DNA from: Fibrobacter sp. UWT2 | GTDB lineage: Bacteria; Fibrobacterota; Fibrobacteria; Fibrobacterales; Fibrobacteraceae | Assembly: GCF_900142545.1 (NCBI RefSeq) | Contig: NZ_FRBF01000001.1 | Location: 62,001-126,000 of the forward strand | Length of the DNA stretch: 64,000 nt | Direction of reading: 5' to 3' | Part shown: one piece after another, positions 1-64,000 of the stretch | Position numbering within the stretch: position 1 is the first letter of the stretch | Layout of the letters: each line of letters starts with the position of its first letter | The notes under the pieces: generated by a model | Seen by the model: the letters and a program-made list of their open reading frames with translations, nothing else | Told to the model about the DNA's origin: nothing | The model's database searches: none | Position numbers and translations under genes: made by a program

Positions 1-1
1 G

Positions 2-253
2 AGCGCCCAGATGGAACGCATGATGAAGGCCATGGGTCAGAAGAACTTGCCGAAGTCCAAGCGCATCCTCGAAATCAATCCGACGCACCCGATTTGCGAA
101 ATGCTCAAGAAGAAGGCAGAAGCCAAGGAAGACCTGGGCGATTGGCCGAAGGCCCTCTACGGTCAGGCTCTGCTTGCCGAAGGCTCTCCGCTCCCGAACC
201 CGGCAGAATATGTCGCTGCGATTACAAAGTTGCTGACTGCTTCCGTCAAATAG
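2..253 (+). CDS. htpG: Molecular chaperone HtpG (Hsp90), C-terminal end only
   Basis: Only the last 83 codons are inside the window; the frame is open back to base 2, so the gene begins upstream. The visible part matches the Hsp90/HtpG C-terminal dimerisation domain: a Met-rich helix (MERMMKAMG) followed by SKRILEINPTHPICEML, the conserved end of bacterial HtpG. HtpG is a cytosolic ATP-dependent chaperone that works as a dimer. The ATPase domain cannot be judged. A strong hairpin terminator follows about 70 bases after the stop. Confidence 0.85.
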   Translation, partial: SAQMERMMKAMGQKNLPKSKRILEINPTHPICEMLKKKAEAKEDLGDWPKALYGQALLAEGSPLPNPAEYVAAITKLLTASVK

Positions 254-262
254 CCGTTTCAG

Positions 263-307
263 TGTCATTCTGAGCGGAGGCGTGTAACGCCGGAGTCGAA
301 GAATCTA
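263..307. repeat. Intergenic palindromic element
   Basis: This short intergenic stretch begins TGTCATTCTGAGCG and ends GGAGTCGAAGAATC, with an internal inverted repeat GGCGT-gta-ACGCC. It resembles dispersed intergenic repeats I recall from this and other phyla, but only one copy is present here, so the repeat status is inferred. It lies between htpG and its terminator. Confidence 0.4.
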
Positions 308-324
308 TACACTTGCGAAAAAGA

Positions 325-350
325 CCGCGATTCAATCGCGGCCTTTTTTG
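325..350 (+). terminator. Rho-independent terminator after htpG
   Basis: The inverted repeat CCGCGA-ttcaa-TCGCGG is followed directly by CC and a run of six T. It sits 70 bases after the htpG stop and just before the end of the convergent barrel-protein gene. Confidence 0.85.
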
Positions 351-364
351 TTTCAAACTTATTG

Positions 365-1402
365 TTAGAACGATTCTCTTAAATCAATCGTAATGCCGAT
401 GTGCTTGCCGTCGACAAGCGAAAGGTCGCCGCGGGCGTGCAGCTTTTCGCTTTTGTTCAAGGCGAGGCGTCCGCCGAAGCCTACGGCGTAATGTACTTGG
501 CGCCTAAAGAGTTCGCTGAAGTAGGGCGCCGATTGCAAGGCTTCGCCAAAGATAACGCCGGCGAATCGCCAGAAGAGCGGACGGCGGAATTCCATTTGCC
601 AGATTAAGGCTTGCGTGTCGCTCCAGATGCCCGATTCTACGCCGCGGAATCGCTTGGTGCCGTCGGGGCCGGCGAGGCAGCCGAGCGGAACATTGTCGCC
701 GCGGCTCTGCTTTGCGTAAAGCCCGAGTGCGATAGAGGTTTCCCAGAACAGTGGAGCGTAGAATCTTGCGTCAAGCGTTTCGGTGTGGTAGCTAAAGTCG
801 CCGCCGAAAAAGATTTCTTCGAAGCTTGCGTAGTAGCCTTTGGTGGGCCAGTTGTCGTTGTCTTTTTTATCGAGAACCAAAAGGTAGCCGCCGCCCAAAT
901 AAAATCCGTCTTGGTAATTTTTGGGGATGTCGCTTCCGAGTTCGTTGTCGCGGGCTTCACCTTCTAATACAACGCCGTAGCGCAGAGGAATGTTGTTCGA
1001 AATGCCGAAGTTCATTTCGAAGGGAATCTTGCCGTAGACAAAGGAACTCTTGTATTCGTCTATGCGGTCAAAATCTCCGCGGGCGCCGCGCTCGAATAGC
1101 GAGTAATGCCACTTGTTCAAGTTGAGTTTTGCGGGAATGTGCAAGTGGTCACCGAATAGCCACAGGTTCGGGGCGTACTGGAATTGGAACTGCCCGCGCG
1201 TGGTACCGCGTGCGATAAAGTCCATCGAAGAAATGTTTTCGCCGCCTTGGAACGGCTTGAAGAACAAAACGAATACCGCGCCGTACTGGATCTTGGTTTC
1301 TTCGGTGTAGGCGCCAAAGGGTAGCACTGAGAATCGCTGGAAGTTGTCTTGGGCAAAGACGGAGAGCGCGAGGCACACGATAATGGTGTAGAACAACTTC
1401 AT
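365..1402 (-). CDS. Omp85/BamA-type surface antigen (D15) barrel protein without POTRA domains
   Basis: Predicted outer-membrane beta-barrel of 345 residues. The start chosen is the Met of MKLFYTIIVCLALSVFAQ, which opens a clear Sec signal peptide; an in-frame Met seven codons upstream is less likely. The C-terminal half has the Omp85-like element RFRGVESG (the position of the RGF/Y loop motif) and ends in amphipathic strands LHARGDLSLVDGKHIGITIDLRESF with a terminal Phe, as outer-membrane barrels do. The usual periplasmic POTRA repeats are missing, since the barrel starts within about 40 residues of the signal peptide. It is therefore closer to the patatin-associated or stand-alone D15 group than to BamA. 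Substrate unknown. It is convergent with htpG and divergent from ettA. Confidence 0.65.
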   Translation of the reverse strand: MKLFYTIIVCLALSVFAQDNFQRFSVLPFGAYTEETKIQYGAVFVLFFKPFQGGENISSMDFIARGTTRGQFQFQYAPNLWLFGDHLHIPAKLNLNKWHYSLFERGARGDFDRIDEYKSSFVYGKIPFEMNFGISNNIPLRYGVVLEGEARDNELGSDIPKNYQDGFYLGGGYLLVLDKKDNDNWPTKGYYASFEEIFFGGDFSYHTETLDARFYAPLFWETSIALGLYAKQSRGDNVPLGCLAGPDGTKRFRGVESGIWSDTQALIWQMEFRRPLFWRFAGVIFGEALQSAPYFSELFRRQVHYAVGFGGRLALNKSEKLHARGDLSLVDGKHIGITIDLRESF

Positions 1403-1467
1403 GGATGCAAGTATAGAAAACATTTTTTGTTATATTTATAGAAAGAATCATTTATCCCAACAATTTA

Positions 1468-1527
1468 TAACCTCTCACCTCAAAGGACCTTTGGTCCGCG
1501 CTCACACCTCGAAGCGAAGCGAGCAAA
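1468..1527. repeat. CCTC-type intergenic repeat upstream of ettA
   Basis: Pyrimidine-rich sequence with ACCTC words, a small hairpin (GGACC-ttt-GGTCC) and CGAAGCGAAGCGAG, ending two bases before the ettA ATG. The order CCTCAAAGGA, hairpin, then GCTCA and ACCTC recurs in two inverted copies at 21681-21786. No Shine-Dalgarno sequence is visible before this start. Confidence 0.55.
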
Positions 1528-1528
1528 T

Positions 1529-3223
1529 ATGGCCGAACAAAACAAAGCAGAAAAATTCGTTTTCTACATGTACAAGATGACCAAGTCCTATCCGCCTAAC
1601 AAAGAGGTGCTGAAGGACATTTCTTTGAGCTTCTACTATGGCGCAAAGATTGGTATTATCGGCCAGAATGGTGCCGGTAAGTCGACGCTCCTGCGCATCA
1701 TGGCTGGCATCGACAAGGAATTCCAAGGCGAGGCATGGATTGAACCGGGCCGCACTGCAGGCTACTTGCCGCAGGAACCGCAGCTGGACCCGAACCTGAC
1801 CGTCAAGGAAAACGTGATGCAGGCCGTGGCCAAGAAGCAGGCTATTCTCGACCGCTTTAACGAAATTTCCATGAAGTTTGCAGAGCCCATGGAAGACGAC
1901 GAGATGAACAAGCTCCTCGACGAACAGGCGAAGCTTCAGGACATCATTGACGCTCAGGATTTGTGGAGCCTTGACCGCAATATCGAAATTGCAATGGATG
2001 CTCTCCGCTGCCCGCCGGGCGATTGGCCGGTAACGAACCTCTCCGGCGGTGAAAAGCGCCGCGTGGCTCTTTGCCGCTTGCTCCTTGAAGAACCGGATTT
2101 GTTGCTCCTCGACGAACCGACGAACCACTTGGATGCCGAAACGGTTGCCTGGCTCGAACGCCACCTCCGCGAATACAAGGGCTCCGTGATTCTGGTGACC
2201 CATGACCGTTACTTCCTTGACAACGTAACGAATTGGATTCTGGAAATCGACCGTGGTCGCGGCATTCCTTGGGAAGGCAATTACGCCCAGTGGCTTGATC
2301 AGAAACTTGAACGCATGAAGAACGAAGAAAAGGGCGAATCTGACCGTCAGAAGCGCCTCGCTCGCGAACAGGAATGGGTGAAGGCTTCTCCGAAGGCTCG
2401 CCAGGCCAAGAGCAAGGCTCGTTTGAAGGCTTACGAAGACTTGCTCGCCGAAGATTCTCGCGAACAGATCAAGGTTGCCCAGATTCACATCGCAAACGGC
2501 AAGCGCCTTGGCGATATCGTGATTCAGGCCGAACACTTGCAGAAGGCCTTTGGCGACAAGGTGCTCTTCGATGATTTGAATTTCAGCTTGCCGCGTTCGG
2601 GTATCGTGGGTATTATCGGTCCGAACGGTGCGGGTAAGACGACTTTGTTCAAGATGATCATGGGCCAGGAAAAGCCCGATGCAGGTACGCTCAAGATTGG
2701 CGAAACCGTTGAAATCATCAGTATGGAACAGGGCCGCGAAAGCCTCGACGATTCCAAGACCGTGTGGGAAGAAATCACCGGCGGTAACGACGAAATCATG
2801 GTGGGTGACCGCAAGATGAATGGTCGTGCCTACTGCGGACTCTTCAACTTCACCGGTGCTGCCCAGCAGAAAAAACTGACGGCTCTTTCGGGCGGTGAAC
2901 GCAACCGCGTGCTCATGGCGAAGAATCTGCAGAAGCCGGGCAACGTGCTCTTCCTCGACGAACCGACCAACGACCTTGACATTGAAACACTGCAGGCTTT
3001 GGAACAGGCTATTCTTAAGTTCGCTGGTTGCGCCGTGATTATCTCGCATGACCGCTGGTTCCTCGACCGTATCGCAACCCACATCCTCGCTTACGAAGGC
3101 GATTCCAAGGTGGTGTGGTTCGAAGGCAACTGGAGCGAATACGAAGCCGATCGCCGCAAACGTCTTGGCGAAGATGCGGACAATCCGAAGCCGATTAAGT
3201 ACAAGACTCTCACGCGTCAGTAA
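1529..3223 (+). CDS. ettA: Energy-dependent translational throttle protein EttA (ABC-F ATPase)
   Basis: ABC-F family protein of 564 residues, the usual EttA length. Two ATPase cassettes are complete: Walker A GQNGAGKS (residues 45-52) and GPNGAGKT (about 364), LSGGE signatures (about 170 and 453), and Walker B LLLDEPTNHLD and LFLDEPTNDLD. The linker region is charged and helical, as in ribosome-binding ABC-F proteins. The N-terminal block (LKDISLSFYYGAKIGIIG, RIMAGID, GYLPQEPQLDPNLTV) is characteristic of EttA rather than Uup or YheS. EttA binds the ribosomal E site and gates the first elongation steps according to ATP/ADP level. No transmembrane segment. The start codon follows a repeat element rather than a purine-rich ribosome site. 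A small lipoprotein gene follows seven bases after the stop. Confidence 0.93.
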   Translation: MAEQNKAEKFVFYMYKMTKSYPPNKEVLKDISLSFYYGAKIGIIGQNGAGKSTLLRIMAGIDKEFQGEAWIEPGRTAGYLPQEPQLDPNLTVKENVMQAVAKKQAILDRFNEISMKFAEPMEDDEMNKLLDEQAKLQDIIDAQDLWSLDRNIEIAMDALRCPPGDWPVTNLSGGEKRRVALCRLLLEEPDLLLLDEPTNHLDAETVAWLERHLREYKGSVILVTHDRYFLDNVTNWILEIDRGRGIPWEGNYAQWLDQKLERMKNEEKGESDRQKRLAREQEWVKASPKARQAKSKARLKAYEDLLAEDSREQIKVAQIHIANGKRLGDIVIQAEHLQKAFGDKVLFDDLNFSLPRSGIVGIIGPNGAGKTTLFKMIMGQEKPDAGTLKIGETVEIISMEQGRESLDDSKTVWEEITGGNDEIMVGDRKMNGRAYCGLFNFTGAAQQKKLTALSGGERNRVLMAKNLQKPGNVLFLDEPTNDLDIETLQALEQAILKFAGCAVIISHDRWFLDRIATHILAYEGDSKVVWFEGNWSEYEADRRKRLGEDADNPKPIKYKTLTRQ

Positions 3224-3229
3224 TTGCGT

Positions 3230-3475
3230 ATGAGCAAAATGTTGCTTGCATTTGCGCTGATGGCTGCAGCTTTGATGCTGCAGTCATGCACTTGTGCAAG
3301 TGATGATTCTTGCGCCGAAGAATGGTGGGGCGACGAAGCCCGTGAAATGGATAATTGTGTAGACCAGAAAAAGTACAACGCTTGTCTTAAAGAAGACCAG
3401 TGGATTGGCTTGTCGCAAGAATTTGTCAAAAGCCAATGCAACGCCAGAGCGTCGTACCACGGCGATTGCGACTAA
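3230..3475 (+). CDS. Small cysteine-rich lipoprotein, unknown function
   Basis: Predicted lipoprotein of 81 residues. MSKMLLAFALMAAALMLQSC is a lipoprotein signal peptide with lipobox LQSC. The mature part is acidic and carries six further cysteines (TC, SC, NC, AC, QC, DC), suggesting disulfides in the periplasm or at the surface. ATG at 3230 is preferred over a TTG at 3224. Only six bases separate it from ettA, so it is probably cotranscribed, but no functional link follows. I do not recognise a family. Confidence 0.6.
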   Translation: MSKMLLAFALMAAALMLQSCTCASDDSCAEEWWGDEAREMDNCVDQKKYNACLKEDQWIGLSQEFVKSQCNARASYHGDCD

Positions 3476-3485
3476 TTTTTAATCG

Positions 3486-4526
3486 TTAAGAGAATCGTTC
3501 ATACAACGCATCTCTCTCGACCGGTTCCAAGCCTTCGTTTGTAATCAAGGACTTCATGCGTTCGGGGCTCATGCCCACGGGAACCGTGGCGCCGGCGGCG
3601 TGCGTAATCTTTTCTTCGATAATCGTACCATCCAAATCCGACGCGCCGGCGTGGAGCGCCTTCATCGCGGTCTCGATACCCATCTGAATCCAGTACGCCT
3701 TAATGTGCGGGAAGTTGTCGAGGAAAAGTCTTGCGACAGCGACCGTACGCAGGATGTCTTCTTCGCTGGTGATATTCGGAACAATCTTGTGCAACGCATT
3801 GTGTTCCGGATGGTACACGAGCGGAATGAAGGCGAAAAAGCCAGGTGCTTCGTCCTGCAAGTCGCGCAGCATTTTCATGTGGGCGATGCGGTCTTCAATC
3901 TTTTCGATGTGCCCAAACAGCATGGTCGCATTCGTCGGGATTCCAATCTTGTGGGCCGCGCGGTGAACGTCAAGCCATTCTTCGCCGGTTTCCTTGCCCG
4001 GGCAAATCTGGTCGCGAACATCCTGCACCAGGATTTCTGCACCGCCACCGGGCAGAGCATCAAGGCCAGCTTCTTTCAGCGTGCTCATGATTTGCAGCGG
4101 AGTCTGTCCCGAAATCTTGGCGAAGTGGCAAATTTCCACAGCGGTAAATGCTTTCAGATTCACCTTCGGGAATTCCACGCGCAGCTTGCGCAGCATCTCG
4201 ATGTAGTAATCGAACGGGTGGTCCGGATGCAGGCCGCCAACAATGTGCAATTCGCGGGCTCCGCCAGCAATCGCTTCGGCAGCCTTGTTGCGAATGGTGT
4301 TGTAGTCCCAGTCGTAAGCGGTGGGGCTATCCTTTTTAATCTTAGAAAACGCGCAGAACTTGCAGTGCAACACGCACACGTTGGTGTAGTTGATCTGGCG
4401 GTTGTTCACCCAATACACGGACTTGCCGTGCCTGCGTTCCTTTTCGGCATTCGCGCGGGCACAGAGTTCGTCGAGCGGGGCGTTTAAAAATAAGTCTAGA
4501 GCTTCGGCTTCGGTCAGGCGCGCCAT
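3486..4526 (-). CDS. mqnE: Aminodeoxyfutalosine synthase MqnE (radical SAM)
   Basis: Radical SAM enzyme of the futalosine route to menaquinone, joining SAM to the MqnA product 3-[(1-carboxyvinyl)oxy]benzoate to give aminofutalosine. The cluster motif CVLHCKFC (Cys 51, 55, 58) is intact. The later blocks LPGGGAEIL, ICPGKETGEEWLDVHRAAH and TNATMLFGH fit MqnE better than the related cyclase MqnC. At 346 residues it is a little short of typical MqnE (about 360-380). Its ATG lies one base after the stop of the upstream M23 peptidase gene, so the two are very likely cotranscribed. Other mqn genes are not in this window. Menaquinone would serve fumarate reduction in an anaerobic succinate producer. 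Confidence 0.88.
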   Translation of the reverse strand: MARLTEAEALDLFLNAPLDELCARANAEKERRHGKSVYWVNNRQINYTNVCVLHCKFCAFSKIKKDSPTAYDWDYNTIRNKAAEAIAGGARELHIVGGLHPDHPFDYYIEMLRKLRVEFPKVNLKAFTAVEICHFAKISGQTPLQIMSTLKEAGLDALPGGGAEILVQDVRDQICPGKETGEEWLDVHRAAHKIGIPTNATMLFGHIEKIEDRIAHMKMLRDLQDEAPGFFAFIPLVYHPEHNALHKIVPNITSEEDILRTVAVARLFLDNFPHIKAYWIQMGIETAMKALHAGASDLDGTIIEEKITHAAGATVPVGMSPERMKSLITNEGLEPVERDALYERFS

Positions 4527-4527
4527 G

Positions 4528-6567
4528 TTACATCTCGGGGATGTCTACGTTATAGCTTGCCTTGTGACCGGCTTCGTCAACGAGCTTGATGGTGATAGAT
4601 CCTTCTTCAGGAATCTGTGCGCCTTCGATGACGATTTCGCGAGGTTCAGAATCGTATTCAGCGGCGACCCATTTCTTGCCGACCAACACCGTAATGGCGT
4701 TGCCGTCAGGAATGCCGTCGTACTTGAACAGCACCGGAATCTTGAGGGCCGGCTGGCGGACACCGCTGATCATCATGTCAGACCAGTAGGGGAATCCGAG
4801 CGTCGGGGCTTCGGTGTTTTCGATGTTGGCGATGTCGCGAATTTCGTTCATGGTTGCGCAACGGTTCTTGCCCTTGGTCTGCTTGCTAAAGTAGAACCAG
4901 TTGCGGGTCGTTTCGCCGAGCCAGTAAAGCGGCTGATTGTTTTCCGGATTGTCAATGCAAACGGTCCAGTTGCCGAGCTGCATGCCCTTCGGGTGGAATT
5001 CAAAGTAATCCAGACTGTCGGTATGCGTGCGGGTCACGGCCAAAATCTTCTTGGTCGTGTCGCGGCCTGTCGGAATGCCGGTAAGTTTTTGCGTAATGCC
5101 CACGTTTCCGACCTTGGTAGACCAATTGACGCTTCTCTGGTACTGGTTGAAGGCGTAAAGTTCAATGCTTGCATCGGCAGCGACGCCGTCACCCGTAGAA
5201 CGAGAGTCAGCGGTGTAGTGGATGCTTGTCATTTCGGGATAGATTTCAAGCAGGCGGCCAATCGTAATCGGTGCGGGCTTGAATGCCTTACACATGTCTT
5301 CTTCGATAATCTGGTCGCCGGCCATGGCGGTGAACTTCATACCGTTCTTGCAACGGAACAAGTCGAGCATCGGACGGCTAAGGAACGTGAACAGCGGGGA
5401 AGCCTGGTCCTTGTACAGCTGCATGGGCTTGTCGCTCTTGCAACGCGGGTGGAACGTGAACTTCTTGCTGACCTTGTTGCCGCTATAGTCTTCTGCTTCG
5501 ATCGTGTAAGTTGAAAGCGGAGCGAGTTTGGCGTTAATAAGGTGCCAGTCGCCAGCGGTGTCGGCCTCTTCGGCCCACAGGAGTTGGTCGCGAATCAGAG
5601 CCATCTTGCTGTAACGCAAGGTGTCGAGCACTTCTTCAAAAATCTTTTCGTCGTAGCGCCACACGGTAAGACGGCGTACGGACATTGGATTATCCTTGGG
5701 CTCGCGGCTGTAGTCTGCAATCTTTACGGCCATGCTCAAGTTGAATTCGTTTTTCACCGGCGTTTCGACGCAACCCTTGTTCAAAGCTTCGGGGTTGGTA
5801 ATAGCCATGTGGTTGCCCTGCCAAACGGCGACGCCAAAAATTTGCGGAGCAAGCGTGTCTGAAATAACAACGCCGGCCTGCACAGGGTTAATAATGCGGT
5901 CGTTGTCCAAGCGGACTTCCAAGTGCAAGTGCGGGTTTCCGATGCCGGTGCTGCCCGAGAAGGTCAGCGTATCGCCCTTCTTGTAGCTTGCATTCGTCTT
6001 GATGGTAACGTCGTTCTTCTTGGAGGCATACTGTTTCTTGATAATCTGGTCGTCGAGCTTGCCGAAGCTGCTCTGGTGTGCGAACGCCCAGGTCTTGCCG
6101 CTGTTGCCCTTGAAGAGCATCAGCTTTCCGTAGTGGAACGGAGAAACTCGCAGTTCTACAACCTTGCCGTCTTCAGGCGCGTAAATGGGCCAGCCTTCTT
6201 CCATCTGCGTGGAATAGTCGAAACCTGCATGGTAACGTGTGCCGCGGTTCTCGCCAAAGCTCGAGGTCAAGTAAGCGTCGCGGTTGAACGGGCGGTAAGT
6301 CGGTTCTGCAGCTTTGAGAACTCTCTTTTCCGCCATGCCGTCGGCGTTGTTGACTTTGTTCGCATCGGCGCTTGCGCCGAAGTTGTCGTTAGATACTGTT
6401 TCGCCGGATTTGGCCTTGATGCAGTCTTCGTAAGCGAAGGCATCCATGGTCTTTTCGTTGCATTCGGCGGCGAACGTGGAAGGCATCATGGCGAAACTTG
6501 CCATAGTACCCAAGAACATTCCCTTGCGGGTGATTTTAGCGAGTTTGTTCAAGATTGTAGTATCCAT
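4528..6567 (-). CDS. M23-family (LytM) peptidase, secreted
   Basis: Predicted exported zinc metallopeptidase of 679 residues from ATG at 6567; the open frame extends only to a TTG upstream. An N-terminal hydrophobic stretch (MFLGTMASFAMMPSTFAAE) looks like a signal peptide. The M23 domain lies around residues 85-225: SSFGENRGTRYHAGFDYS supplies His about 113 and Asp about 117, and HLHLEVR supplies His about 213 and 215, so the catalytic set is complete. The remaining 450 residues look like beta-rich domains without a clear family. M23 enzymes cleave peptidoglycan cross-bridges; some act as scaffolds, but the intact ligands argue for activity. The gene precedes mqnE with one base between stop and start. 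Confidence 0.8.
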   Translation of the reverse strand: MDTTILNKLAKITRKGMFLGTMASFAMMPSTFAAECNEKTMDAFAYEDCIKAKSGETVSNDNFGASADANKVNNADGMAEKRVLKAAEPTYRPFNRDAYLTSSFGENRGTRYHAGFDYSTQMEEGWPIYAPEDGKVVELRVSPFHYGKLMLFKGNSGKTWAFAHQSSFGKLDDQIIKKQYASKKNDVTIKTNASYKKGDTLTFSGSTGIGNPHLHLEVRLDNDRIINPVQAGVVISDTLAPQIFGVAVWQGNHMAITNPEALNKGCVETPVKNEFNLSMAVKIADYSREPKDNPMSVRRLTVWRYDEKIFEEVLDTLRYSKMALIRDQLLWAEEADTAGDWHLINAKLAPLSTYTIEAEDYSGNKVSKKFTFHPRCKSDKPMQLYKDQASPLFTFLSRPMLDLFRCKNGMKFTAMAGDQIIEEDMCKAFKPAPITIGRLLEIYPEMTSIHYTADSRSTGDGVAADASIELYAFNQYQRSVNWSTKVGNVGITQKLTGIPTGRDTTKKILAVTRTHTDSLDYFEFHPKGMQLGNWTVCIDNPENNQPLYWLGETTRNWFYFSKQTKGKNRCATMNEIRDIANIENTEAPTLGFPYWSDMMISGVRQPALKIPVLFKYDGIPDGNAITVLVGKKWVAAEYDSEPREIVIEGAQIPEEGSITIKLVDEAGHKASYNVDIPEM

Positions 6568-6651
6568 ACCACAAAAATACAAAATTATTACAAACTAGCG
6601 GGAGAGGTCGATTGAATTGCAGGATTTATGTGATATCCAGGGAGCAAAAAA

Positions 6652-6680
6652 AGAACCGTTTGCTTGTGCAAACGGTTCTT
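6652..6680 (-). terminator. Rho-independent terminator of the tRNA-Ala transcript
   Basis: On the minus strand a near-perfect stem (AGAACCGTTTGC with GCAAACGGTTCT) is followed by a run of T. It begins seven bases beyond the tRNA 3' end. Confidence 0.85.
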
Positions 6681-6686
6681 GTCTAG

Positions 6687-6759
6687 TGGAGCTAAGGAGA
6701 GTCGAACTCCTGACCTCCTGCATGCCATGCAGGCGCTCTACCAACTGAGCTATAACCCC
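6687..6759 (-). tRNA. tRNA-Ala (anticodon GGC)
   Basis: Read on the minus strand, the 73 bases fold as a full cloverleaf: acceptor GGGGTTA with TAGCTCC, D-arm AGCTCAGTTGGTAGAGC, anticodon arm CCTGC-AT-GGC-AT-GCAGG, T-arm with GTTCGACTC, and discriminator A. The anticodon GGC reads GCC and GCU alanine codons. CCA is not encoded. It is a single-gene unit with its own promoter and terminator. Confidence 0.95.
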
Positions 6760-6772
6760 GAAGGACGAGCCA

Positions 6773-6801
6773 AATATAGAAGAACTAATCTGACTTGTCA
6801 A
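6773..6801 (-). promoter_or_regulatory. Sigma-70-type promoter for tRNA-Ala
   Basis: On the minus strand TTGACA (6796-6801) is followed after exactly 17 bases by TATATT (6773-6778), then TG. The -10 box ends 13 bases before the mature tRNA 5' end. This is the clearest promoter in the window and a useful reference for the organism's housekeeping consensus. Confidence 0.85.
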
Positions 6802-6847
6802 GGGTGGGTCATGAAAAAAATGAAAATTTTTTCACGACCCGATATTT

Positions 6848-7393
6848 TTAGGCCTTTTCGATGGTCACGGATTCGATGATCACGTCTTCGTACGGGGCGT
6901 CGCGGCGGTCGGTCTTGACACCGGCGATATCGTCGAGAACTTCGAAACCTTCGTAGAGCTGGCCGAATACGGAGTAGCCGTCAGCCGGGCCGGGGCCTAC
7001 CTGTTCGTGGTCCAAGAAGTGGACGTCGTCGCCGTGAACGATGAAGAACTGGCTGCCGATGGAGTTCGGGAACTGGGTTTTGGCCCAGCTCAAAGCGCCA
7101 CGCATGTGGGTGAGGCGCGGGTCGTATTTGTCGCCAATCGTGGTGCCGGGGCCCTTGGCAGAGTGTCCGCCGGTACCGTTACGGTTGGTAAAGTCGCCAC
7201 CCTGAATCATGAAGTTCTTGATGATGCGGTGGAACGGAGCGCCGTCGTACTTGCCCTGCTTGGCGAGTTCAACAAAGTTCGTGGCGCATTCGCCGACGAT
7301 ATCTTCGAAAATACGCAGCTTCATGGTGCCGTGGTTGGTCTTCATGATAGCGATAGTTTCGCCTGCTTCCGGTTTACCCAGCTGATTGAACAT
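6848..7393 (-). CDS. Cyclophilin-type peptidyl-prolyl cis-trans isomerase
   Basis: Cyclophilin of 181 residues without signal peptide, so probably cytosolic. The core motifs are present: FHRIIKNFMIQGGDF (active-site Arg, Phe, Met, Gln), GTGGHS, GSQFFIVHG and VFGQLYEGFEVLDDI. The position often held by a cyclosporin-contacting Trp is not Trp, as in many bacterial forms. It catalyses proline isomerisation in folding. The gene has a good ribosome site (ATAGGAGATTTT before ATG) and a hairpin in its leader. It is divergent from pyrR. Confidence 0.9.
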   Translation of the reverse strand: MFNQLGKPEAGETIAIMKTNHGTMKLRIFEDIVGECATNFVELAKQGKYDGAPFHRIIKNFMIQGGDFTNRNGTGGHSAKGPGTTIGDKYDPRLTHMRGALSWAKTQFPNSIGSQFFIVHGDDVHFLDHEQVGPGPADGYSVFGQLYEGFEVLDDIAGVKTDRRDAPYEDVIIESVTIEKA

Positions 7394-7404
7394 AAAATCT
7401 CCTA

Positions 7405-7440
7405 TTAATGTCCCGACAGGGCGCTGCCGGGGTTTAATGT
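7405..7440 (-). promoter_or_regulatory. Leader hairpin upstream of the cyclophilin gene
   Basis: On the minus strand CCCGGCAG-CGCC-CTGTCGGG forms an 8-bp stem with one G-T pair, ending 18 bases before the ATG. Copies of TTAATGT flank it on the plus strand (7405-7411 and 7434-7440). No T-run follows, so it is not a simple terminator. The sequence ACATTAA between hairpin and ribosome site also occurs in the metK leader. Confidence 0.45.
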
Positions 7441-7539
7441 TTCTTTTCTTATATATACAAAAAAAGTGGGGTCAATTTCAGTATTTAAAGGTGAAAAACC
7501 ATAAAAAATGCTACATTCAAGTGTGATAATTAAGGCAAG

Positions 7540-7572
7540 GCTGAAAACCTGTTACCTGAACCTGATACCTAT
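7540..7572 (+). repeat. ACCTGAT-type tandem repeat abutting pyrR start
   Basis: Imperfect tandem words of 6-7 bases (ACCTGTT, ACCTGA, ACCTGAT, ACCT) run up to two bases before the pyrR ATG. The stretch has no purine-rich ribosome-binding site. It belongs with similar pyrimidine-rich repeats directly before the starts at 1529, 21798 and 38521. Confidence 0.5.
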
Positions 7573-8133
7573 ATGAAAGACAACTGCAAAAAAATCAGAG
7601 AGCTCCTATCTGCGCAGGCGATGGAATTCGCTCTCGATGAAATGGCTGCTAAACTGGCAAAAATGCACCCGAATGCCGACGACATGGTGGTGCTCGGCAT
7701 GGCAAGCCGCGGAATCCCTCTCGCCAAAAAGATTTGCGAGCGCTTAAGTCAAAAGTTTAACAAGACCGTCCCGATGGGAAGCCTCGACGCGACCTTCTAC
7801 CGAGACGACTTCCATTACCGCACCCACATGGGTTCTAGCGAAATGCGCATCACCGAAATGCCGGCCTCTGTCGAAGGCAAGACGGTCATTCTGGTGGACG
7901 ACGTGCTCTACACGGGCCGCTCGGTTCGTGCCGCGATGCAGGCGATTCTCGATCTGGGCCGCCCGGCAGCCATCCGCCTTTGCGTGCTGGTAGACCGCGG
8001 TCATCGCGAACTTCCGATCGCGCCTGATTGCGTAGGACTTACGGTCGAGACCGCACAAGACCAGGAAGTCCGCGTGCAGATCGAACCGATTGACAAAGAA
8101 AATTCCGTTTATCTCGTAGAGGTGGAGGCCTAA
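7573..8133 (+). CDS. pyrR: Bifunctional pyrimidine operon regulator / uracil phosphoribosyltransferase PyrR
   Basis: PyrR of 186 residues (family about 180). The PRPP-binding motif VILVDDVLYTGRS lies at residues 105-117, and the type I phosphoribosyltransferase fold is supported by ASRGIPLAKKI and LDATFYRDDF. PyrR binds pyr mRNA in Gram-positive bacteria and also makes UMP from uracil. No anti-terminator/terminator pair is visible in the short leader here, so RNA-binding control is not supported by the sequence. It is first in a tight run with pyrB (one base apart) and pyrX. Confidence 0.9.
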   Translation: MKDNCKKIRELLSAQAMEFALDEMAAKLAKMHPNADDMVVLGMASRGIPLAKKICERLSQKFNKTVPMGSLDATFYRDDFHYRTHMGSSEMRITEMPASVEGKTVILVDDVLYTGRSVRAAMQAILDLGRPAAIRLCVLVDRGHRELPIAPDCVGLTVETAQDQEVRVQIEPIDKENSVYLVEVEA

Positions 8134-8134
8134 G

Positions 8135-9094
8135 ATGGGCGCATTACAGATCAAGCATTTGTTCGGACTTCAGGGGGTTTCCAAGTCCGATATTCGTACT
8201 ATTTTGGATAACGCCAAGCAGTTCCGCGAAATTCTGGAACGTCCGGTCAAGAAGGTTCCCTCGCTCCGAGGCCTTACGGTGGTGAACCTGTTCTTCGAAA
8301 ACAGCACCCGTACCCGCACGAGCTTTGAACTTGCAGAAAAGCGCCTCTCTGCCGACACGGTGAACTTCGCAAGTTCCAATTCCAGCGTCAAGAAGGGCGA
8401 AACCTTGGTCGATACGCTGCGCAATATCGAATCGATGAAGATAGATATCGTGGTGGTCCGCCACAAGGGGACGGGCGTCCCCAAGTTTCTCGCTGAACAC
8501 AGCAACGCCATTATCGTGAACGCAGGCGATGGCGCCCATGAACACCCGACGCAGTCCCTCCTGGACATGCTTACGGTCGAAGAAAAGCTTGGTACGCTCG
8601 AAGGCAAGAAGGTGGCAATCGTAGGCGATATCCGCCACAGCCGCGTGGCCCGCAGTAACATCTGGGGCATGACCACGATGGGCGCACACGTAACGCTCTG
8701 CGGCCCGAGCACTCTGGTGCCGCGCAATACCGAACTTCTGCAGTATAAGGAACTCGCTGGCAGCGTCTCTTGGGAAACCGACGTCTATAAGGCAGTCGAA
8801 GACGCCGATGCCGTGATTGCTCTCCGCTTGCAAAAGGAACGCATGGATGATGCACTCCTCCCGAGCATGCGTGAATACCGCAACTTCTTCGGCATTACCG
8901 AGAAGGTTCTTTCTGAAGCCAAGGACAAGGTCATCTTGATGCACCCGGGTCCGATTAACCGCGGTGTGGAACTGGATAGCGATATCGCCGATGGCGAACA
9001 TTCCGTGATTTTGGATCAGGTGACTAACGGTGTCGCCGTGCGTATGGCGGTACTTTACCTTTTGGCTGGAGGACGTGCAAATGAAAATGCGTAA
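8135..9094 (+). CDS. pyrB: Aspartate carbamoyltransferase catalytic subunit PyrB
   Basis: Condenses carbamoyl phosphate and aspartate in the second step of UMP synthesis. The carbamoyl-phosphate motif FENSTRTRTSFE is at residues 54-65, HPTQ near residue 136, and HPGPINRGVEL near the C terminus. The length of 319 residues is normal. A purine-rich site within GAGGTGGAGGCC precedes the ATG. The 3' end overlaps the next gene by 14 bases, and that gene is a dihydroorotase-like pseudoenzyme, which points to the Pseudomonas-type arrangement in which an inactive PyrC' partner supports ATCase assembly. Confidence 0.95.
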   Translation: MGALQIKHLFGLQGVSKSDIRTILDNAKQFREILERPVKKVPSLRGLTVVNLFFENSTRTRTSFELAEKRLSADTVNFASSNSSVKKGETLVDTLRNIESMKIDIVVVRHKGTGVPKFLAEHSNAIIVNAGDGAHEHPTQSLLDMLTVEEKLGTLEGKKVAIVGDIRHSRVARSNIWGMTTMGAHVTLCGPSTLVPRNTELLQYKELAGSVSWETDVYKAVEDADAVIALRLQKERMDDALLPSMREYRNFFGITEKVLSEAKDKVILMHPGPINRGVELDSDIADGEHSVILDQVTNGVAVRMAVLYLLAGGRANENA

Positions 9095-10367
9095 TGAAAT
9101 GAATATCAAGAATGTCATTTTCAAGAATGCGAAAGTTTGGAATGGCAACTGCTTTGACGATTGCGATGAATTCTGTGTAATCCAGGGAAAGGATTTAGCA
9201 TCTGAAGAATTTGATTGTAACGGCGCTCTGGTGATGCCCGCCTTGTTTGGCTTGGGTGTTGATTTTATGGAACCGCTTCGCGATGACGTCTATACGTTTG
9301 CAGATGGCCTCGACGCCATGCACCGCGGTGGCTTTTTCGGCGCACTTTACGAAAGTGCTGCCAATCCGATTGACGATGCGGACAAGCTTTCGGCAATGAA
9401 GTTCCGCGTGAACTCTCCCGATTTGGAATACAACTTTGCCAACCGTTTCGACATCAAGTTCCTTGGTGCTTACAGCAAGGGCTTCGGTTCCGATAGCCTC
9501 GCTGAAATGATGGAACTTGCCGAAGACGAATCCGTTGCCGGCTTTGGTGACGGCGGTGAAGCGATTCCTACGACGCGTTTTATTCGTCTTGCCATGGAAT
9601 ACGGCAAGATGACGGGCAAACGCTTCTTTTTCCAGCCGCTGGACAAATCGCTGCGTAAGCACGGCTGCGTTCACGAAGGTGCTTACTCCGACATGCTCGG
9701 TATGAAGGGCATTCCGCGTATTGCAGAAACCATCGCTGCCCATACGGTGCTCGAAATGGCCCGTTTCTTGCAGGTGCCGGTACACTTTAAGCAGGTGACT
9801 TGCGGCGAAACGCTTGACCTTGTTCGCGAAGCCCGCAAGAAGGGAATCGATGTCACTTGCGATGTCGGCTTGTACCATTTGCTTCTGGATGATTCTTGCC
9901 TGGAAACTCTGGATTCCGCTTACCACATTCTGCCCCCGATTCGTTCGGCTGCAGACCGTGAAGCCTTGTGGAAGGGCATCGAAGACGGTACGGTCAATGC
10001 AATCAGCATGAACCACACGCCGGTGCTTGGACAAGATACCGAAGTGAACTTTGAAGATTCTGTGCCGGGTGCATTGTCTCTTGAAATTGCTCTCCCCGCT
10101 ATCTGGAAGGAACTGAGCTCTAGAGTGGGCGATGCCCGAGCCATTGAACTGTTGTCGGAAGCTCCGGCAAGACTCGTTGGTGCAAAGCCTGCTTTTGATT
10201 GCTTCTCCAAGAAGATGTCTGACATGGTTGTTCTTGATCCGAACAAGACGCATGTAGTTTCCAAGAAGGATTTTGCCGGACACGTGAGCAATTCGCCGTT
10301 GCTCGGCAAGACGCTTCCGTCTTCGATTCTTGGAACATTCATTAGCGGAGCATTGACCAAGTTCTAG
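9081..10367 (+). CDS. Dihydroorotase homologue lacking metal ligands (PyrX/PyrC'-like)
   Basis: Amidohydrolase-fold protein of 428 residues, aligned by eye to dihydroorotase (MNEG-type block VHEGAYSDMLGMKGIPRIAE; VTCDVGLYHLLLDD). The catalytic residues are lost: the first strand reads PALFGLGVDFMEP where active enzymes have a D-x-H-V-H-x-R-E-P pattern, HCED is replaced by QPLD, the H-x-x-H of HICHVS reads HFKQVT, and DHAPH is replaced by NHTPV near residue 310. It is unlikely to be an active zinc enzyme. Overlap with pyrB suggests a structural ATCase subunit, as known for Pseudomonas PyrC'. The ATG at 9081 is chosen over a GTG at 9030 because GGAGG precedes it. An active PyrC must be elsewhere. 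Confidence 0.78.
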   Translation: MKMRNEMNIKNVIFKNAKVWNGNCFDDCDEFCVIQGKDLASEEFDCNGALVMPALFGLGVDFMEPLRDDVYTFADGLDAMHRGGFFGALYESAANPIDDADKLSAMKFRVNSPDLEYNFANRFDIKFLGAYSKGFGSDSLAEMMELAEDESVAGFGDGGEAIPTTRFIRLAMEYGKMTGKRFFFQPLDKSLRKHGCVHEGAYSDMLGMKGIPRIAETIAAHTVLEMARFLQVPVHFKQVTCGETLDLVREARKKGIDVTCDVGLYHLLLDDSCLETLDSAYHILPPIRSAADREALWKGIEDGTVNAISMNHTPVLGQDTEVNFEDSVPGALSLEIALPAIWKELSSRVGDARAIELLSEAPARLVGAKPAFDCFSKKMSDMVVLDPNKTHVVSKKDFAGHVSNSPLLGKTLPSSILGTFISGALTKF

Positions 10368-10376
10368 GATTCTTAG

Positions 10377-11441
10377 ATGCAGGATCAAGGCATTTTACAA
10401 CGGCTATCTGAATGGCTGCCTGATTGGCCGCCCAAGTTCCCGCCCGACCCGCTTTATTTGGTGTGGGGCGCGATAGTCGTTTTCTTGGTCTTTGCATTGA
10501 TTGCGCTGTTTCAAGCTCGCCGCATCAACAACCGCCGTGAAAAAGAAGTCATGTTCGGTACGCAGGCGTTTGATGACAAAGTAGCGGAATGCGGTTTTTC
10601 CGAAGAAGAAAAAAAAGTCCTGGACGATGTGATTAGAAAGTCGACCTTTGAAAACAAGGACGCCATTCTTAATTCGTCCGGTCTTTTTGAAGAGGCCGTA
10701 TCCGCATACTACGATGTTGAAAACGTATTCAAGCTTCCTGACGAAGATCTTGCTGTTGTGGAAGCGCTTCGCCACAAGATGAATTTTACAGCGTCGAATC
10801 CTTTGTCTGAAATTTATTCGACCAGGCAGTTCAACGTGGGCGACCGCGTAGACTTGGTTCCTGAAAATGGAACCTTGATCAAGCGATCCGATATCGTGTG
10901 GCGTACCGAAAAAGAATGGGCGATTTCTTACGATGGTAGCGATGGCCCTGCAAGTTCGTTTGTGAACCGCTCTATTCGAATTCGTTGGACGCGTCCTGAT
11001 GACGCCATCTATTCTACCAGCATTACTGTTCTGCGCGTTGATGAAACCAACAATCTTGTTTTGCATCATTCTTTCTCTTTGGATAAACGCCAGTTGCGTC
11101 GCTGGGTTCGTGAACAGGTCGCTTTCCCCGTGACAGCCGTTTTTGAAAATGGCGAAACCCTGTACGGGACTTTGCTCGATCTTTCTGCCGGCGGTATTAT
11201 GATTGGACTGCCCAAAGAGTGCTATCCGGGACAGCATTTGCGCATCCAGTTTGAGCTTCCTAGTTTTGGCGATGAAGACGTGGAAATTGAGATTTTGCGC
11301 AATTTAGGCCAAAAAAACAAGGATTTCCCCAACTACTATTGCCTAACGGCCTCTTTCCGTGGGACCTTCGGTTGGACCCAGGAAAGGGTGCTTCAGTACT
11401 TGTTTGAACTAAGTAAGTCAAAAAAACAGGCAAAAAAGTAG
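10377..11441 (+). CDS. Membrane-anchored PilZ-domain protein (c-di-GMP receptor)
   Basis: Protein of 354 residues with one N-terminal transmembrane segment (about 29-47, LVWGAIVVFLVFALIALF), a middle region of unknown type, and a C-terminal PilZ domain. The c-di-GMP signature is present: RRWVR (about 239-244; the RxxxR element) and DLSAGG (about 266; D/NxSxxG). It starts nine bases after pyrX and ends about 110 bases before pilM, whose own promoter lies between. The middle region resembles the extended N-terminal domains of YcgR-like proteins, a weak similarity. Role in pilus or surface control is inferred from position. Confidence 0.82.
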   Translation: MQDQGILQRLSEWLPDWPPKFPPDPLYLVWGAIVVFLVFALIALFQARRINNRREKEVMFGTQAFDDKVAECGFSEEEKKVLDDVIRKSTFENKDAILNSSGLFEEAVSAYYDVENVFKLPDEDLAVVEALRHKMNFTASNPLSEIYSTRQFNVGDRVDLVPENGTLIKRSDIVWRTEKEWAISYDGSDGPASSFVNRSIRIRWTRPDDAIYSTSITVLRVDETNNLVLHHSFSLDKRQLRRWVREQVAFPVTAVFENGETLYGTLLDLSAGGIMIGLPKECYPGQHLRIQFELPSFGDEDVEIEILRNLGQKNKDFPNYYCLTASFRGTFGWTQERVLQYLFELSKSKKQAKK

Positions 11442-11492
11442 GCTAAACAAGCCTAAGTAGTTCATTTTCAATGACTTAGATTGATTTTTCGC

Positions 11493-11521
11493 TTGACATT
11501 CTGCTTTTATAAAGGTAGAAT
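11493..11521 (+). promoter_or_regulatory. Sigma-70-type promoter for the pilMNOPQ operon
   Basis: TTGACA (11493-11498), 17 bases, then TAGAAT (11516-11521). A GGAG lies shortly before the TTG start codon at 11555. The spacing and sequence match the tRNA-Ala promoter in this window. Confidence 0.8.
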
Positions 11522-11554
11522 TAGTAAGGAAATGTTTTACAATCGGAGTTAACT

Positions 11555-12700
11555 TTGGCTTTAGGATTGATTTCTAAAATCCGTGGCTTGCGCGAGACAG
11601 TTGGCATTGATGTTGGTCATTACAGCATCAAGTATGTCAGGGTCTTGCACGGCGCGAGCGGGAACAAGATTGTTTTAGACGCCGACTTGGAACGTGTGCC
11701 CGATGGATGCATCGTCAATGGTGAAATCCAGGTGCGCGAAGGGGACGCCCCTACCGATAAGGACGGCAAACGTGAAAAGGATGGTGCCGAACTGCTCGCC
11801 GAGGCTATGGCGAAGCTCATGATTCGTCATCCCATCGATGATTCCTGTGATGTCGTGGCCTCCGTCAACTGCGGAGCCGGTGCCGGTGGTGTGTTGGTGG
11901 ACCGCGTTTCGGTCAAGGTGCCGAAAAACGGAAATGAAGCGGCCATTATTCTTCAGACCGCCCAGTCCCGTCCGCCCTTCGATGACCAGGACAACGTGAT
12001 TGACTACGAAATTTATTCCCGCGAAAACGAAGACGTCAAGGTGAACGTGGTGGCCGCAAAGAGTGCATTGCTGGACTCTTGGGCTCAGTTCTTCAATCGT
12101 CGCGGACTCAAACTGTCGGCGCTGGATGTCGATATTTTTGGCTTGCTGAACGCTTATACGGCAACGGTCGAAGACGTTGAAAGAGAAAAGACTGTCGCTA
12201 TTTTCAATATTGGTGAAAAGAAGATGAGCGTTGCCTTTGTGCAGGACGGCCAGTTCCACTCCATGCGTGCCATGGCCGGTGGTTCCTTGGATATGGTCGT
12301 CAGCAAAACCTGCATGAATTTGGGCATTGATTCTGAAAAATGTCACGAAATTTTAAGCAAGGGTGATCTGTCCGTGGTGGACGGATTCTCCGAAGCTGAA
12401 GTCGAAGCCGCGCTCCGACTGGCATACGAGGACCTGATGGCGCAGATCGATATCGGTATCCGCTATTTCTCGTCTTCGGAAGATTCCAAGCCGCTTGACA
12501 AAATCTTGTTGGGCGGAGGTGGAGCCGCTGCCCCTGGTCTGAGGGAATTTATTGCAGAACACTCCGGTATCGAAACTGATACGGTGAACCCGTTCAGGCT
12601 CGTGCCTTGTGATTCCAAGGTGTTTGGCGAAGGCGGTCTCTCGATTGCTCTCTCCAATATTTACGCCCCTGCGTTGGGCTTGGCAATGAGGAAGTTCTAA
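11555..12700 (+). CDS. pilM: Type IV pilus assembly protein PilM
   Basis: Actin-like ATPase fold of the pilus alignment complex, cytosolic, binding the PilN N terminus. VGIDVGHYSIKYVRV (phosphate-1-like loop), IFNIGEKKMSVAFVQDG and KILLGGGGAAAPGL are the expected FtsA/PilM elements. Length 381 residues (family about 350). The start is TTG, supported by CGGAG seven bases upstream. First gene of a tightly overlapping pilM-N-O-P-Q run; the pilN ATG uses the last base of the pilM stop codon. Confidence 0.9.
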   Translation: MALGLISKIRGLRETVGIDVGHYSIKYVRVLHGASGNKIVLDADLERVPDGCIVNGEIQVREGDAPTDKDGKREKDGAELLAEAMAKLMIRHPIDDSCDVVASVNCGAGAGGVLVDRVSVKVPKNGNEAAIILQTAQSRPPFDDQDNVIDYEIYSRENEDVKVNVVAAKSALLDSWAQFFNRRGLKLSALDVDIFGLLNAYTATVEDVEREKTVAIFNIGEKKMSVAFVQDGQFHSMRAMAGGSLDMVVSKTCMNLGIDSEKCHEILSKGDLSVVDGFSEAEVEAALRLAYEDLMAQIDIGIRYFSSSEDSKPLDKILLGGGGAAAPGLREFIAEHSGIETDTVNPFRLVPCDSKVFGEGGLSIALSNIYAPALGLAMRKF

Positions 12701-13317
12701 TGGCGTCTACGAAAAAAGAACCCACAAGAAATGCCTTGGCCATTTCCATTAACTTGCTTCCGCCGGAATTCCGCAAGAAGCAAAAAGACTTTTCTTGGAT
12801 AACGGACCGTCGCATCATTTGGCCGACCGTTGCTCTGCTTGTTGCAATCGTTGCTGTGGTCATGTTGCAAGGTTATGTCACAGAAACCATTAACGGTCTG
12901 AGCCAAGAACTGACCCGTGTTCAGGAAGAAGTGGAACGTGAACGTCCGCTGCTTTCCAAGATTAGCGACCTGGAACAGAAGCAGGGCATTGTCAATACAA
13001 AGATCAATGCTCTCAAGTCCATTCAGGTGAGCAAGAAACGCTGGGTTATTTTGTTCGAAAACATCTCGTCGGTGCTTCCGCCTAACATGTGGATTACCAG
13101 CATCAACCAGATGGGTGAATTTGACCTTGAAATGCGTGGTGTGACCTACGACTTCTCGGAAGTAGCCGAATACATGGTGAAACTCGAAAAGCAGGTGAGC
13201 ATCCAATCGGTTTCGCTGGTGACCATCTCTACTGCGAAAGTGGATGGAAAAGAAGCCTATAATTTCACCATCAAGGTAGTTCTCAAGCGAGATCTTGGGG
13301 AGGGTGATAATGGGTAA
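12700..13317 (+). CDS. pilN: Type IV pilus assembly protein PilN
   Basis: Inner-membrane protein of 205 residues with a short cytosolic N terminus carrying INLLPPEFRKK (equivalent of the INLLP motif that docks on PilM), one transmembrane segment (about 45-65), a coiled-coil stretch and a periplasmic ferredoxin-like domain. Partner of PilM and PilO in linking the secretin to the motor. Overlaps pilM by one base and pilO by eight. Confidence 0.9.
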   Translation: MASTKKEPTRNALAISINLLPPEFRKKQKDFSWITDRRIIWPTVALLVAIVAVVMLQGYVTETINGLSQELTRVQEEVERERPLLSKISDLEQKQGIVNTKINALKSIQVSKKRWVILFENISSVLPPNMWITSINQMGEFDLEMRGVTYDFSEVAEYMVKLEKQVSIQSVSLVTISTAKVDGKEAYNFTIKVVLKRDLGEGDNG

Positions 13318-13909
13318 GATAGATCTAAAAGATAAACGAAACGTATACGCCATAATCGTGTGCCTTCTGATTATGGCTGCGGCCCATTTAGTGTATAACT
13401 ATGTGTGGGATCCGTTTACGTATCAGCGTGAATCTCTGGAACGCGATTTGCAGTCGGCTCAGGCTGAACTGGACAAAATCAACGCCAAGAAACACCGCGT
13501 GGCAGAACTCGAAATGCAGCTCGCTCAGGCTGAAAAGGATTTCGAAAAGCTGAAGGAAATGTTCCCCGAAGAAGAAAAGGTTCCGCTGCGCTTGCAGGAC
13601 CTTTATGCGGTGATTCGTAGCTCCATGGTGCAAATCCAGAAGTTCAATCCTGAAGGCCGCGCCGAAAAGGAACACTACATCGAAAACCGCTATTCCATTG
13701 CGGTCAATTCGGGTTACCATATGCTGGGTTACCTGTTTGCAGAAATTGCAAACTTCAATTACCCGACAGCCATTACGAACCTTCGTCTGAACCGTTATTC
13801 GGGTATCAAGGCTGAAGTCGAAAAGTCTGAAACTCACGGCTGGACTCCGATTACCATGTCGGTGACGTTCAACCTGACGACGTACACATCGAAGAAGGTG
13901 GGCAAATGA
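13310..13909 (+). CDS. pilO: Type IV pilus assembly protein PilO
   Basis: Bitopic inner-membrane protein of 199 residues: transmembrane segment near residues 10-28, a coiled coil (about 38-85, rich in Glu, Leu, Lys) and a small alpha/beta domain. ATG at 13310 is preferred because GGGGAGGG lies just upstream. Heterodimer partner of PilN in the alignment complex. Its end overlaps the start of the PilP-like gene by four bases. Confidence 0.88.
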   Translation: MGKIDLKDKRNVYAIIVCLLIMAAAHLVYNYVWDPFTYQRESLERDLQSAQAELDKINAKKHRVAELEMQLAQAEKDFEKLKEMFPEEEKVPLRLQDLYAVIRSSMVQIQKFNPEGRAEKEHYIENRYSIAVNSGYHMLGYLFAEIANFNYPTAITNLRLNRYSGIKAEVEKSETHGWTPITMSVTFNLTTYTSKKVGK

Positions 13910-15957
13910 TGAAAATGAAGATTCTTCTTTTGTTGCTCGCCTTTACGGCTTTTGCTAGCGCCGCCCAGATCAAGGATGTCCGCTTCGCTTGCGATGCGAA
14001 GGGATGCCAGGTGGTGTTTGCTTTTGCTTCCGACAAGAACTTGCCGACTTTCTTCCAGAAGTACGATGCTGCTTCCAAGAAGCTCACGGTGGGTTTCTCT
14101 GAAACGACGTTCGCTCTTGGCGAAGGCGATTACGATGTGGATGCCAATTCCAAGTTCGTAAAATCTATGAAGGTCTTTAAGGAAGCCTACAAGGGCATGC
14201 CCTTCTTGAAGATTGAAATGGATGTTGGCGCTGCCGTTACGTCTGACAAGAATGAAATTGCACTCGACAAGTCCAACTTCTTGATCAAGCTCAAGAGCAA
14301 GGGCGGTAAGTCCTGGACGCTTTCGAAGCTCTTTGCTGAACGCAAGAAGGCTGCCGAAAAGCAGGCTGCTCTTGATAAGAAGGCTGCCGCCAAGGCCGCC
14401 CTCGAAGAAAAGAAGCGCTTAGCCGAAGAAAAGAAGGCCGCTGAAAAGGCTGCCCTTGAAGAGAAGAAGGCTGCCGAGAAGCGTGCTCTTGAAGAAAAGA
14501 AAGCCGCTGAAAAGCAGGCCGCTCTCGATAAGAAGGCTGCCGCCAAGGCCGCTGCCGAAGAGAAGAAACGTTTAGCTGAAGAAAAGAAGGCCGCTGCGAA
14601 GGCTGCCGCTGAAGAAAAGAAGCGCTTGGCCGAAGAAAAGAAAGCTGCCGAAAAAGCCGCTGCCGAAGAAAAGAAACGCCTGGCTGCCGAAAAGAAAGAA
14701 GCTGAACGCCGTGCTCTTGAAGAGAAGAAGGCCGCTGAGAAGGCCGCTCTCGAAGAAAAGAAGCGCTTGGCCGAAGAAAAGAAGGCTGCTGAAAAGGCTG
14801 CTCGTGAAGCGGAAAAGCTTTTTGCCGAACAGCAGAAGCAGATTGACAAGGCCGTTCTCGAAGGCGGTGCCATTTCCGCTCTGCTTCCGGGACTCAAGGA
14901 AATGACGGTGCTTATCGGTTCTGGCTTGGAACAGTTCCGTATTGTGGCTGACGAAGCGATTGACATCCAGAATGTCTCTAGCGCCGACAAGAACAATACC
15001 ATTACGATTGGTCTTGCCGGTCCCCAGAAGTCTCCCATTTTCAGAATCGGTGCCGGTTCTTTGGTGAAGTCTGTGACTTGGGGCGCTAACGGTCTCAAGG
15101 TCCAGTTGAAGGGCTCTGCACAGCCGGCTGTCTTGGTGCAGGACGGTGTGTTTGTGTTGCAGATTACCGAAAAGGGCATCAACAAGGATGGCTTTATGTT
15201 CTGGTCCGCTCAGCCCAAGGGCATCTATGTGCGTGACTGGCTGAAGCCTGCTGACGATAGGCCCAACTTCGATTCTTTCGTGAAGAATTTGGACAAGGGC
15301 AGCAAGAAGATTATTTCTGGCTCTCAGACATTCCATCTGCGTCCTGTTGTCCGCGAACTTATCGTGGTGGCTGACGAAACGGAATTCTATGCCGCTCCGA
15401 ATGAAAATTCCCAGGTGATGCAGCGCCTTGTGTTTGGCGATCGCTTGGTAAGTCTCGACATGAAGGGTCAGTATCGTAAGGTCCAGTCCGGCAACAGGGT
15501 CGGTTATGTGGACCGCCGCGCCGTGGGCTTCTTTGATGAACTTTCTTCTGTTCAGGAAGAACGCTTGAAACAAATTGACAAGGAACGTGGTACCAACCTT
15601 ACTGGAGGTGCCGTGCCGGTGGGCAGCCAGCTCGATGGCCTCTATGAAGACCGCGTGACTTATAGTTCCTTTGGCCGTCGCGACCCGTTTGTCGAAGTGG
15701 ATGGCCTTGTGGAAGAAGGTATCAATATTGACCAGGTTGAACTGGTGGGTATCATTTGGGAATCGGATGTGCCGGTAGCAATTCTTGTTGAATCCAAGAA
15801 CCCGTCTATCTCGTACACCGTCAAAGAAGGCGACAAGATTCTCAACGGTAAAGTTTTAAAAATCACACAAACTGACGTACTCTTCCTGATCCAGGAATTC
15901 GGGGTGAGCCGTCGCTACTCCATGGGTCTTCCCGATAAACTTGGGGGTCAAAAGTGA
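13906..15957 (+). CDS. pilP: PilP-like mosaic protein with AMIN-like, Lys/Ala/Glu helix and SH3 regions
   Basis: At 683 residues this is almost four times the length of normal PilP (about 175). Order: signal peptide (1-19), AMIN-like beta domain (about 20-135), a very regular Ala/Lys/Glu helix built from KKRLAEEKKAAEKAA units (about 144-313), a second AMIN-like domain (about 320-455), an SH3-like domain (about 487-540), and a C-terminal PilP-like domain (about 578-683, with RRDPF and VELVGI). Known PilP is an inner-membrane lipoprotein that contacts the PilQ N domains. AMIN and SH3 domains usually bind peptidoglycan, so this version may span and clamp the wall. No lipobox is evident. Gene overlaps on both sides (4 bases each) secure its operon membership. 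Confidence 0.78.
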   Translation: MMKMKILLLLLAFTAFASAAQIKDVRFACDAKGCQVVFAFASDKNLPTFFQKYDAASKKLTVGFSETTFALGEGDYDVDANSKFVKSMKVFKEAYKGMPFLKIEMDVGAAVTSDKNEIALDKSNFLIKLKSKGGKSWTLSKLFAERKKAAEKQAALDKKAAAKAALEEKKRLAEEKKAAEKAALEEKKAAEKRALEEKKAAEKQAALDKKAAAKAAAEEKKRLAEEKKAAAKAAAEEKKRLAEEKKAAEKAAAEEKKRLAAEKKEAERRALEEKKAAEKAALEEKKRLAEEKKAAEKAAREAEKLFAEQQKQIDKAVLEGGAISALLPGLKEMTVLIGSGLEQFRIVADEAIDIQNVSSADKNNTITIGLAGPQKSPIFRIGAGSLVKSVTWGANGLKVQLKGSAQPAVLVQDGVFVLQITEKGINKDGFMFWSAQPKGIYVRDWLKPADDRPNFDSFVKNLDKGSKKIISGSQTFHLRPVVRELIVVADETEFYAAPNENSQVMQRLVFGDRLVSLDMKGQYRKVQSGNRVGYVDRRAVGFFDELSSVQEERLKQIDKERGTNLTGGAVPVGSQLDGLYEDRVTYSSFGRRDPFVEVDGLVEEGINIDQVELVGIIWESDVPVAILVESKNPSISYTVKEGDKILNGKVLKITQTDVLFLIQEFGVSRRYSMGLPDKLGGQK

Positions 15958-17495
15958 AAAAGATGACAAAAATCCTTACTATTCTTCTCTTGGTGGTGGG
16001 TCTCACTACTGCATGGAGTGCTCCTGCTGAAGGTTCGGTGCAAACCCCGAATAAGAAGTTGTACGATTTCAGTTTCGTTGACATGAACTTCGAAGCGGTG
16101 TTCAGCTCTGTTTCCGTGATTGCCGGTGTGGACATTATCCTTGCTCCCGAAGTCAAGGGTAAGACAAGCCTCAAGGTGACCAAGAAGACTTGGCAAGAAA
16201 CTCTCGACATCGTTTGTAGCATGAACGACTTGACTTGGATCATCGAAGACAAGTACATCTTGATTCAGCGCTCTGCCACTTATCAGGCAAAGCAGAAGAA
16301 GATTGCCGATGAAGAAGCCCAGGCCGAACAGAATGCTCCGTTGGTCCGTAAGAACTTCCAGGTTCACCACGCCAAGGCTGAAGAACTGGTGAAAGTGCTC
16401 GAAAGCATGAAGTCCAACCGCGGCCGTATTACGACGGTGGAACGCACGAACTCCATTATCGTGTACGATACCGACGGCAAGATCGAGCAGATGGAAAAGG
16501 CTTTGACCGAACTTGACGTGGAAACGCTCCAGATCATGATTACCGCAAAGCTCGTGGTCGTGAACAGCGAACGCGCTCGCGAACTCGGTGTGGACTGGAC
16601 CGCAAGAATGGGTACCACTGCTTTGACTCCGGGAACGGTTACGACTCCGCAGGGAAGCGGTGCTGGCGACACCCGTACCAGTGCAGCCATTCATTCCTTG
16701 CCGAACGGAGGTTCTTCTCCGGCTGTGGGTTCTGCAACGACTGCTATTACCGCAAGCCTGTTGGACAACAACTTGCAGATTGCAATTTCCAACATCATGG
16801 GTGACGCTTCTACCGAAGTGCTCGCTAGCCCGCAGGTTTCTACACTTGACAATACCGAAGCCCAGGTGTTTATGGGTGACAAGGTCTCTATCCGTGTGAT
16901 TGACGATAGCGGCGAATCTTCGACTCAGCTCGTGGAAACCGGTATCAAGCTCACGGTGACCCCGCACGTTTCTGGCGACAACCGCATCTTGCTCGACCTG
17001 CATCCTGAAAACAACTCCTATGGTTACGATGAAAAGGGCCAGGTGGTGATCAGTACTCAGGAAGCCAAGACCAAGGTCGTGGTGGCTGACGGTGAAACGG
17101 TCGTAATCGGTGGCCTTACCCGTAACGAAAATACCGAAAGTGAATCCGGTATTCCGTTCTTGAAGGATATTCCGCTGCTCGGTAACCTCTTCAAGTACTC
17201 CCGTAAGGCTGTTACCAAGCGTGACCTGATTATCTTCGTGACTCCGCGTATCATTCGCAACTACGTGGGTTCTGTGGAACTTAATGAAGTCTCCGATGCC
17301 TTGGAAGGCGCTCCGCAGGCCAAGAAGGTGGATCGCACTCCGTCTGCTGAAGCCGCTGACGGTGAAACCCCGATTGTGGAACCCAAGCCGAAGCAGGAAC
17401 CTGCCCAGGAAAAGGCTTCCTCTTCTGAAAATTCCGCAGCTCCGGCTCCTGCCGCTCCTGCTCCTAGCGACGACGAAGAAGAAGGCTGGAACTAA
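15954..17495 (+). CDS. pilQ: Type IV pilus secretin PilQ
   Basis: Outer-membrane secretin of 513 residues. Signal peptide 1-23, STN-type domain (about 33-105, FSFVDMNFEAVFSSVSVIAGVDIIL), one N domain (about 110-170) and the secretin pore domain with VPVGGL-type block VVIGGL and GIPFLKDIPLLGNLFK, ending near residue 430. The last 70 residues are a Pro/Ala/Glu-rich low-complexity tail. AMIN domains normally at the PilQ N terminus are missing here and instead sit in the neighbouring PilP-like protein. The start is GTG (GTGA overlap with the previous stop). A terminator follows. Confidence 0.9.
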   Translation: MKKMTKILTILLLVVGLTTAWSAPAEGSVQTPNKKLYDFSFVDMNFEAVFSSVSVIAGVDIILAPEVKGKTSLKVTKKTWQETLDIVCSMNDLTWIIEDKYILIQRSATYQAKQKKIADEEAQAEQNAPLVRKNFQVHHAKAEELVKVLESMKSNRGRITTVERTNSIIVYDTDGKIEQMEKALTELDVETLQIMITAKLVVVNSERARELGVDWTARMGTTALTPGTVTTPQGSGAGDTRTSAAIHSLPNGGSSPAVGSATTAITASLLDNNLQIAISNIMGDASTEVLASPQVSTLDNTEAQVFMGDKVSIRVIDDSGESSTQLVETGIKLTVTPHVSGDNRILLDLHPENNSYGYDEKGQVVISTQEAKTKVVVADGETVVIGGLTRNENTESESGIPFLKDIPLLGNLFKYSRKAVTKRDLIIFVTPRIIRNYVGSVELNEVSDALEGAPQAKKVDRTPSAEAADGETPIVEPKPKQEPAQEKASSSENSAAPAPAAPAPSDDEEEGWN

Positions 17496-17517
17496 TCTAA
17501 TTTACTGCGTTTAAAAA

Positions 17518-17545
17518 AGAGCATCGGCTATGCCGATGCTCTTTT
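17518..17545 (+). terminator. Rho-independent terminator after pilQ
   Basis: AGAGCATCGGC-tat-GCCGATGCTCTT followed by TTT. It is preceded by an A-run, so it may serve both strands between pilQ and holA. Confidence 0.85.
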
Positions 17546-17597
17546 CATATAATAGACAATATTTTTGTTTTAATGATGAATTCGTGCTTGATGCTTA

Positions 17598-18569
17598 CTA
17601 TCTCACCACGAGGGCGGCGAGGGCGAGTTCTTGGCTAGTCACGGTCCAACTAGAACTCTTGAATTCGTAGTTGAGGTCGGCGAGGCGGCGAATGACGCGG
17701 CAGAGGAGCGGTTTGCCCCAACGGCGGCAACATTCGGCGGCGTTGCCCTGTTTGCAGAACATAAAGTAGTTCTTGCCGAGTGCCTGGGCGGCGTCTTCGG
17801 CGCTAATCTTCTTGGCGGTAAGCGACATGAAGTTGAGCAGATCCACGGCGTAGCCATAAAGCGCGTTCACGATGCGGATCGCGTCGTTGTCCTTGTTGCC
17901 GTAAAGAATCTCGTGCAACTTGCGGGTGTAACCTACGGCGTCACGCATTCCAAAGTAGTTCAGAATCTCGTAAGGCGGGATTTCGCGGCGGGGCGTAATC
18001 ATGGTCTTCACGAGATCGAAGGTGATTTTGGTGCAGTCCGGATCGTAAATTAAGGCTTTTTCCAGTTCTTCGCAAACGAGCTTGGTGTTCGTGCCCAAAG
18101 CGTCTGCCAGGTACTGGCTGGCGGCGGGCTCGATCGGTTTTCCGAAGTGGGCGGGTATGTTCGATGCAATCCAATCCTGCATCTTGTACTGCTTGGGTTC
18201 TTCGTACTTTTCGATTTTACCGACCTTCTGCAGAATCTTGTAGAGTTCCGAATTCGCGCGGAGTTCGTCGAAATCAAGCAAGAGCTTGCAGTCGGGGGCA
18301 TCCTTGAGCCAGCGGGCGAGAGCCTTGGATTCATCGGCCTTCATGGCGTCTGCATTGCGGACGACCACCGCCTGTTCCGGAGCGAACATGGAGACTGCAC
18401 CGCAGCTTTCCATGATGAGGCCGGCGACCGACGGAATGTTGGTGTCAGAGGCATACACGACCTGCTTAGAAAGCGGGTCGTCTTTGCGGTCTCCGAGGGA
18501 GTCTGTCAGGAACTTGTCGACCTGTTTGTCCTTGGAGAACTGGTCTTTGCCGATGAGGGCTAGAATCAT
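17598..18569 (-). CDS. holA: DNA polymerase III subunit delta (HolA)
   Basis: Clamp-loader delta subunit of 323 residues. The N-terminal region (about 1-140) matches the RecA-like fold of HolA with LLLDFDELRANSELYKIL, and the C-terminal collar region is helical with RIVNALYGYAVDLLNF. Delta opens the beta clamp during loading. It starts three bases after the greA stop on the same strand, so it is cotranscribed with greA. Similarity across HolA is generally low, but length and domain order agree. Confidence 0.82.
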   Translation of the reverse strand: MILALIGKDQFSKDKQVDKFLTDSLGDRKDDPLSKQVVYASDTNIPSVAGLIMESCGAVSMFAPEQAVVVRNADAMKADESKALARWLKDAPDCKLLLDFDELRANSELYKILQKVGKIEKYEEPKQYKMQDWIASNIPAHFGKPIEPAASQYLADALGTNTKLVCEELEKALIYDPDCTKITFDLVKTMITPRREIPPYEILNYFGMRDAVGYTRKLHEILYGNKDNDAIRIVNALYGYAVDLLNFMSLTAKKISAEDAAQALGKNYFMFCKQGNAAECCRRWGKPLLCRVIRRLADLNYEFKSSSWTVTSQELALAALVVR

Positions 18570-18572
18570 AGC

Positions 18573-19037
18573 TTACTTGAAGTCGACGATTTCGAAGCGG
18601 TTCTTGCCCTTGGGTGTCACGACTTCGACGATTTCGCCTTTCTTTTTACCCATGAAAGCGGAACCCATGGGGCTCTTGAAGCTGATTTTGCCGTTCATCG
18701 GATCGACGCCTTCGGGGCTCACCAGCTGATAAACCACTTCCCTCTTGGTGGCGAGGTTTTTAGCGGTGACGGTGGCGCCAAAGCGGACGGTGTCGGAGTT
18801 TGCGTCAAATTCAACGATAATTGCATTAGAAATCTGGTCTTCCAGCTTGGGGATTTCCAGATCGATATGAGCCAGCATTTCCTTGGCGGCGTGGTATTCG
18901 GCGTTTTCGCTCAGGTCGCCTTGCTTGCGGGCTTCTTCCATTTCATCAACAACGCGGGGACGTTCGACCTTCTTGAGGAAGGTGTAACGTTCAACCAATT
19001 TGTCGTAAGTTTCTTTAGTACAGGGTGTTTTAGCCAT
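18573..19037 (-). CDS. greA: Transcription elongation factor GreA
   Basis: GreA of 154 residues: N-terminal antiparallel coiled coil (about 1-75, with GDLSENAEYHAAKE, which holds the acidic tip residues Asp and Glu used for RNA cleavage) and C-terminal FKBP-like domain (SPEGVDPMNGKISFKSPMGSAFMGKKKGEIVEV). It rescues backtracked RNA polymerase. First gene of a greA-holA pair. Confidence 0.95.
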   Translation of the reverse strand: MAKTPCTKETYDKLVERYTFLKKVERPRVVDEMEEARKQGDLSENAEYHAAKEMLAHIDLEIPKLEDQISNAIIVEFDANSDTVRFGATVTAKNLATKREVVYQLVSPEGVDPMNGKISFKSPMGSAFMGKKKGEIVEVVTPKGKNRFEIVDFK

Positions 19038-19137
19038 GCCTTTAAATTAGAATTTTTTTGTTGAGCGGAATCGCGTAGTGTTCAACATAGTCGCTTTTTT
19101 GCTATAATTTAGGGGGTAAAAAACAATAGGAGATACT

Positions 19138-20355
19138 ATGTACACTGTATTGGAAAAAGGCGGCGTTTGTTCCCCGAAGGGATTCACCGCATCTGGTATT
19201 TGTGCAGGCATTAAGGCCAGCGGAAACGCTGACATGGCTCTTTTGAAGAGCGAAAAGGCTGCACGTTGCTTTGCCGTGTTTACAACGAACAAGGTGAAGG
19301 CTGCTCCGGTGCTTTACGACAAAGCCGCTCTTGAACACGCCCACTTTGCTTCTGCTGTCGTGGTGAACAGCGGTAACGCAAACGCCTGTACCGGCGAACA
19401 GGGCCTGCGCGATGCAGAACGCATGGCTGTCCTTACCGAAGAAGCCTTGAAGCTTACCCCGAAGAGCGTACTCGTTTGCAGCACCGGTGTGATCGGCCAC
19501 CTGATGCCGATGGACAAGATTGAAGCCGGTATCCCGAAGCTTGTCGAAAAGCTCCACGCCGATGCTTCCGAAGAATTTGGCCGCGCCATTCTGACGACTG
19601 ACCTTGCGCTCAAGAGCCATGCCGTTGAAATCCAGACCGAAAAGGGTGTGGTGACGATTGGTGGCGCCTGCAAGGGCTCGGGCATGATTCACCCGAACAT
19701 GGCCACGATGCTTGCTTTTATTACGACTGACCTTGCTTTGCCGATTGATTTCTTTGCTGAATTCCGCGCCGACATCGCTGATTCCTTCAATGCGATTACG
19801 GTCGATGGCGACACCAGCACGAACGACACTTGCATTCTCTTGGCTAACGGCATGAGCGGCCTCAAGTACGAAGACTTGACGCTCACCGAACAGGGTGAAT
19901 TCCGTGCAGCACTCATGCTCGTGATGAAGGAACTTGCCAAGGATATCGTTCGCGACGGCGAAGGTGCTACCAAGCTGATTGAACTTTGCATCGAAAAGGC
20001 CGAAAGCCACGAAGAGGCTTTGCGCATGGCCCGTTTCATTGGTACGTCTAACTTGGCCAAGTGCGCTATGTTCGGCGAAGACCCGAACTGGGGCCGTATC
20101 CTCAGCAGTGCCGGTTCCAGCGGTTGCAATATGATCGCCGAACAGACGGACCTTTTCTTTGGCGACGTGCAGGTGCTTTCTAATGGCCGCCCGGTGCAAC
20201 TCGACGAAGAACAGACCAAGGCTCTGCGTGCGGTAGTCCGCCAGCGTGAATACAAAGTAACGCTCGTTCTTAACATCGGTCATGCTAGCGCTAGCGCATT
20301 CACTTGCGACTTGAGTTACGACTACGTTAAAATTAATGCAGAATACACAACGTAG
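19138..20355 (+). CDS. argJ: Arginine biosynthesis bifunctional protein ArgJ
   Basis: Ornithine acetyltransferase / amino-acid acetyltransferase of 405 residues, giving the cyclic arginine pathway. The autocleavage site is visible as HPNMATML near residue 190 (cleavage before Thr). GNANACTGEQG and EDPNWGRILSSAGSSG are conserved. The gene has a TATAAT box at 19103-19108 and a good ribosome site (ATAGGAGATACT). No other arg genes are nearby. The 3' end runs straight into a tandem repeat. Confidence 0.95.
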   Translation: MYTVLEKGGVCSPKGFTASGICAGIKASGNADMALLKSEKAARCFAVFTTNKVKAAPVLYDKAALEHAHFASAVVVNSGNANACTGEQGLRDAERMAVLTEEALKLTPKSVLVCSTGVIGHLMPMDKIEAGIPKLVEKLHADASEEFGRAILTTDLALKSHAVEIQTEKGVVTIGGACKGSGMIHPNMATMLAFITTDLALPIDFFAEFRADIADSFNAITVDGDTSTNDTCILLANGMSGLKYEDLTLTEQGEFRAALMLVMKELAKDIVRDGEGATKLIELCIEKAESHEEALRMARFIGTSNLAKCAMFGEDPNWGRILSSAGSSGCNMIAEQTDLFFGDVQVLSNGRPVQLDEEQTKALRAVVRQREYKVTLVLNIGHASASAFTCDLSYDYVKINAEYTT

Positions 20356-20383
20356 TAGGAAGTAGACAGTAGGAAGTAGACAG
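20356..20383. repeat. Two tandem copies of a 14-bp unit after argJ
   Basis: TAGGAAGTAGACAG occurs twice in tandem immediately after the argJ stop codon. A related stretch occurs in reverse orientation at 38479-38520, sharing GAAGTAGACAGTAGGAAGTA, and a variant lies inside the UvrA-like gene at 24548-24580. The second copy can also pair with ACTGTTTAC at 20400-20408. Confidence 0.8.
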
Positions 20384-20440
20384 TGGTTGTCTAACAAAGA
20401 CTGTTTACATGGTGTTTTCTAGCGTGAACAACATTTAGTA

Positions 20441-20470
20441 GAAAATCCTGCTTTCGGGCGGGATTTTCTT
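20441..20470 (+). terminator. Likely terminator between argJ and the alcohol dehydrogenase gene
   Basis: GAAAATCCTGC-tttc-GGGCGGGATTTTC forms a long stem with one G-T pair, followed by TTGTATTTTT. It is positioned about 85 bases after argJ. Confidence 0.65.
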
Positions 20471-20499
20471 GTATTTTTAGGAGAAACAAGAGGATAATC

Positions 20500-21675
20500 A
20501 TGGATAATTTCAACTTTTACAGCCCTACAGAATTCGTATTTGGCATGAACCGCGAAAATGAATGCGGTGAACTCGTTAAAAAGTATGGCGGCACCAAGGT
20601 GCTGATTCATTACGGTGGTGGCTCTGCAGTGCGTTCGGGCTTGATTGACCGCGTGAAGGCATCGCTCGATGCCGCTGGAATTGCCCATGTGGAACTCGGT
20701 GGCGTGAAGCCGAATCCGCGCGATACGCTCATTTACAAGGGCATCGAAATGGTGCGCGCCAATGGGGTTGACTTTATTTTGGCCGTTGGTGGCGGCTCTA
20801 CGATCGATAGCTCCAAGGGCATTGCCGTGGGGAGCCTTTACGATGGCGACTTCTGGGATTTTTACGAGGGCAAGGCCTCGGCGACATCTGCGCTCCCGAT
20901 TGGCGTGGTGCAGACGATTGCGGCTGCCGGTTCCGAAGGTAGCGGCGACTCCGTGATTACCAAGGAAGACGGCATGCTCAAGCGCGGTGCAAGTAGCGAA
21001 CATATCCGCCCGAAGTTCGCGGTGCAGAATCCGGCGCTCCTTTGCACGTTGCCTGCTTACCAGACGGCCTGCGGCATTACCGATATCATGGCGCATGTGT
21101 TTGAACGCTACTTCACGAATACGCTCGAAGTGGAAATCACCGACCGCCTGTGCGAAGCGGTGCTTTTAACGATGGTGAAGGAGGGGCCGCGCGCCATTGC
21201 TGACCCGACCAACTACCAGGTGCGTGCGAACATCATGTGGGCGGGGACGGTAGCCCACAACGGTGTTGTGGGCTGCGGGCGCAGTCAGGATTGGAACAGC
21301 CACGCCATCGAACATGAACTTTCGGCGCTTTACGACTGCGCCCATGGCGCGGGCCTAGCAGTCATCATGCCTGCCTGGATGGAATACGTCGTCGACCACA
21401 ACGTGATGCGTTTTGCGCAGATGGCGACGCGCGTGTTCGGCTGCGAGATGAATTTCGAGAACCCGAAGTCCACCGCCCTCGAAGGCATCAAGGCTTTCCG
21501 CCGCTTCTTGCATTCCATCGGCATGCCGATTAACTTCGCTGAACTCGGCGCCAAGGAAGAGGATATCCCGAAGCTTGTCGAAAAGCAGAACCCGGGCGAC
21601 GGCTGGGGCTTTGTTCCGCTTAAGGCGAAGGACGTCACTGAGATTTATAAAATTGCGGCCCACGCAACGGTGTAA
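20500..21675 (+). CDS. Iron-containing alcohol dehydrogenase (butanol dehydrogenase type)
   Basis: Group III metal-dependent alcohol dehydrogenase of 391 residues, closest in style to NAD(P)H-dependent butanol dehydrogenases (YqhD/BdhA). The nucleotide-binding GGGSTIDSSKG lies near residue 96. Metal ligands are intact: Asp about 194 and His about 198 in DIMAHVFERY, His in NSHAIEHEL (about 267) and His in CAHGAGLA (about 281). Physiological substrate cannot be read; aldehyde reduction is likely. Single gene with ribosome site AAGAGGATAATC. Confidence 0.88.
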   Translation: MDNFNFYSPTEFVFGMNRENECGELVKKYGGTKVLIHYGGGSAVRSGLIDRVKASLDAAGIAHVELGGVKPNPRDTLIYKGIEMVRANGVDFILAVGGGSTIDSSKGIAVGSLYDGDFWDFYEGKASATSALPIGVVQTIAAAGSEGSGDSVITKEDGMLKRGASSEHIRPKFAVQNPALLCTLPAYQTACGITDIMAHVFERYFTNTLEVEITDRLCEAVLLTMVKEGPRAIADPTNYQVRANIMWAGTVAHNGVVGCGRSQDWNSHAIEHELSALYDCAHGAGLAVIMPAWMEYVVDHNVMRFAQMATRVFGCEMNFENPKSTALEGIKAFRRFLHSIGMPINFAELGAKEEDIPKLVEKQNPGDGWGFVPLKAKDVTEIYKIAAHATV

Positions 21676-21680
21676 CTAGC

Positions 21681-21786
21681 TATGAGCAGTGAGGTCGTGC
21701 TTCGCACTTTGAGGTTTGAGGCGCTTGTAGGCGTGATTATAACCTCAAAGGACGCCGAAGGCGGCCGTGCTCATGCCTCATACCTC
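21681..21786. repeat. Two inverted copies of the CCTCAAAG hairpin repeat
   Basis: Arm 1 (21681-21726, reverse orientation) and arm 2 (21739-21786) share CCTCAAAG, a small variable hairpin (TGCGAAGCA-like in one, CGCC-gaa-GGCG in the other), then TGCTCAT and CCTCA words. The copy before ettA at 1468-1527 has the same order with another hairpin. They fill the whole gap between the alcohol dehydrogenase gene and the next gene, ending in CCTCATACCTCACATCC up to the ATG. Confidence 0.65.
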
Positions 21787-21797
21787 ACATCCTCAAT

Positions 21798-22811
21798 ATG
21801 ATTGCACTTTTTATCGGCGGTACAGGAACCATCAGCATGGCGATTACGCGCCTTGCGGTGGTTCAGGGTTGGAAACTGTACCTGCTTAATCGCGGAAACC
21901 GCCCCGCAGAAGACATTCCTGCGGGAGTCGAAATCATTCAGGCGGATATCAACGACGAAGCTGCTGTTGCTGAAAAAATCAAGGGCATGCAGTTCGATGT
22001 CGTCTGCGACTTCATCGTATTTCACCCGAGTGCGCTCGAACGTGATTACCGCCTGTTTAAGGGTAAAACCAAGCAGTTCATGTACATCAGTTCTGCGAGT
22101 GCTTACCAGAAACCGCTTTCGGATTATCGCATTACCGAGGGCACGCCTCTCGCGAATCCGTACTGGGAATATTCCCGCAACAAGATTGCGGGGGAGGAAT
22201 TCCTAATGCGCAAGTACCGCGAGGACGGTTTCCCGATTACGATTGTGCGCCCGAGCCATACCTACGATGAACGCCACATTCCACTGGGCGTTCACGGCAA
22301 GAACGGTAGCTGGCAAGTTGCAAAGCGCATGCTCGAAGGCAAACCGGTCATCATTCACGGCGACGGTACGAGCCTTTGGACCATGACTTTCAACACTGAT
22401 TTTGCCCGCGGCTTTGTGGGCCTGATGGGCAATGTGCACGCTATCGGTGAATCGTTCCAGATTACAAGCGACGAGACTTTGACGTGGAACCAAATTTACA
22501 AGGCGGTTGCCGATGCTCTCGGCGTCGAACTTAAGCCCTACTATGTGTCTTCGCAGTTCCTTGCAGATGTAAGCGATTACGACTTGCTGGGGAGTCTAAT
22601 TGGCGACAAGGCGAACTCCGTGGTGTTCGACAATTCCAAGCTCAAGCGTGCCGTGCCCACGTTCCGCACCGAGGTTTGTTTTGACCAAGGAATTCGCCGC
22701 ACGATTGACTATGTGCTTGCGCATCCGGAATTCCAGAAAGAAGAACCCGAATTCGACGCCTGGTGTGACAAGGTGATTGCGACGCTGGAAAGCGCGAAGA
22801 AATCTTTTTAA
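21798..22811 (+). CDS. NAD-dependent epimerase/dehydratase-like (extended SDR) protein
   Basis: Rossmann protein of 337 residues. The N-terminal IALFIGGTGTISMAITRLAV is the nucleotide-binding GxxGxxS loop, followed by LLNRGNR (selecting NADP or NAD) and YISSASAYQKP with YWEYSRNKIAGE (a YxxxK-type catalytic pair, EYSRNK). The sequence style resembles atypical SDRs of the CSP41/isoflavone-reductase-like kind. Substrate unknown. No Shine-Dalgarno sequence: a pyrimidine-rich repeat precedes the ATG. Confidence 0.7.
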   Translation: MIALFIGGTGTISMAITRLAVVQGWKLYLLNRGNRPAEDIPAGVEIIQADINDEAAVAEKIKGMQFDVVCDFIVFHPSALERDYRLFKGKTKQFMYISSASAYQKPLSDYRITEGTPLANPYWEYSRNKIAGEEFLMRKYREDGFPITIVRPSHTYDERHIPLGVHGKNGSWQVAKRMLEGKPVIIHGDGTSLWTMTFNTDFARGFVGLMGNVHAIGESFQITSDETLTWNQIYKAVADALGVELKPYYVSSQFLADVSDYDLLGSLIGDKANSVVFDNSKLKRAVPTFRTEVCFDQGIRRTIDYVLAHPEFQKEEPEFDAWCDKVIATLESAKKSF

Positions 22812-22838
22812 CCTCGAAACATAAACTACATTTGAACT

Positions 22839-23645
22839 ATGAAAAAACATTTGTTCAAATGCGTTTTTAGTTTTTTTGTTTTAGCTGAGTTAATCATTAT
22901 TTTTGTGGCTTGCGGAGATAATACAAGTTCTGCAAGTTCTAGAGACGATTGCCCTGAAAATTATATTTGCGATACAACCTACACCGATGTGAGGGTCTAT
23001 AGCTTTGTTTACTATGTGGGCAAAGATTCCCTAGATACGGTGACGGCGACAACGGATAGGATGACTTGTGATATCGAGGATGATAATTTTCATTGTTCCT
23101 TGATGTTTATTCATGGGTGTTTTTCCTATAGTTATAGCGTGGCAAGCGCAAATGGTATCGTAAAGGATTCTGCCAAGCATTTAACGGTAAATGTGACGCG
23201 AGTCGACACGACCTACATCAATTATGGCAAAAAACGCTTGATTGATTACGTGCCGGCCTATGTTGAAGTTCCCAAGTTGTCGGAAAAGAAATTGCAAGAC
23301 TTGTTCGACACGTTGATACTCAAGCCCTATGATAGCAAGTATTATTCCTATTATGGGCATACAGATCATTTCTTGAGCAACTATTATATTGATGGCAAAG
23401 ACTTGCCCGATGGATTTGGAGTTTCTTCTAATACGGAAAGGATTGTAACGCTTTTAGGTTGTGGGGATACCACTTATACGAATTATCCGCTGATACCTAA
23501 AGATGTAGAAACTCGTTTGTACATGTTTCTTGAAGAACCGCTAGAAAAGGATACCACGATTACGTGGATGGCATATTACACCGATATGTACGGTGTCGAG
23601 GATTCTTTAGAAGTGACGACTTTCGTTACGATGGAAGAGGATTAA
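22839..23645 (+). CDS. Lipoprotein of unknown function
   Basis: Predicted lipoprotein of 268 residues: signal MKKHLFKCVFSFFVLAELIIIFVAC with lipobox FVAC at Cys 25, then a Ser-rich linker and a beta-rich body with many Thr, Tyr and Asp residues (TTYTNYPLIP, TTITWMAYYTDMYG). The gene is visibly richer in A and T than its neighbours. No family recognised. The stretch TACATTTG seven bases before the ATG resembles a -10 box, which would leave almost no leader. Confidence 0.65.
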   Translation: MKKHLFKCVFSFFVLAELIIIFVACGDNTSSASSRDDCPENYICDTTYTDVRVYSFVYYVGKDSLDTVTATTDRMTCDIEDDNFHCSLMFIHGCFSYSYSVASANGIVKDSAKHLTVNVTRVDTTYINYGKKRLIDYVPAYVEVPKLSEKKLQDLFDTLILKPYDSKYYSYYGHTDHFLSNYYIDGKDLPDGFGVSSNTERIVTLLGCGDTTYTNYPLIPKDVETRLYMFLEEPLEKDTTITWMAYYTDMYGVEDSLEVTTFVTMEED

Positions 23646-23673
23646 ATCGCTTTTTTTAGAAGGCTTTAACCGC

Positions 23674-26055
23674 TTATCTTGAAAGTTCCACTGCGTAGTC
23701 GGCGGCGTTGACGAAGTCTTGCGCGTGCTCGATGGCGATGACGGTGTGGCCCGCTTCGGTGAGGCCGCGGATAAGGTCGAGTAGATGCTGGATGTCCTTT
23801 TGATGGAGACCACGTGCGGGTTCGTCGAAAAGGAAAAGCGTGTTCGGAGCCTTCGCGCGAGCGAGGGCGATGGAAAGGCGCAAGCGGGCGCGTTCACCGC
23901 CGGAGAGGTGCGTCGTAGTCTGTCCGAGTTTCAGGTAGTCGAGGCCCGTATCTACAAGCGGCTTGAGCTTGTCGGCGAAGGGCTTCATGTTGATGAATAG
24001 CTTGTAGGCGTCACCGACTTCTAGGTCATAGATGTCGGCGATGGAAAGCGACTTGAAGCGGACTTCGAGTATTTCATCCTTAAAGCGTCTGCCGAGGCAT
24101 ACGGGGCATTCGGATTCTTCGTAGCCCGCGGGGTCGAGGATAACGCCTTCGCCCTTGCAGTTTTCGCAGCGGCCCCCGGGGGCGTGCGTCGCGAACTTGC
24201 TGGCGGTGTAGCCGCGGACCTTGCTTTCGGGGAGTTTTGCGAACAAATCGCGGAGAATTGTGTTCAGGTTGATGGCCGAGGCAACGGTGCTGCGACGGTT
24301 TCCGTGGAAATCGCCTGTAGAAAGAATCGATAGAGCTTGGATGCCGAGACTTTCAAATTCACCCTTGGTGGCGCGTGGGGCAAGGTTCCTGAAGAAAATC
24401 GTGGACTTGCCGCTACCGCTCTGGCCCGTGATGACGCTGAATTTTTGAATCGGGAAATGCGCGGTGACCGGCTTCATGTCGAACATCGCGAAGTTCTCAA
24501 CATCGATAGTCGCGTCGCTACGCTTCTCGCTTTGACGTTTTAAATTTCTTCCTACTTCCGGCTTCCTACTTCCTACTTCTCTAATCCAATTCCCTGTGGG
24601 CGATACCGGATTGCCAAGAATTTCTTTTGCTGTTCCTTGCAACAGAATTTCTCCGCCTTTTTCGCCGGCGCCAGGACCCATTTCAATGATCCAGTCGGCT
24701 TTCTTGATGAGGGCGGGATTGTGGTCGATGAGGACGAGCGTGTTTCCGCGGGATTGAACCTTCTTGAGGACTTTCCAGAGGGCTTCCACGTCGCTCTGGT
24801 GCAAACCGCTGGCGGGTTCGTCGAGGACAATCAGGAGGTTGTTCAGGTGCCCGGTGCTGAGGCTCGAAAGCCGAAGTCTTTGGACTTCGCCACCCGACAG
24901 GGTGGCGCCTGCACGCCCTGCCGTAAGGTAACCGATGTCAAGGTCGACAATCGCCTGGATGCGGTCAATTAACGTGCGGAATGCGGGTTGCTGCTTTGCC
25001 GACAGTCGATTGTCAAACAGGGCGTGCAGCCGGCTTTCGAGTTCCGCGAAGGGCGTGTTCAAGATGTCTTGCCACGTGGTACGGATTTTGCGCGGCTCAT
25101 CTTCACTTGAAATACATTCAATCGCCGCGTTCAAAAAATTCTGCTTGAGTCTAAGTCCTTTGCAATCAGGGCATTCTTCGCTGTTGTCGCCGTCTTCGAT
25201 GATTCCGGTGCCGCCACATTTTTCGCAAACGCTCGTGCGGGAATACGGCGACAAGTCTTCTGGTGCGAGCGGTCTTGAAAGCTGCGCTCCATGTTCCGGG
25301 CAGCGTGGCACCGTGCTGAAAAGTTTGCGGTTCCCGTTGATGTCTAGAATCAATTCGCCGTGTGTGAGCTTCAAGACTCCATCGACTGCTTCGGCAATGC
25401 GGGTGCGCGTGTTCTCGCGAACAATCACGCGGTCTACGACAATAAAGAATTCCTTCGGGACAATCTTCTTTTCGTTTTCAGTCAAGTCGGCAAGCGAATA
25501 GCTGACTTCATCTGCCATGGCGCGCGTAAAGCCTTGCGCCAGGAACACCGCCGCCAACTTATCGAGACTTGTTCGTTTCTCAACATCAATCCGCGCAAAA
25601 AACTGCAGTTTGCTCCCTTGCGGCAGGCTTGCTATCTCGCGAATCATGTCTTCACGACTCATGCTTTCCATGGGCTTTCCGCAAATGGGGCAGGCAGGCT
25701 TCGCGTACGCTGCAAACAAGGCGCGCAATGTCGAATCGCATTCCGAAATGCTCAAGGCGTAAGCCTTTGCTGGCGTTTCGCCGTGACTTGGGCCAACGGC
25801 AAGGCTTGCGGGTAAACCTTCGGCGCTATCCAGCGGAATAATGCGACGACCGCCGAGCAGTTCCGCCGCAAACGGCGAAAGTGTTTCCAAATAGCGGCGT
25901 TTGGATTCCCCGTGCAGGGTGTCAAGCACAAGCGTCGACTTTCCGCAGCCCGAAGGTCCGCATACAACAGAAATCTTGCCCAGCGGGAACTGGGCATCGA
26001 TATTCTTTAAATTGTGCAGCCTACAGCCGCGAATGGAAATAAAGTTATTCAACAA
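23674..26055 (-). CDS. UvrA-like ABC ATPase (UvrA paralogue)
   Basis: Protein of 793 residues related to excinuclease subunit A but shorter than UvrA (about 940). Two ATPase modules: Walker A GPSGCGKST (about 33) and GQSGSGKST (about 545); signatures LSGGEVQRLRL and LSGGERARLRL; Walker B VLDEPASGLHQ and LFDEPARGLHQ. Zinc-type Cys pairs are present (CPICGK near 123; CEKCGG with CPDCKG; CENCKG with CPVCLG). Such paralogues act in DNA-damage or drug tolerance in some bacteria; the role here is open. Residues 491-502 (EVGSRKPEVGR region) are encoded by a copy of an intergenic repeat, between the two halves. The start is probably TTG and overlaps the end of the GLUG gene by 11 bases, so the two are cotranscribed. 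Confidence 0.75.
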   Translation of the reverse strand: MLNNFISIRGCRLHNLKNIDAQFPLGKISVVCGPSGCGKSTLVLDTLHGESKRRYLETLSPFAAELLGGRRIIPLDSAEGLPASLAVGPSHGETPAKAYALSISECDSTLRALFAAYAKPACPICGKPMESMSREDMIREIASLPQGSKLQFFARIDVEKRTSLDKLAAVFLAQGFTRAMADEVSYSLADLTENEKKIVPKEFFIVVDRVIVRENTRTRIAEAVDGVLKLTHGELILDINGNRKLFSTVPRCPEHGAQLSRPLAPEDLSPYSRTSVCEKCGGTGIIEDGDNSEECPDCKGLRLKQNFLNAAIECISSEDEPRKIRTTWQDILNTPFAELESRLHALFDNRLSAKQQPAFRTLIDRIQAIVDLDIGYLTAGRAGATLSGGEVQRLRLSSLSTGHLNNLLIVLDEPASGLHQSDVEALWKVLKKVQSRGNTLVLIDHNPALIKKADWIIEMGPGAGEKGGEILLQGTAKEILGNPVSPTGNWIREVGSRKPEVGRNLKRQSEKRSDATIDVENFAMFDMKPVTAHFPIQKFSVITGQSGSGKSTIFFRNLAPRATKGEFESLGIQALSILSTGDFHGNRRSTVASAINLNTILRDLFAKLPESKVRGYTASKFATHAPGGRCENCKGEGVILDPAGYEESECPVCLGRRFKDEILEVRFKSLSIADIYDLEVGDAYKLFINMKPFADKLKPLVDTGLDYLKLGQTTTHLSGGERARLRLSIALARAKAPNTLFLFDEPARGLHQKDIQHLLDLIRGLTEAGHTVIAIEHAQDFVNAADYAVELSR
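24548..24580. repeat. Intergenic-type repeat inside the UvrA-like gene
   Basis: On the minus strand the coding sequence reads GAAGTAGGAAGTAGGAAG, CCGGAAGTAGGAAG, the same word family as the intergenic repeats at 20356-20383 and 38479-38520. It keeps the reading frame open and encodes EVGSRKPEVGR in the linker between the two ATPase halves. Confidence 0.8.
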
Positions 26056-29000
26056 TCACCTTTTGCAGTTTCTTTCCGACACGAATCAGGTATGTTCCTG
26101 CTCTCGGTACAGCAATCTGCATGTAGCCTTTTTGTAGAGCACCTGCAGAAACTGTTTTGCCTTGCATGTCGAATAGGACGTAGCTTGCATACTCCTGAAC
26201 GTTCGAAAGCAAAATTGTTCTTCCAGAAACTTCGAGCGAGAAGTTGAAATCCTTGTTGTTCTGTAAGACAAAGACTTTACCCTGGCTGCTAGAAGAATTT
26301 GCACTGCTAGACGATTTGACCGTAGATTCCAAGCTAGAGCTGGAATCTACGCTAGAACTGGACTTTGCCTGCGAACTGGAGGAATCGATTTTCTGGCTGC
26401 TAGACGATTTCTCCTGAACGCTAGAGCTAGAACTTGCCGGAATGCTAGAGCTGGATTTGGGTTCCGAGCTAGAAGATATGGCCTGCGAACTAGAACTTGC
26501 GACAACTGGGGTCGGCTTTTCGTTGAATATGGGGTAGCCTCCGTTGCGAGTCCATATGCCGCTGTTTTGCTTTTCGTTGTTCGACGTGTTCAAGATATTG
26601 ACGAATTTGTCACTCTGCATGGATTCCGTATTCATGGGAGTTATAGCAACAATTGCTGTGAAACTCTTGCTGTTATAGCCACTAGGATTAATAGGATCAA
26701 TGTAAAACATACTCACTTTATCTGCAGTGTCGCGAACGAATGTGGAATCGTAAAAAATGCTTGTGGTGGTGTCTTTAAACGTGCGATCAAATTCATATGC
26801 AAATGGTTCAATGGGGCCTACATAAGCAGCCTTTACTGGCGCCGCATTATAGACATTTTCGTAATAGTTGTGGTAAATGTATTTATTGCCAATAATACCG
26901 CCTGCAGCGGAATCGGATTTTATTTCGCCCCAGTTATAAATATTTTGCATTTTGTTGTATCTTGCGAAACCACTAATCCCGCCTGCAAAAGATTTTTTTC
27001 CACTAGCCGAAATGGACGCTGTATTTGAAACGATGTTCATATCGTTCCATACTGAGAACCCGCATACTCCACCAACATAACTCGTGGTGGTGTCGGTTTC
27101 GTTTGCTACAACTGTGACTGCACCTTCATTAAACGCATAGCTGATTTGATTCTTATCTCCAGATGAACCGGCAATTCCTCCAACATGAGTGCCTGGCTCT
27201 GTCGTGAGGTAAGTCGGGGAACTGTATGCCGTAATTTTTCCTAAATTGCGGACATTCTGGATTGATCCGTTTCCTCCTTCGCCGATAATACCGCCCACGT
27301 GACCGAATCCTGTGATGTTTCCTTTATTGATGCAAGAATCAATGGTTCCTCCTGCTCCTAAAATTCCTCCAAAAATCGCTTGAGACCATCGTGACGAAGT
27401 GGAATCGATGATTGTGATATCGCCTTCGTTTGTAGAATTCTTGACAGAGCCTTCTTTGCCAATGCCGCCGACCTGGAGTATATACTTGATTGCAACGCTA
27501 TCGGCAATGTTGACTTTGATTGAACCCGAGTTTACGCTTGAATCGATAGATGCCGTTCCGCTGGAGATTCCTCCGATGAGAACATTCAATTTGCTTTTGT
27601 TGTAGTTGAATGTAATGTTGCCTTCGTTTCTGGAATTCTTGATTTTTCCTCCATTTACTGCAATGCCTGCGATACTCATACGCTGTTCTTCATCGCTGGC
27701 GAGGTCGCCGTAGAGATTGCCTTTATTTATGGCGTTTTCGATCACGCCTGCATTGGTGAAGGCTATCCCCGCAATGCTTGCGGGCTGTGGGGATGATAAC
27801 TTTATTCCGTTTCGATCAATGGGTAGGCTTATGTTCCCGTAATTGGTTACGTTCTTGATTGTTCCGGCGTTGTATCCCACAAAGCCTGCAATATATTGCA
27901 GGCGTTTAGTTCCTTCCGTAAAATTGCTGTAGTTTTCACAATTTTCGATAATGGCACCTTCTATATTGCTTACAACAAAACCGTATAATTCTACTGCAGT
28001 AGAATCAATAAAGGCATTACGGAGAGAGCTGTTCTGAATGACTCCTTCGTTGTCGTAAGCGAATGCACTGGCGTAATTGGTTGCGTATCCCGAATGAGGA
28101 TTCATGAATGTATTTACCAAGTTGACGTTGCGGAGAACTGCCCCGTTATGAATGCTGGAGAACATCCTGCCGTTTAATCCATATATACTGTGCCCATCGC
28201 CATCGAAAACGAAGTTCTCTAAGAGTGATCCTGTCAGATAATTTTCAGGCAAATATTTTGTGGTGTCTTTGGACAAGTAAATGTTGTTTGCAAGAATCAC
28301 TCGATCAACATACTGGTTTTTCCCGGCAATCCTGCGGGTGGTATTCTTGATGTACCAGGCATACTCGCCAGGGGTCGAAATCACCTGGTAGAGCGAAGAA
28401 TCCTTGTGCATCTTCAATACGGGTTCCTTGAATTCTCCGTTCCATCCGATAATAGGCGTTTTTTCTGTGGGGTTGTCGTTAAATACGACAAGGCTTGAAT
28501 CGGTAATGATGTTGGAGTATTTGGCGTAAATCGTCTGGCTGTCCGTAAATACGGTTGTTTTGGTCACGGGCGTGCCGACAGAGTCTATCCAGCCCTGGAA
28601 GTATCTTCCTTCTTCAGATGCCGCTAGTGGAATTTCTTGTAGATGTCCCTTGGAATCGGTGTAGGCTGTTTTCACGTAAAGGCTGTCGTCAAGCAATATT
28701 TTTTGAATGGGTAAATTGGTGGAATCCGCGAAGAACGGGTATGAACCGTTTGTTGTCCATAGATGCAAAACGGAATAGAATCCGTCAAAACTGCGGTCTA
28801 CGAACACTGTTCCATTTTTTACGATATCATTGAGTTTGCTTGCGAATTCAACGGTTTGCATGTCCTTGGTAGACATGCCGCGCATTTCCCAGTTGATCTC
28901 TTTTGTACTGTCTTTGGCAATAGGCTGAATGCCGGGCACTTCGGTTGTATCATAGAAGCCGCCGATCACTTGGCCGTAGTTGATGGCGATGATACCGCCT

Positions 29001-30253
29001 GTAGAAGCGTTGCCCTTGGCGTTTTCGGTATAAGAGATGGATGAACCGATAATCGCGAAGTTTCGTCCGCAGAGACCGCCGACGTTGCCTCCATCGATGG
29101 AACCCCTGTTGATAGATGCAATGACGCTGCCGTTGATAGATGCTATGTCGTTGCCGCAATCGCCGCCGATACCCCCGGCATAAAGAGATCCTGTTACGGA
29201 ACCTTCGTTGATGCTTTGCGTGCCGCCGCCTTTTCCGGCAAGGCCTCCCGCAATTCCGCCTTTGACTGTGCCTTTGTTGATGCTGTATTGGGCTTTACCC
29301 GAACCGGTAATGCCTCCGACATAAGAAGTGTCCCACCCTTGGATGACGCGCGTGTTTGTGATGGAACCCATGTTTTCGCAGAAATCAGAGTTGCCGTAAC
29401 CGACGATTCCGCCGACTCGGTTCCCGTTTGCTGAAATCGTTCCGCTGTTTTTGCTGTTTGTTGTATGGTCGTCTTCTCCGGCGATACCTCCGACATCGAC
29501 GTCTCTTCTGTATAGATTGTCTCCAGTGACGGTAATGTTTCCGGAATTAATGCTGTTGCTAATTTTTTTGCTTTCACCGACAATGCCACCAATGTTGGCG
29601 TAAATGTCTTTAAAATCAGCGACAATTTCACTAGAATTAGAACAACTGTCTACAGAACCTCTGAGGTATCCGACGATCCCTCCAAGGTGGACCCTTTCGA
29701 AAATGGAACTTGTCGAATCCTCGAAATGAAGCATGTTTTCGATACTGTGAACGTTTATGAGGTCTGCTTTTGCCTGTCCAGCAAAAAAGCCTGCATAAAA
29801 ATATCTATACTGATCGGGCGAACCGGCTTTGTAGTTCAGCGTTGAATGGGCGATGGTCAAGTCTCTGACAGTGCCGTTAAAGAACTCGAACAAGCCTAAC
29901 ACAGAGTCCGGGGATGTAATGTTCAAGCCGGAAATCGTATGGCCGTTTCCGTTAAACTCGCCGCTGAACTTTGCAATGGGTTTCCACTCGAATTCAGAAA
30001 CGCTTGTGGAATCATCTCCAAACACGAGGTCGCTTGCAAGCGTCAACGTGATTGTCGGAACTTCGGCAAGGGTGTCGAGTTGTTCTGCAAGCCCCGCGAG
30101 TTGTTCCGGAGTAGAAATCTCGCATTGGTAGATGCCGTATGCGATTATCGCCTCTTCGTTACATAAGGGCTTTTCTGCCTTGCCACTCCATGCGGCAAGG
30201 CAAGCGGATGCTGCCAAAAGACAGATCGTACTATAAATTTTTATTGAACTCAA
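26045..30253 (-). CDS. Large secreted GLUG-repeat surface protein with T9SS-type C-terminal tail
   Basis: Protein of 1402 residues. Signal peptide 1-20; N-terminal and central arrays of beta-helix-like repeats of the GLUG kind (GGIVGYLRGSVDSCSN, GGIAGEDDHTTNSKNSGTI, GGISGFARYNKMQNIYNWGEI); an InlB-type segment (about residues 515-580, GRYFQGWIDSVGTPV...YAKYS); a linker of repeated Ser runs (about 1250-1325); and a final 70-residue domain (VLFDMQGKTVSAG...GTYLIRVGKKLQKVIVE) that matches the T9SS type A sorting domain style. Likely an exported adhesin or surface structure. The array is interrupted by the InlB region, giving two GLUG blocks. The UvrA-like gene overlaps its end. Confidence 0.8.
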   Translation of the reverse strand: MSSIKIYSTICLLAASACLAAWSGKAEKPLCNEEAIIAYGIYQCEISTPEQLAGLAEQLDTLAEVPTITLTLASDLVFGDDSTSVSEFEWKPIAKFSGEFNGNGHTISGLNITSPDSVLGLFEFFNGTVRDLTIAHSTLNYKAGSPDQYRYFYAGFFAGQAKADLINVHSIENMLHFEDSTSSIFERVHLGGIVGYLRGSVDSCSNSSEIVADFKDIYANIGGIVGESKKISNSINSGNITVTGDNLYRRDVDVGGIAGEDDHTTNSKNSGTISANGNRVGGIVGYGNSDFCENMGSITNTRVIQGWDTSYVGGITGSGKAQYSINKGTVKGGIAGGLAGKGGGTQSINEGSVTGSLYAGGIGGDCGNDIASINGSVIASINRGSIDGGNVGGLCGRNFAIIGSSISYTENAKGNASTGGIIAINYGQVIGGFYDTTEVPGIQPIAKDSTKEINWEMRGMSTKDMQTVEFASKLNDIVKNGTVFVDRSFDGFYSVLHLWTTNGSYPFFADSTNLPIQKILLDDSLYVKTAYTDSKGHLQEIPLAASEEGRYFQGWIDSVGTPVTKTTVFTDSQTIYAKYSNIITDSSLVVFNDNPTEKTPIIGWNGEFKEPVLKMHKDSSLYQVISTPGEYAWYIKNTTRRIAGKNQYVDRVILANNIYLSKDTTKYLPENYLTGSLLENFVFDGDGHSIYGLNGRMFSSIHNGAVLRNVNLVNTFMNPHSGYATNYASAFAYDNEGVIQNSSLRNAFIDSTAVELYGFVVSNIEGAIIENCENYSNFTEGTKRLQYIAGFVGYNAGTIKNVTNYGNISLPIDRNGIKLSSPQPASIAGIAFTNAGVIENAINKGNLYGDLASDEEQRMSIAGIAVNGGKIKNSRNEGNITFNYNKSKLNVLIGGISSGTASIDSSVNSGSIKVNIADSVAIKYILQVGGIGKEGSVKNSTNEGDITIIDSTSSRWSQAIFGGILGAGGTIDSCINKGNITGFGHVGGIIGEGGNGSIQNVRNLGKITAYSSPTYLTTEPGTHVGGIAGSSGDKNQISYAFNEGAVTVVANETDTTTSYVGGVCGFSVWNDMNIVSNTASISASGKKSFAGGISGFARYNKMQNIYNWGEIKSDSAAGGIIGNKYIYHNYYENVYNAAPVKAAYVGPIEPFAYEFDRTFKDTTTSIFYDSTFVRDTADKVSMFYIDPINPSGYNSKSFTAIVAITPMNTESMQSDKFVNILNTSNNEKQNSGIWTRNGGYPIFNEKPTPVVASSSSQAISSSSEPKSSSSIPASSSSSVQEKSSSSQKIDSSSSQAKSSSSVDSSSSLESTVKSSSSANSSSSQGKVFVLQNNKDFNFSLEVSGRTILLSNVQEYASYVLFDMQGKTVSAGALQKGYMQIAVPRAGTYLIRVGKKLQKVIVE

Positions 30254-30282
30254 GATTTTCGCCTTTTAATCCTAAACGGGCT

Positions 30283-30864
30283 TTACTCTCTAATCGTAAA
30301 GCGGAGTTCTCCGAACGGAGTGCAGAAGTCCAAGTTCTCGAGGCCGTTGGTTTCGATGCCGCTGAACATGCGGTAGCCGCCGCCAATCGAAATCTCGAGC
30401 ATCTTCGTGACACGGTAGTTAAAATGCACGGCCATGTCGGCGGTAAAGAAGTAGTCTTCGGATTCAAAGGCTTCGTCGTCCGGTTCCATCACATAGAGGG
30501 CGCCGCCGCCAATTTGAATCGGTACAGAGATGGAAAAGTCGTTGATGCGCACCGGGAACAGTTCCACGAAGCCACCCACGGACATGTACTTGATCATCTG
30601 CTTGTCGGTGACGTTGTAGTTACGCACGTCGCTTAAAAGTCTGGACACCCAGACACCCGTCGAGAGCAGGGGATTGATATCCAGACCGATGCGGAGGTTT
30701 GCAAAGATGGCACCATCATCAGCCACGAGCACGTTACCGCCGCTCACGCCGATGAACGCCTTCAAGCCGTCGTTCGACTTTTCTTCGGGCGAATACTTTA
30801 CGCTCTGCAGTTCTGCGTTTGCGAAGGCCACCAGGGCCACCAAGAGAATGAGAATCTTTTTCAT
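30283..30864 (-). CDS. Small outer-membrane beta-barrel protein, unknown function
   Basis: Protein of 193 residues: signal MKKILILLVALVAFANAE, then alternating hydrophobic strands ending FCTPFGELRFTIRE, with a pattern typical of 8-stranded barrels (DYFFTADMAVHFNYRVTKMLEISIGGGYRMF). No family named with confidence. Lies 29 bases upstream of the GLUG gene on the same strand, so the two could be cotranscribed. Confidence 0.6.
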   Translation of the reverse strand: MKKILILLVALVAFANAELQSVKYSPEEKSNDGLKAFIGVSGGNVLVADDGAIFANLRIGLDINPLLSTGVWVSRLLSDVRNYNVTDKQMIKYMSVGGFVELFPVRINDFSISVPIQIGGGALYVMEPDDEAFESEDYFFTADMAVHFNYRVTKMLEISIGGGYRMFSGIETNGLENLDFCTPFGELRFTIRE

Positions 30865-30892
30865 AAGCTAAGTCCTTTTTCTTACAATGTAT

Positions 30893-30928
30893 AAAAAAAA
30901 CGGCAAATGGCTCTAGGCCAGATTGCCG
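30893..30928 (-). terminator. Rho-independent terminator after the BrkB-family gene
   Basis: On the minus strand CGGCAATCTGGCC-taga-GCCATTTGCCG is followed by a run of eight T. It separates the BrkB-family gene from the small barrel gene. Confidence 0.8.
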
Positions 30929-30958
30929 CTATTTTAATTCTGAAATCCGGAAGCCGAA

Positions 30959-31945
30959 TTACAGTCGATCTTTGGTCATATTCAGGCCTTCGGCGGGGCT
31001 TCCTTCCCAGTTCCAGATGCGATCCTTGGATTCGGGCCAGGTGCAAATCGTCCACACCACGGAATTTCCGCAGAGCACGATGGTCCAGATGCCGAACACC
31101 AGGAAAAGGATAAGGGGAATAAAGGCGAGCGAACCATAGAAGATAGACATACGCGTCACGAGCATGGTCTGGATGAGCATCAGGATTTTTACGTAAATGA
31201 TGATGAAAATCCATGCAAGAACGGTAATGCCGATTGAAGAGACAAGCAACTTTTTCTTGGTGTAGTTCTTGGGGTCCGGTCTTGCGGGGAGCGCATACAG
31301 GGTCAAGAAGATAATCAAGAGGAACGCTCCGTGGAATGTGAGGTACCAGAAAGCGTTGATGAGTCTCTTGAGTACTGACGGGTCAAAATGCAATCCGTCA
31401 ACCACAATGACCGAAAGCGCATTTTGCAGATAGTTCACAAAACCGGCATAAAGACCGATAATGCCTGCAAAGATAAGCAGAAGCGGGGTGTAGATGCGGA
31501 TCTGCTTGTGCAGCGGGCGAGACACCTTGTTTTCCCACACCACGTTGAAGTTCGATTCCAGGCTACCGAAAGCGAGGATGAACGTGATGAATAGACCCAT
31601 GGCTCCAATGAACCCGAGTTTGCCGATAGGCACGTGCTCCGCATTTTTCACGATCGTGATAATCGGGTCGACAGGCCAGTCAAGGTCCAAGAAGGAGAGC
31701 AAGTGCGGCAGGTAGTCCGAGAAAAAGTTGCCGAAACCGACGGCAATGGTAATGGACGTCAGGAGAATGAGAAGCGGAACAACAGCCAAGAAAGTGGTGT
31801 AGGTCAGGGCTGCGGCGCGGGTAAGCCCGTGAAAGTACAGGAAGGACTTGCCTGCAATAATCGCAACCTTGACGGGGGTAACGGAACGTTCGGCAATATA
31901 GTCGAACATCCGCTCCCAGGAAAATTCTTTAATCCAATTTGGCAT
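30959..31945 (-). CDS. YihY/BrkB-family inner-membrane protein
   Basis: Polytopic membrane protein of 328 residues with about six hydrophobic segments (for example AAALTYTTFLAVVPLLILLTSI, FIGAMGLFITFILAFGSL, LLIFAGIIGLYAGFV). The motif RAAALTYTTFLAVVPLL near residue 45 is the family hallmark. Once misnamed RNase BN; members are proposed transporters or envelope factors, function unproven. ATG at 31945 chosen (MPNWIKEF) over one three codons upstream. Twelve bases after the porin-like gene on the same strand, so likely one transcript. Confidence 0.82.
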   Translation of the reverse strand: MPNWIKEFSWERMFDYIAERSVTPVKVAIIAGKSFLYFHGLTRAAALTYTTFLAVVPLLILLTSITIAVGFGNFFSDYLPHLLSFLDLDWPVDPIITIVKNAEHVPIGKLGFIGAMGLFITFILAFGSLESNFNVVWENKVSRPLHKQIRIYTPLLLIFAGIIGLYAGFVNYLQNALSVIVVDGLHFDPSVLKRLINAFWYLTFHGAFLLIIFLTLYALPARPDPKNYTKKKLLVSSIGITVLAWIFIIIYVKILMLIQTMLVTRMSIFYGSLAFIPLILFLVFGIWTIVLCGNSVVWTICTWPESKDRIWNWEGSPAEGLNMTKDRL

Positions 31946-31957
31946 TACGAACAAGAA

Positions 31958-33016
31958 TTACTTGATGGTGCTGGTCAGGCGGAAGGCGAGACCGACATCG
32001 GACATTTCTTTTTCGCTGTAGACGCTAAACTGAATTTTGGACTTGCCGATGCTCTTGACGTAGGCGACGGTCCATGCCCAGTCGTCGTAAGTACCCTTGG
32101 GGGAACCGTCCAGGTTGTCACGCTTGTTGATGTATTCCCATTCCACCATGAGGTGGCTCATCAGGGTGTTCATGAAACCGGTTTTCGGAGCGAGGTCCAA
32201 GCCCAGGTAGAACGGCTGGAAGTAGATGCCCGGCTGGAAATACTTGGATTCGGGGGCGATATAGTTTGCAACTTCGGTATTCAGGTCGTCGTCCTGGGTG
32301 TAAATGCAGGCGTATTCACCGTAGGCACGGAGAATGGGGAGAAATTCGTAGCTGGCGTAGGCGGCTACACGGTGGGTAATATAGGCGGTGTTCTGCACCA
32401 CGTCGATGGCGTTAGAACGGTAGGCCACCTTGACTTCCAGAGGGAAGGTGAACTTCATGTCGTCTTCGATACGAACGTAACCCTGGTTGGCGGTGCCGTT
32501 CTTGGTGGCGACCATGGCGTTCAACTGGTTCAGGCCGTTTTTCCAGCCCATTTCAACAGCGTTGTGGCTGTAATCGCGCATCCAGAGGCCGCGCTTGGTC
32601 AAATCCTTGTCAACATAGGTACCGAAGTTGGTGGACTGGGACCAGTCGGTCTTCCAGCGACCGATTTTCAGGTTCAACTGGTTGTTGTCGTTGAGAGCCC
32701 ACTTGTAGTTCACCCAGTAGAGGTCAGCGAGAATCTTGTCGTAGCTCGTGGTTTTGCCGTCGCCGTCCTTGATCTTGTTGCCGAATTCCGGGGCGAAAAT
32801 GCGGAGCATGATGGTTCCGTCCAGGTTTTCGCTCTTATACTGACCGCCGACGTTGGCGCGAATCCAGCCACTGCTGAAGTTGTTGTCTTCGTCGTTGATG
32901 GACTTGGTGACTTGGGTCTGAACGTTGCCCTTGAGGGTCATATTGTCGGTAGCATCAGCGGCAAAAGCGGAAATGCCCATCGCGAGAGCGGCCGCTGCGA
33001 TTTTCCTGAACTTCAT
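31958..33016 (-). CDS. Porin-like outer-membrane protein
   Basis: Protein of 352 residues from ATG at 33016, which has AAGGAG six bases upstream and opens a signal peptide (MKFRKIAAAALAMGISAFA). The rest alternates as amphipathic strands (NLDGTIMLRIFAPEF, NNQLNLKIGRWKTDW, AAYASYEFLPILRAYGEYACIY) and resembles porin-type barrels. No conserved family name is assigned. Substrate unknown. Divergent from the OmpA-like gene; the 84-base gap holds AT-rich sequence that must carry both promoters. Confidence 0.65.
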   Translation of the reverse strand: MKFRKIAAAALAMGISAFAADATDNMTLKGNVQTQVTKSINDEDNNFSSGWIRANVGGQYKSENLDGTIMLRIFAPEFGNKIKDGDGKTTSYDKILADLYWVNYKWALNDNNQLNLKIGRWKTDWSQSTNFGTYVDKDLTKRGLWMRDYSHNAVEMGWKNGLNQLNAMVATKNGTANQGYVRIEDDMKFTFPLEVKVAYRSNAIDVVQNTAYITHRVAAYASYEFLPILRAYGEYACIYTQDDDLNTEVANYIAPESKYFQPGIYFQPFYLGLDLAPKTGFMNTLMSHLMVEWEYINKRDNLDGSPKGTYDDWAWTVAYVKSIGKSKIQFSVYSEKEMSDVGLAFRLTSTIK

Positions 33017-33100
33017 GTTTACTCCTTGAAGGTTTTTTGTTTTCGTGTCCAAATTTAGAATATTTTTTCTAATTTTGCCTCGATTTTCAAGGAGTGTTCC

Positions 33101-33832
33101 GTGAAACGGTTTCGTTTTGGCGTTTTGCCCGTTTTTAGCGCAGTTTTGTGTGTAAATCTTTTTTCGTTTCCTGCGCTTGCCCGTGATTTATTGCCCAACA
33201 AGACTCATGCTGTACTTACAGTGACGTTCACGAACGACCAGGATGTGCCTCAGGCGCACAAGAAGTTGACATTTGTAGGACAGAACGACCCCAATAAGAG
33301 AGTGACCGTGACTACGGATGCAGAAGGTGAGGTCACTTTCCATATTCCCCGCGAAGAAACTTATACAATCTACTGCGAAAGTGTAACGGGACCCTTTGAT
33401 TGCGGTACTTCTCCCTACGTGTCGCCGACGGCAAGTACGGGTGGCATTACGGTGGTGTTTGACGATACCCGTGTGGAATTGAAAGGCGTAAACTTCAAGG
33501 CCGGCAGCGCAGAACTGGAACCGGAGTCCATTGAAATCCTGGACAAGGCCGTGGCCGGAATCTTGAAGAATCCCTTGGCCCACATCGAAATTCAGGGCCA
33601 TACCAGCTCCGAAGGGGGCGATGCCTTTAACCAGACGCTTTCGGAACAGCGCGCCTATACGGTATTCCTTTATATGACCGAAAAGGGCGTTGACCGCGGC
33701 CGTCTTTCGGCAAGCGGTTACGGTTCTAGCCAGCCTAGGGCTTCGAATGCGACCGAAGAAGGCCGCCGAAAGAACCGCCGCATCGAACTTCGTGTACTAA
33801 ACGAAGACGAAGTGCAGGTGGAACACAAGTAG
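33101..33832 (+). CDS. OmpA-family peptidoglycan-binding protein
   Basis: Protein of 243 residues. Signal peptide (MKRFRFGVLPVFSAVLCVNLFSFPALA), a beta-sandwich of carboxypeptidase-regulatory or invasin-like kind (about 35-115: KRVTVTTDAEGEVTFHIPREETY), and a C-terminal OmpA domain (about 125-240) with VNFKAGSAELEP, IEIQGHTSSEGG, LSEQRAYTV and NRRIELRV. The diaminopimelate-binding Asp/Arg pair appears as GHTSSEGG and NRRIE; the usual Asp after GHT is Ser, a possible weak point. Start is GTG with AAGGAG upstream. Confidence 0.82.
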   Translation: MKRFRFGVLPVFSAVLCVNLFSFPALARDLLPNKTHAVLTVTFTNDQDVPQAHKKLTFVGQNDPNKRVTVTTDAEGEVTFHIPREETYTIYCESVTGPFDCGTSPYVSPTASTGGITVVFDDTRVELKGVNFKAGSAELEPESIEILDKAVAGILKNPLAHIEIQGHTSSEGGDAFNQTLSEQRAYTVFLYMTEKGVDRGRLSASGYGSSQPRASNATEEGRRKNRRIELRVLNEDEVQVEHK

Positions 33833-33847
33833 GTTTAGGGTTCTGAA

Positions 33848-34681
33848 TTAATTCTTGCGGAAGCCTTCGTCGGAAAGAATAATCTTTCCTTCGCGGAAGA
33901 GCGTTCCGAGGATTTTCTTGAAAGTCTTCTTGGACATGCCGAATTCGCGGCGGATGTCTTCGGGATCGCTGTGGTCGCCGTAAGGTAAGAAACCACCGGC
34001 TTCTTCAAGCTTTTGCATGATGGCGGAGGGGCTTTCGCTCTTCATGATACCCTTGTAGCCCACGGGCGTGAGGTTCAGGGTTATCTTTCCGTCTTCAGTG
34101 AAACGTTGTATGTAGCCAGCCATGGTGTCGCCGATGTAGATGCGCGGCGTGTTGGGAGTAACCATGAGGCGGCCCGTGTAGCGGTAGTCTACTAGGAAAT
34201 CAATGTGGTCGCGGGTGACTTCGTAAGCGGCGAGCTGCACCTTTTGGCCCAAGTGGAGTTCCGAAGTGTCGGGGTTCAGGAAGCTCTTGATTTTTTCGGT
34301 GGCCACGATGCGGTTGCTCTTTTCGTCTTCGAGAATGTACACGACGCAGCGGTCGCCGCGCCTGAGTTCACCGAGCTGCTGCTTGTAGGGAAGGAACAGG
34401 TCCTTGTTCAGGCCCCAATCCAGGAATGCGCCGATGCGGTTCACGTCCTTGACTTCGAGTACGGCAAATTCGCCGACGGTAGCGTAGGGCTTGTCGAGGG
34501 TGGCAATGGGGCGGTCTTCGGAATCCATGTAGACAAATACGTCCAGGACTTCACCTTCTGTGAGGCTGAATTCTTCTTTTTTGCCGGGGAGAAGCACGCG
34601 CCCGCCGGTTTCAAGTTCCAGGTAGTAACCCTGGGGCATGATTTCTTCTACCCGGGCGCGGTTGTATTTGCCTAATTCCAT
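33848..34681 (-). CDS. cvfB: CvfB-family S1-like RNA-binding protein
   Basis: Protein of 277 residues with three S1-like beta-barrel units and a C-terminal winged helix (about 215-277: EDIRREFGMSKKTFKKILGTLFREGKI), the CvfB layout known from Staphylococcus and Streptococcus. LDWGLNKDLFLPYKQQ is a typical S1 surface. Such proteins bind RNA and affect gene expression. Start ATG at 34681 (MELGKY). It is convergent with the OmpA-like gene. Confidence 0.85.
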   Translation of the reverse strand: MELGKYNRARVEEIMPQGYYLELETGGRVLLPGKKEEFSLTEGEVLDVFVYMDSEDRPIATLDKPYATVGEFAVLEVKDVNRIGAFLDWGLNKDLFLPYKQQLGELRRGDRCVVYILEDEKSNRIVATEKIKSFLNPDTSELHLGQKVQLAAYEVTRDHIDFLVDYRYTGRLMVTPNTPRIYIGDTMAGYIQRFTEDGKITLNLTPVGYKGIMKSESPSAIMQKLEEAGGFLPYGDHSDPEDIRREFGMSKKTFKKILGTLFREGKIILSDEGFRKN

Positions 34682-34811
34682 AAGGGACCTTCCGTTCAAG
34701 TGATTTAGCCCAAAAATAGAAAAAGTGCAGGGGAGAACAAAGGGACTATTTTGAACCGAATTTTCAATTCCAGCGTATATAAAGTAGATCCCCCTTACAA
34801 AAGGATGTTTT

Positions 34812-35516
34812 ATGAATCTAAATCAAATGATGCTGCACGACAAATCGGCTCGGAATTCCTTGCCCCGCGAAAAAATCGAAAAATACGGGGCGTCGGCCCT
34901 TACGAACGAAGAATTGCTCGCCCTGATTCTTGGCAGCGGGAACCAGGATTGCAATGTCTTTGAGCTTTCTCGCCACCTGGCAGAATTCCTTTCGGACCAG
35001 ACCCAGGTGCCCACTTTAGACAAAATTCGCGAAATTCGGGGACTTGGCAAGGTCAAGTCTGCCCAAATTCTGGCCTGCCTCGAACTTTCGGGACGGTATA
35101 TTCTGAGCGCCAAGTCGAATCCGATCATGGCTCCGGAAGATTTGATGTCGCGGCTTTCGTTTTTGAAGTACGAGGAACAGGAACACTTGGTGGTGGTGAC
35201 CCTGAATTCGGTCAATTGCGTCATCCGGGTGCATGAAATTACGACAGGGCTTGTCAATAAGACTCCTGTACACCCCCGTGAGGCCTTTGCCAAAGCGATT
35301 GAAGACCGTGCCGTTTCGGTGGTTTTTGCCCATAATCACCCCTCGGGATCGTTGGAACCCAGCCTGGAAGATTTGGCCATTACGCGGGTCCTTTGTGCTT
35401 CGGGCCGGATACTCCAGATTCCCGTCTTGGACCATGTCATTGTGGGGAAGGGGGGATTTTCGAGTATTTGCAGGGAGCAGCCGGAGTTATTCGAGAAAAC
35501 TTTCCAGCCGATTTAG
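34812..35516 (+). CDS. radC: RadC-family JAB/JAMM-domain protein
   Basis: Protein of 234 residues. N-terminal helix-hairpin-helix (about 70-95, EIRGLGKVKSAQIL) and C-terminal JAMM metallo-domain with HNHPSG (about 173) followed by PSLED, the His-x-His...Ser...Asp zinc set. EHLVVVTLNSVNCVIRVHEIT is the usual strand before it. The early radC repair link is withdrawn in the literature; a hydrolase role is open. Ribosome site AAAAGGATGTTTT precedes the ATG. Confidence 0.9.
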   Translation: MNLNQMMLHDKSARNSLPREKIEKYGASALTNEELLALILGSGNQDCNVFELSRHLAEFLSDQTQVPTLDKIREIRGLGKVKSAQILACLELSGRYILSAKSNPIMAPEDLMSRLSFLKYEEQEHLVVVTLNSVNCVIRVHEITTGLVNKTPVHPREAFAKAIEDRAVSVVFAHNHPSGSLEPSLEDLAITRVLCASGRILQIPVLDHVIVGKGGFSSICREQPELFEKTFQPI

Positions 35517-35610
35517 GCCCGGAGTCTACAAAATTTCAAATATTACAAAAATGTTACAAATGGTTTGTTGTGTGATTTTCATTGCGATTTCTAAAAAAAA
35601 ACGCATTTTT

Positions 35611-35640
35611 TTGTTGCTTTTTTGAGTAATAAGTTATATT
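35611..35640 (+). promoter_or_regulatory. Candidate promoter for the TSP3-OmpA gene
   Basis: TTGTTG (35611-35616), 18 bases, TATATT (35635-35640). An AT-rich tract surrounds it. A leader of about 50 bases and AAGGAG before the ATG follow. Matches the -10 type seen at the tRNA promoter but has a weak -35 box. Confidence 0.45.
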
Positions 35641-35697
35641 TACATTAGTTAAATCGGGTAGCCTTGTTTGGTAGGCCGCCCACTATAAGGAGACGCT

Positions 35698-38409
35698 ATG
35701 AAAAAGGTAGCTATGGGCCTTGCCCTTGCTTTGGCAGCTTCTGCCTTTGCAGGACATCCCCAGACAATCAACAAGGAAGGCTTCGTGGGTGTGAACAAGA
35801 CCCAGGCAGCTCAGTCCCTTGGTCATTCCAAGCTAGTGTTTACCCTTTTGGGCGATGCCGCTTTTGGCAATGACATGTTCCCTAATAATGATGCAGATCC
35901 TGCATATGCCTTGACGGAATCTTATGTTGATGCAGGTTTATTTGCACAAGAAAGAAACGCTAAGGTTGGCGATTTCTTGGGTGGATCGGCTTATATCGGT
36001 TTTGCCATTGGTATTTGGCATTATTTCGATGTCGGTGTTACGTTGCCGGTTTACTACGACCAGTTTACTGCAGAAGATGTCAATAAAAAGGGTCCCATTT
36101 CTAACTCGAAGGTTGGATATGTGGGTAACTTGAAGGGTGACGTTAAGATCCGTTTCCCGCTCCCCGAAGACCAGGTCTTCGATGTTGCCGTGTTCGGTGG
36201 TGTGACTGCCGGTACGTCCAATGCGACCAAGCAGGGCCTGTGGATTCGTGAACCGGAATACATCAACAAGAAGAACGGCGTTGCTTACCCCTTCGGAAAC
36301 AAGGTGACCACCATTAAGGGCGGTCTTGCCGTGACGATGGATGTCAGCAAGCTGGACGGTGGCGACGGCTTCCCGTTCTTGCTCCACTTGAACGGCGGTT
36401 ATCGCTATACCATGAATGACGAATATCAGTCACTTCCGTTCATGAGTGCTGCTGCTGAAATTTATTTCCTCGAATTCATGTCTCTCTTTGCAGAATTCTA
36501 CTGGGATATCCAGCTGGATGATTACGAATACTGCATGGGTGACTTGTGTACAGCCAATGGCGATGGCAAGCTTGACATGAAGCAGCTGACTGGCGCCTTG
36601 GTATTCCACCTGCCGGTGGGTGTCGATATCCACTTGGGTGCTTCTTATCACCTCGGTGCTGACAAGTTCCTGTCCGGTGTGGAAGTCATGAGAGATGGCG
36701 ACCGCTCTGGAGCCATTGCTACTGCATGGGCTATGGAGAATGGTGCCATGGTTTCGGATGGAAATGGTGGCTACTTGACGGAATTTGTGGAAGCTGACGC
36801 TGTCCATGCTGACCGTATTCGCGTCAACCCGAAGTTCACCGTGTACGGCGGTATCACTTGGAGCGGTTTCCTGCTGGCTCAGGACCGCGACGGCGACGGT
36901 ATTACGGATGACGAAGACAAGTGCCCGGACGATATCGGTCACCGCCTGAATCAGGGTTGCCCGCTGGGTAATCCGGATGCTGATGAAGATGGCGTTTGCG
37001 ATGCCTGGGTTGCTGAAAAGGGATTCGAATCTGAATTTGCTGATGTTTGCGAAGGCGTTGACCAGTGCCCGAACGAAGCTGGCGAAGGCGACGATGGTTG
37101 CCCGCTCGACAATCCGGATGCTGATGGTGACGGCGTTTGCGATGCCTGGGTGTCTCAGAAGAAGATGCTCAAGAAGTTTGCTAATGTCTGCGAAGGCATT
37201 GACGATTGCCCGGCTCAGGCTGGTTCTCCGGCATTCAACGGTTGCCCGACCAAGCAGCCGGACCCGGATGGTGACGGTCTCTGCTCTCCGTGGGTGACTG
37301 ACGAAGGCGCCATGAACGAATTCGCCGACATTTGTAAGGGTTACGATATGTGCCCGGGTGAAGCCGGTTCTGCTGCCAACAAGGGTTGCGCATGGGATGA
37401 TCCGGATGCCGATAACGACGGCCTCTGCGACCCGTGGGTGACTGAAAAGAAGATGGGCTTCTACTTCGAAAAGGCTGCTGAAGACGAAGCAATGGCTAAG
37501 GAATGGTTCATTGACAAGTCTTGTAAGGGTATCGACAAGTGCCCGACCGAACTCGGCCCGGCTACTAACGAAGGCTGCCCGCTCGGCAACCCGGATACCG
37601 ACAAGGACGGCCTCTGCGATCCTTGGGTGACCGAAAAGAATATGCTCGACCAGTATGACGGTATCTGCTCTGGCGTCGACAAGTGCCCGACTGAAGCCGG
37701 TGAAGCCTTCGCTCAGGGCTGCCCGATGGAAAGCCCGGACCCGGATGGCGACTCCCTCTGCTCTCCGTGGGTGACCAAGCAGAAGATGCTTGACCAGTTC
37801 GCTGAAATGTGCCATGGCTATGACCGTTGCGAACTCGAAGCTGGTCCTGAATGGAACAAGGGTTGCCCGATTGAAGACGATCCGGACCCGGATAAGGACG
37901 GCGTCTGCTCTGAATGGGTTGCTACCAAGAAGCTCCAGAAGGAATTCGAAAGCGTTTGTACCGGTATCGACCGCTGCCCGGATGAACCGGGTGACGACGG
38001 CCATGGCTGCCCGAAGAAGGCTGTCGAAAAGCTCGATGGCGTGACCTTCAAGAGCGGCAAGGCTACCTTGGAATCCAACGCTAAGAAGATCCTCCAGAAC
38101 GTGGCTAAGAAGCTCGTCGAAGAAGATAGCTACAAGGATTTGAAGATCGTGATCCAGGGTCACACCGACAACGTGGGTAAGGAAAAGACCAACCAGAAAC
38201 TTTCCGAAAACCGCGCTAAGGAAGTGATGAAGGTGCTCACCAAGGCGGGCGTCAAGAAGGATCGCATCAAGGCTATCGGTATGGGTTCCAGCTGCCCGGT
38301 GGATGACAACAGCACCGCCGAAGGCCGCGAAATGAACCGCCGTATCGAAATGCACTTCGTAACGCCGGATAACGACGGTACCCAGTGCGAAAGCAACTTG
38401 GTTCAGTAA
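35698..38409 (+). CDS. Large OmpA-family protein with N-terminal barrel and expanded thrombospondin type 3 repeats
   Basis: Outer-membrane protein of 903 residues: signal peptide (1-19), barrel-like region (to about 395), a calcium-type repeat region (about 397-772) and a C-terminal OmpA domain (about 780-895; VTFKSGKATLE, IQGHTDNVGKEKTNQKLSENRA, GRE/NRRIEMHF, ligand Asp and Arg intact). The repeat region has one short TSP3 unit and seven longer units of about 47-62 residues with the pattern DGxCxxWV, twelve or more residues, CxGxDxCPxxxG and GCP, so each holds four cysteines. It probably anchors the envelope to peptidoglycan while the repeats form a Ca-binding stalk. A single-gene unit with its own terminator. 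Codon use is that of a highly expressed gene. Confidence 0.88.
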   Translation: MKKVAMGLALALAASAFAGHPQTINKEGFVGVNKTQAAQSLGHSKLVFTLLGDAAFGNDMFPNNDADPAYALTESYVDAGLFAQERNAKVGDFLGGSAYIGFAIGIWHYFDVGVTLPVYYDQFTAEDVNKKGPISNSKVGYVGNLKGDVKIRFPLPEDQVFDVAVFGGVTAGTSNATKQGLWIREPEYINKKNGVAYPFGNKVTTIKGGLAVTMDVSKLDGGDGFPFLLHLNGGYRYTMNDEYQSLPFMSAAAEIYFLEFMSLFAEFYWDIQLDDYEYCMGDLCTANGDGKLDMKQLTGALVFHLPVGVDIHLGASYHLGADKFLSGVEVMRDGDRSGAIATAWAMENGAMVSDGNGGYLTEFVEADAVHADRIRVNPKFTVYGGITWSGFLLAQDRDGDGITDDEDKCPDDIGHRLNQGCPLGNPDADEDGVCDAWVAEKGFESEFADVCEGVDQCPNEAGEGDDGCPLDNPDADGDGVCDAWVSQKKMLKKFANVCEGIDDCPAQAGSPAFNGCPTKQPDPDGDGLCSPWVTDEGAMNEFADICKGYDMCPGEAGSAANKGCAWDDPDADNDGLCDPWVTEKKMGFYFEKAAEDEAMAKEWFIDKSCKGIDKCPTELGPATNEGCPLGNPDTDKDGLCDPWVTEKNMLDQYDGICSGVDKCPTEAGEAFAQGCPMESPDPDGDSLCSPWVTKQKMLDQFAEMCHGYDRCELEAGPEWNKGCPIEDDPDPDKDGVCSEWVATKKLQKEFESVCTGIDRCPDEPGDDGHGCPKKAVEKLDGVTFKSGKATLESNAKKILQNVAKKLVEEDSYKDLKIVIQGHTDNVGKEKTNQKLSENRAKEVMKVLTKAGVKKDRIKAIGMGSSCPVDDNSTAEGREMNRRIEMHFVTPDNDGTQCESNLVQ
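36886..38012 (+). repeat. Eight tandem calcium-loop repeats in the TSP3-OmpA gene
   Basis: Protein-level repeats starting at DRDGDGITDDEDKCPDD and continuing with NPDADEDGVCDAWV-type units to PDKDGVCSEWV. Seven of eight units carry an insertion between the calcium loop and the closing CP. The fifth is longest, with an extra 15 residues (FEKAAEDEAMAKEWFIDKS). Confidence 0.85.
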
Positions 38410-38430
38410 TCTTCGCTAACCTTTGAATAA

Positions 38431-38459
38431 AGTCCCCGGCACACCGCCGGGGACTTTTT
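38431..38459 (+). terminator. Rho-independent terminator after the TSP3-OmpA gene
   Basis: AGTCCCCGGC-acacc-GCCGGGGACT followed by TTTT, 22 bases after the stop. Ten-base perfect stem. Confidence 0.9.
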
Positions 38460-38478
38460 CTATCTTAATCAAAAATAT

Positions 38479-38520
38479 CTTCCTACTTCCTACTGTCTAC
38501 TTCTAACTTCCTACTCCTCT
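38479..38520. repeat. CTTCCTAC-type repeat abutting the next start codon
   Basis: Pyrimidine-rich words (CTTCCTACTTCCTAC, TGTCTACTTC, TAACTTCCTACTCCTCT) extend up to the ATG at 38521. Its reverse complement shares GAAGTAGACAGTAGGAAGTA with the repeat after argJ. No purine-rich ribosome site is present. Confidence 0.75.
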
Positions 38521-38760
38521 ATGACCAAACTTGACGAAATCCTCCATTCTCTGGAAGCCTCCAACCACGACTTGGTGGAAATGCTCCCGGCCAATTTGAA
38601 CCACAAGATGGTGCAGAAGGCGCGCCTCGGCAAGAAGCCCGTGCCCAAGCATACGCAAGACCTGATTTTGCAGGCGGTCAATGCCCTTTTGCGTGAAAAG
38701 GCGGTCACCGAAGACAAAAAGGTGAAGCAGTACAAGCGCGTGGAAATATTCGGCGAGTAA
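38521..38760 (+). CDS. Small conserved-looking protein, unknown function
   Basis: Protein of 79 residues, mostly helical and charged (MTKLDEILHSLEASNHDLVEML... RLGKKPVPKHTQDLILQAVNALLREK). It is followed 19 bases later by thyA. Coding is supported by codon use like its neighbours and by the close spacing. The middle part (VPKHTQDLILQAVNALL) could be a small helix-turn-helix, but the evidence is thin. No family assigned. Confidence 0.55.
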   Translation: MTKLDEILHSLEASNHDLVEMLPANLNHKMVQKARLGKKPVPKHTQDLILQAVNALLREKAVTEDKKVKQYKRVEIFGE

Positions 38761-38779
38761 CTTTTATTAAATTACAACT

Positions 38780-39592
38780 ATGCAACAATACCTCGATCTG
38801 CTTAAAGATATTTTGGAAAATGGTGTGGACCGCTCTGACCGTACGGGTACGGGTACGCGCTCTGTATTCGGCCGCCAGTGCCGTTACGATCTGTCCAAGG
38901 GATTCCCTTGCCTGACGACAAAAAAGCTTCATTTGCGCTCGATTATTCATGAATTGCTGTGGTTCCTGAAGGGCGATACGAACATCAAGTATTTGCATGA
39001 CAACAAGGTGACCATTTGGGACGAATGGGCTGACGAAAACGGCGACCTTGGTCCGGTTTACGGTCATCAGTGGCGCAGTTGGCCGACCCCTGATGGTGGC
39101 CACATCGACCAGATTCAGAATTTGGTCAACAGCCTCAAGAACAATCCCGATTCCCGCCGTCACCTGGTGTGCGCATGGAATGTCTCTGAAGTAGACAAGA
39201 TGGCGTTGCCGCCTTGTCACTGCCTGTTCCAGTTCTACGTGGGTGGTGTAGGCGCTTCTGGCAAGCGTAAGCTTAGCTGCCAGCTGTACCAGCGCAGTGC
39301 CGATACCTTCCTCGGGGTTCCGTTCAATATTGCCTCTTACGCACTCTTGACTTTGATGCTGGCTCAGGTTTGCGACTACGAACCGGGTGAATTCATTCAT
39401 ACTTTGGGTGATACGCATTTGTATTCGAACCATTTTGAACAGGCCCGCGAGCAGTTGACTCGTACGCCGCGCAAGCTCCCGACCATGAAGTTGAATCCGG
39501 CAGTGAAGGATCTTTTTGAATTCAAGTTCGAAGACTTTGAACTGGTGGATTACGACCCGTGGCCGACCATCAAGGCGCCTATAGCCGTATAA
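38780..39592 (+). CDS. thyA: Thymidylate synthase ThyA
   Basis: Methylates dUMP to dTMP with methylene-tetrahydrofolate. Length 270 residues. Catalytic Cys146 is in [31 protein letters not shown] and [12 protein letters not shown] are conserved substrate and folate blocks; the N-terminal [12 protein letters not shown] loop is present. folA follows 45 bases later, the classic pairing since ThyA makes dihydrofolate that DHFR recycles. Confidence 0.96.
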
Positions 39593-39637
39593 CTTAGACG
39601 ATAGAACGGGCTGCGCCCTACAGAGGAGAAACGAGAG

Positions 39638-40123
39638 ATGTTGATTTCTGCAATTGTCGCAATTTCTCAGAATAATGTAATCGGCCGCGATGGTCATTTG
39701 CCGTGGCATTTGTCGGCGGACCTCAAGCGGTTCAAGGCGATTACGACGGGCCATTCTATTGTGCTTGGCCGCAAGAATTACGATGATATTGGACGCCCGC
39801 TTCCGAACCGCACGAATTACGTGCTGACTCGGAATGCGGCTTTTGAAGCTCCTGGCTGCATTGTTTGCAATAATCTTTCTCAGGCGATCGAGAGCGCTCG
39901 CGCCGCCCACGAAACGGAATGCTTTATCATTGGCGGCGCGGCGGTTTACCGCGAAGCCATGCCCCTGGTGCAAAAGCTTTATGTGACTCGCGTACTTGCC
40001 GATGTCGATGGCGATGTGCTGTTCCCGGAATGGGGCGACGGTTGGCATAAGGTGAGCGAAGAACGTTTCGAAGCTGACGAAAAGAACGATTATCCGACAA
40101 CATTTGAAGTCTGGGAGCGTTAA
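39638..40123 (+). CDS. folA: Dihydrofolate reductase FolA
   Basis: DHFR of 161 residues: VAISQNNVIGRDGHLPWHLSADLKRFKAIT with the catalytic acid (the Asp of HLSADLKRFK) and Trp21-type loop, TGHSIVLGRKNYDDIG for NADPH, and FIIGGAAVYREAMPLVQKLYVTRV. Reduces dihydrofolate with NADPH. Ribosome site AGAGGAGAAACGAGAG. Its stop codon is directly followed by the TTG start of the cyclase gene. Confidence 0.95.
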   Translation: MLISAIVAISQNNVIGRDGHLPWHLSADLKRFKAITTGHSIVLGRKNYDDIGRPLPNRTNYVLTRNAAFEAPGCIVCNNLSQAIESARAAHETECFIIGGAAVYREAMPLVQKLYVTRVLADVDGDVLFPEWGDGWHKVSEERFEADEKNDYPTTFEVWER

Positions 40124-41842
40124 TTGGTCAAGCCGGAAACAATTCATAAGCAATATTTGTGGGTGACATCTGTTTCGGCTGTAGTGTTGCTCTTGCTGTT
40201 TGTCGTTTTTTTGGTGGCGGTTCGATCCAATGGCGTAGCTCCGCGACATGTCTACCTTGATAAAGGTTGGACTATTACATACAAGGGCGAAAAGACCGAA
40301 GTTGAATCTCTGGTGAACTACACGTTCCCTAAGAGACTCAGGAGCGGCGATTCGCTGATATTGGAAGGCGAAATTTCTGCGAACCTGCTTTCTCATTCCG
40401 TTTTCAGATTTCGAACGGTGCATAGTGCTGTCGAGGTTTTCGAAAACGGCGAAAGTGTGTATGAGTATGGTAAAAACCGCGTGTTTCCGGGATGCGGTTA
40501 CCACTATGTCCACTTGAACCATGGCGACCATCAAAAGCTGAAAGTGGTTCTTGTCGAGAAAATAGACAAAAGAAAGATTACTTTCTCGAAATATGAACTT
40601 TTGCCAGAAGAATACGCTACGAGCGATTATTCCTCGCGCCATATTTTTGCTCTAGTCATCGGGATATTCCTTGTTCTGTTTGGTGTGCTTGCGGTCCTGA
40701 TTGGAACCGTCATGCGGATATACGGTGTCAATTATTTTCGTCTGTTGATGATTGGGCTCCTGTCATTTACGTTTGGCACTTGGACAATGTGCTATACGAA
40801 ACTGATTCAGGTTGTGTCGTACAATTTGACTCTCAATACGACCCTTGAATATATCTGCCTTTATTTTGCACCGATTCCGTTTACGCTGCTGCTTTGGAAC
40901 ATGCACCAGACGCGTCTTAATCATTCCAAGACTCAGGTCATGAAGTTCTTGGTGATCTATGAAGTTGCTTACTTGGTGGTCGCATCGATTCTTCATTTTA
41001 CGGGGTTGCTGTTCTACCCCAAAATGCTTGCGTTTTTCCATGTGGTTGTTATTGCCGGGTTGGCATACTTTGTTTATTCCGGTATTCTTTACAACAAAAA
41101 AATGGATGAGTCCGGAAAGATTCTTTCCCGTGGAGTTTTGTTCTTTGTGGTGATGGTCGTGGCGGACTTGCTTCGCTTTAATTTCGCCCGCTATCTCGCT
41201 GTCGATAACTCGTTGCTGGAATCGTCTTGGATTCCTCTGGGTACGCTTGGCTTTGTGCTGTCGCTTGTACAAAGCTATGTCGTTTATTTGGTATATATTT
41301 TGGAAGACCGCGCCGAAAAGGGAGCGTTGGCTACGATGGCCTATCTGGATGCCTTGACGGGACTTTACAACCGTGCCAAGTGCCAGCAGATTTTCGAAAT
41401 TCTTGACAAGAGCTTTGGTGATTATGCCTTTGTAAGCATAGACATGAATAGCCTTAAAGAGGTGAATGACCGGTATGGTCATAATGAAGGTGACCGATTC
41501 ATTAAGGCTTTTGCAGAAGTTTTCAAGGAAGCTTTTAAGGGCGTTGGGACGACCATTCGTGTGGGTGGCGATGAATTTTTAGCCATTGTTCGCAGTGAAC
41601 ATGTGGCTGACGTGAAGAACGCTGTAAAAAAAATGATGGAACTTCAAAAAGCCAGTAGCGTCAATTTGCCGGTTCCCTTGGAAGTTGCCTATGGCATCGC
41701 CTTCAAACATGAGTTTTTGGAGTATTCTTTCAGTGTCGCCGAAGAACAGCGCATTGACGCCGAAAAGGTCTATCATTTGGCAGATGAGCGCATGTACGCC
41801 ATGAAATCGTCCATGAAGTCGAAGTCGGCTCGGAAAGAATAA
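40124..41842 (+). CDS. Membrane diguanylate cyclase (GGDEF)
   Basis: Protein of 572 residues: N-terminal transmembrane anchor (about 11-33), a periplasmic domain of about 130 residues, six or seven further membrane segments (about 170-390; 7TM-DISM-like layout), then a GGDEF domain (about 405-565). The active-site VGGDEF at about 480 is intact, with the preceding LDALTGLYNRAKC and SIDMNSLKEVNDRYGHNEGD. The product-inhibition RxxD site before it is absent. It should make c-di-GMP in response to an extracellular signal. Start is TTG, touching the folA stop, so it is translationally linked to folA, an unusual partner. Confidence 0.88.
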   Translation: MVKPETIHKQYLWVTSVSAVVLLLLFVVFLVAVRSNGVAPRHVYLDKGWTITYKGEKTEVESLVNYTFPKRLRSGDSLILEGEISANLLSHSVFRFRTVHSAVEVFENGESVYEYGKNRVFPGCGYHYVHLNHGDHQKLKVVLVEKIDKRKITFSKYELLPEEYATSDYSSRHIFALVIGIFLVLFGVLAVLIGTVMRIYGVNYFRLLMIGLLSFTFGTWTMCYTKLIQVVSYNLTLNTTLEYICLYFAPIPFTLLLWNMHQTRLNHSKTQVMKFLVIYEVAYLVVASILHFTGLLFYPKMLAFFHVVVIAGLAYFVYSGILYNKKMDESGKILSRGVLFFVVMVVADLLRFNFARYLAVDNSLLESSWIPLGTLGFVLSLVQSYVVYLVYILEDRAEKGALATMAYLDALTGLYNRAKCQQIFEILDKSFGDYAFVSIDMNSLKEVNDRYGHNEGDRFIKAFAEVFKEAFKGVGTTIRVGGDEFLAIVRSEHVADVKNAVKKMMELQKASSVNLPVPLEVAYGIAFKHEFLEYSFSVAEEQRIDAEKVYHLADERMYAMKSSMKSKSARKE

Positions 41843-41882
41843 TTTTTTGATATTTTCTTTCGTCTATTGTTTCTTGTTTTGA

Positions 41883-41904
41883 GTCTTTAATATATATTAA
41901 AGAC
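41883..41904. promoter_or_regulatory. Perfect 22-bp palindrome touching the start codon of the MgtC-like gene
   Basis: The half-site GTCTTTAATAT and its exact complement fill 41883-41904, and the ATG begins at 41905. The AT-rich centre includes TATATT. It may be an operator overlapping the promoter, or an mRNA hairpin that hides the start. Confidence 0.6.
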
Positions 41905-43212
41905 ATGCTAGACTTTAATGTGTTTTACCGTTTGGCGGCTGCGATTGGCATAGGCCTGATTATTGGCCTGCAGCGCGAACACACTTACTACGACCAGTCG
42001 GATAGGCATCCGGCCGGTGTTCGTACGTTTACCCTTGTGGGGCTCGCGGGGGCCATGGCGGCACTGCTTTCGGACCAGATGGGCGGTGTGGCGCCTTTTA
42101 TTACCGGATTTGTTGTTGTGGGCATGCTTTTAATGGCCATGCACGTGTCTTTTGCGATTGGTCACCGTAGGCAGGATGATTCTACTGGGGGACATTTGCC
42201 TGGTGGTGACGGTATTACAACCAGTGTCGCGGTAGTGATCGTGTATTTGCTGGGCGGCATTTGTTGGTATGGCCGTTTGCTAGAATCATGCGTGATTGTG
42301 GTGGTGATTCTTTGGGTGCTTTCGGCGAAGGAACAGCTGCATACTTTTGCGCAGCGCCTCTCTAAAGAAGACATTATTGCCATTGTGAAATTCGCGGTGA
42401 TTACGGCGTTGGTGCTGCCGTTCCTTCCGAACAATTCTTATGGCCCGCCGGGACTTGAAGTCTTGAATCCGCGGTCGATTTGGATTTTTGTGGTGTTCAT
42501 TTCGGGCATCGGTTTTGTGGGCTACGGTCTGATTAAGCTTGTGGGGCCTGGCAAAGGCATTTGGCTTACGGGCTTGCTCGGCGGCCTTGCCAGCAGTACG
42601 GCGCTGACCTTGAATTTGGCAGGGCGCAGCCGTGAAAACGAGGCTTACGCTTCGGACTTTACGCTCGGAATTGTGCTGAGCTGGGCGGTGATGTATGCTC
42701 GTCTTTATTTGATTTGCGTTTTCTTGAGTAGCTCTTTGGCTGGCCCCCTTGCGCTGCCGCTGCTATTGCCTGTGGTGCCGGCGCTGGGCTATGCGCTTTA
42801 CCTCAAGCTGAAGGAATTCCGCAATCACCAGCAGAAATCGGCTGATTTTACGAACCCCTTCAAACTGTTGCCTGCGATCAAGTTTGGCGTCATCTTTACC
42901 TGTGTGATGTTCGTGGCCAATGCGGCTCGCGTTTACCTGGGCTCGGGGGCGTTGCTCGCTTGTAGCTTCTTGGGCGGTGCCGCTGAAATGGATGCGGTGG
43001 CGTTCTCGGTGATTGACATGAACTTGAAATCGGGACTACCGGTGCGTGAACTGGTGCTGGCGCTTTTGTTTGCTAGCCTTGCCAATACGATCACGAAGGG
43101 TGGCTTGGTATTTTTCTTGGGTGCAAAATCAATGCGTCGTCCGATATTGCCTGCTGTCATCTTGATTTGCCTTGTGACTGCTGGGTTGATCGGGTATTAT
43201 GCGTTCTTATAA
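41905..43212 (+). CDS. MgtC/DUF4010-family membrane protein
   Basis: Protein of 435 residues with about 12 hydrophobic segments. The first 150 residues match MgtC/SapB type (IGIGLIIGLQREHTYY...AGVRTFTLVGLAGAMAAL); the rest matches DUF4010 (SLIKLVGPGKGIWLTGLLGGLASSTALTLNLAGRSRE). Such fusions are common in bacteria; substrate unknown. Gene has no clear ribosome-binding site; a palindrome occupies that position. Confidence 0.85.
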   Translation: MLDFNVFYRLAAAIGIGLIIGLQREHTYYDQSDRHPAGVRTFTLVGLAGAMAALLSDQMGGVAPFITGFVVVGMLLMAMHVSFAIGHRRQDDSTGGHLPGGDGITTSVAVVIVYLLGGICWYGRLLESCVIVVVILWVLSAKEQLHTFAQRLSKEDIIAIVKFAVITALVLPFLPNNSYGPPGLEVLNPRSIWIFVVFISGIGFVGYGLIKLVGPGKGIWLTGLLGGLASSTALTLNLAGRSRENEAYASDFTLGIVLSWAVMYARLYLICVFLSSSLAGPLALPLLLPVVPALGYALYLKLKEFRNHQQKSADFTNPFKLLPAIKFGVIFTCVMFVANAARVYLGSGALLACSFLGGAAEMDAVAFSVIDMNLKSGLPVRELVLALLFASLANTITKGGLVFFLGAKSMRRPILPAVILICLVTAGLIGYYAFL

Positions 43213-43225
43213 AAAAGGATAGGGT

Positions 43226-43969
43226 ATGGGTGAAAAAATGATTCACGCTTTGACGGTGGCGGGCTTTGACGGTTCTGCCGGAGCAGGCTTTATCTCGGAC
43301 ATCAAGACGATGGCGCATTTTGGCGTCTACGGGCAGGCGGTCTGTACGGCGCTCACTCAACAGAACGAAGAAGAATTTGTTGCCCCTGGCTGGGTCATTT
43401 GGGACCGCATCGAGGCTCAGCTCGAAACACTCTTTAAAAAACATAAGTTCAAGTACGTGAAAATCGGCCTTGTTGAAAAGGCGCGTACTTTGAAGCGTAT
43501 TGTGGAATTTGTCCGTGAAAAGTCTCCGGATGCATTCATCGTGTGGGATCCGATTGCAAGTGCGAGTGCTGGTTTCCACTTTATGCGCGATGCCGAAAAG
43601 TTCTTGCCGATTATGAAGTCCATTGACTTGGTGACGCCGAACCAAGATGAATTCGCGTACTTGGGCTTGGGCCTTGCGGAATCCCGCGGTCAAATTAAGA
43701 TGGGCCGCGACTTTGCCGTGTTACTGAAGGGTGGCCACGCTCGCGGCAAGGAATCGATTGATACCTTGTGGTATAACGAAGAACAGTTCAAGTTTATCAG
43801 TCCGAGGTTCCCCGGTAAAGGCAAGCACGGCACCGGCTGCGTGCTCAGTTCCGCAATCCTTGCGAACGTTGCGCTTGGCAAAGACGTTCCCACCGCCTGC
43901 GAAATCGCGAAGAACTACATGAACGAATACCTGCAAACTGGCGAAGGCCGCCTCGGGTTCTTGGTTTAG
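43226..43969 (+). CDS. thiD: Hydroxymethylpyrimidine (phosphate) kinase ThiD
   Basis: Ribokinase-fold kinase of 247 residues. ALTVAGFDGSAGAGFISDIKTM is the HMP-binding start, VTPNQDEFAYL and GKGKHGTGCVLSSAI carry the anion hole and catalytic residues (GTGC). It phosphorylates hydroxymethylpyrimidine monophosphate for thiamine synthesis. In the usual ThiD the first block reads AGSDPSGGAG; the GFDGSAGAG variant is a little unusual. Starts 13 bases after the previous gene with AAGGATAGGGT upstream. Confidence 0.85.
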   Translation: MGEKMIHALTVAGFDGSAGAGFISDIKTMAHFGVYGQAVCTALTQQNEEEFVAPGWVIWDRIEAQLETLFKKHKFKYVKIGLVEKARTLKRIVEFVREKSPDAFIVWDPIASASAGFHFMRDAEKFLPIMKSIDLVTPNQDEFAYLGLGLAESRGQIKMGRDFAVLLKGGHARGKESIDTLWYNEEQFKFISPRFPGKGKHGTGCVLSSAILANVALGKDVPTACEIAKNYMNEYLQTGEGRLGFLV

Positions 43970-43982
43970 ATTTCCCCTTTAC

Positions 43983-44010
43983 AAAAAAAAGGCACTCGAT
44001 AGAGTGCCTT
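43983..44010 (-). terminator. Rho-independent terminator of typA (may serve both strands)
   Basis: On the minus strand GGCACTC-tatc-GAGTGCC is followed by eight T. On the plus strand the same stem is followed by AAAATTTTT, giving a weaker end for thiD. Confidence 0.85.
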
Positions 44011-44031
44011 AAAATTTTTATGAATTTCTCC

Positions 44032-44115
44032 GTGCCGAAGGCACTCATTAACAAACGAATGTTTGTTAATGCAGGGAGGGTTTTAGGGAGGGGGAAAGGA
44101 TTTCCTCCTCCCTAG
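44032..44115 (-). other. Three additional hairpins in the typA 3' region
   Basis: Between the typA stop and its terminator lie GTGCC-gaa-GGCAC (44032-44044), an 11-base perfect inverted repeat CATTAACAAAC with GTTTGTTAATG (44046-44071), and a third stem of 11-12 pairs around 44084-44115 (TAGGGAGGGGG region with CCTCCTCCCTA, one mismatch). Confidence 0.7.
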
Positions 44116-44118
44116 TCA

Positions 44119-45951
44119 TTAATCTTCTTCTGCAGGGCGCTTGGAGAGCTGCTTACGCTTGATCGGGTCGAGCTCGGTCTTGCGGAGGCGCAGCACTTCC
44201 GGCGTGACTTCGATGCATTCGTCTTCGTTGATGAAGGTGACGCATTCTTCCAAAGTCAGGCGGCGGTACGGAGTCAGCTGAATCATGTCGTCGGCAGACT
44301 TGGAACGCATGTTGGTAAGGTGCTTACCCTTGGTCACGTTCACGATGATGTCGACGTCGCGGTTGTGTTCACCCACGATCATGCCCGGATAAACTTCGGC
44401 ACCCGGTCCGATGATGAGGTAGCCGCGGTCTTCCAGGTTGGAAAGGGCATAGCTTGCGGCTTCGCCCGGTTCCTTCGCAATGAGCACGCCGTTCACGCGG
44501 GCCGGAATTTCGCCCTTGTACGGTTCGTAGTCCTTGAAGATGGACTGGCTGATGGCGTAACCCTTGGAAAGGGACAACAGCTTCGGGCGGATACCGATAA
44601 GGCCACGGCTCGGAACGAGGTATTCGAGAGTGACGCGGTCGTTTTCGTCGGTGGTCATGTTGACCATTTCGCCCTTACGGGTGTTGATTTCCTGGATGCA
44701 GGCGCCGCTGAATTCGTTCGGCACTTCGACCTTGAATTCTTCGATCGGTTCCAGAAGCTTGCCGTTTTCGTCGGTCTTGAAAATCACCTGCGGACTCCCG
44801 ATGGTGAATTCATAGAGTTCACGACGCATGTTTTCGACGAGGATGGTCAAGTGGAGAATGCCACGGCCAGACACCTTGAAGGTAGAAGCGCCGTCGACCT
44901 TTTCGACGAGGAGGGCGGGGTCTGCCATGTGGGCGCGTTCCAGACGTTCCTGGAGCTGGTTACCCGTCATGAACTTTCCGCCGTACTTACCGGCCAGGGG
45001 CGAGGTGTTCACGGTGAAGAGCATGGAGATGGTCGGCGGGTCAATATGGATGCGGGGGAGGTGCACCGGATTGTTCGTCGAAGAAAGGGTGTCACCAATG
45101 TCGAAGTTGTCGAGACCGGCAATCAAGATGATGTCGCCCGGACCGGCTTCTTCGATGGGCTGCGGGGTCAGGCCTTCGTAGCGCAGAATCTTCTGGATAC
45201 GGATGTTCTTGACCTTGCCGTCGGTCATAGCCTGGGCAACGGTCATGTTCGGCTTGAAGGTACCCTGCTGCACGCGGCCCACGGCCAAACGGCCAAGGAA
45301 GCCCGAGTATTCGAGGGAGGCAATCTGCAGAAGCGGTTCTGCATTCGGATCGCCCTTCGGGGCCGGGATGCGTTCGATAATCTTGTCCATCAAAATGTGG
45401 AAGTCGCCATCGGGGTCTTCCATTTCGGCCTTGCAGATGCCCTTACGGCCAGAACCGAACACCTTGTCGAAGTCCAGCTGCTGTTCGTTGGCGTCAAGTT
45501 CGCAGAACAAGTCGAACACCTTGTCGAGAGCGGCGTGCGGGTTGCAGCCGTCACGGTCGATCTTGTTCACGACCACGATAGGAATAAGTCCCATTTCAAG
45601 GGCCTTCTGGGTCACGAAGCGGGTCTGAGCCATGGGGCCTTCGAAGGCGTCCACCACCAGAATCACGCCATCCACCGTGCCGAGCACGCGTTCCACCTGG
45701 CCACCGAAGTCGGCGTGCCCCGGGGTATCGACGATGTTCACGCGATAGCCCTTGTACATGACGCTCGTGTTCTTGGAAAGGATGGTGATGCCGCGTTCAC
45801 GTTCCAGGTTGTCGGAGTCCATCACGCGTTCGTTCACTTCTTCGTTTTCGTGGAAGGTTCCGCACTGCTTGAGGAGCTGGTCCACCAGGGTAGTCTTACC
45901 GTGGTCAACGTGGGCGATAATGGCGACGTTTCTGATTTTAGATGTATCCAT
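44119..45951 (-). CDS. typA: Ribosome-associated GTPase TypA/BipA
   Basis: Translational GTPase of 610 residues. G1 [10 protein letters not shown] (14-23), G3 DTPGHADFG and G4 NKIDRDG are intact, followed by domain II, EF-G-like domains III and V ([26 protein letters not shown]), and the BipA C-terminal domain ([25 protein letters not shown]). It acts in ribosome assembly and stress adaptation. Promoter-like TTGCCA, 17 bases, TAAATT lies upstream (45988-46016). Confidence 0.96.
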
Positions 45952-45987
45952 AATGGCTCTTTTGATTGACGTTTATTTTTGCGCGCA

Positions 45988-46016
45988 AATTTAGAAATTA
46001 TAGCCGATTATGGCAA
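45988..46016 (-). promoter_or_regulatory. Candidate sigma-70-type promoter for typA
   Basis: On the minus strand TTGCCA (46011-46016), 17 bases, TAAATT (45988-45993), then TG. Same geometry as the tRNA-Ala and pilM promoters. Confidence 0.6.
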
Positions 46017-46051
46017 TGTTTTTGGGGCAAGTTTACTATATTTGGGCTACT

Positions 46052-46507
46052 ATGGCAAAAGAATTCGACAATTTTGATGACGAAGAAATGGACGAAGCTG
46101 CCCTCGAGAAGTTTGAATCCGAGGACTCCCTTGCCCAGACCCCCCAGGTTCGCGACTATAGCGACCGCCGTATCCTGATTTGGGAAGAAGATGATTCGCA
46201 CCGCGAAGCTTGCCTTACCGTGCTGACCGACCTTTTGGTGGGTGCTACCATCAAGGCCGTAAAGACCGAGGCAGAAGCCCAGGAACAGCTTGAAAACGAC
46301 GACTGGGATACTTTCGTTGTCGACTTCTACACCGAAGGCGTTTCCGCAAGCGACTTCATCAAGAGCGCGAACAATTATCCGGGTTCTATCCTGGTGGCCC
46401 TGAACATGGGTCCGCTGACTCTTGCTGAAGAACGTGATCCGTCCCGCACCGAATTGCTTCGTAGGCTTTTCGACGTGGAACGGGCCAATACGCAGATTCA
46501 CGCTTAA
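46052..46507 (+). CDS. Degenerate response-regulator receiver-like protein
   Basis: Protein of 151 residues from ATG at 46052. An acidic N-terminal tail (about 1-30) precedes a receiver-like domain: RRILIWEEDDSHREACLTVLTDLL (acidic pocket), WDTFVVDFYTEGVSASDF (Asp at the phosphoacceptor position) and SILVALNMG. The later Thr/Ser and Lys positions do not match well (no clear K), so phosphotransfer is doubtful. TATATTTG at 46037-46044 lies only 10 bases before the ATG. Its stop overlaps the convergent lipoprotein gene by four bases. No output domain. Confidence 0.6.
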   Translation: MAKEFDNFDDEEMDEAALEKFESEDSLAQTPQVRDYSDRRILIWEEDDSHREACLTVLTDLLVGATIKAVKTEAEAQEQLENDDWDTFVVDFYTEGVSASDFIKSANNYPGSILVALNMGPLTLAEERDPSRTELLRRLFDVERANTQIHA

Positions 46508-47742
46508 TTACAGAAATACAGTTCGCCCGGAGTCGGTGCGTCAAGGCACCAAGACGAGGAATCCGAACGCACTTTCCAGCGGTCAATGTTCAGTTGGCCG
46601 CTTTGATTGTATTTGCCGCTACCCAGAGCCGGAACGACGTTGGTGTGCAGCGAGTCGGGGGCGCTTGCGTAGTACAGGGAATCTAGGGTGATTCCGTCGC
46701 ATTGCAAGATAATGCTCCCTTTGCTGTTGGTCATGTCGCTCCAACCGTCGGTGTTCACGTGTTCTGCCGGAGTCTTTTCGGAAACGGCATCGCCCAAGAC
46801 CAGGGCTGCTCCCGGCAGGATTTCGCTTGCGGTGAGAGCGTAACGCTTGAGGGCGTTGGAACTGGTGATGCCCAGAACGCAGTCGTCCAGGAGCAGGGTG
46901 TCGATGCTTCCGTTGTAGATTTCAACGAATTCATACTGAGTGCTATCCTTGGCGTTGGGGGCGGAGTAGTATTCCGTAATCAGCAGGTCGTCGGCCTTTG
47001 GCTTACGGAATCCGGCTCGCAGGGGCAGCGTGATTTCGACATGACGCTCCTCTGCGGTTTGGATGCCTAGAGCTACTTTACTCCGGAGGGAGTTCAAGGT
47101 CAGGTTGGGTACCGGGCTGTCTTCGGTGAGCAGGAACTTGTCACTTAAGCTGTAGATGGCGTTCCCGTCGGAGTCAAAGAGAGAAATCTGCACATCGTAT
47201 TCGACGCCGAGCTTCAGCATGTCGCTTTTGAAGTAGATTTTCCCAGTAGATTCCACCATGGGAATTTCGTAGCGGTCGCTTTCCGAAGTGAGAATCATGG
47301 TACCGCTGGCGATACCGCTTTCGTTCTTTAGCCCCGTAGGAACTTCCACTAGCACGAACCCTACGATGGGGTGCATCTGGATGGAAAGATTCTCGATGGA
47401 ACCGGCTTCCAGCTTGGTCGACAGTTCGCCCACCTGCATCAGGGCCCCGTTGGCATAGATTTCAGCCTTGAAGGACCAGTTGTCGCTAGGGAACAGGTCC
47501 ATGTTAAAGAGGGCGCTGTCGGCGGAGCGTACGTAGTGGAGCGTGTCCGCTCCGTAGCAGTCCAGCACCAGGCTGTCTAACAGCGGGGGAGTGCTGTATT
47601 GCAGCTTGAGCGCGACGGATGCGTGTTCTGCACCACTGATGGTGGCGCTGGTTTCGTGGGTTTCGCTGCCACAGTTCCAGAGGGCTAAGGCACAAAGGAT
47701 AGATGTGGCCATGGTTGCGTGTTTTGTTCTAATAGGACTCAT
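46504..47742 (-). CDS. Lipoprotein with C-terminal lamin-tail-like domain
   Basis: Protein of 412 residues from ATG at 47742, which has GGAGGTAAT directly upstream. Signal ending LWNCG (lipobox-like LWNC) suggests a lipoprotein. The middle (about 30-240) is a beta-rich region with DUF4493/fimbrillin-like flavour but unassigned. The C-terminal part (about 250-400) looks like a lamin-tail (LTD) fold: DLLITEYYSAPNAKDSTQYEFVEIYNGSIDTLLLDDCVLG. LTD domains in secreted proteins bind or pad surface structures. Function unknown. Confidence 0.65.
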   Translation of the reverse strand: MSPIRTKHATMATSILCALALWNCGSETHETSATISGAEHASVALKLQYSTPPLLDSLVLDCYGADTLHYVRSADSALFNMDLFPSDNWSFKAEIYANGALMQVGELSTKLEAGSIENLSIQMHPIVGFVLVEVPTGLKNESGIASGTMILTSESDRYEIPMVESTGKIYFKSDMLKLGVEYDVQISLFDSDGNAIYSLSDKFLLTEDSPVPNLTLNSLRSKVALGIQTAEERHVEITLPLRAGFRKPKADDLLITEYYSAPNAKDSTQYEFVEIYNGSIDTLLLDDCVLGITSSNALKRYALTASEILPGAALVLGDAVSEKTPAEHVNTDGWSDMTNSKGSIILQCDGITLDSLYYASAPDSLHTNVVPALGSGKYNQSGQLNIDRWKVRSDSSSWCLDAPTPGELYFCN

Positions 47743-47808
47743 ATTACCTCCATTTGGTTGAGTGGTCCTATTTATTAACACGCTAAAATTGAAAAAACGG
47801 TTCAAAAT

Positions 47809-48276
47809 TTAGAGCTTTAGAGCCTTTTGTCCGTTTTGTTTGCGGTTTCCTTGCAATTTGGTGGCGCAGGCTTTGTCTTGGCGCAGGATTTTGACCAGGG
47901 CGCTGGGGGTCAGGTTGAATGCCGCCGCTGCCGCCTTGGTGTCGCCGTTTTTGGTCGCCATGATGTCGAAAACGTGGGCGACGAACAATGGGAACAAGGG
48001 ATTGGAGGGTTGCAGGTGGCCGTTACTGCCCGGGAAGGGCATCTCGGGGTTGGCGGGGGTTTCGCGAACCTGCAAGGCCAGGGCCATTTGCATTCGGTGT
48101 AGCGCATGGACCTTGTTTTCGTGAGCGCTCCTGCCTTCGCACGATTTGATTTCTAAATTGAAATCCCGTAAACCGAGCAGAACGCCCGTGTTGGTCTTGT
48201 TGCGGTGCTGACCGCCGGGGCCCGACCCTTGAAAACCCTTGAGGGTGCAAGCGCGGAGCAGTTCGTCCAGCGTCAT
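47809..48276 (-). CDS. Peptide chain release factor-like protein (GGQ domain)
   Basis: Protein of 155 residues. The GGQ block LKGFQGSGPGGQHRNKTNTGVLLGL, with RSAHENKVHALHRMQMALAL after it, matches class-I release factor domain 3 as in stand-alone factors of the C12orf65/ArfB group. It lacks the codon-recognition domains of RF1/RF2, so a rescue role on stalled ribosomes is likely. The C-terminal tail is basic and ends QNGQKALKL. An alternative start at 48300 would give MHRDTYLK in front; that ATG is the complement of the ATG at 48295, so the two genes could begin in one ATGCAT. Confidence 0.75.
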   Translation of the reverse strand: MTLDELLRACTLKGFQGSGPGGQHRNKTNTGVLLGLRDFNLEIKSCEGRSAHENKVHALHRMQMALALQVRETPANPEMPFPGSNGHLQPSNPLFPLFVAHVFDIMATKNGDTKAAAAAFNLTPSALVKILRQDKACATKLQGNRKQNGQKALKL

Positions 48277-48294
48277 TTTTAAATAGGTATCGCG

Positions 48295-49047
48295 ATGCAT
48301 ACTCTTAAAAATACATTTGTTGTGGCCCTTGCGATAGGGCTTGGTGTAATCTTTTCGGCCTGTGCGGGTTCTTCGAATGCAAAAGATACGAACGATCCGC
48401 GCAACGAATCCCTGGTGGACGCCACTCTTGGCGAATCGGCAGAAATCAAGAACGAAAAGGTGGAACACCGCGAATACGACAAGCAGGCCATGCTCGAATC
48501 CATGTTCCAGAATCTCCTGAACGCTATTCACGAAGATACGCCTGCCGACGATCTTTATGCCATGCTGACCGATTCTTCGGAATACTGGCTCGACACGTTG
48601 GAAAATCATGCGAGAACGTACAGACCCGAGGATTTGGATACTTGCCAGTTCTACGAAATCTATTCGATTCTGCTTTACCGCCTTTACGAACGCGAACACC
48701 TGTGGCAGGTTCCCGAAGACCGCATGCTGTGGCTCTATATGTCGAAGGCGGGAATCATGCATAACTTTACCAAGCTGAAATTGGGACCCATGAAAATCAA
48801 GAATGACCGCGGAAGCATCGGACTTGAACAGAGCCCCGAAGTGCCGATCATGATTTTTGAATGGGACGATAAGTCCTGGAAACTGGACCTGGTCGAAACG
48901 GTGCCCCTGATTACCAAGGGTATCGAGGCGACGGCCGTCAAGAAGAGCTGGACCAACAAGAAACTGGCACTCTACTGGCTGGACCGCGAATACCACATGA
49001 CCTATTCTAGGCTGGACGATTCTCTTTGCGAACCGATCGGGTTCTAA
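48295..49047 (+). CDS. Lipoprotein of unknown function, first of the porU gene run
   Basis: Protein of 250 residues with lipoprotein signal MHTLKNTFVVALAIGLGVIFSAC (lipobox FSAC, Cys 23). The mature part is helical and charged (YDKQAMLESMFQNLLNAIHEDTPADDLYAMLTDSSEYWLDTLENHA). No known family. Three bases separate it from the next gene, which precedes porU, so it may belong to the same export locus. Confidence 0.65.
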   Translation: MHTLKNTFVVALAIGLGVIFSACAGSSNAKDTNDPRNESLVDATLGESAEIKNEKVEHREYDKQAMLESMFQNLLNAIHEDTPADDLYAMLTDSSEYWLDTLENHARTYRPEDLDTCQFYEIYSILLYRLYEREHLWQVPEDRMLWLYMSKAGIMHNFTKLKLGPMKIKNDRGSIGLEQSPEVPIMIFEWDDKSWKLDLVETVPLITKGIEATAVKKSWTNKKLALYWLDREYHMTYSRLDDSLCEPIGF

Positions 49048-49050
49048 TAA

Positions 49051-49929
49051 ATGCGGATGAAACATTTTAAGTTTTTTGCTGTCTTGTTGATGTCTGCGGT
49101 CTGCTTATGGGCCGCACCCAAGGGTAAGCCTTATACGGCCGGTTCTGCAAAGGTCGTTGGCGCTGTCGAATCCAAGAAGCCGTTTAGTGGCGAACGCCTT
49201 TTTGCGACGCTGGATTCCGTAGGCGGTACGGGCACCTGGATGGAATGGGACGTGAACGGTGTCAAGGACCCGTCGCTGATGGGGGTTCTGGAACCTATGC
49301 TGAAAGGCACCAACAAGCCTGAAATGGTGTGGGTGATTACGGAACGCGCAAAGCCTTTGGCTGCGGTACTTTTGCCCAAGGGAAATGGCGAGACGATTCT
49401 GTTCTACGAGCTGCAATCCCTTGATGCAAAACCGGAACCGCTGGCGATCAATCCGGTTCTTCGCCCCGACGTAGTTCTCAGGGATTACAGACAAATTTCT
49501 GAAACGGAATATGCTCACCGCGACAAGGACAACCTGAAGGTGAAACTGCTTCCGTCGGGAATGATTTTCTCTTACGACAAGAAGGGCGACGAACCCCTTT
49601 ACATGGTAAAGGATTACGCTTCGAGGACTCTTGACGAAAAGGCTTCGATTCTGACGGATTATGAAGACTATTTCAAGTATGAATATTCCTTGATGCTTAG
49701 GGCCTTTGTGCAGTCGGTTCGTGGTGTGTTCAATTGGCAGCCGTGGCATTGGTACATGCCTGCCTGGAATTCCAAATGGATGCTGAAACGCTCCGAGCTG
49801 GAGGCGATTCTTGTACGTGGCGTTGCCCCCTCGTTTTTCAAGCTTTTCAAGGCTACGACGGCAGCCGGAGAAACCATTGAATTCCGCACGAACGGAAATG
49901 GCTATTCGGAATTGGAAATTCGCCGCTAA
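49051..49929 (+). CDS. Exported protein of unknown function next to porU
   Basis: Protein of 292 residues with a signal peptide (MRMKHFKFFAVLLMSAVCLWAAP) and no lipobox. The body has a beta-rich region and Trp-rich end (FNWQPWHWYMPAWNSKWML). An internal Met two codons in is an equally good start. Gene lies three bases after a lipoprotein gene and 40 bases before porU. No family assigned. Confidence 0.65.
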   Translation: MRMKHFKFFAVLLMSAVCLWAAPKGKPYTAGSAKVVGAVESKKPFSGERLFATLDSVGGTGTWMEWDVNGVKDPSLMGVLEPMLKGTNKPEMVWVITERAKPLAAVLLPKGNGETILFYELQSLDAKPEPLAINPVLRPDVVLRDYRQISETEYAHRDKDNLKVKLLPSGMIFSYDKKGDEPLYMVKDYASRTLDEKASILTDYEDYFKYEYSLMLRAFVQSVRGVFNWQPWHWYMPAWNSKWMLKRSELEAILVRGVAPSFFKLFKATTAAGETIEFRTNGNGYSELEIRR

Positions 49930-49969
49930 AAAGTAAATCTGGGCTCCCGCTATTTGCTATTTTAGTAGC

Positions 49970-52900
49970 GTGAAGCCCAAAGTACTTATAACTCTGTTTG
50001 TGGCCTTGGGGGCAATTTGTTCTTTTGCCCGCGTGGTCGAGGATTCCAAGAACCGATTTGTCTTGGACGATAATGTTATTGAATCCAACATTCATGAATG
50101 TTTGGATCCTAGTGACCGTGGCGGAGTTTTCCTGCCTGAAAACGCTGCCTACTTGGATGGCAATGCGGTTCCTTTCCGCCATTACTATGTCGCTGTTCCG
50201 TCGAATCAGAAGCCATCTGTTTCTGTGACTGATTCTAAATTGGTTCCTCTGGGAAAGGCTCTTTGTAAGGGCGGCCCTGGTGGAACTTCGGATTCCTTGC
50301 GCATTTTGCCGGTGAATGTTTCTGAACCGTTCTTGCGCGATGGACTCTGGATAACCGATATCCGCGTTCCCCTTTATGTCAAGAATGGTTCCTCTGTTTC
50401 TCTCCGCAAGAATTTCCGCTTGAATGTCCAGTTCAACGGTTCCGTAAGCGGGGTCAATCCGGGCAAGCGTGCTCTTTCCAAGGTGGCAAACCCTGTAGCG
50501 GCTTCCCGTTTTGGAACGTCTAGGGCCAAGTCTATGAAGGCTTTGCGCAAGGAAGCGGACGCCGGTTTGGGCGATGTTTCGTTCCTGGCTAGACTCCAGG
50601 TGGGTGACAAGGGCGACAGGAGCATGGCCTCTTTCAGCGAAGATGGCTTGTATGCGGTTCCCTTTAGCGCAATCCGTAATTCGCTTGTGCTGTTGCAGCG
50701 TCAAAATGCCATCGATGGTATTCCTGTAGAAAGAATTTGCCTTTATGGTGCGTCGCCCGATACCTTGGCGGATATGGGTCCTGGTATAGAAGAACGCAAG
50801 CCGAACCAGATTTTTGAAATTCCCATCGAAGTCCGTGACCATACTCCTGGAGGCAGTACTCCCGATGGCATCTTTAATGATGGCGACTCCATTATTTTTG
50901 TCGGCTATGGCAGTGGATTCTGGAAACGTTGCGACCGTGAAGATCCGATGTTCGTGAATGGAAAAATGGATTATTTCCATTCCTATTCTCCGTATTCCTT
51001 TTACCAGAAATTCCTGTTCGGCTATAAAAATTCCGGCAAGGGACTCCGCCTGAGTCAAAAGGTGGCGGCTCCTTCGGCGAATGGAAAAGATGTTGCCTGG
51101 TTGCGCTATGTCCGTGCCGAAAAAGATGCTCTCTTGCGTGACACCTACTTTGGAAAGGAACTGGACTGGGAAAGAGCGACCGGTAAGGAATGGTTCTGGA
51201 AATGGCATGGCCGTTTTGAAACCACCCGTGTCACGTTTTCCAATGACGAAATCAGGGAAATCGTTGACTTGCCTGGCATGGTGGAGGGAGGCAAGCAGTA
51301 TGTTGCAACGAGCTATTTCCCGCACCGTTCCCTGTGGGCTAATTCGGCAGTCCAGGGCTTCGATCAGGTGGCAAACCTGACGCTTTCGAGTGGCAACTAT
51401 AAAAAACGCATGGATTCTATTGTCTTTGCTTTGGAAGTGAATGGCCTTCGCGCAGAACGCTATGAGATGGAGCTTATTCCGGGCGGTAATCTCCGCATGG
51501 ATAATCCGGGGCTTTTGATGCAGGGCAACCAGTATGTTCTTGAAATGCTGCCTAACAACAGACAGTTTGACCGCTTTGACGGCTTTACGGTTGCTTACCA
51601 GTGGAACCCTGTGGTTGATTCCGCAGAATGGCTCTTGCCCGGCGGAGCTGTTTCGGGTGTGATCAATGTTCCTGTTCCGGCGCAGACTCAGGTCCTGAAA
51701 TTCTCGAACCTGAAACCGGTTGGCTTCTTGGCGGCGTCGGGAACGGTGGCGAAGGATAGCATTCCTGCCGGCGAAGATGTAAGGTACTTGGCTGTCCGCG
51801 AGAACGTGTACCGTTCGGGACTGAAGGTCGAAGGCATTCCTGATTATGGCGATGGCGTTCTGAAGGATCTTTCGAAGCCCAATTCGAAATTGGAATACTT
51901 GATTATCACGCCTACTGAATTTCTGGAACCTGCAAAGGCCTTGGCCGAGTTCCGCAATGACGAATCTTCTGTGAAGGCGATTCCGACTTCGGTGGTGACT
52001 CTTGAAGATATTTATGACCACTATACGGGTGGACGTTTGTCGCCGGTGGCAGTTCGCAACTACATTTCTTACGTTTATTCTGTATGCCCGAACTTCCGCT
52101 ACGTTTTGCTTGTGGGCGCAGGCAATTTTGACTATCGCGGCTTTGACAGCAAGTTGTCGAAATCTTATTTCCCGCCTTTCGAAAAAGAAGACGCTGTGGT
52201 CGAAGACTTCTTTGGCGTACTCGATTCCGGAGAAGCGGTGATGTACGGCCGTTATGATTTGGATGTCTCGGTGGGTAGACTTCCGGTTTCTTCGGTGACG
52301 GAATTTGCCAACTACATCGAAAAGGCGAAGGATTACGAAAAGAAAGGTGTCATGGACTATTCGGATTGGCGCTCCACCTTGTTGCATGCGGCCGATGACG
52401 CTCGAAATAGCGGCATGGACGATATGACGAAGCATACGTGGTACCAGGAATCCGTAGTGAAGGCTCTTGATCAAATGGCCATTTCCAAACAGGAACGCTG
52501 GAGTTTCAAGAAGGTCTATTTGCTGGATTATCCGGAAGATGCGGCAAGCCAGAAGAAGGGGGCCGCTGATGACTTCATCAATATTTTGAATCAAGGCGCC
52601 CTGTTTACGACTTACTTTGGACACGGTTCCAAGACGGATTGGGCTAGTGAAGGGCTTTTGAAACCGAGCTACATTCCCAAGCTTTCGAATAAGGGCCGTT
52701 ATACCATTTTGGGATCCTTCTCTTGTACGGTCGGTCGTTTTGACGAAGGTACAAGCCGTTCGCTTTCCGAAGAATTCCTGGTGGCTCCTAATGCGGGTTC
52801 TATTGTTTCTATTGGTGCGACTCGCGAAACCTTTGCCGATTATAATTCGAATTTCGGAAAGAGTATCCTGATGAACGCCTTGATGGAAAATGGCGAAACC

Positions 52901-54076
52901 ATTGGCATGGCTGTTCTTAAGACGAAGCGTTCCGTTGGCCTGGACTACGATAGGCAACGCTATAACAATGAACGTTACGTCCTTTTAGGTGAACCGGTGA
53001 TTCGCATGCCCAGCAGTGATTTCAAGATATCGCTGGATACGCCCCTTGACTCTATCAAGGGTCTGGATCGTATGGCGTTGTCCGGTACTGTAGAAGGCAT
53101 GGATGACGGCTATATTGATTTGGTGTTGCGTGAAGGTCGTATCTATAAGAGAATGTCCTTGGAAGTGAATAATGATTCCCTCGATGTGTTCTATGATGGG
53201 GGATTGATTTATTCTGAAAAGATTCCGGTGAAGAACGGCAAATTCTCTACGAATTTTGTGACTCCCCGCAAGATTTCCATTGGCGACACGACAGCGGAAT
53301 TTAGCGCTTGGGCCTATTCTACGAACGAAAGTTCTGTCGGCCGTTCCTGGCTCAGGAATCTGGTCATTAGCGGAATCTCGGATTATGCAGATTCGCTGAA
53401 CGATACGTTGCCGCCGACAATTCAGATTCAGCCTTGTTATGGCGGCGTGGCGACGAATTTTGCTGATGGAGAAACGGTCAAGATGCAATCTCCGGCATGC
53501 TTGCAGGTGATTGTCGAAGATTCTACCGCAATCGACTACAGAGAACATGCCGACGAAGGTATTGCCTTTGAAATCGAGGGCGTTCAGGATCCGTTCCACC
53601 CGTGGCCTTACCTGGAACAGACTTCGAAGCGCGCAAAATTGCGCATGAACTTTACTTCGGAACAGTATCCTGCGGGCAAGTACGTGTTCAAGGTGTTTGC
53701 AAAGGACGTTTTGGATAATGTGTCGACCAAGACTTTGAATGTTGAAATTACGGACGACATGGAAGCCGGTCTTGCCGATGTATTCAACGTGCCGAACCCG
53801 ATGGGCAAAAAAGGAACAACGTTCTACTTCAAGAATTTGACTCCCGATAACAGAACTTCGAAGGTAGACATCTTTATCTACAACCAGAACGGCAAATTGG
53901 TGAAAGTGATTAAAGATGCTGTTTCGGGTGTGACTCATTGGAATGGCCGCGACAATCACGGTCGTCCCCTTGCAAACGGCCTGTACCATTACGTGGTGCG
54001 CAGCACCGTGGCCGCTAGTGGTGATTTCGGAAAGAAAACTTGGACTAAAAAACAGAAACTACTTATTTCGAGGTAA
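49970..54076 (+). CDS. porU: Type IX secretion system sortase PorU (C25 peptidase)
   Basis: Protein of 1368 residues. Signal peptide 1-20 (GTG start), a long N-terminal beta region (about 25-640), then a gingipain-type C25 peptidase domain (about 640-1010) with FGHGS near residue 882 (catalytic His) and SFSCTVGRF near 915 (catalytic Cys). The following domain is Ig-like, and the last 100 residues (VFNVPNPMGKKGTTFYFKNL...NGLYHYVVRST...KQKLLISR) match a FlgD/T9SS C-terminal type. In Bacteroidota PorU removes T9SS signals and attaches cargo to the cell surface. Its presence predicts T9SS activity here, in line with the tailed proteins in this window. It is third in a run of four tightly spaced genes. 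Confidence 0.85.
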   Translation: MKPKVLITLFVALGAICSFARVVEDSKNRFVLDDNVIESNIHECLDPSDRGGVFLPENAAYLDGNAVPFRHYYVAVPSNQKPSVSVTDSKLVPLGKALCKGGPGGTSDSLRILPVNVSEPFLRDGLWITDIRVPLYVKNGSSVSLRKNFRLNVQFNGSVSGVNPGKRALSKVANPVAASRFGTSRAKSMKALRKEADAGLGDVSFLARLQVGDKGDRSMASFSEDGLYAVPFSAIRNSLVLLQRQNAIDGIPVERICLYGASPDTLADMGPGIEERKPNQIFEIPIEVRDHTPGGSTPDGIFNDGDSIIFVGYGSGFWKRCDREDPMFVNGKMDYFHSYSPYSFYQKFLFGYKNSGKGLRLSQKVAAPSANGKDVAWLRYVRAEKDALLRDTYFGKELDWERATGKEWFWKWHGRFETTRVTFSNDEIREIVDLPGMVEGGKQYVATSYFPHRSLWANSAVQGFDQVANLTLSSGNYKKRMDSIVFALEVNGLRAERYEMELIPGGNLRMDNPGLLMQGNQYVLEMLPNNRQFDRFDGFTVAYQWNPVVDSAEWLLPGGAVSGVINVPVPAQTQVLKFSNLKPVGFLAASGTVAKDSIPAGEDVRYLAVRENVYRSGLKVEGIPDYGDGVLKDLSKPNSKLEYLIITPTEFLEPAKALAEFRNDESSVKAIPTSVVTLEDIYDHYTGGRLSPVAVRNYISYVYSVCPNFRYVLLVGAGNFDYRGFDSKLSKSYFPPFEKEDAVVEDFFGVLDSGEAVMYGRYDLDVSVGRLPVSSVTEFANYIEKAKDYEKKGVMDYSDWRSTLLHAADDARNSGMDDMTKHTWYQESVVKALDQMAISKQERWSFKKVYLLDYPEDAASQKKGAADDFINILNQGALFTTYFGHGSKTDWASEGLLKPSYIPKLSNKGRYTILGSFSCTVGRFDEGTSRSLSEEFLVAPNAGSIVSIGATRETFADYNSNFGKSILMNALMENGETIGMAVLKTKRSVGLDYDRQRYNNERYVLLGEPVIRMPSSDFKISLDTPLDSIKGLDRMALSGTVEGMDDGYIDLVLREGRIYKRMSLEVNNDSLDVFYDGGLIYSEKIPVKNGKFSTNFVTPRKISIGDTTAEFSAWAYSTNESSVGRSWLRNLVISGISDYADSLNDTLPPTIQIQPCYGGVATNFADGETVKMQSPACLQVIVEDSTAIDYREHADEGIAFEIEGVQDPFHPWPYLEQTSKRAKLRMNFTSEQYPAGKYVFKVFAKDVLDNVSTKTLNVEITDDMEAGLADVFNVPNPMGKKGTTFYFKNLTPDNRTSKVDIFIYNQNGKLVKVIKDAVSGVTHWNGRDNHGRPLANGLYHYVVRSTVAASGDFGKKTWTKKQKLLISR

Positions 54077-54078
54077 TT

Positions 54079-54945
54079 ATGGATTTGAGAGAAAAGCCTG
54101 GGAAAGTTCAGACTTTTTTGGAATGGATGTTGCGTTTTCGTTTGATTTCGCTCGTCGTAATGGTGATTGCGACGGTCTCGTTTGTGGCTACAGGCTGGGA
54201 AGAAATTGTATCGCTCCCGATCGGATCTTCTGAAGCGTTTGGAATGTGGCTTGCCGAAACAGAAGGTGCAAAAGCCTTGTGGGAATCGGCTCGCTACCTT
54301 GGCGTGGCAAGCGTTGCTTGCGTGGTGATGTTTGTCGTGTTTGGCGGAGCCCGTGCGGGGATTGCCTCGGTGGTGGCGGCGCTTCTTTCGTTTACAGGCT
54401 TGTATGTGCTTGGTGGCGCCGAAAGTATGCCGCTTCCAATGTATGGCGTGTTGGCGCTGGTGGCGATTGTCATGTTCATTTTCGTGAAGCTTTCGGTGGC
54501 CTGTGCGCTGTTTCCGTTCGCGGTTTCTTGGCTGTTCCTGAGCGGAATACTTGAGATAGTCTCTTCGAAGTTTGGCGCTTCGGCTGGCCTTGTGTGGGGC
54601 GTGCATTCTGCATTTGCCTTTGCTTGTGCAATGGCTTTTGCCGTGGTTGCTGGCAAGCACTTGGCTGCTGGTGTGCCGCAGGCCGGTGCCTTGGTGAAGG
54701 CGGCCAAGCAGTTGCTGGTGCCGGTAATGGGTGGTGCCTTGTTGCTCGTTGCTGCCATCACCTTTGACATGGGTGAACGCAATTGGGCTTATGCCGTAAT
54801 CCAGTTTGTGGCGTATGCCGTATGGTTCTACGTGTTCTTTTTCTCGATTTCGAGCTTTGGCCCGTGGGAACGCCTGCGTTCCGGTAGCCGCCGCGTCGAA
54901 ATGAAGGACAAGAAGAAAAAAGGCGCTGGCAAAAAGAAGAAGTAA
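54079..54945 (+). CDS. Membrane protein of unknown function after porU
   Basis: Polytopic protein of 288 residues with about seven hydrophobic segments (VMFVVFGGARAGIASVVAALLSF, YGVLALVAIVMFIFVKLSVAC) and a Lys-rich cytosolic C terminus (KKKKGAGKKKK). Starts two bases after porU, so it is certainly in the same transcript. No family recognised. Confidence 0.65.
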   Translation: MDLREKPGKVQTFLEWMLRFRLISLVVMVIATVSFVATGWEEIVSLPIGSSEAFGMWLAETEGAKALWESARYLGVASVACVVMFVVFGGARAGIASVVAALLSFTGLYVLGGAESMPLPMYGVLALVAIVMFIFVKLSVACALFPFAVSWLFLSGILEIVSSKFGASAGLVWGVHSAFAFACAMAFAVVAGKHLAAGVPQAGALVKAAKQLLVPVMGGALLLVAAITFDMGERNWAYAVIQFVAYAVWFYVFFFSISSFGPWERLRSGSRRVEMKDKKKKGAGKKKK

Positions 54946-55069
54946 GCCTCCGCTCTACATGCGTGTCCGTGGACAACTTGTAAATGCTTTTTTATGCCAT
55001 AAACGCCCTTTCTGTGCGAAAAAAGGGTAGATTTATAAAAAAGCGTTGGTGACGCAAGGAGTATCACGG

Positions 55070-56806
55070 ATGTTTGAAATGTCTTCCAGAATTTTGGCTA
55101 TTCTGTGTGGGTTCGCGGTTTGCGCGTCCGCCGCGGTGGACCAGTGTAAGCCCATCGGCTGGGCGACCCGTTCGGGCCGTACGTCGACCCCCTTCGAAGT
55201 GACCGGAGGCGGTAACGCAACCCCCATTACGGTAACGACATTCGCCGATTTGCAAAAATACGCGAAGGATTCCTCGCCGCGAGTTATCTACATCGATGGA
55301 ACCCTCGGTAGCGGCTGGAGCGGCACGACCGGCGACCGCCTGAATATTACCGGCTCCAACAAGACAATTATCGGCCTTAAACCGGGAACGCTCTTGAAGG
55401 CTCCCATCCACATCAGCAAGGCCTCGAACATCATTGTCCGCAACATCGTTATCCAGGGCCCGGGCAGCAACGCCGACCAGGCGTGGGACAACCTCACCAT
55501 CGAAAACGACGGTTCCAAGAACATCTGGATAGACCACTGCGAATTCTGGGACGGCCAGGATGGCAACGCCGACGTGGTGAAGGGCGCTGACAATGTAACG
55601 TTTACGTGGTGCATATTCGGCTACAAGAAAAAGAGTACGCACAACCTCTCGAACCTTATCGGCAGTTCCGACAACGAGCCCGTAAGCGAGGGCAAGCTGA
55701 ATGTGACCTACATGTTCAACTGGTGGAAGGCTGCAAACCAGCGTAAACCGCGTTGCCGCTACGGGAACGTGCACGTGGTAAACAACCTTTTGACGGGCGA
55801 TGCAAGCGTTACAGGCGGTACCGACGTGCTGGGTGTTTCGGCAGGCCACATGTGCCGTGTGCGTACCGAACGGAATGTGTTCATCAACGAGGCAAACCCG
55901 ATTTACACCGGCAACGCGAACGGCACCGGCGTGAACGAGGTAATCGACAACATCTTTACGAACTGCTCGGGCAACACGAAGGGCACGGGAACGTCGTTTA
56001 CGCCGCCCTACGATTACACAGGCTTCATGCTGCCGGCAAGCGAGGTGGAAGCCGCCGTGAAGGCGAACGCGGGGGCGACACTCAAGAGCCCTACGGAATG
56101 TGATGCGAACTATGTGGAGCCGCCGCCTCCGACTCCCGATAAGCAGTACCAGGCCGAAAAGGGCTCCATTACGGGTGGCGTTTCTGAAAGCAGCAACTCG
56201 GGCTTTCACGGTGACGGATACGTGAACTTTGACAAGGGCGGAAACGTGGTCGTGCCCGTGAAAGTGGATACCGCGGGCCAGTATAAGTTCGAAATCGATT
56301 TCGCTAACGGCTCTGGCGAGGCGCGCAGTCTTGCTGTAAGTGCGGGCCTCGACACCGCGACCGCATCGTTCAAGGCGACGGGGGCGTGGACGACCTGGAA
56401 TACGCAGGAAGTTCTCGTGAGTCTTGCCGCGGGCGAAAATGCGGTTAAGTTCGCAACAGTCGGCGGCAATGACGGCCCGAATATCGACCAGTTCGAAGTA
56501 ACGCTTGTGAAGGCGCAGGTGGTTTCGCCGGACACCTCGAAGAAGGATACGACTGTCTGCGACACGAGTTTGGGCGATACATCCAAGACGGCCATCCCGA
56601 TGCTTTCGGGCTTGTCGCTCCAGCAAGGTGCATACACCGTGAGTGTCTATGCGACCGACGGAAAGTTTGTCCGTAAAACGGAAAATGTCTCGCAGTCGAT
56701 GCTCCGTAACACGCGTGAACTGACCGCAGGCCTCCCCGCGGGCGTGTACCTGGTACGCGTTACCGCTCCGGGCGTAAGCAGAAGCTACTTTACCGCAGTG
56801 AAATAA
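55070..56806 (+). CDS. Secreted pectate lyase (PL1) with CBM and T9SS tail
   Basis: Protein of 578 residues from ATG at 55070, which has AAGGAG upstream (an earlier GTG opens no signal). Signal peptide, then a PL1 beta-helix (about 20-345) with WIDHCEF (about 153) and RKPRCRYGNVHVVNN (about 224; catalytic Arg region), a CBM35/CBM6-like module (about 358-482: YQAEKGSITGGVSESSNSGFHGDGYVNF), and a C-terminal sorting domain of T9SS type A style (GAYTVSVYATDGKFVRKT...LPAGVYLVRVTAPG). It cleaves pectate by beta-elimination at the surface or outside. The coding sequence is clearly more GC-rich than most neighbours. Confidence 0.86.
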   Translation: MFEMSSRILAILCGFAVCASAAVDQCKPIGWATRSGRTSTPFEVTGGGNATPITVTTFADLQKYAKDSSPRVIYIDGTLGSGWSGTTGDRLNITGSNKTIIGLKPGTLLKAPIHISKASNIIVRNIVIQGPGSNADQAWDNLTIENDGSKNIWIDHCEFWDGQDGNADVVKGADNVTFTWCIFGYKKKSTHNLSNLIGSSDNEPVSEGKLNVTYMFNWWKAANQRKPRCRYGNVHVVNNLLTGDASVTGGTDVLGVSAGHMCRVRTERNVFINEANPIYTGNANGTGVNEVIDNIFTNCSGNTKGTGTSFTPPYDYTGFMLPASEVEAAVKANAGATLKSPTECDANYVEPPPPTPDKQYQAEKGSITGGVSESSNSGFHGDGYVNFDKGGNVVVPVKVDTAGQYKFEIDFANGSGEARSLAVSAGLDTATASFKATGAWTTWNTQEVLVSLAAGENAVKFATVGGNDGPNIDQFEVTLVKAQVVSPDTSKKDTTVCDTSLGDTSKTAIPMLSGLSLQQGAYTVSVYATDGKFVRKTENVSQSMLRNTRELTAGLPAGVYLVRVTAPGVSRSYFTAVK

Positions 56807-56837
56807 ACGCGAATCGCTTCGGCATGTAAAAGAAACA

Positions 56838-56863
56838 GCCCCGAAAATCTCGGGGCCGTTTTT
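56838..56863 (+). terminator. Rho-independent terminator after the pectate lyase gene
   Basis: GCCCCGA-aaatc-TCGGGGC, then CGTTTTT, 32 bases after the stop. Confidence 0.85.
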
Positions 56864-56913
56864 ATATCTTGCGCTAGGCCTGCGCCGTTTAGCGGTTGCG
56901 AAACCTCCGCAGC

Positions 56914-58104
56914 CTAAATCTTGGCGAGCTTCTTGAGCGTGGCGGCCTTGTCGGTCTTTTCCCAGGTGAAGCGTGCGCCCGTGCGGCCGAAGTGGCCGAG
57001 AGCGGCGGTAGCCTGATAGCCCGGCTTCTTCAGGTCAAGCATCTTCACGATGCCGGCCGGAGAGAGGTCGAAGGTCTTGGCGACAATGGCTTCGATTTCG
57101 CGGTCGCTGATCTTACCCGTGCCGAAGGTGTTCACGAGAACGGACACCGGCTTGGAGTAACCGATAGCGTAGGCGAGCTGGACTTCGCAACGGTAGGCGA
57201 GGCCTGCAGCCACAATGTTCTTTGCCACATAGCGAGCAGCGTAAGCGGCACTGCGGTCGACCTTGGACGGGTCCTTACCGCTGAATGCGCCACCACCATG
57301 ACGGCCCATGCCGCCGTAGGTGTCGACGATAATCTTACGACCGGTAAGGCCGCAGTCACCGTGCGGGCCACCGACCACGAACTTGCCGGTCGGGTTCACG
57401 AGGTAACGGGTCTTCTTGTCCAAAAGCTTGGCCGGAATCACCTTCTTAATGAGTTTTTCGATGATTTCCTTTTCAATCGTGGCGTGCTTGAGTTCCTTGC
57501 CGTTCACGAATTCGTCGTGCTGGGTAGAAATCACGACGGTGTCCACGCGGACCGGCTTGTCGTTTTCGTCATATTCAACAGTCACCTGGGACTTGGCGTC
57601 CGGGCGGAGCCACTTGATCTTGCCCTGTTCGCGGAGCTTCTGGATTTCTTCCATGAGCTTGTGGGCGAGGCTGATCGGGAGCGGCATCAGTTCCTTAGTT
57701 TCATTGACGGCGTAGCCGAACATCATGCCCTGGTCACCGGCACCCTGCTTGTCATCTTCCTTACCGTCGGCGGCCTTGGCGTCCACGCCCTGAGCGATGT
57801 CCGGAGACTGCTTGTCCATAGCGACGAGCACGGAGCAGCCCTTGTAGTCGAAGGCGAGTTCCGGATTCACGTAGCCGATACCCTTGATGGTCTTGCGTGC
57901 AATCTGCTGGTAGTCAATCACTGCCTTGGTGGTGATTTCGCCGGAAATCACGACGAGGCCCGTGTTCACGAGCGTTTCGCAAGCCACGCGGCTGTTCGGG
58001 TCCTGCGCAAGGCAAGCGTCGAGGATAGCGTCAGAAATCTGGTCGCAAACTTTGTCCGGGTGTCCCTTGGACACCGATTCAGAAGTAAAGAGATAATGTG
58101 CCAT
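56914..58104 (-). CDS. metK: S-adenosylmethionine synthetase MetK
   Basis: Makes SAM from methionine and ATP. All three conserved blocks are present: [13 protein letters not shown] at the N terminus, [12 protein letters not shown], and [23 protein letters not shown] (P-loop-like). Length 396 residues. Ribosome site TAAGGAGCC lies before the ATG. An unusual structured leader precedes it. Confidence 0.97.
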
Positions 58105-58117
58105 GTAGGCTCCTTAA

Positions 58118-58173
58118 TGTTTTCAGCACCAAAAAGAATGTCGCGTTTTTGAGCATTCCCAAGCGCTGAAAAA
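58118..58173 (-). promoter_or_regulatory. Candidate structured RNA leader of metK
   Basis: On the minus strand an outer stem (TTTTCAGCGC with GTGCTGAAAA; 58163-58172 with 58120-58129, nine Watson-Crick pairs and one G-T) encloses an inner stem GAATG with CATTC (58154-58158 with 58136-58140) and a 13-base loop. It ends about 15 bases before the ATG, just in front of the ribosome site. No T-run follows, so it is not a terminator. It does not match a SAM riboswitch class I know. Confidence 0.5.
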
Positions 58174-58254
58174 ACGGGTTTGTGTTTTTCTATGCATAAA
58201 TGTACAAAAATGCATAAACTCTGACAACTCCAAACAGCCCTTGTGGCGACCAAT

Positions 58255-58284
58255 TTGTTCTTTTTACGGATTATTTTGTATCTT
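58255..58284 (+). promoter_or_regulatory. Candidate promoter for the secretin/pseudopilin cluster
   Basis: TTGTTC (58255-58260), 18 bases, TATCTT (58279-58284), then TG. A start near 58291 would give a short leader. Confidence 0.45.
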
Positions 58285-58301
58285 TGCGTTGATTCGCCAA
58301 A

Positions 58302-60125
58302 TTGGGAATCTTTTTTATATCCCGCGGCAGGGTTATTGCCATTCCCGAGGGAATATTGCCCCATACATTGTTGTTTGAACCCGCAAAGCGAGCTTTTGCG
58401 TTGTTTGCCCCTATGCTTTTGGGGGCGTTACTCTGTTTTACGCCTGTGCATGCCGAAAAGCCCGTGTCGCTGGATTTCGTGGACACGCCAATCGCCGAGG
58501 TGGTGCGCCTGATTTCGCTAGCGTACAAGACCCCTGTGCTGGTGGACGATGCTCTCGATTTGAAGGTGACGTTTCATTTAGATGGCGTGGGCGTGCTGGA
58601 AGCCTTGACGGCGCTCTGTTCGGCTCACGGGCTTGAATTGGTGCAGCGGGAATCTGTGTTCCATGTGCGGCGTGCGAGTGCCCGCGGCGAACATGAATTT
58701 ACCTTGCACGATTCGTTTGTTTCACTGTCGGTAAAGGATAAAGAGGTGAATGAATTCGTGCGCGAGTTTGCTTTGAATTCGGGTCTGAATATTTTGGCGG
58801 AACCCGGACTTGAAGGCCGCATTACGGGCGAGCTTCGCTCCATGCCTGCCGAGGCGGCATTTCGCGTCATCATGTCTGTACATGGTTTTCGGGTTTGGCG
58901 TGAAAATGGAATTCTAAGAGTGAATTCTGTTAATGCGGACAAGCGTACTCGCGAAGGGAGTGCGCCCGACGACAAAATTCGGATTTACAAGGACGGTGAC
59001 TTGTACAGTGCCGAGGTGAACGATGGCGATTTGGCGCAGGCGCTGAATATGCTTGCCGAGGTGGCGGAATTGAACTTGGCGCTGTACGGCGATATCCGCG
59101 AAAGTATGCGACTCAAGTTGCATGCGGTGACGCTTGAATGTTTAATTGAATCGCTGTTCAAGGGGCGGCGCTATAGCTTTGCGCTTGATGGCAAGACTTT
59201 GTATGTGAGCGAAGGCGGTACGCACAAGGCGCTTTCGGCAAGCAAACTCTACCCGCTGCGGCATGTCCATAGCGAACGGGCACTCGCGTACTTGGGTAAG
59301 TTTGCGCCTAGTCCGAACTTTGTAGCGACCGAGATTAAGGAGCAGAATGCGCTGCTGCTGGGCGGTTCGCATTTCGAAATTCAGATGGCCGTTGATTTGC
59401 TCAAGCAGATTGATATCCCTGCGCTACAGGTGACGCTCTCGTGCATTGTGGTTGAATTCAAGCGCGGGCGTGGCTTTGAAATCGGGCTGCACAGCGGTGC
59501 CACGCGTAAGAGCGCGGAACGCGATCTTGGCGCGCGAGGCTACTTCGATTTTATGGGCAAGGACTTTTCGGTGGCGGGCGCCTTCGGTAAAATCGGGCTC
59601 TTGCCCGACCGCTTTGAATTGGAACTCGCCTCGCTCGAAGAAAACAATCAGGCCGAAGTGCTCGCGCGCCCGCGCTTGACCACGCTCAACGGCAATAAGG
59701 CGGAACTCAATGTAACAAATACCGTCTACTACTTGGTGAGCCAAGTGTCTGCTGACGGTTATCCGATTACAGATTACCGCTCCTTTAACGATGGCATTTC
59801 ATTAGAGCTGACGCCGTCGGTTACGCAGGAGGGAAGAATCACTTTAGAGGTCTCACCTGAAATCAAATCGGCCGGGCGCAGCTCCGGCGACGGCCCTCGC
59901 GACATCAGTACGCGGAACTTGAAGACGATGGTGGTGCTGAAAGACGGCGAAACGCTTTGCCTGGGCGGCCTGATTCGAAAAAGTAAATCCGAGGTGCGTT
60001 CGGCGGTGCCGTTCCTCGGAAGTATCCCTCTGCTTGGACGCTTATTCAGTTACACCTCCGAAGAGGATGAAGAAAATGAACTTGCCATCTTCATTACGCC
60101 TCATGTGGAAAAGGCGGGCTTATGA
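58302..60125 (+). CDS. Secretin (GspD/PilQ-type) of a type II secretion-like cluster
   Basis: Secretin of up to 607 residues. The longest frame starts with TTG at 58302; the real start may be later, since the signal peptide (RAFALFAPMLLGALLCFTPVHA) begins about 30 residues in. Domains: STN-like (SLDFVDTPIAEVVRLISLAYKTPVLVD), two or three N-domain-like repeats (to about 340) and the secretin pore with LCLGGLIRKSKSE and VPFLGSIPLLGRLFSYTSEEDE, ending FITPHVEKAGL. The pore would sit in the outer membrane. The next gene overlaps by four bases. Its separate identity from PilQ at 15954 is clear at sequence level. Confidence 0.85.
   Translation: MGIFFISRGRVIAIPEGILPHTLLFEPAKRAFALFAPMLLGALLCFTPVHAEKPVSLDFVDTPIAEVVRLISLAYKTPVLVDDALDLKVTFHLDGVGVLEALTALCSAHGLELVQRESVFHVRRASARGEHEFTLHDSFVSLSVKDKEVNEFVREFALNSGLNILAEPGLEGRITGELRSMPAEAAFRVIMSVHGFRVWRENGILRVNSVNADKRTREGSAPDDKIRIYKDGDLYSAEVNDGDLAQALNMLAEVAELNLALYGDIRESMRLKLHAVTLECLIESLFKGRRYSFALDGKTLYVSEGGTHKALSASKLYPLRHVHSERALAYLGKFAPSPNFVATEIKEQNALLLGGSHFEIQMAVDLLKQIDIPALQVTLSCIVVEFKRGRGFEIGLHSGATRKSAERDLGARGYFDFMGKDFSVAGAFGKIGLLPDRFELELASLEENNQAEVLARPRLTTLNGNKAELNVTNTVYYLVSQVSADGYPITDYRSFNDGISLELTPSVTQEGRITLEVSPEIKSAGRSSGDGPRDISTRNLKTMVVLKDGETLCLGGLIRKSKSEVRSAVPFLGSIPLLGRLFSYTSEEDEENELAIFITPHVEKAGL
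58335..58360. promoter_or_regulatory. Palindrome flanked by direct repeats at the head of the secretin cluster
   Basis: ATTCCC-GA-GGGAAT (58341-58354) is a perfect 14-bp palindrome with ATTGCC directly on each side (58335-58340 and 58355-58360). It lies downstream of a promoter-like element and inside the longest reading frame. A translation start nearer to 58370-58411 would place it in the leader. Confidence 0.4.
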
Positions 60126-61237
60126 TGGTTTGGCTTGGGATGCACTGCGCGATTCCTGTAGAGGCGAAACTCTTGACGTGGGAATGCATGACCACGTTTG
60201 ATGAAATCCCGGTGCAAGCGGAACTTGAAAATCTGTTTGAAAAAGAATTTCCGCGAACGTGTTTGCGCTTGCATGAGTGCGGCGGATTTTTTCGGATATG
60301 GCACTTGGTCTCTTTCAATTCTGCTGAAGGACGCCGCTCTAGATTTTTGGTGGCGTTGGTGGAGTCTCCGCTTGAAAATAGTAGGCGGGCGTTGCCGCGG
60401 CAGATTTGGCTTTCGGCGGCGACAGACCAGATGATTCGCGCGTTGCCCGAAAGCGATAACGCCGGTAATTACTTGTGCTACGCTCACGCAGAAGGTCGGC
60501 TTTGCGTACTTGTATTCTTTGAAGGCCGACTATGCCATTGGTCCGAGGAATCGTTTGCGGAAGATTGCTCCCGCGCAACGCTTGATGCGCGAATGAAACA
60601 GGCGGTTTCTCGCTTTAGGCGGTTCTTGGAAAGCGATGCGTTGTTTTCGCGGGCAAAGCATTTTGAAGAAATCAACTTGCTAGAGAATGTTGAATCCGAT
60701 TTTTCGCTGGCGTTATTCAAGCGTGCTTCGCGAGATTCTTTTTGGCGAGGATGCGACCTGCGAAAGCCCGAAGGGAATGCGACGAAGGATTTCACTGCGT
60801 TCGCTGGCGCAATGCTTGGACGCAGGACTTTTTGGCTAGTAATTCTTGCGCTCGTATTGTTGCTCGGAAAATTTTGGACTCTGGGCGAGAAGTTGAATCG
60901 TGATTCGCTTTTGAATTTGAATGATGTGGTGCCGCCGGAATTGTCGATGCCGGAAATCTCGTTGCTGGAAGTTGCGGCGGAAGAAACCTCGGCTGAGAAA
61001 CCGCGGGAAATTAGCGTGCCGCGAGAGCGTAAACAACAATGCGTTCTGCCGGAGCTTTTCTTGAAGGGGGTCGTAGGTGAAACATTTGCCGTGGTCGCGG
61101 TAGCGGGGGAATCTAGAGAAGTCTTGACGGGAGACTCGTTAGGTCTATTTGAGGTTCGGGCGGTAGGCCGCGACCAGATTATTTTGACTTGCGGCGATTC
61201 TAGCATCGTGAAGAAGGTGGGCTCTCATGGTTTCTGA
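60122..61237 (+). CDS. Inner-membrane GspC/PilP-like accessory protein of the secretin cluster
   Basis: Protein of 371 residues. The first 230 residues are cytosolic and of unknown type (they may replace GspL); one transmembrane segment lies at about 239-257 (FWLVILALVLLLGKFWTL), then a Pro/Glu linker and a C-terminal domain (about 315-365: LPELFLKGVVGETFAVVAVAGESREVLTGDSLGLFEVRAVGRDQIILTC) typical of the GspC/PilP homology region that contacts the secretin. So it may be a GspL-GspC-like hybrid. Overlaps both neighbours (4 and 11 bases). Confidence 0.6.
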   Translation: MMVWLGMHCAIPVEAKLLTWECMTTFDEIPVQAELENLFEKEFPRTCLRLHECGGFFRIWHLVSFNSAEGRRSRFLVALVESPLENSRRALPRQIWLSAATDQMIRALPESDNAGNYLCYAHAEGRLCVLVFFEGRLCHWSEESFAEDCSRATLDARMKQAVSRFRRFLESDALFSRAKHFEEINLLENVESDFSLALFKRASRDSFWRGCDLRKPEGNATKDFTAFAGAMLGRRTFWLVILALVLLLGKFWTLGEKLNRDSLLNLNDVVPPELSMPEISLLEVAAEETSAEKPREISVPRERKQQCVLPELFLKGVVGETFAVVAVAGESREVLTGDSLGLFEVRAVGRDQIILTCGDSSIVKKVGSHGF

Positions 61238-62198
61238 TTTTTGCATGAGTAGGCGAGGCGCCGTTTTGCCGCTGGTTTTAGGAATCCTTTTGGCGGTGAC
61301 GCTCCTGCTGACATCGCTTTTGCAGATGCCGGGCGGGGTGCGACGAGTTGCAAAGCACCGCGCCCAAAAGCAACAGCAGATTTATGATGCGGAATCCGCC
61401 CTCATTGCGTACCTGGAGGGCTTTCCGGAGGGGTATTTTAGGGGTGAACCGTGGAATATGAACCTCCCGAAAGTTGAACGTTCGCGGCTAGGCCCGTGGG
61501 CGGATTTGTCTGCGAATTTATCGGCACCGCCGGGCGAAGCGTTACAGCACATTCATGTGCTCGCGGGCGTAGCCTGCGACTGCGGCTGTAATATGCTCAA
61601 GTCGCACAAGCTCCGACGTGAAATTTATGAGGGCTTTAGGCAACAACTGAATCGCGAAATCACCATGGTGCGGCCACCTCTCGCATTGGAAATCAAGTCC
61701 GGAAACCGTCGGCTTATGGGACGGGCTTCAGCCGGTTCATCGGCTAACTTTCAGGCGCTTTGGGTGCAAGAAGGAGACTTGCTGCTGGATTTGGACGGCT
61801 ACGGAAATTCTGCTCCTCAAGCGTTTTCCGGTCGTTATATGGCCGATGGCTCGATTGATGTGCGTGGGAGCGCTGACTTCGATACGCTTCGTTTGTATGC
61901 TCGCGGGCCTATTCACTTACGCGGCTCGCTTCTGCGAGGCTCAATCAAAATCCGGTGGCTGGAAGCCTTCAGTGAAGATCGAATTGAAATTTCTCGGGGC
62001 GTGGAGTTCGCCGGTGTCGCCATCGCCCGGCATGAAATCGCCTTTCCGAACGGGGCTCGCAAGGTCGGGGTGCGGTATCCCTCGTTTGTGATGGCGGCTG
62101 AATCGGCGAATCTGCCACTAGAATTGGATCAGGATTCTGTCTTGGTTCCTGACTTTATTCCTGGCGATTTAAAACCCTTTGAGTGGAGCTTGAAATGA
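61227..62198 (+). CDS. PilX/GspK-like prepilin-type protein
   Basis: Protein of 323 residues. The N terminus MSRRGAVLPLVLGILLAVTLLLTSLLQMPGG is a pilin-like hydrophobic helix preceded by a positive patch and Gly, as in PilX or GspK minor pseudopilins, but the Glu at +5 is missing. The body is beta-rich with a CDCGCN motif. Likely caps or modulates a pseudopilus. Overlaps the previous gene by 11 bases and the next by four. Confidence 0.55.
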   Translation: MVSDFCMSRRGAVLPLVLGILLAVTLLLTSLLQMPGGVRRVAKHRAQKQQQIYDAESALIAYLEGFPEGYFRGEPWNMNLPKVERSRLGPWADLSANLSAPPGEALQHIHVLAGVACDCGCNMLKSHKLRREIYEGFRQQLNREITMVRPPLALEIKSGNRRLMGRASAGSSANFQALWVQEGDLLLDLDGYGNSAPQAFSGRYMADGSIDVRGSADFDTLRLYARGPIHLRGSLLRGSIKIRWLEAFSEDRIEISRGVEFAGVAIARHEIAFPNGARKVGVRYPSFVMAAESANLPLELDQDSVLVPDFIPGDLKPFEWSLK

Positions 62199-62512
62199 AC
62201 GGTAGCCTCAAACCCGGTTTCACCTTGATGGAAGTCTGCGTGGCACTCTCGGTGCTTGCGGCGGGTATCGTCGTGTTCGGCCGTTACCTAGATGGCTTTA
62301 ACCGTGTCCGGGCGCAGGAGCGTCTGCATGTGAATGAAATCCTTGCCGCGGCGCAGACGATGGAATCGCTTGTTTTGACTCCGCCGGCTTGCCTAGATTC
62401 ATCTTTTACCTTGAATGGGGTTGACGCCTCGCTGAAGGTGGTGCCTGGTGTAAAACCGCTCGCGTGGGCTCAAGTGGGTTCGCTGCGGAGGCTTGTGCGA
62501 TGCGTGCGGTGA
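62195..62512 (+). CDS. Prepilin-like protein (type II secretion minor pseudopilin)
   Basis: Protein of 105 residues. N terminus MNGSLKPGFTLMEVCVALSVLAAGIVVFGRYL has the prepilin peptidase site (G before FTLME) and the helix with Glu at +5. The ATG overlaps the preceding stop (ATGA). It resembles GspI/GspV-like minor pseudopilins. Start GTG at 62183 is less likely. Confidence 0.75.
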   Translation: MNGSLKPGFTLMEVCVALSVLAAGIVVFGRYLDGFNRVRAQERLHVNEILAAAQTMESLVLTPPACLDSSFTLNGVDASLKVVPGVKPLAWAQVGSLRRLVRCVR

Positions 62513-62709
62513 GAGGCTTTACCCTGATAGAGCTCCTGGTCGCAGTCGTGTCCGCTTCGATCATATCGCTTGCGGCGCTTCAGTTTTATGGGGGCTACCA
62601 CAGGCTTTACCTGCACTTGTACGGCGACTACCAAAAAGAAACCGCCGCAATCCTTGAGGAACTGCGGCGGATAAATCCTTATTGCTTAGGCGCTAGAATT
62701 AAGCGGTAG
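62500..62709 (+). CDS. Short prepilin-like protein, last gene of the secretin cluster
   Basis: Protein of 69 residues, ATG at 62500: MRAVRG-FTLIELLVAVVSASIISLAALQFYGGYHRLYLHLYG gives a canonical prepilin cleavage site and helix. The stop lies 11 bases into the end of the convergent glycosyltransferase gene, and the pilin lacks a normal globular domain, so it may be truncated or a very small pseudopilin (GspH/GspJ-like). Confidence 0.65.
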   Translation: MRAVRGFTLIELLVAVVSASIISLAALQFYGGYHRLYLHLYGDYQKETAAILEELRRINPYCLGARIKR

Positions 62710-64000
62710 CTTTTTCTGCCTTGGCTGCGGCCTTTTCAGCGGCGCGGGCTCTGTGCATTTCAAAGAGGTTGCCGATGTAGTGCATGAAGCTCAGCACGCT
62801 CACAGAGAGGAAGCCGACGGAATAGAGGGCGAGGAACGGTCCGATAATGAACTTCTGTGCACCGATGTATTCCAAAAGACCGAAGATGCAGTAGACGCCA
62901 ACGCCGAGTTCGACAACGGCCTGCCACGGGAACTTCTGGGCGTAGTGGCTCTTGGCCTTCTTCTTGGATCCGCCGCTCTTCGGCGTGCGGACGAAGCTGC
63001 CCTTGGCACCGATCACGGCAGAGAACACGGCGCGGGAGTTGCTGACTGCAATGCCCACACCCAGAGCCATGAGGATGGGGAGGCTGAGCAGGCGGATCTT
63101 CCAACCGGTGTAACCGGAGCAGCGCTGTGCCACAAAGTAAAGAACAGAAGGAGCGATAGCGGCGAGGAAGATAAAGCTGAAACCGACGGTGTAGGCCCAG
63201 GTCGGCAGGTGTGCGACCGGTTCAAAGAAGGCGAGCAACGGCCAAGCACAGAGGGCGGTAAACAACATGCAGGGGTGGATCGAGTAGTGCGTCGTGTGGA
63301 GGATGGCGCCAATCTTTACGCGGAGAGGAACCTTGGCCTTGAGCACGCGCGGCAAAATCTTGATAGCGGTCTGGATAGAACCCTTTGCCCAGCGGAACTG
63401 CTGTGCCTTGAAGGCGTTGATGTCGTTGGGGAGTTCGGCCGGAACGATCACGTCGAACACGAACTTCATCTTCCAACCAGCGAGCTGAGAACGGTAAGAA
63501 AGGTCCATGTCTTCGGTCAGGGTGTCGCCTTCCCAGCCGCCACCGCCATAGATGGCCTGCTTGCGCCAAACACCGGCGGTACCGTTGAAGTTCATGAAAA
63601 GCTTGCCCCAGCTACGGGCGGACTGTTCCACCACGAAGTGGCCGTCGATACCGATAGACTGTGCAAGGGTAAGACCGGATTCGGTGCGGTTCAAGTGGCC
63701 CCAGCGACCCTGGACCAGACCGATCTGTTCGTCCATCACCAGGTAGGGGATTGTCTTGAGGAGGAAGTCCTTCTCGGGGACGAAGTCGGCGTCGAAAATG
63801 GCGAGGAATTCACCCTTGGCCACTTCCATAGCTTCTTTAAGAGCGCCGGCCTTGAATTCGGAGCGGTTCGTACGGTGGATCAGCTTGATGTCGTAGCCCT
63901 TGGCGGCGAGTTCAGCAACTTTCTTCTTGGCAACTTCGTAGCATTCGTCGGTAGAGTCGTCCAAGACCTGAATTTCGTGCTTATCCTTGGGGTAATCAAT
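62699..64000 (-). CDS. Membrane glycosyltransferase family 2 (cellulose synthase-like), 5' end outside window
   Basis: The frame is open to the window edge (about 433 residues visible). GT2 catalytic signs are complete for a processive-type enzyme: FDADF, TEDMDLSYR and QQFRWAKGS (QxxRW), with hydrophobic segments in the C-terminal half (PLLAFFEPV, SFIFLAAIAPSVLYFV, LPILMALGVGIAV, AVVELGVGVYCIFGLLEYI). This arrangement suggests a synthase for a beta-linked glucan or related polymer, or export of one. The tail is Ala/Lys/Glu rich. The missing N terminus should carry the first Asp. Confidence 0.85.
   Translation of the reverse strand: MDYPKDKHEIQVLDDSTDECYEVAKKKVAELAAKGYDIKLIHRTNRSEFKAGALKEAMEVAKGEFLAIFDADFVPEKDFLLKTIPYLVMDEQIGLVQGRWGHLNRTESGLTLAQSIGIDGHFVVEQSARSWGKLFMNFNGTAGVWRKQAIYGGGGWEGDTLTEDMDLSYRSQLAGWKMKFVFDVIVPAELPNDINAFKAQQFRWAKGSIQTAIKILPRVLKAKVPLRVKIGAILHTTHYSIHPCMLFTALCAWPLLAFFEPVAHLPTWAYTVGFSFIFLAAIAPSVLYFVAQRCSGYTGWKIRLLSLPILMALGVGIAVSNSRAVFSAVIGAKGSFVRTPKSGGSKKKAKSHYAQKFPWQAVVELGVGVYCIFGLLEYIGAQKFIIGPFLALYSVGFLSVSVLSFMHYIGNLFEMHRARAAEKAAAKAEKATA

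Follow-up and report, generated by a model that had tools for sequence, protein, structure and literature searches.

The window, that is, the whole stretch of 64,000 nucleotides of Fibrobacter sp. UWT2 DNA that was analysed, carries on its reverse strand a gene for an ABC ATPase, within which an earlier note had seen an in-frame copy of a repeat that is also present between genes. The repeat words, their coordinates and the translation proved to be exactly as described there; the 793-aa open reading frame (ORF) is unbroken and the site is indeed the linker between two ATPase halves. The features are as follows, with the evidence in brackets.

23674–26055, reverse strand: gene for a UvrA-like ABC ATPase of 793 aa with two ATPase halves (ORF and profile matches)
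24493–24582, reverse strand: linker joining the ATPase halves, residues 492–521, hypervariable in orthologues, 23–74 aa (57 distinct orthologues and UvrA alignment)
24546–24580, reverse strand: five-unit array AGAAGTA GGAAGTA GGAAGCC GGAAGTA GGAAGAA, in frame, encoding EVGSRKPEVGR (sequence, TRF and genome counts)
24560–24566, reverse strand: variant heptamer GGAAGCC, through which the array escapes the TAG that pure GGAAGTA units would place in frame (in silico replacement)
24504–24538, reverse strand: decayed CGTC-type palindromic repeat of the ACGTCATTGCGAG...GCAATCC family, in frame (29/35 identity)
20354–20386, forward strand: intergenic heptamer member (GGAAGTA/GACAGTA), after argJ (sequence words and TRF)
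38479–38515, reverse strand: second intergenic heptamer member of the window (outside long ORFs)

The 793-aa protein matched PF17760 (UvrA_inter), the UvrB-interaction domain, together with ABC_tran, and PDB UvrA chains matched it at an E value of 1e-139 in phmmer. At a Pfam E-value threshold of 0.001 the protein gave no match to the UvrA DNA-binding insertion domain. Because its match to TIGR00630 (UvrA; E 4e-169, 564.6 bits) does not reach the curated equivalog cut-off of 729.8 bits, the protein is best described as UvrA-like and would not be classed as a true UvrA. The genome also encodes a second UvrA-type protein of double length (1778 aa; L152, G000:C9:85379–90616), the linkers of which are ordinary and have no repeats in them.

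The array is flanked by ...SPTGNWI and FAMFDM..., and alignment of the protein to solved UvrA chains with phmmer places it in the loop between the first and second ATPase domains (GEYLSGRKKIEVPKERRKPNGKW in 9gxk). In an AlphaFold2 model, itself weak (pTM 0.47), residues 497–513 have a pLDDT below 50 and are without secondary structure, which may hint at disorder in the linker.

TRF also detects the array (24580–24546). With up to one mismatch GGAAGTAGGAAG occurs four times in the window against 0.19 expected, a number reached by no shuffle, and the doubled heptamer word GGAAGTAGGAAGTA has 42 copies in the genome compared with one for its reversed control, as befits a dispersed family and not a chance resemblance. 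The related words to which the earlier note had pointed, after argJ and before 38521, are real, and both members (20354–20386 and 38479–38515) fall outside plausible genes. There are 27 GGAAGTA arrays in this genome, of which 24 lie outside genes. With a 7-nt unit in tandem, many arrays and a mainly intergenic location, GGAAGTA is a dispersed heptameric tandem repeat.

Directly behind the array, and filling most of the remaining linker, lies the palindrome at 24504–24538, which the earlier note had not noticed. This copy, ACGTCAAAGCGAGAAGCGTAGCGACGCGACTATCG, is identical to the CGTC-type consensus at 29 of 35 positions, where the best match elsewhere in the window scores 21, as do shuffles. 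The tag is kept, but the stem, mutated in each arm (AAAGC / CTATC), is no longer intact; it is a decayed copy from the CGTC-tagged REP superfamily. Intact relatives are present in the linkers of L108, L051 and L052.

Repeats in the linkers of Fibrobacter orthologues

A search of whole genomes and GTDB contigs yielded 57 distinct Fibrobacter orthologues with a readable linker, mostly from metagenome assemblies. The reading frame is open in 57/57, and the linkers differ in both length (23–74 aa) and sequence, so that the uniform linker which, according to the earlier note, would speak against an insertion is not what we find. A strict repeat word is present in 41 of the 57 linkers, whereas 2280 control segments of equal length from the same genes include 37 with such a word; among the 16 in which no strict word was found several look like decayed repeats. 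Seven repeat families occur in the linkers: three heptamers, three CGTC-tagged REPs and one 24-nt element (E). The heptamer and palindrome families are:

Heptamers: A (hepA), GGAAGTA; B (hepB), GGAATTM; C (hepC), GACGARA
Palindromes: REP-B (GTCATTGCGAG); REP-C (GTCATCCTGAGC); REP-D (GTCATYCCCG)

The REP-B, REP-C and REP-D words of the linkers (CGTCATTGC..GCAAT, TGTCATCCT..AGGAT and GTCATTCCCGG..CCGGGAAT, respectively) have a CGTC/TGTC terminal tag followed by a stem starting AT, and on the strength of tag and stem may be placed in the CGTC-tagged REP superfamily as defined in PMC3733652. Like the members of that superfamily they exist in many dispersed copies: 4–84 per genome for the REP-C core (reversed control 0), up to 37 for REP-D (a lower bound, since the pattern misses short loops and a 5-nt loop must be allowed) and 0–11 for REP-B (again a lower bound, the pattern being strict). 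In composite linkers the heptamer stands ahead of the palindrome in 10 of 11 cases. In the linker of L048 (G019:C5:57280–57411) there is yet another dispersed hairpin (around GTACTTGAGCGAAGCGAAAGTAC), of which G019 and G005 have several copies at other places.

When the presence or absence of the six commoner families is placed upon a tree of the flanks, at least 45 changes are needed in total, the minima being 4 for hepA, 6 for hepB, 10 for hepC, 7 for REP-B, 8 for REP-C and 10 for REP-D. The orthologue nearest to the window gene, with a flank protein 99% identical, is without the array and has REP-D in place of heptamer A; the window's repeat thus entered recently, as had been proposed. Since most relatives possess different repeats, and even this nearest orthologue a different one, the linker is a site of recurrent repeat turnover and not of one lucky insertion. 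Over the 280 codons after the linker dN/dS is 0.007–0.05 (window gene versus six relatives); purifying selection on the flanks is strong, and the second ATPase half must therefore be read and needed.

Stop codons and repeats in other genes

Since 7 cannot be divided by 3, any array of at least three pure heptamer units is read in every phase. In silico, a pure GGAAGTA array cannot escape TAG when read forward and is open in reverse, and a GACGARA array is open in all six frames. The window array is read forward, and changing the CC of its GGAAGCC to TA creates a stop at the third unit. Of 46 units counted from other arrays in the window's genome, none is this variant; at the same position L051 and L076 have serine (GGAAGTC in L051).

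Three of the 27 heptamer A arrays are inside genes, two in the open orientation and the third being that of the window, compared with 13 of 21 sampled heptamer C arrays in Pfam-supported genes (p 0.0005); these gene counts are small and depend on manual gene calls. At L197 and L202 the ORFs are antisense or unsupported and, having no Pfam support, were not counted; nor was L201, whose start codon is unsure. A LysE-family match at L014 was rejected as a coding array, the array preceding the likely start. The stop-avoiding cases, like the swapped linkers considered below, come from few sequences.

Among other conserved genes of the window's genome, in-frame heptamer C arrays were found in a 918-aa DNA topoisomerase (L204, two arrays), a HrpB-like helicase (L193), a DegT aminotransferase (L190), a radical SAM protein (L217) and, at L209, HemD and a two-domain CbiX/NAD-binding protein. 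An RlmL/K-like methyltransferase (L007 841–2247; G000:C2:81981–83387) has at least four in-frame repeat inserts, comprising heptamers A and C and two REP-D-like palindromes; the loops concerned also differ among its orthologues, whose open frames are 430–621 aa long where complete. Arrays at L011, L195, L213 and L218 appear to encode part of putative signal peptides or of hydrophobic segments at the N-terminus (e.g. FCLLPTSYFLLLF). It is conceivable, and we suggest it with some reserve, that Fibrobacter harbors an unusually active process which moves heptamer arrays and short palindromes genome-wide, into genes and between them alike, so that even among closely related species non-coding repeats have reshaped the interdomain linkers and surface loops of many conserved proteins.

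Origin of the linker repeats

In all likelihood the linker in these gut bacteria is built in frame from the short repeats which fill the genome of each species, these being swapped so often that close relatives differ. The inter-ATPase linker of the Fibrobacter UvrA-like protein would be a tolerated and probably unstructured site, its content presumably neutral for the protein, at which the dispersed short repeats of the genome enter, expand, decay and replace one another. Their source would be the heptamer arrays and CGTC-tagged palindromes scattered genome-wide, many of them intergenic, and they might either insert directly or be brought in by exchange, ectopic or homologous, the heptamer block usually coming first in the linker with palindromes downstream. 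Variants which shift the frame or bring a stop would be removed by selection, and the repeat found in a linker would then mirror the repeat stock of the species, filtered for readable versions such as the GGAAGCC of the window.

Direct insertion can be seen in L088, which corresponds to the empty L033 plus a clean 24-nt insertion inside the heptamer array, the rest being 85/87 identical. Across the linkers all three reading frames are used for REP-B and two for REP-C, which indicates that their arrivals were independent. Heptamer A is present in the linker in three of four hepA-rich genomes versus none of ten hepA-poor ones (Fisher p 0.011, among the genomes examined). In genome G004 heptamer C arrays are found near REP-C in 4/18 compared with 0.17 expected.

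Alternatively, the linkers might mainly be exchanged ready-made between Fibrobacter species through homologous recombination of short tracts, with the conserved ATPase flanks as anchors. The DNA of L079 is 88–98% identical to that of L087 within 240 bases either side of the linker, but its linker shares 50% identity with the L087 linker and 92% with the linker of the distant L061; similarly, the linkers of L036 and L061 are 96% identical despite near flanks that are mostly 77–90% identical. Judging from these few sequences whole-linker exchange between species by recombination seems to occur as well. As the principal source of the linkers it is nevertheless unlikely, given that most linkers are unique, that hepA in the linker tracks the abundance of hepA in the host genome, that the 24-nt insertion in L088 is direct and that REP-B is read in every frame.

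The earlier note suggested that the repeat might be mobile; a dedicated transposase for it did not turn up in the window's genome, and whole linkers also seem to be exchanged by recombination. A search of 16 Fibrobacter genomes, the window's included, found PF01797 (Y1 transposase, RAYT) in four; it is absent from the window's own genome. RAYT was therefore rejected as a general mover of the repeats, and the genome lacks the Y1 transposase by which a RAYT-mobilised REP (GTAG REPtron) is recognized.

The variation might instead be adaptive, tuning or diversifying the UvrA-like ATPase (for example its repair activity, or the mutation rate) with selection driving the turnover. Turnover at this linker is very fast, and in several species REPs have been reported within repair genes, uvrA among them, with the proposal that repair is altered (PMC3733652). 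We consider this improbable, however, as the same repeats occur in unrelated genes of this genome (aminotransferase, HemD, rRNA-methyltransferase-like protein, topoisomerase, radical SAM) and the linkers of the genome's other, double-length UvrA are ordinary.

In the reading of the earlier note, a mobile repeat would have inserted recently, and once, and have chanced on a linker. A family dispersed genome-wide does lie in frame in a linker, and the nearest relatives are without GGAAGTA, but most relatives have other repeats at the same site, a second repeat is present in the window's own linker and other genes have been hit; one isolated event is thus very improbable. One could imagine that low-complexity coding DNA resembles the repeats by chance, or that the assembly is at fault, because charged linkers accept many sequences and many of the relatives are metagenome assemblies, but this is ruled out by the controls, the repeat words being about 20 to 40 times over control and the same kind of linker recurring, always in frame, in dozens of independent assemblies.

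The linker constitutes a natural, many-species record of non-coding repeats becoming protein sequence at one site, with clean empty and filled pairs. From this record one could measure the rate at which repeats enter genes, the frames which survive and the tolerance of UvrA-type linkers, and it allows one to test why repair genes turn up repeatedly among the genes listed as carrying REPs. It also serves as a warning that the length and sequence of loops in Fibrobacter proteins are poor markers of kinship.

Comparison with known repeat systems

The Rickettsia palindromic elements (RPE) are palindromic repeats which lie in frame in many unrelated genes and are tolerated by the protein. In Fibrobacter, too, palindromic repeats are in frame within unrelated genes; unlike the RPE, some of which are longer, the Fibrobacter units are 7-nt tandem arrays and palindromes of 25–40 nt, swapped at one site. 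Heptameric tandem repeats of the STRR type are dispersed and mainly intergenic in cyanobacteria and Xanthomonas, and small cyanobacterial elements nest inside heptamers. The 7-nt tandem repeats of Fibrobacter are likewise dispersed but have other units (GGAAGTA, GACGARA and GGAATTM). Heptamers are described as under-represented in coding regions (PMC4692102), whereas the stop-free heptamers of Fibrobacter are common inside genes.

Repeats within genes, uvrA included, are already known in other phyla. CGTC- and GTAG-tagged REPs have been described within genes, among them uvrA of Opitutus terrae and Thioalkalivibrio, with flexible linkers and loops mentioned as tolerated sites (Di Nocera et al. 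2013, PMC3733652); the RPE are cited there as well. Neither PMC3733652 nor PMC4692102 names Fibrobacter, and a literature search found nothing on Fibrobacter heptamers. The turnover at a single site, the mixture with heptamers, the stop rule and the Fibrobacter setting appear unreported in the literature searched. Like the REPs which Di Nocera et al. (PMC3733652) describe in uvrA and further repair genes, those of Fibrobacter are short tagged palindromes within a gene of the UvrA type; unlike there, Fibrobacter reuses one exact site for at least seven families, heptamers among them, with turnover over 57 orthologues.
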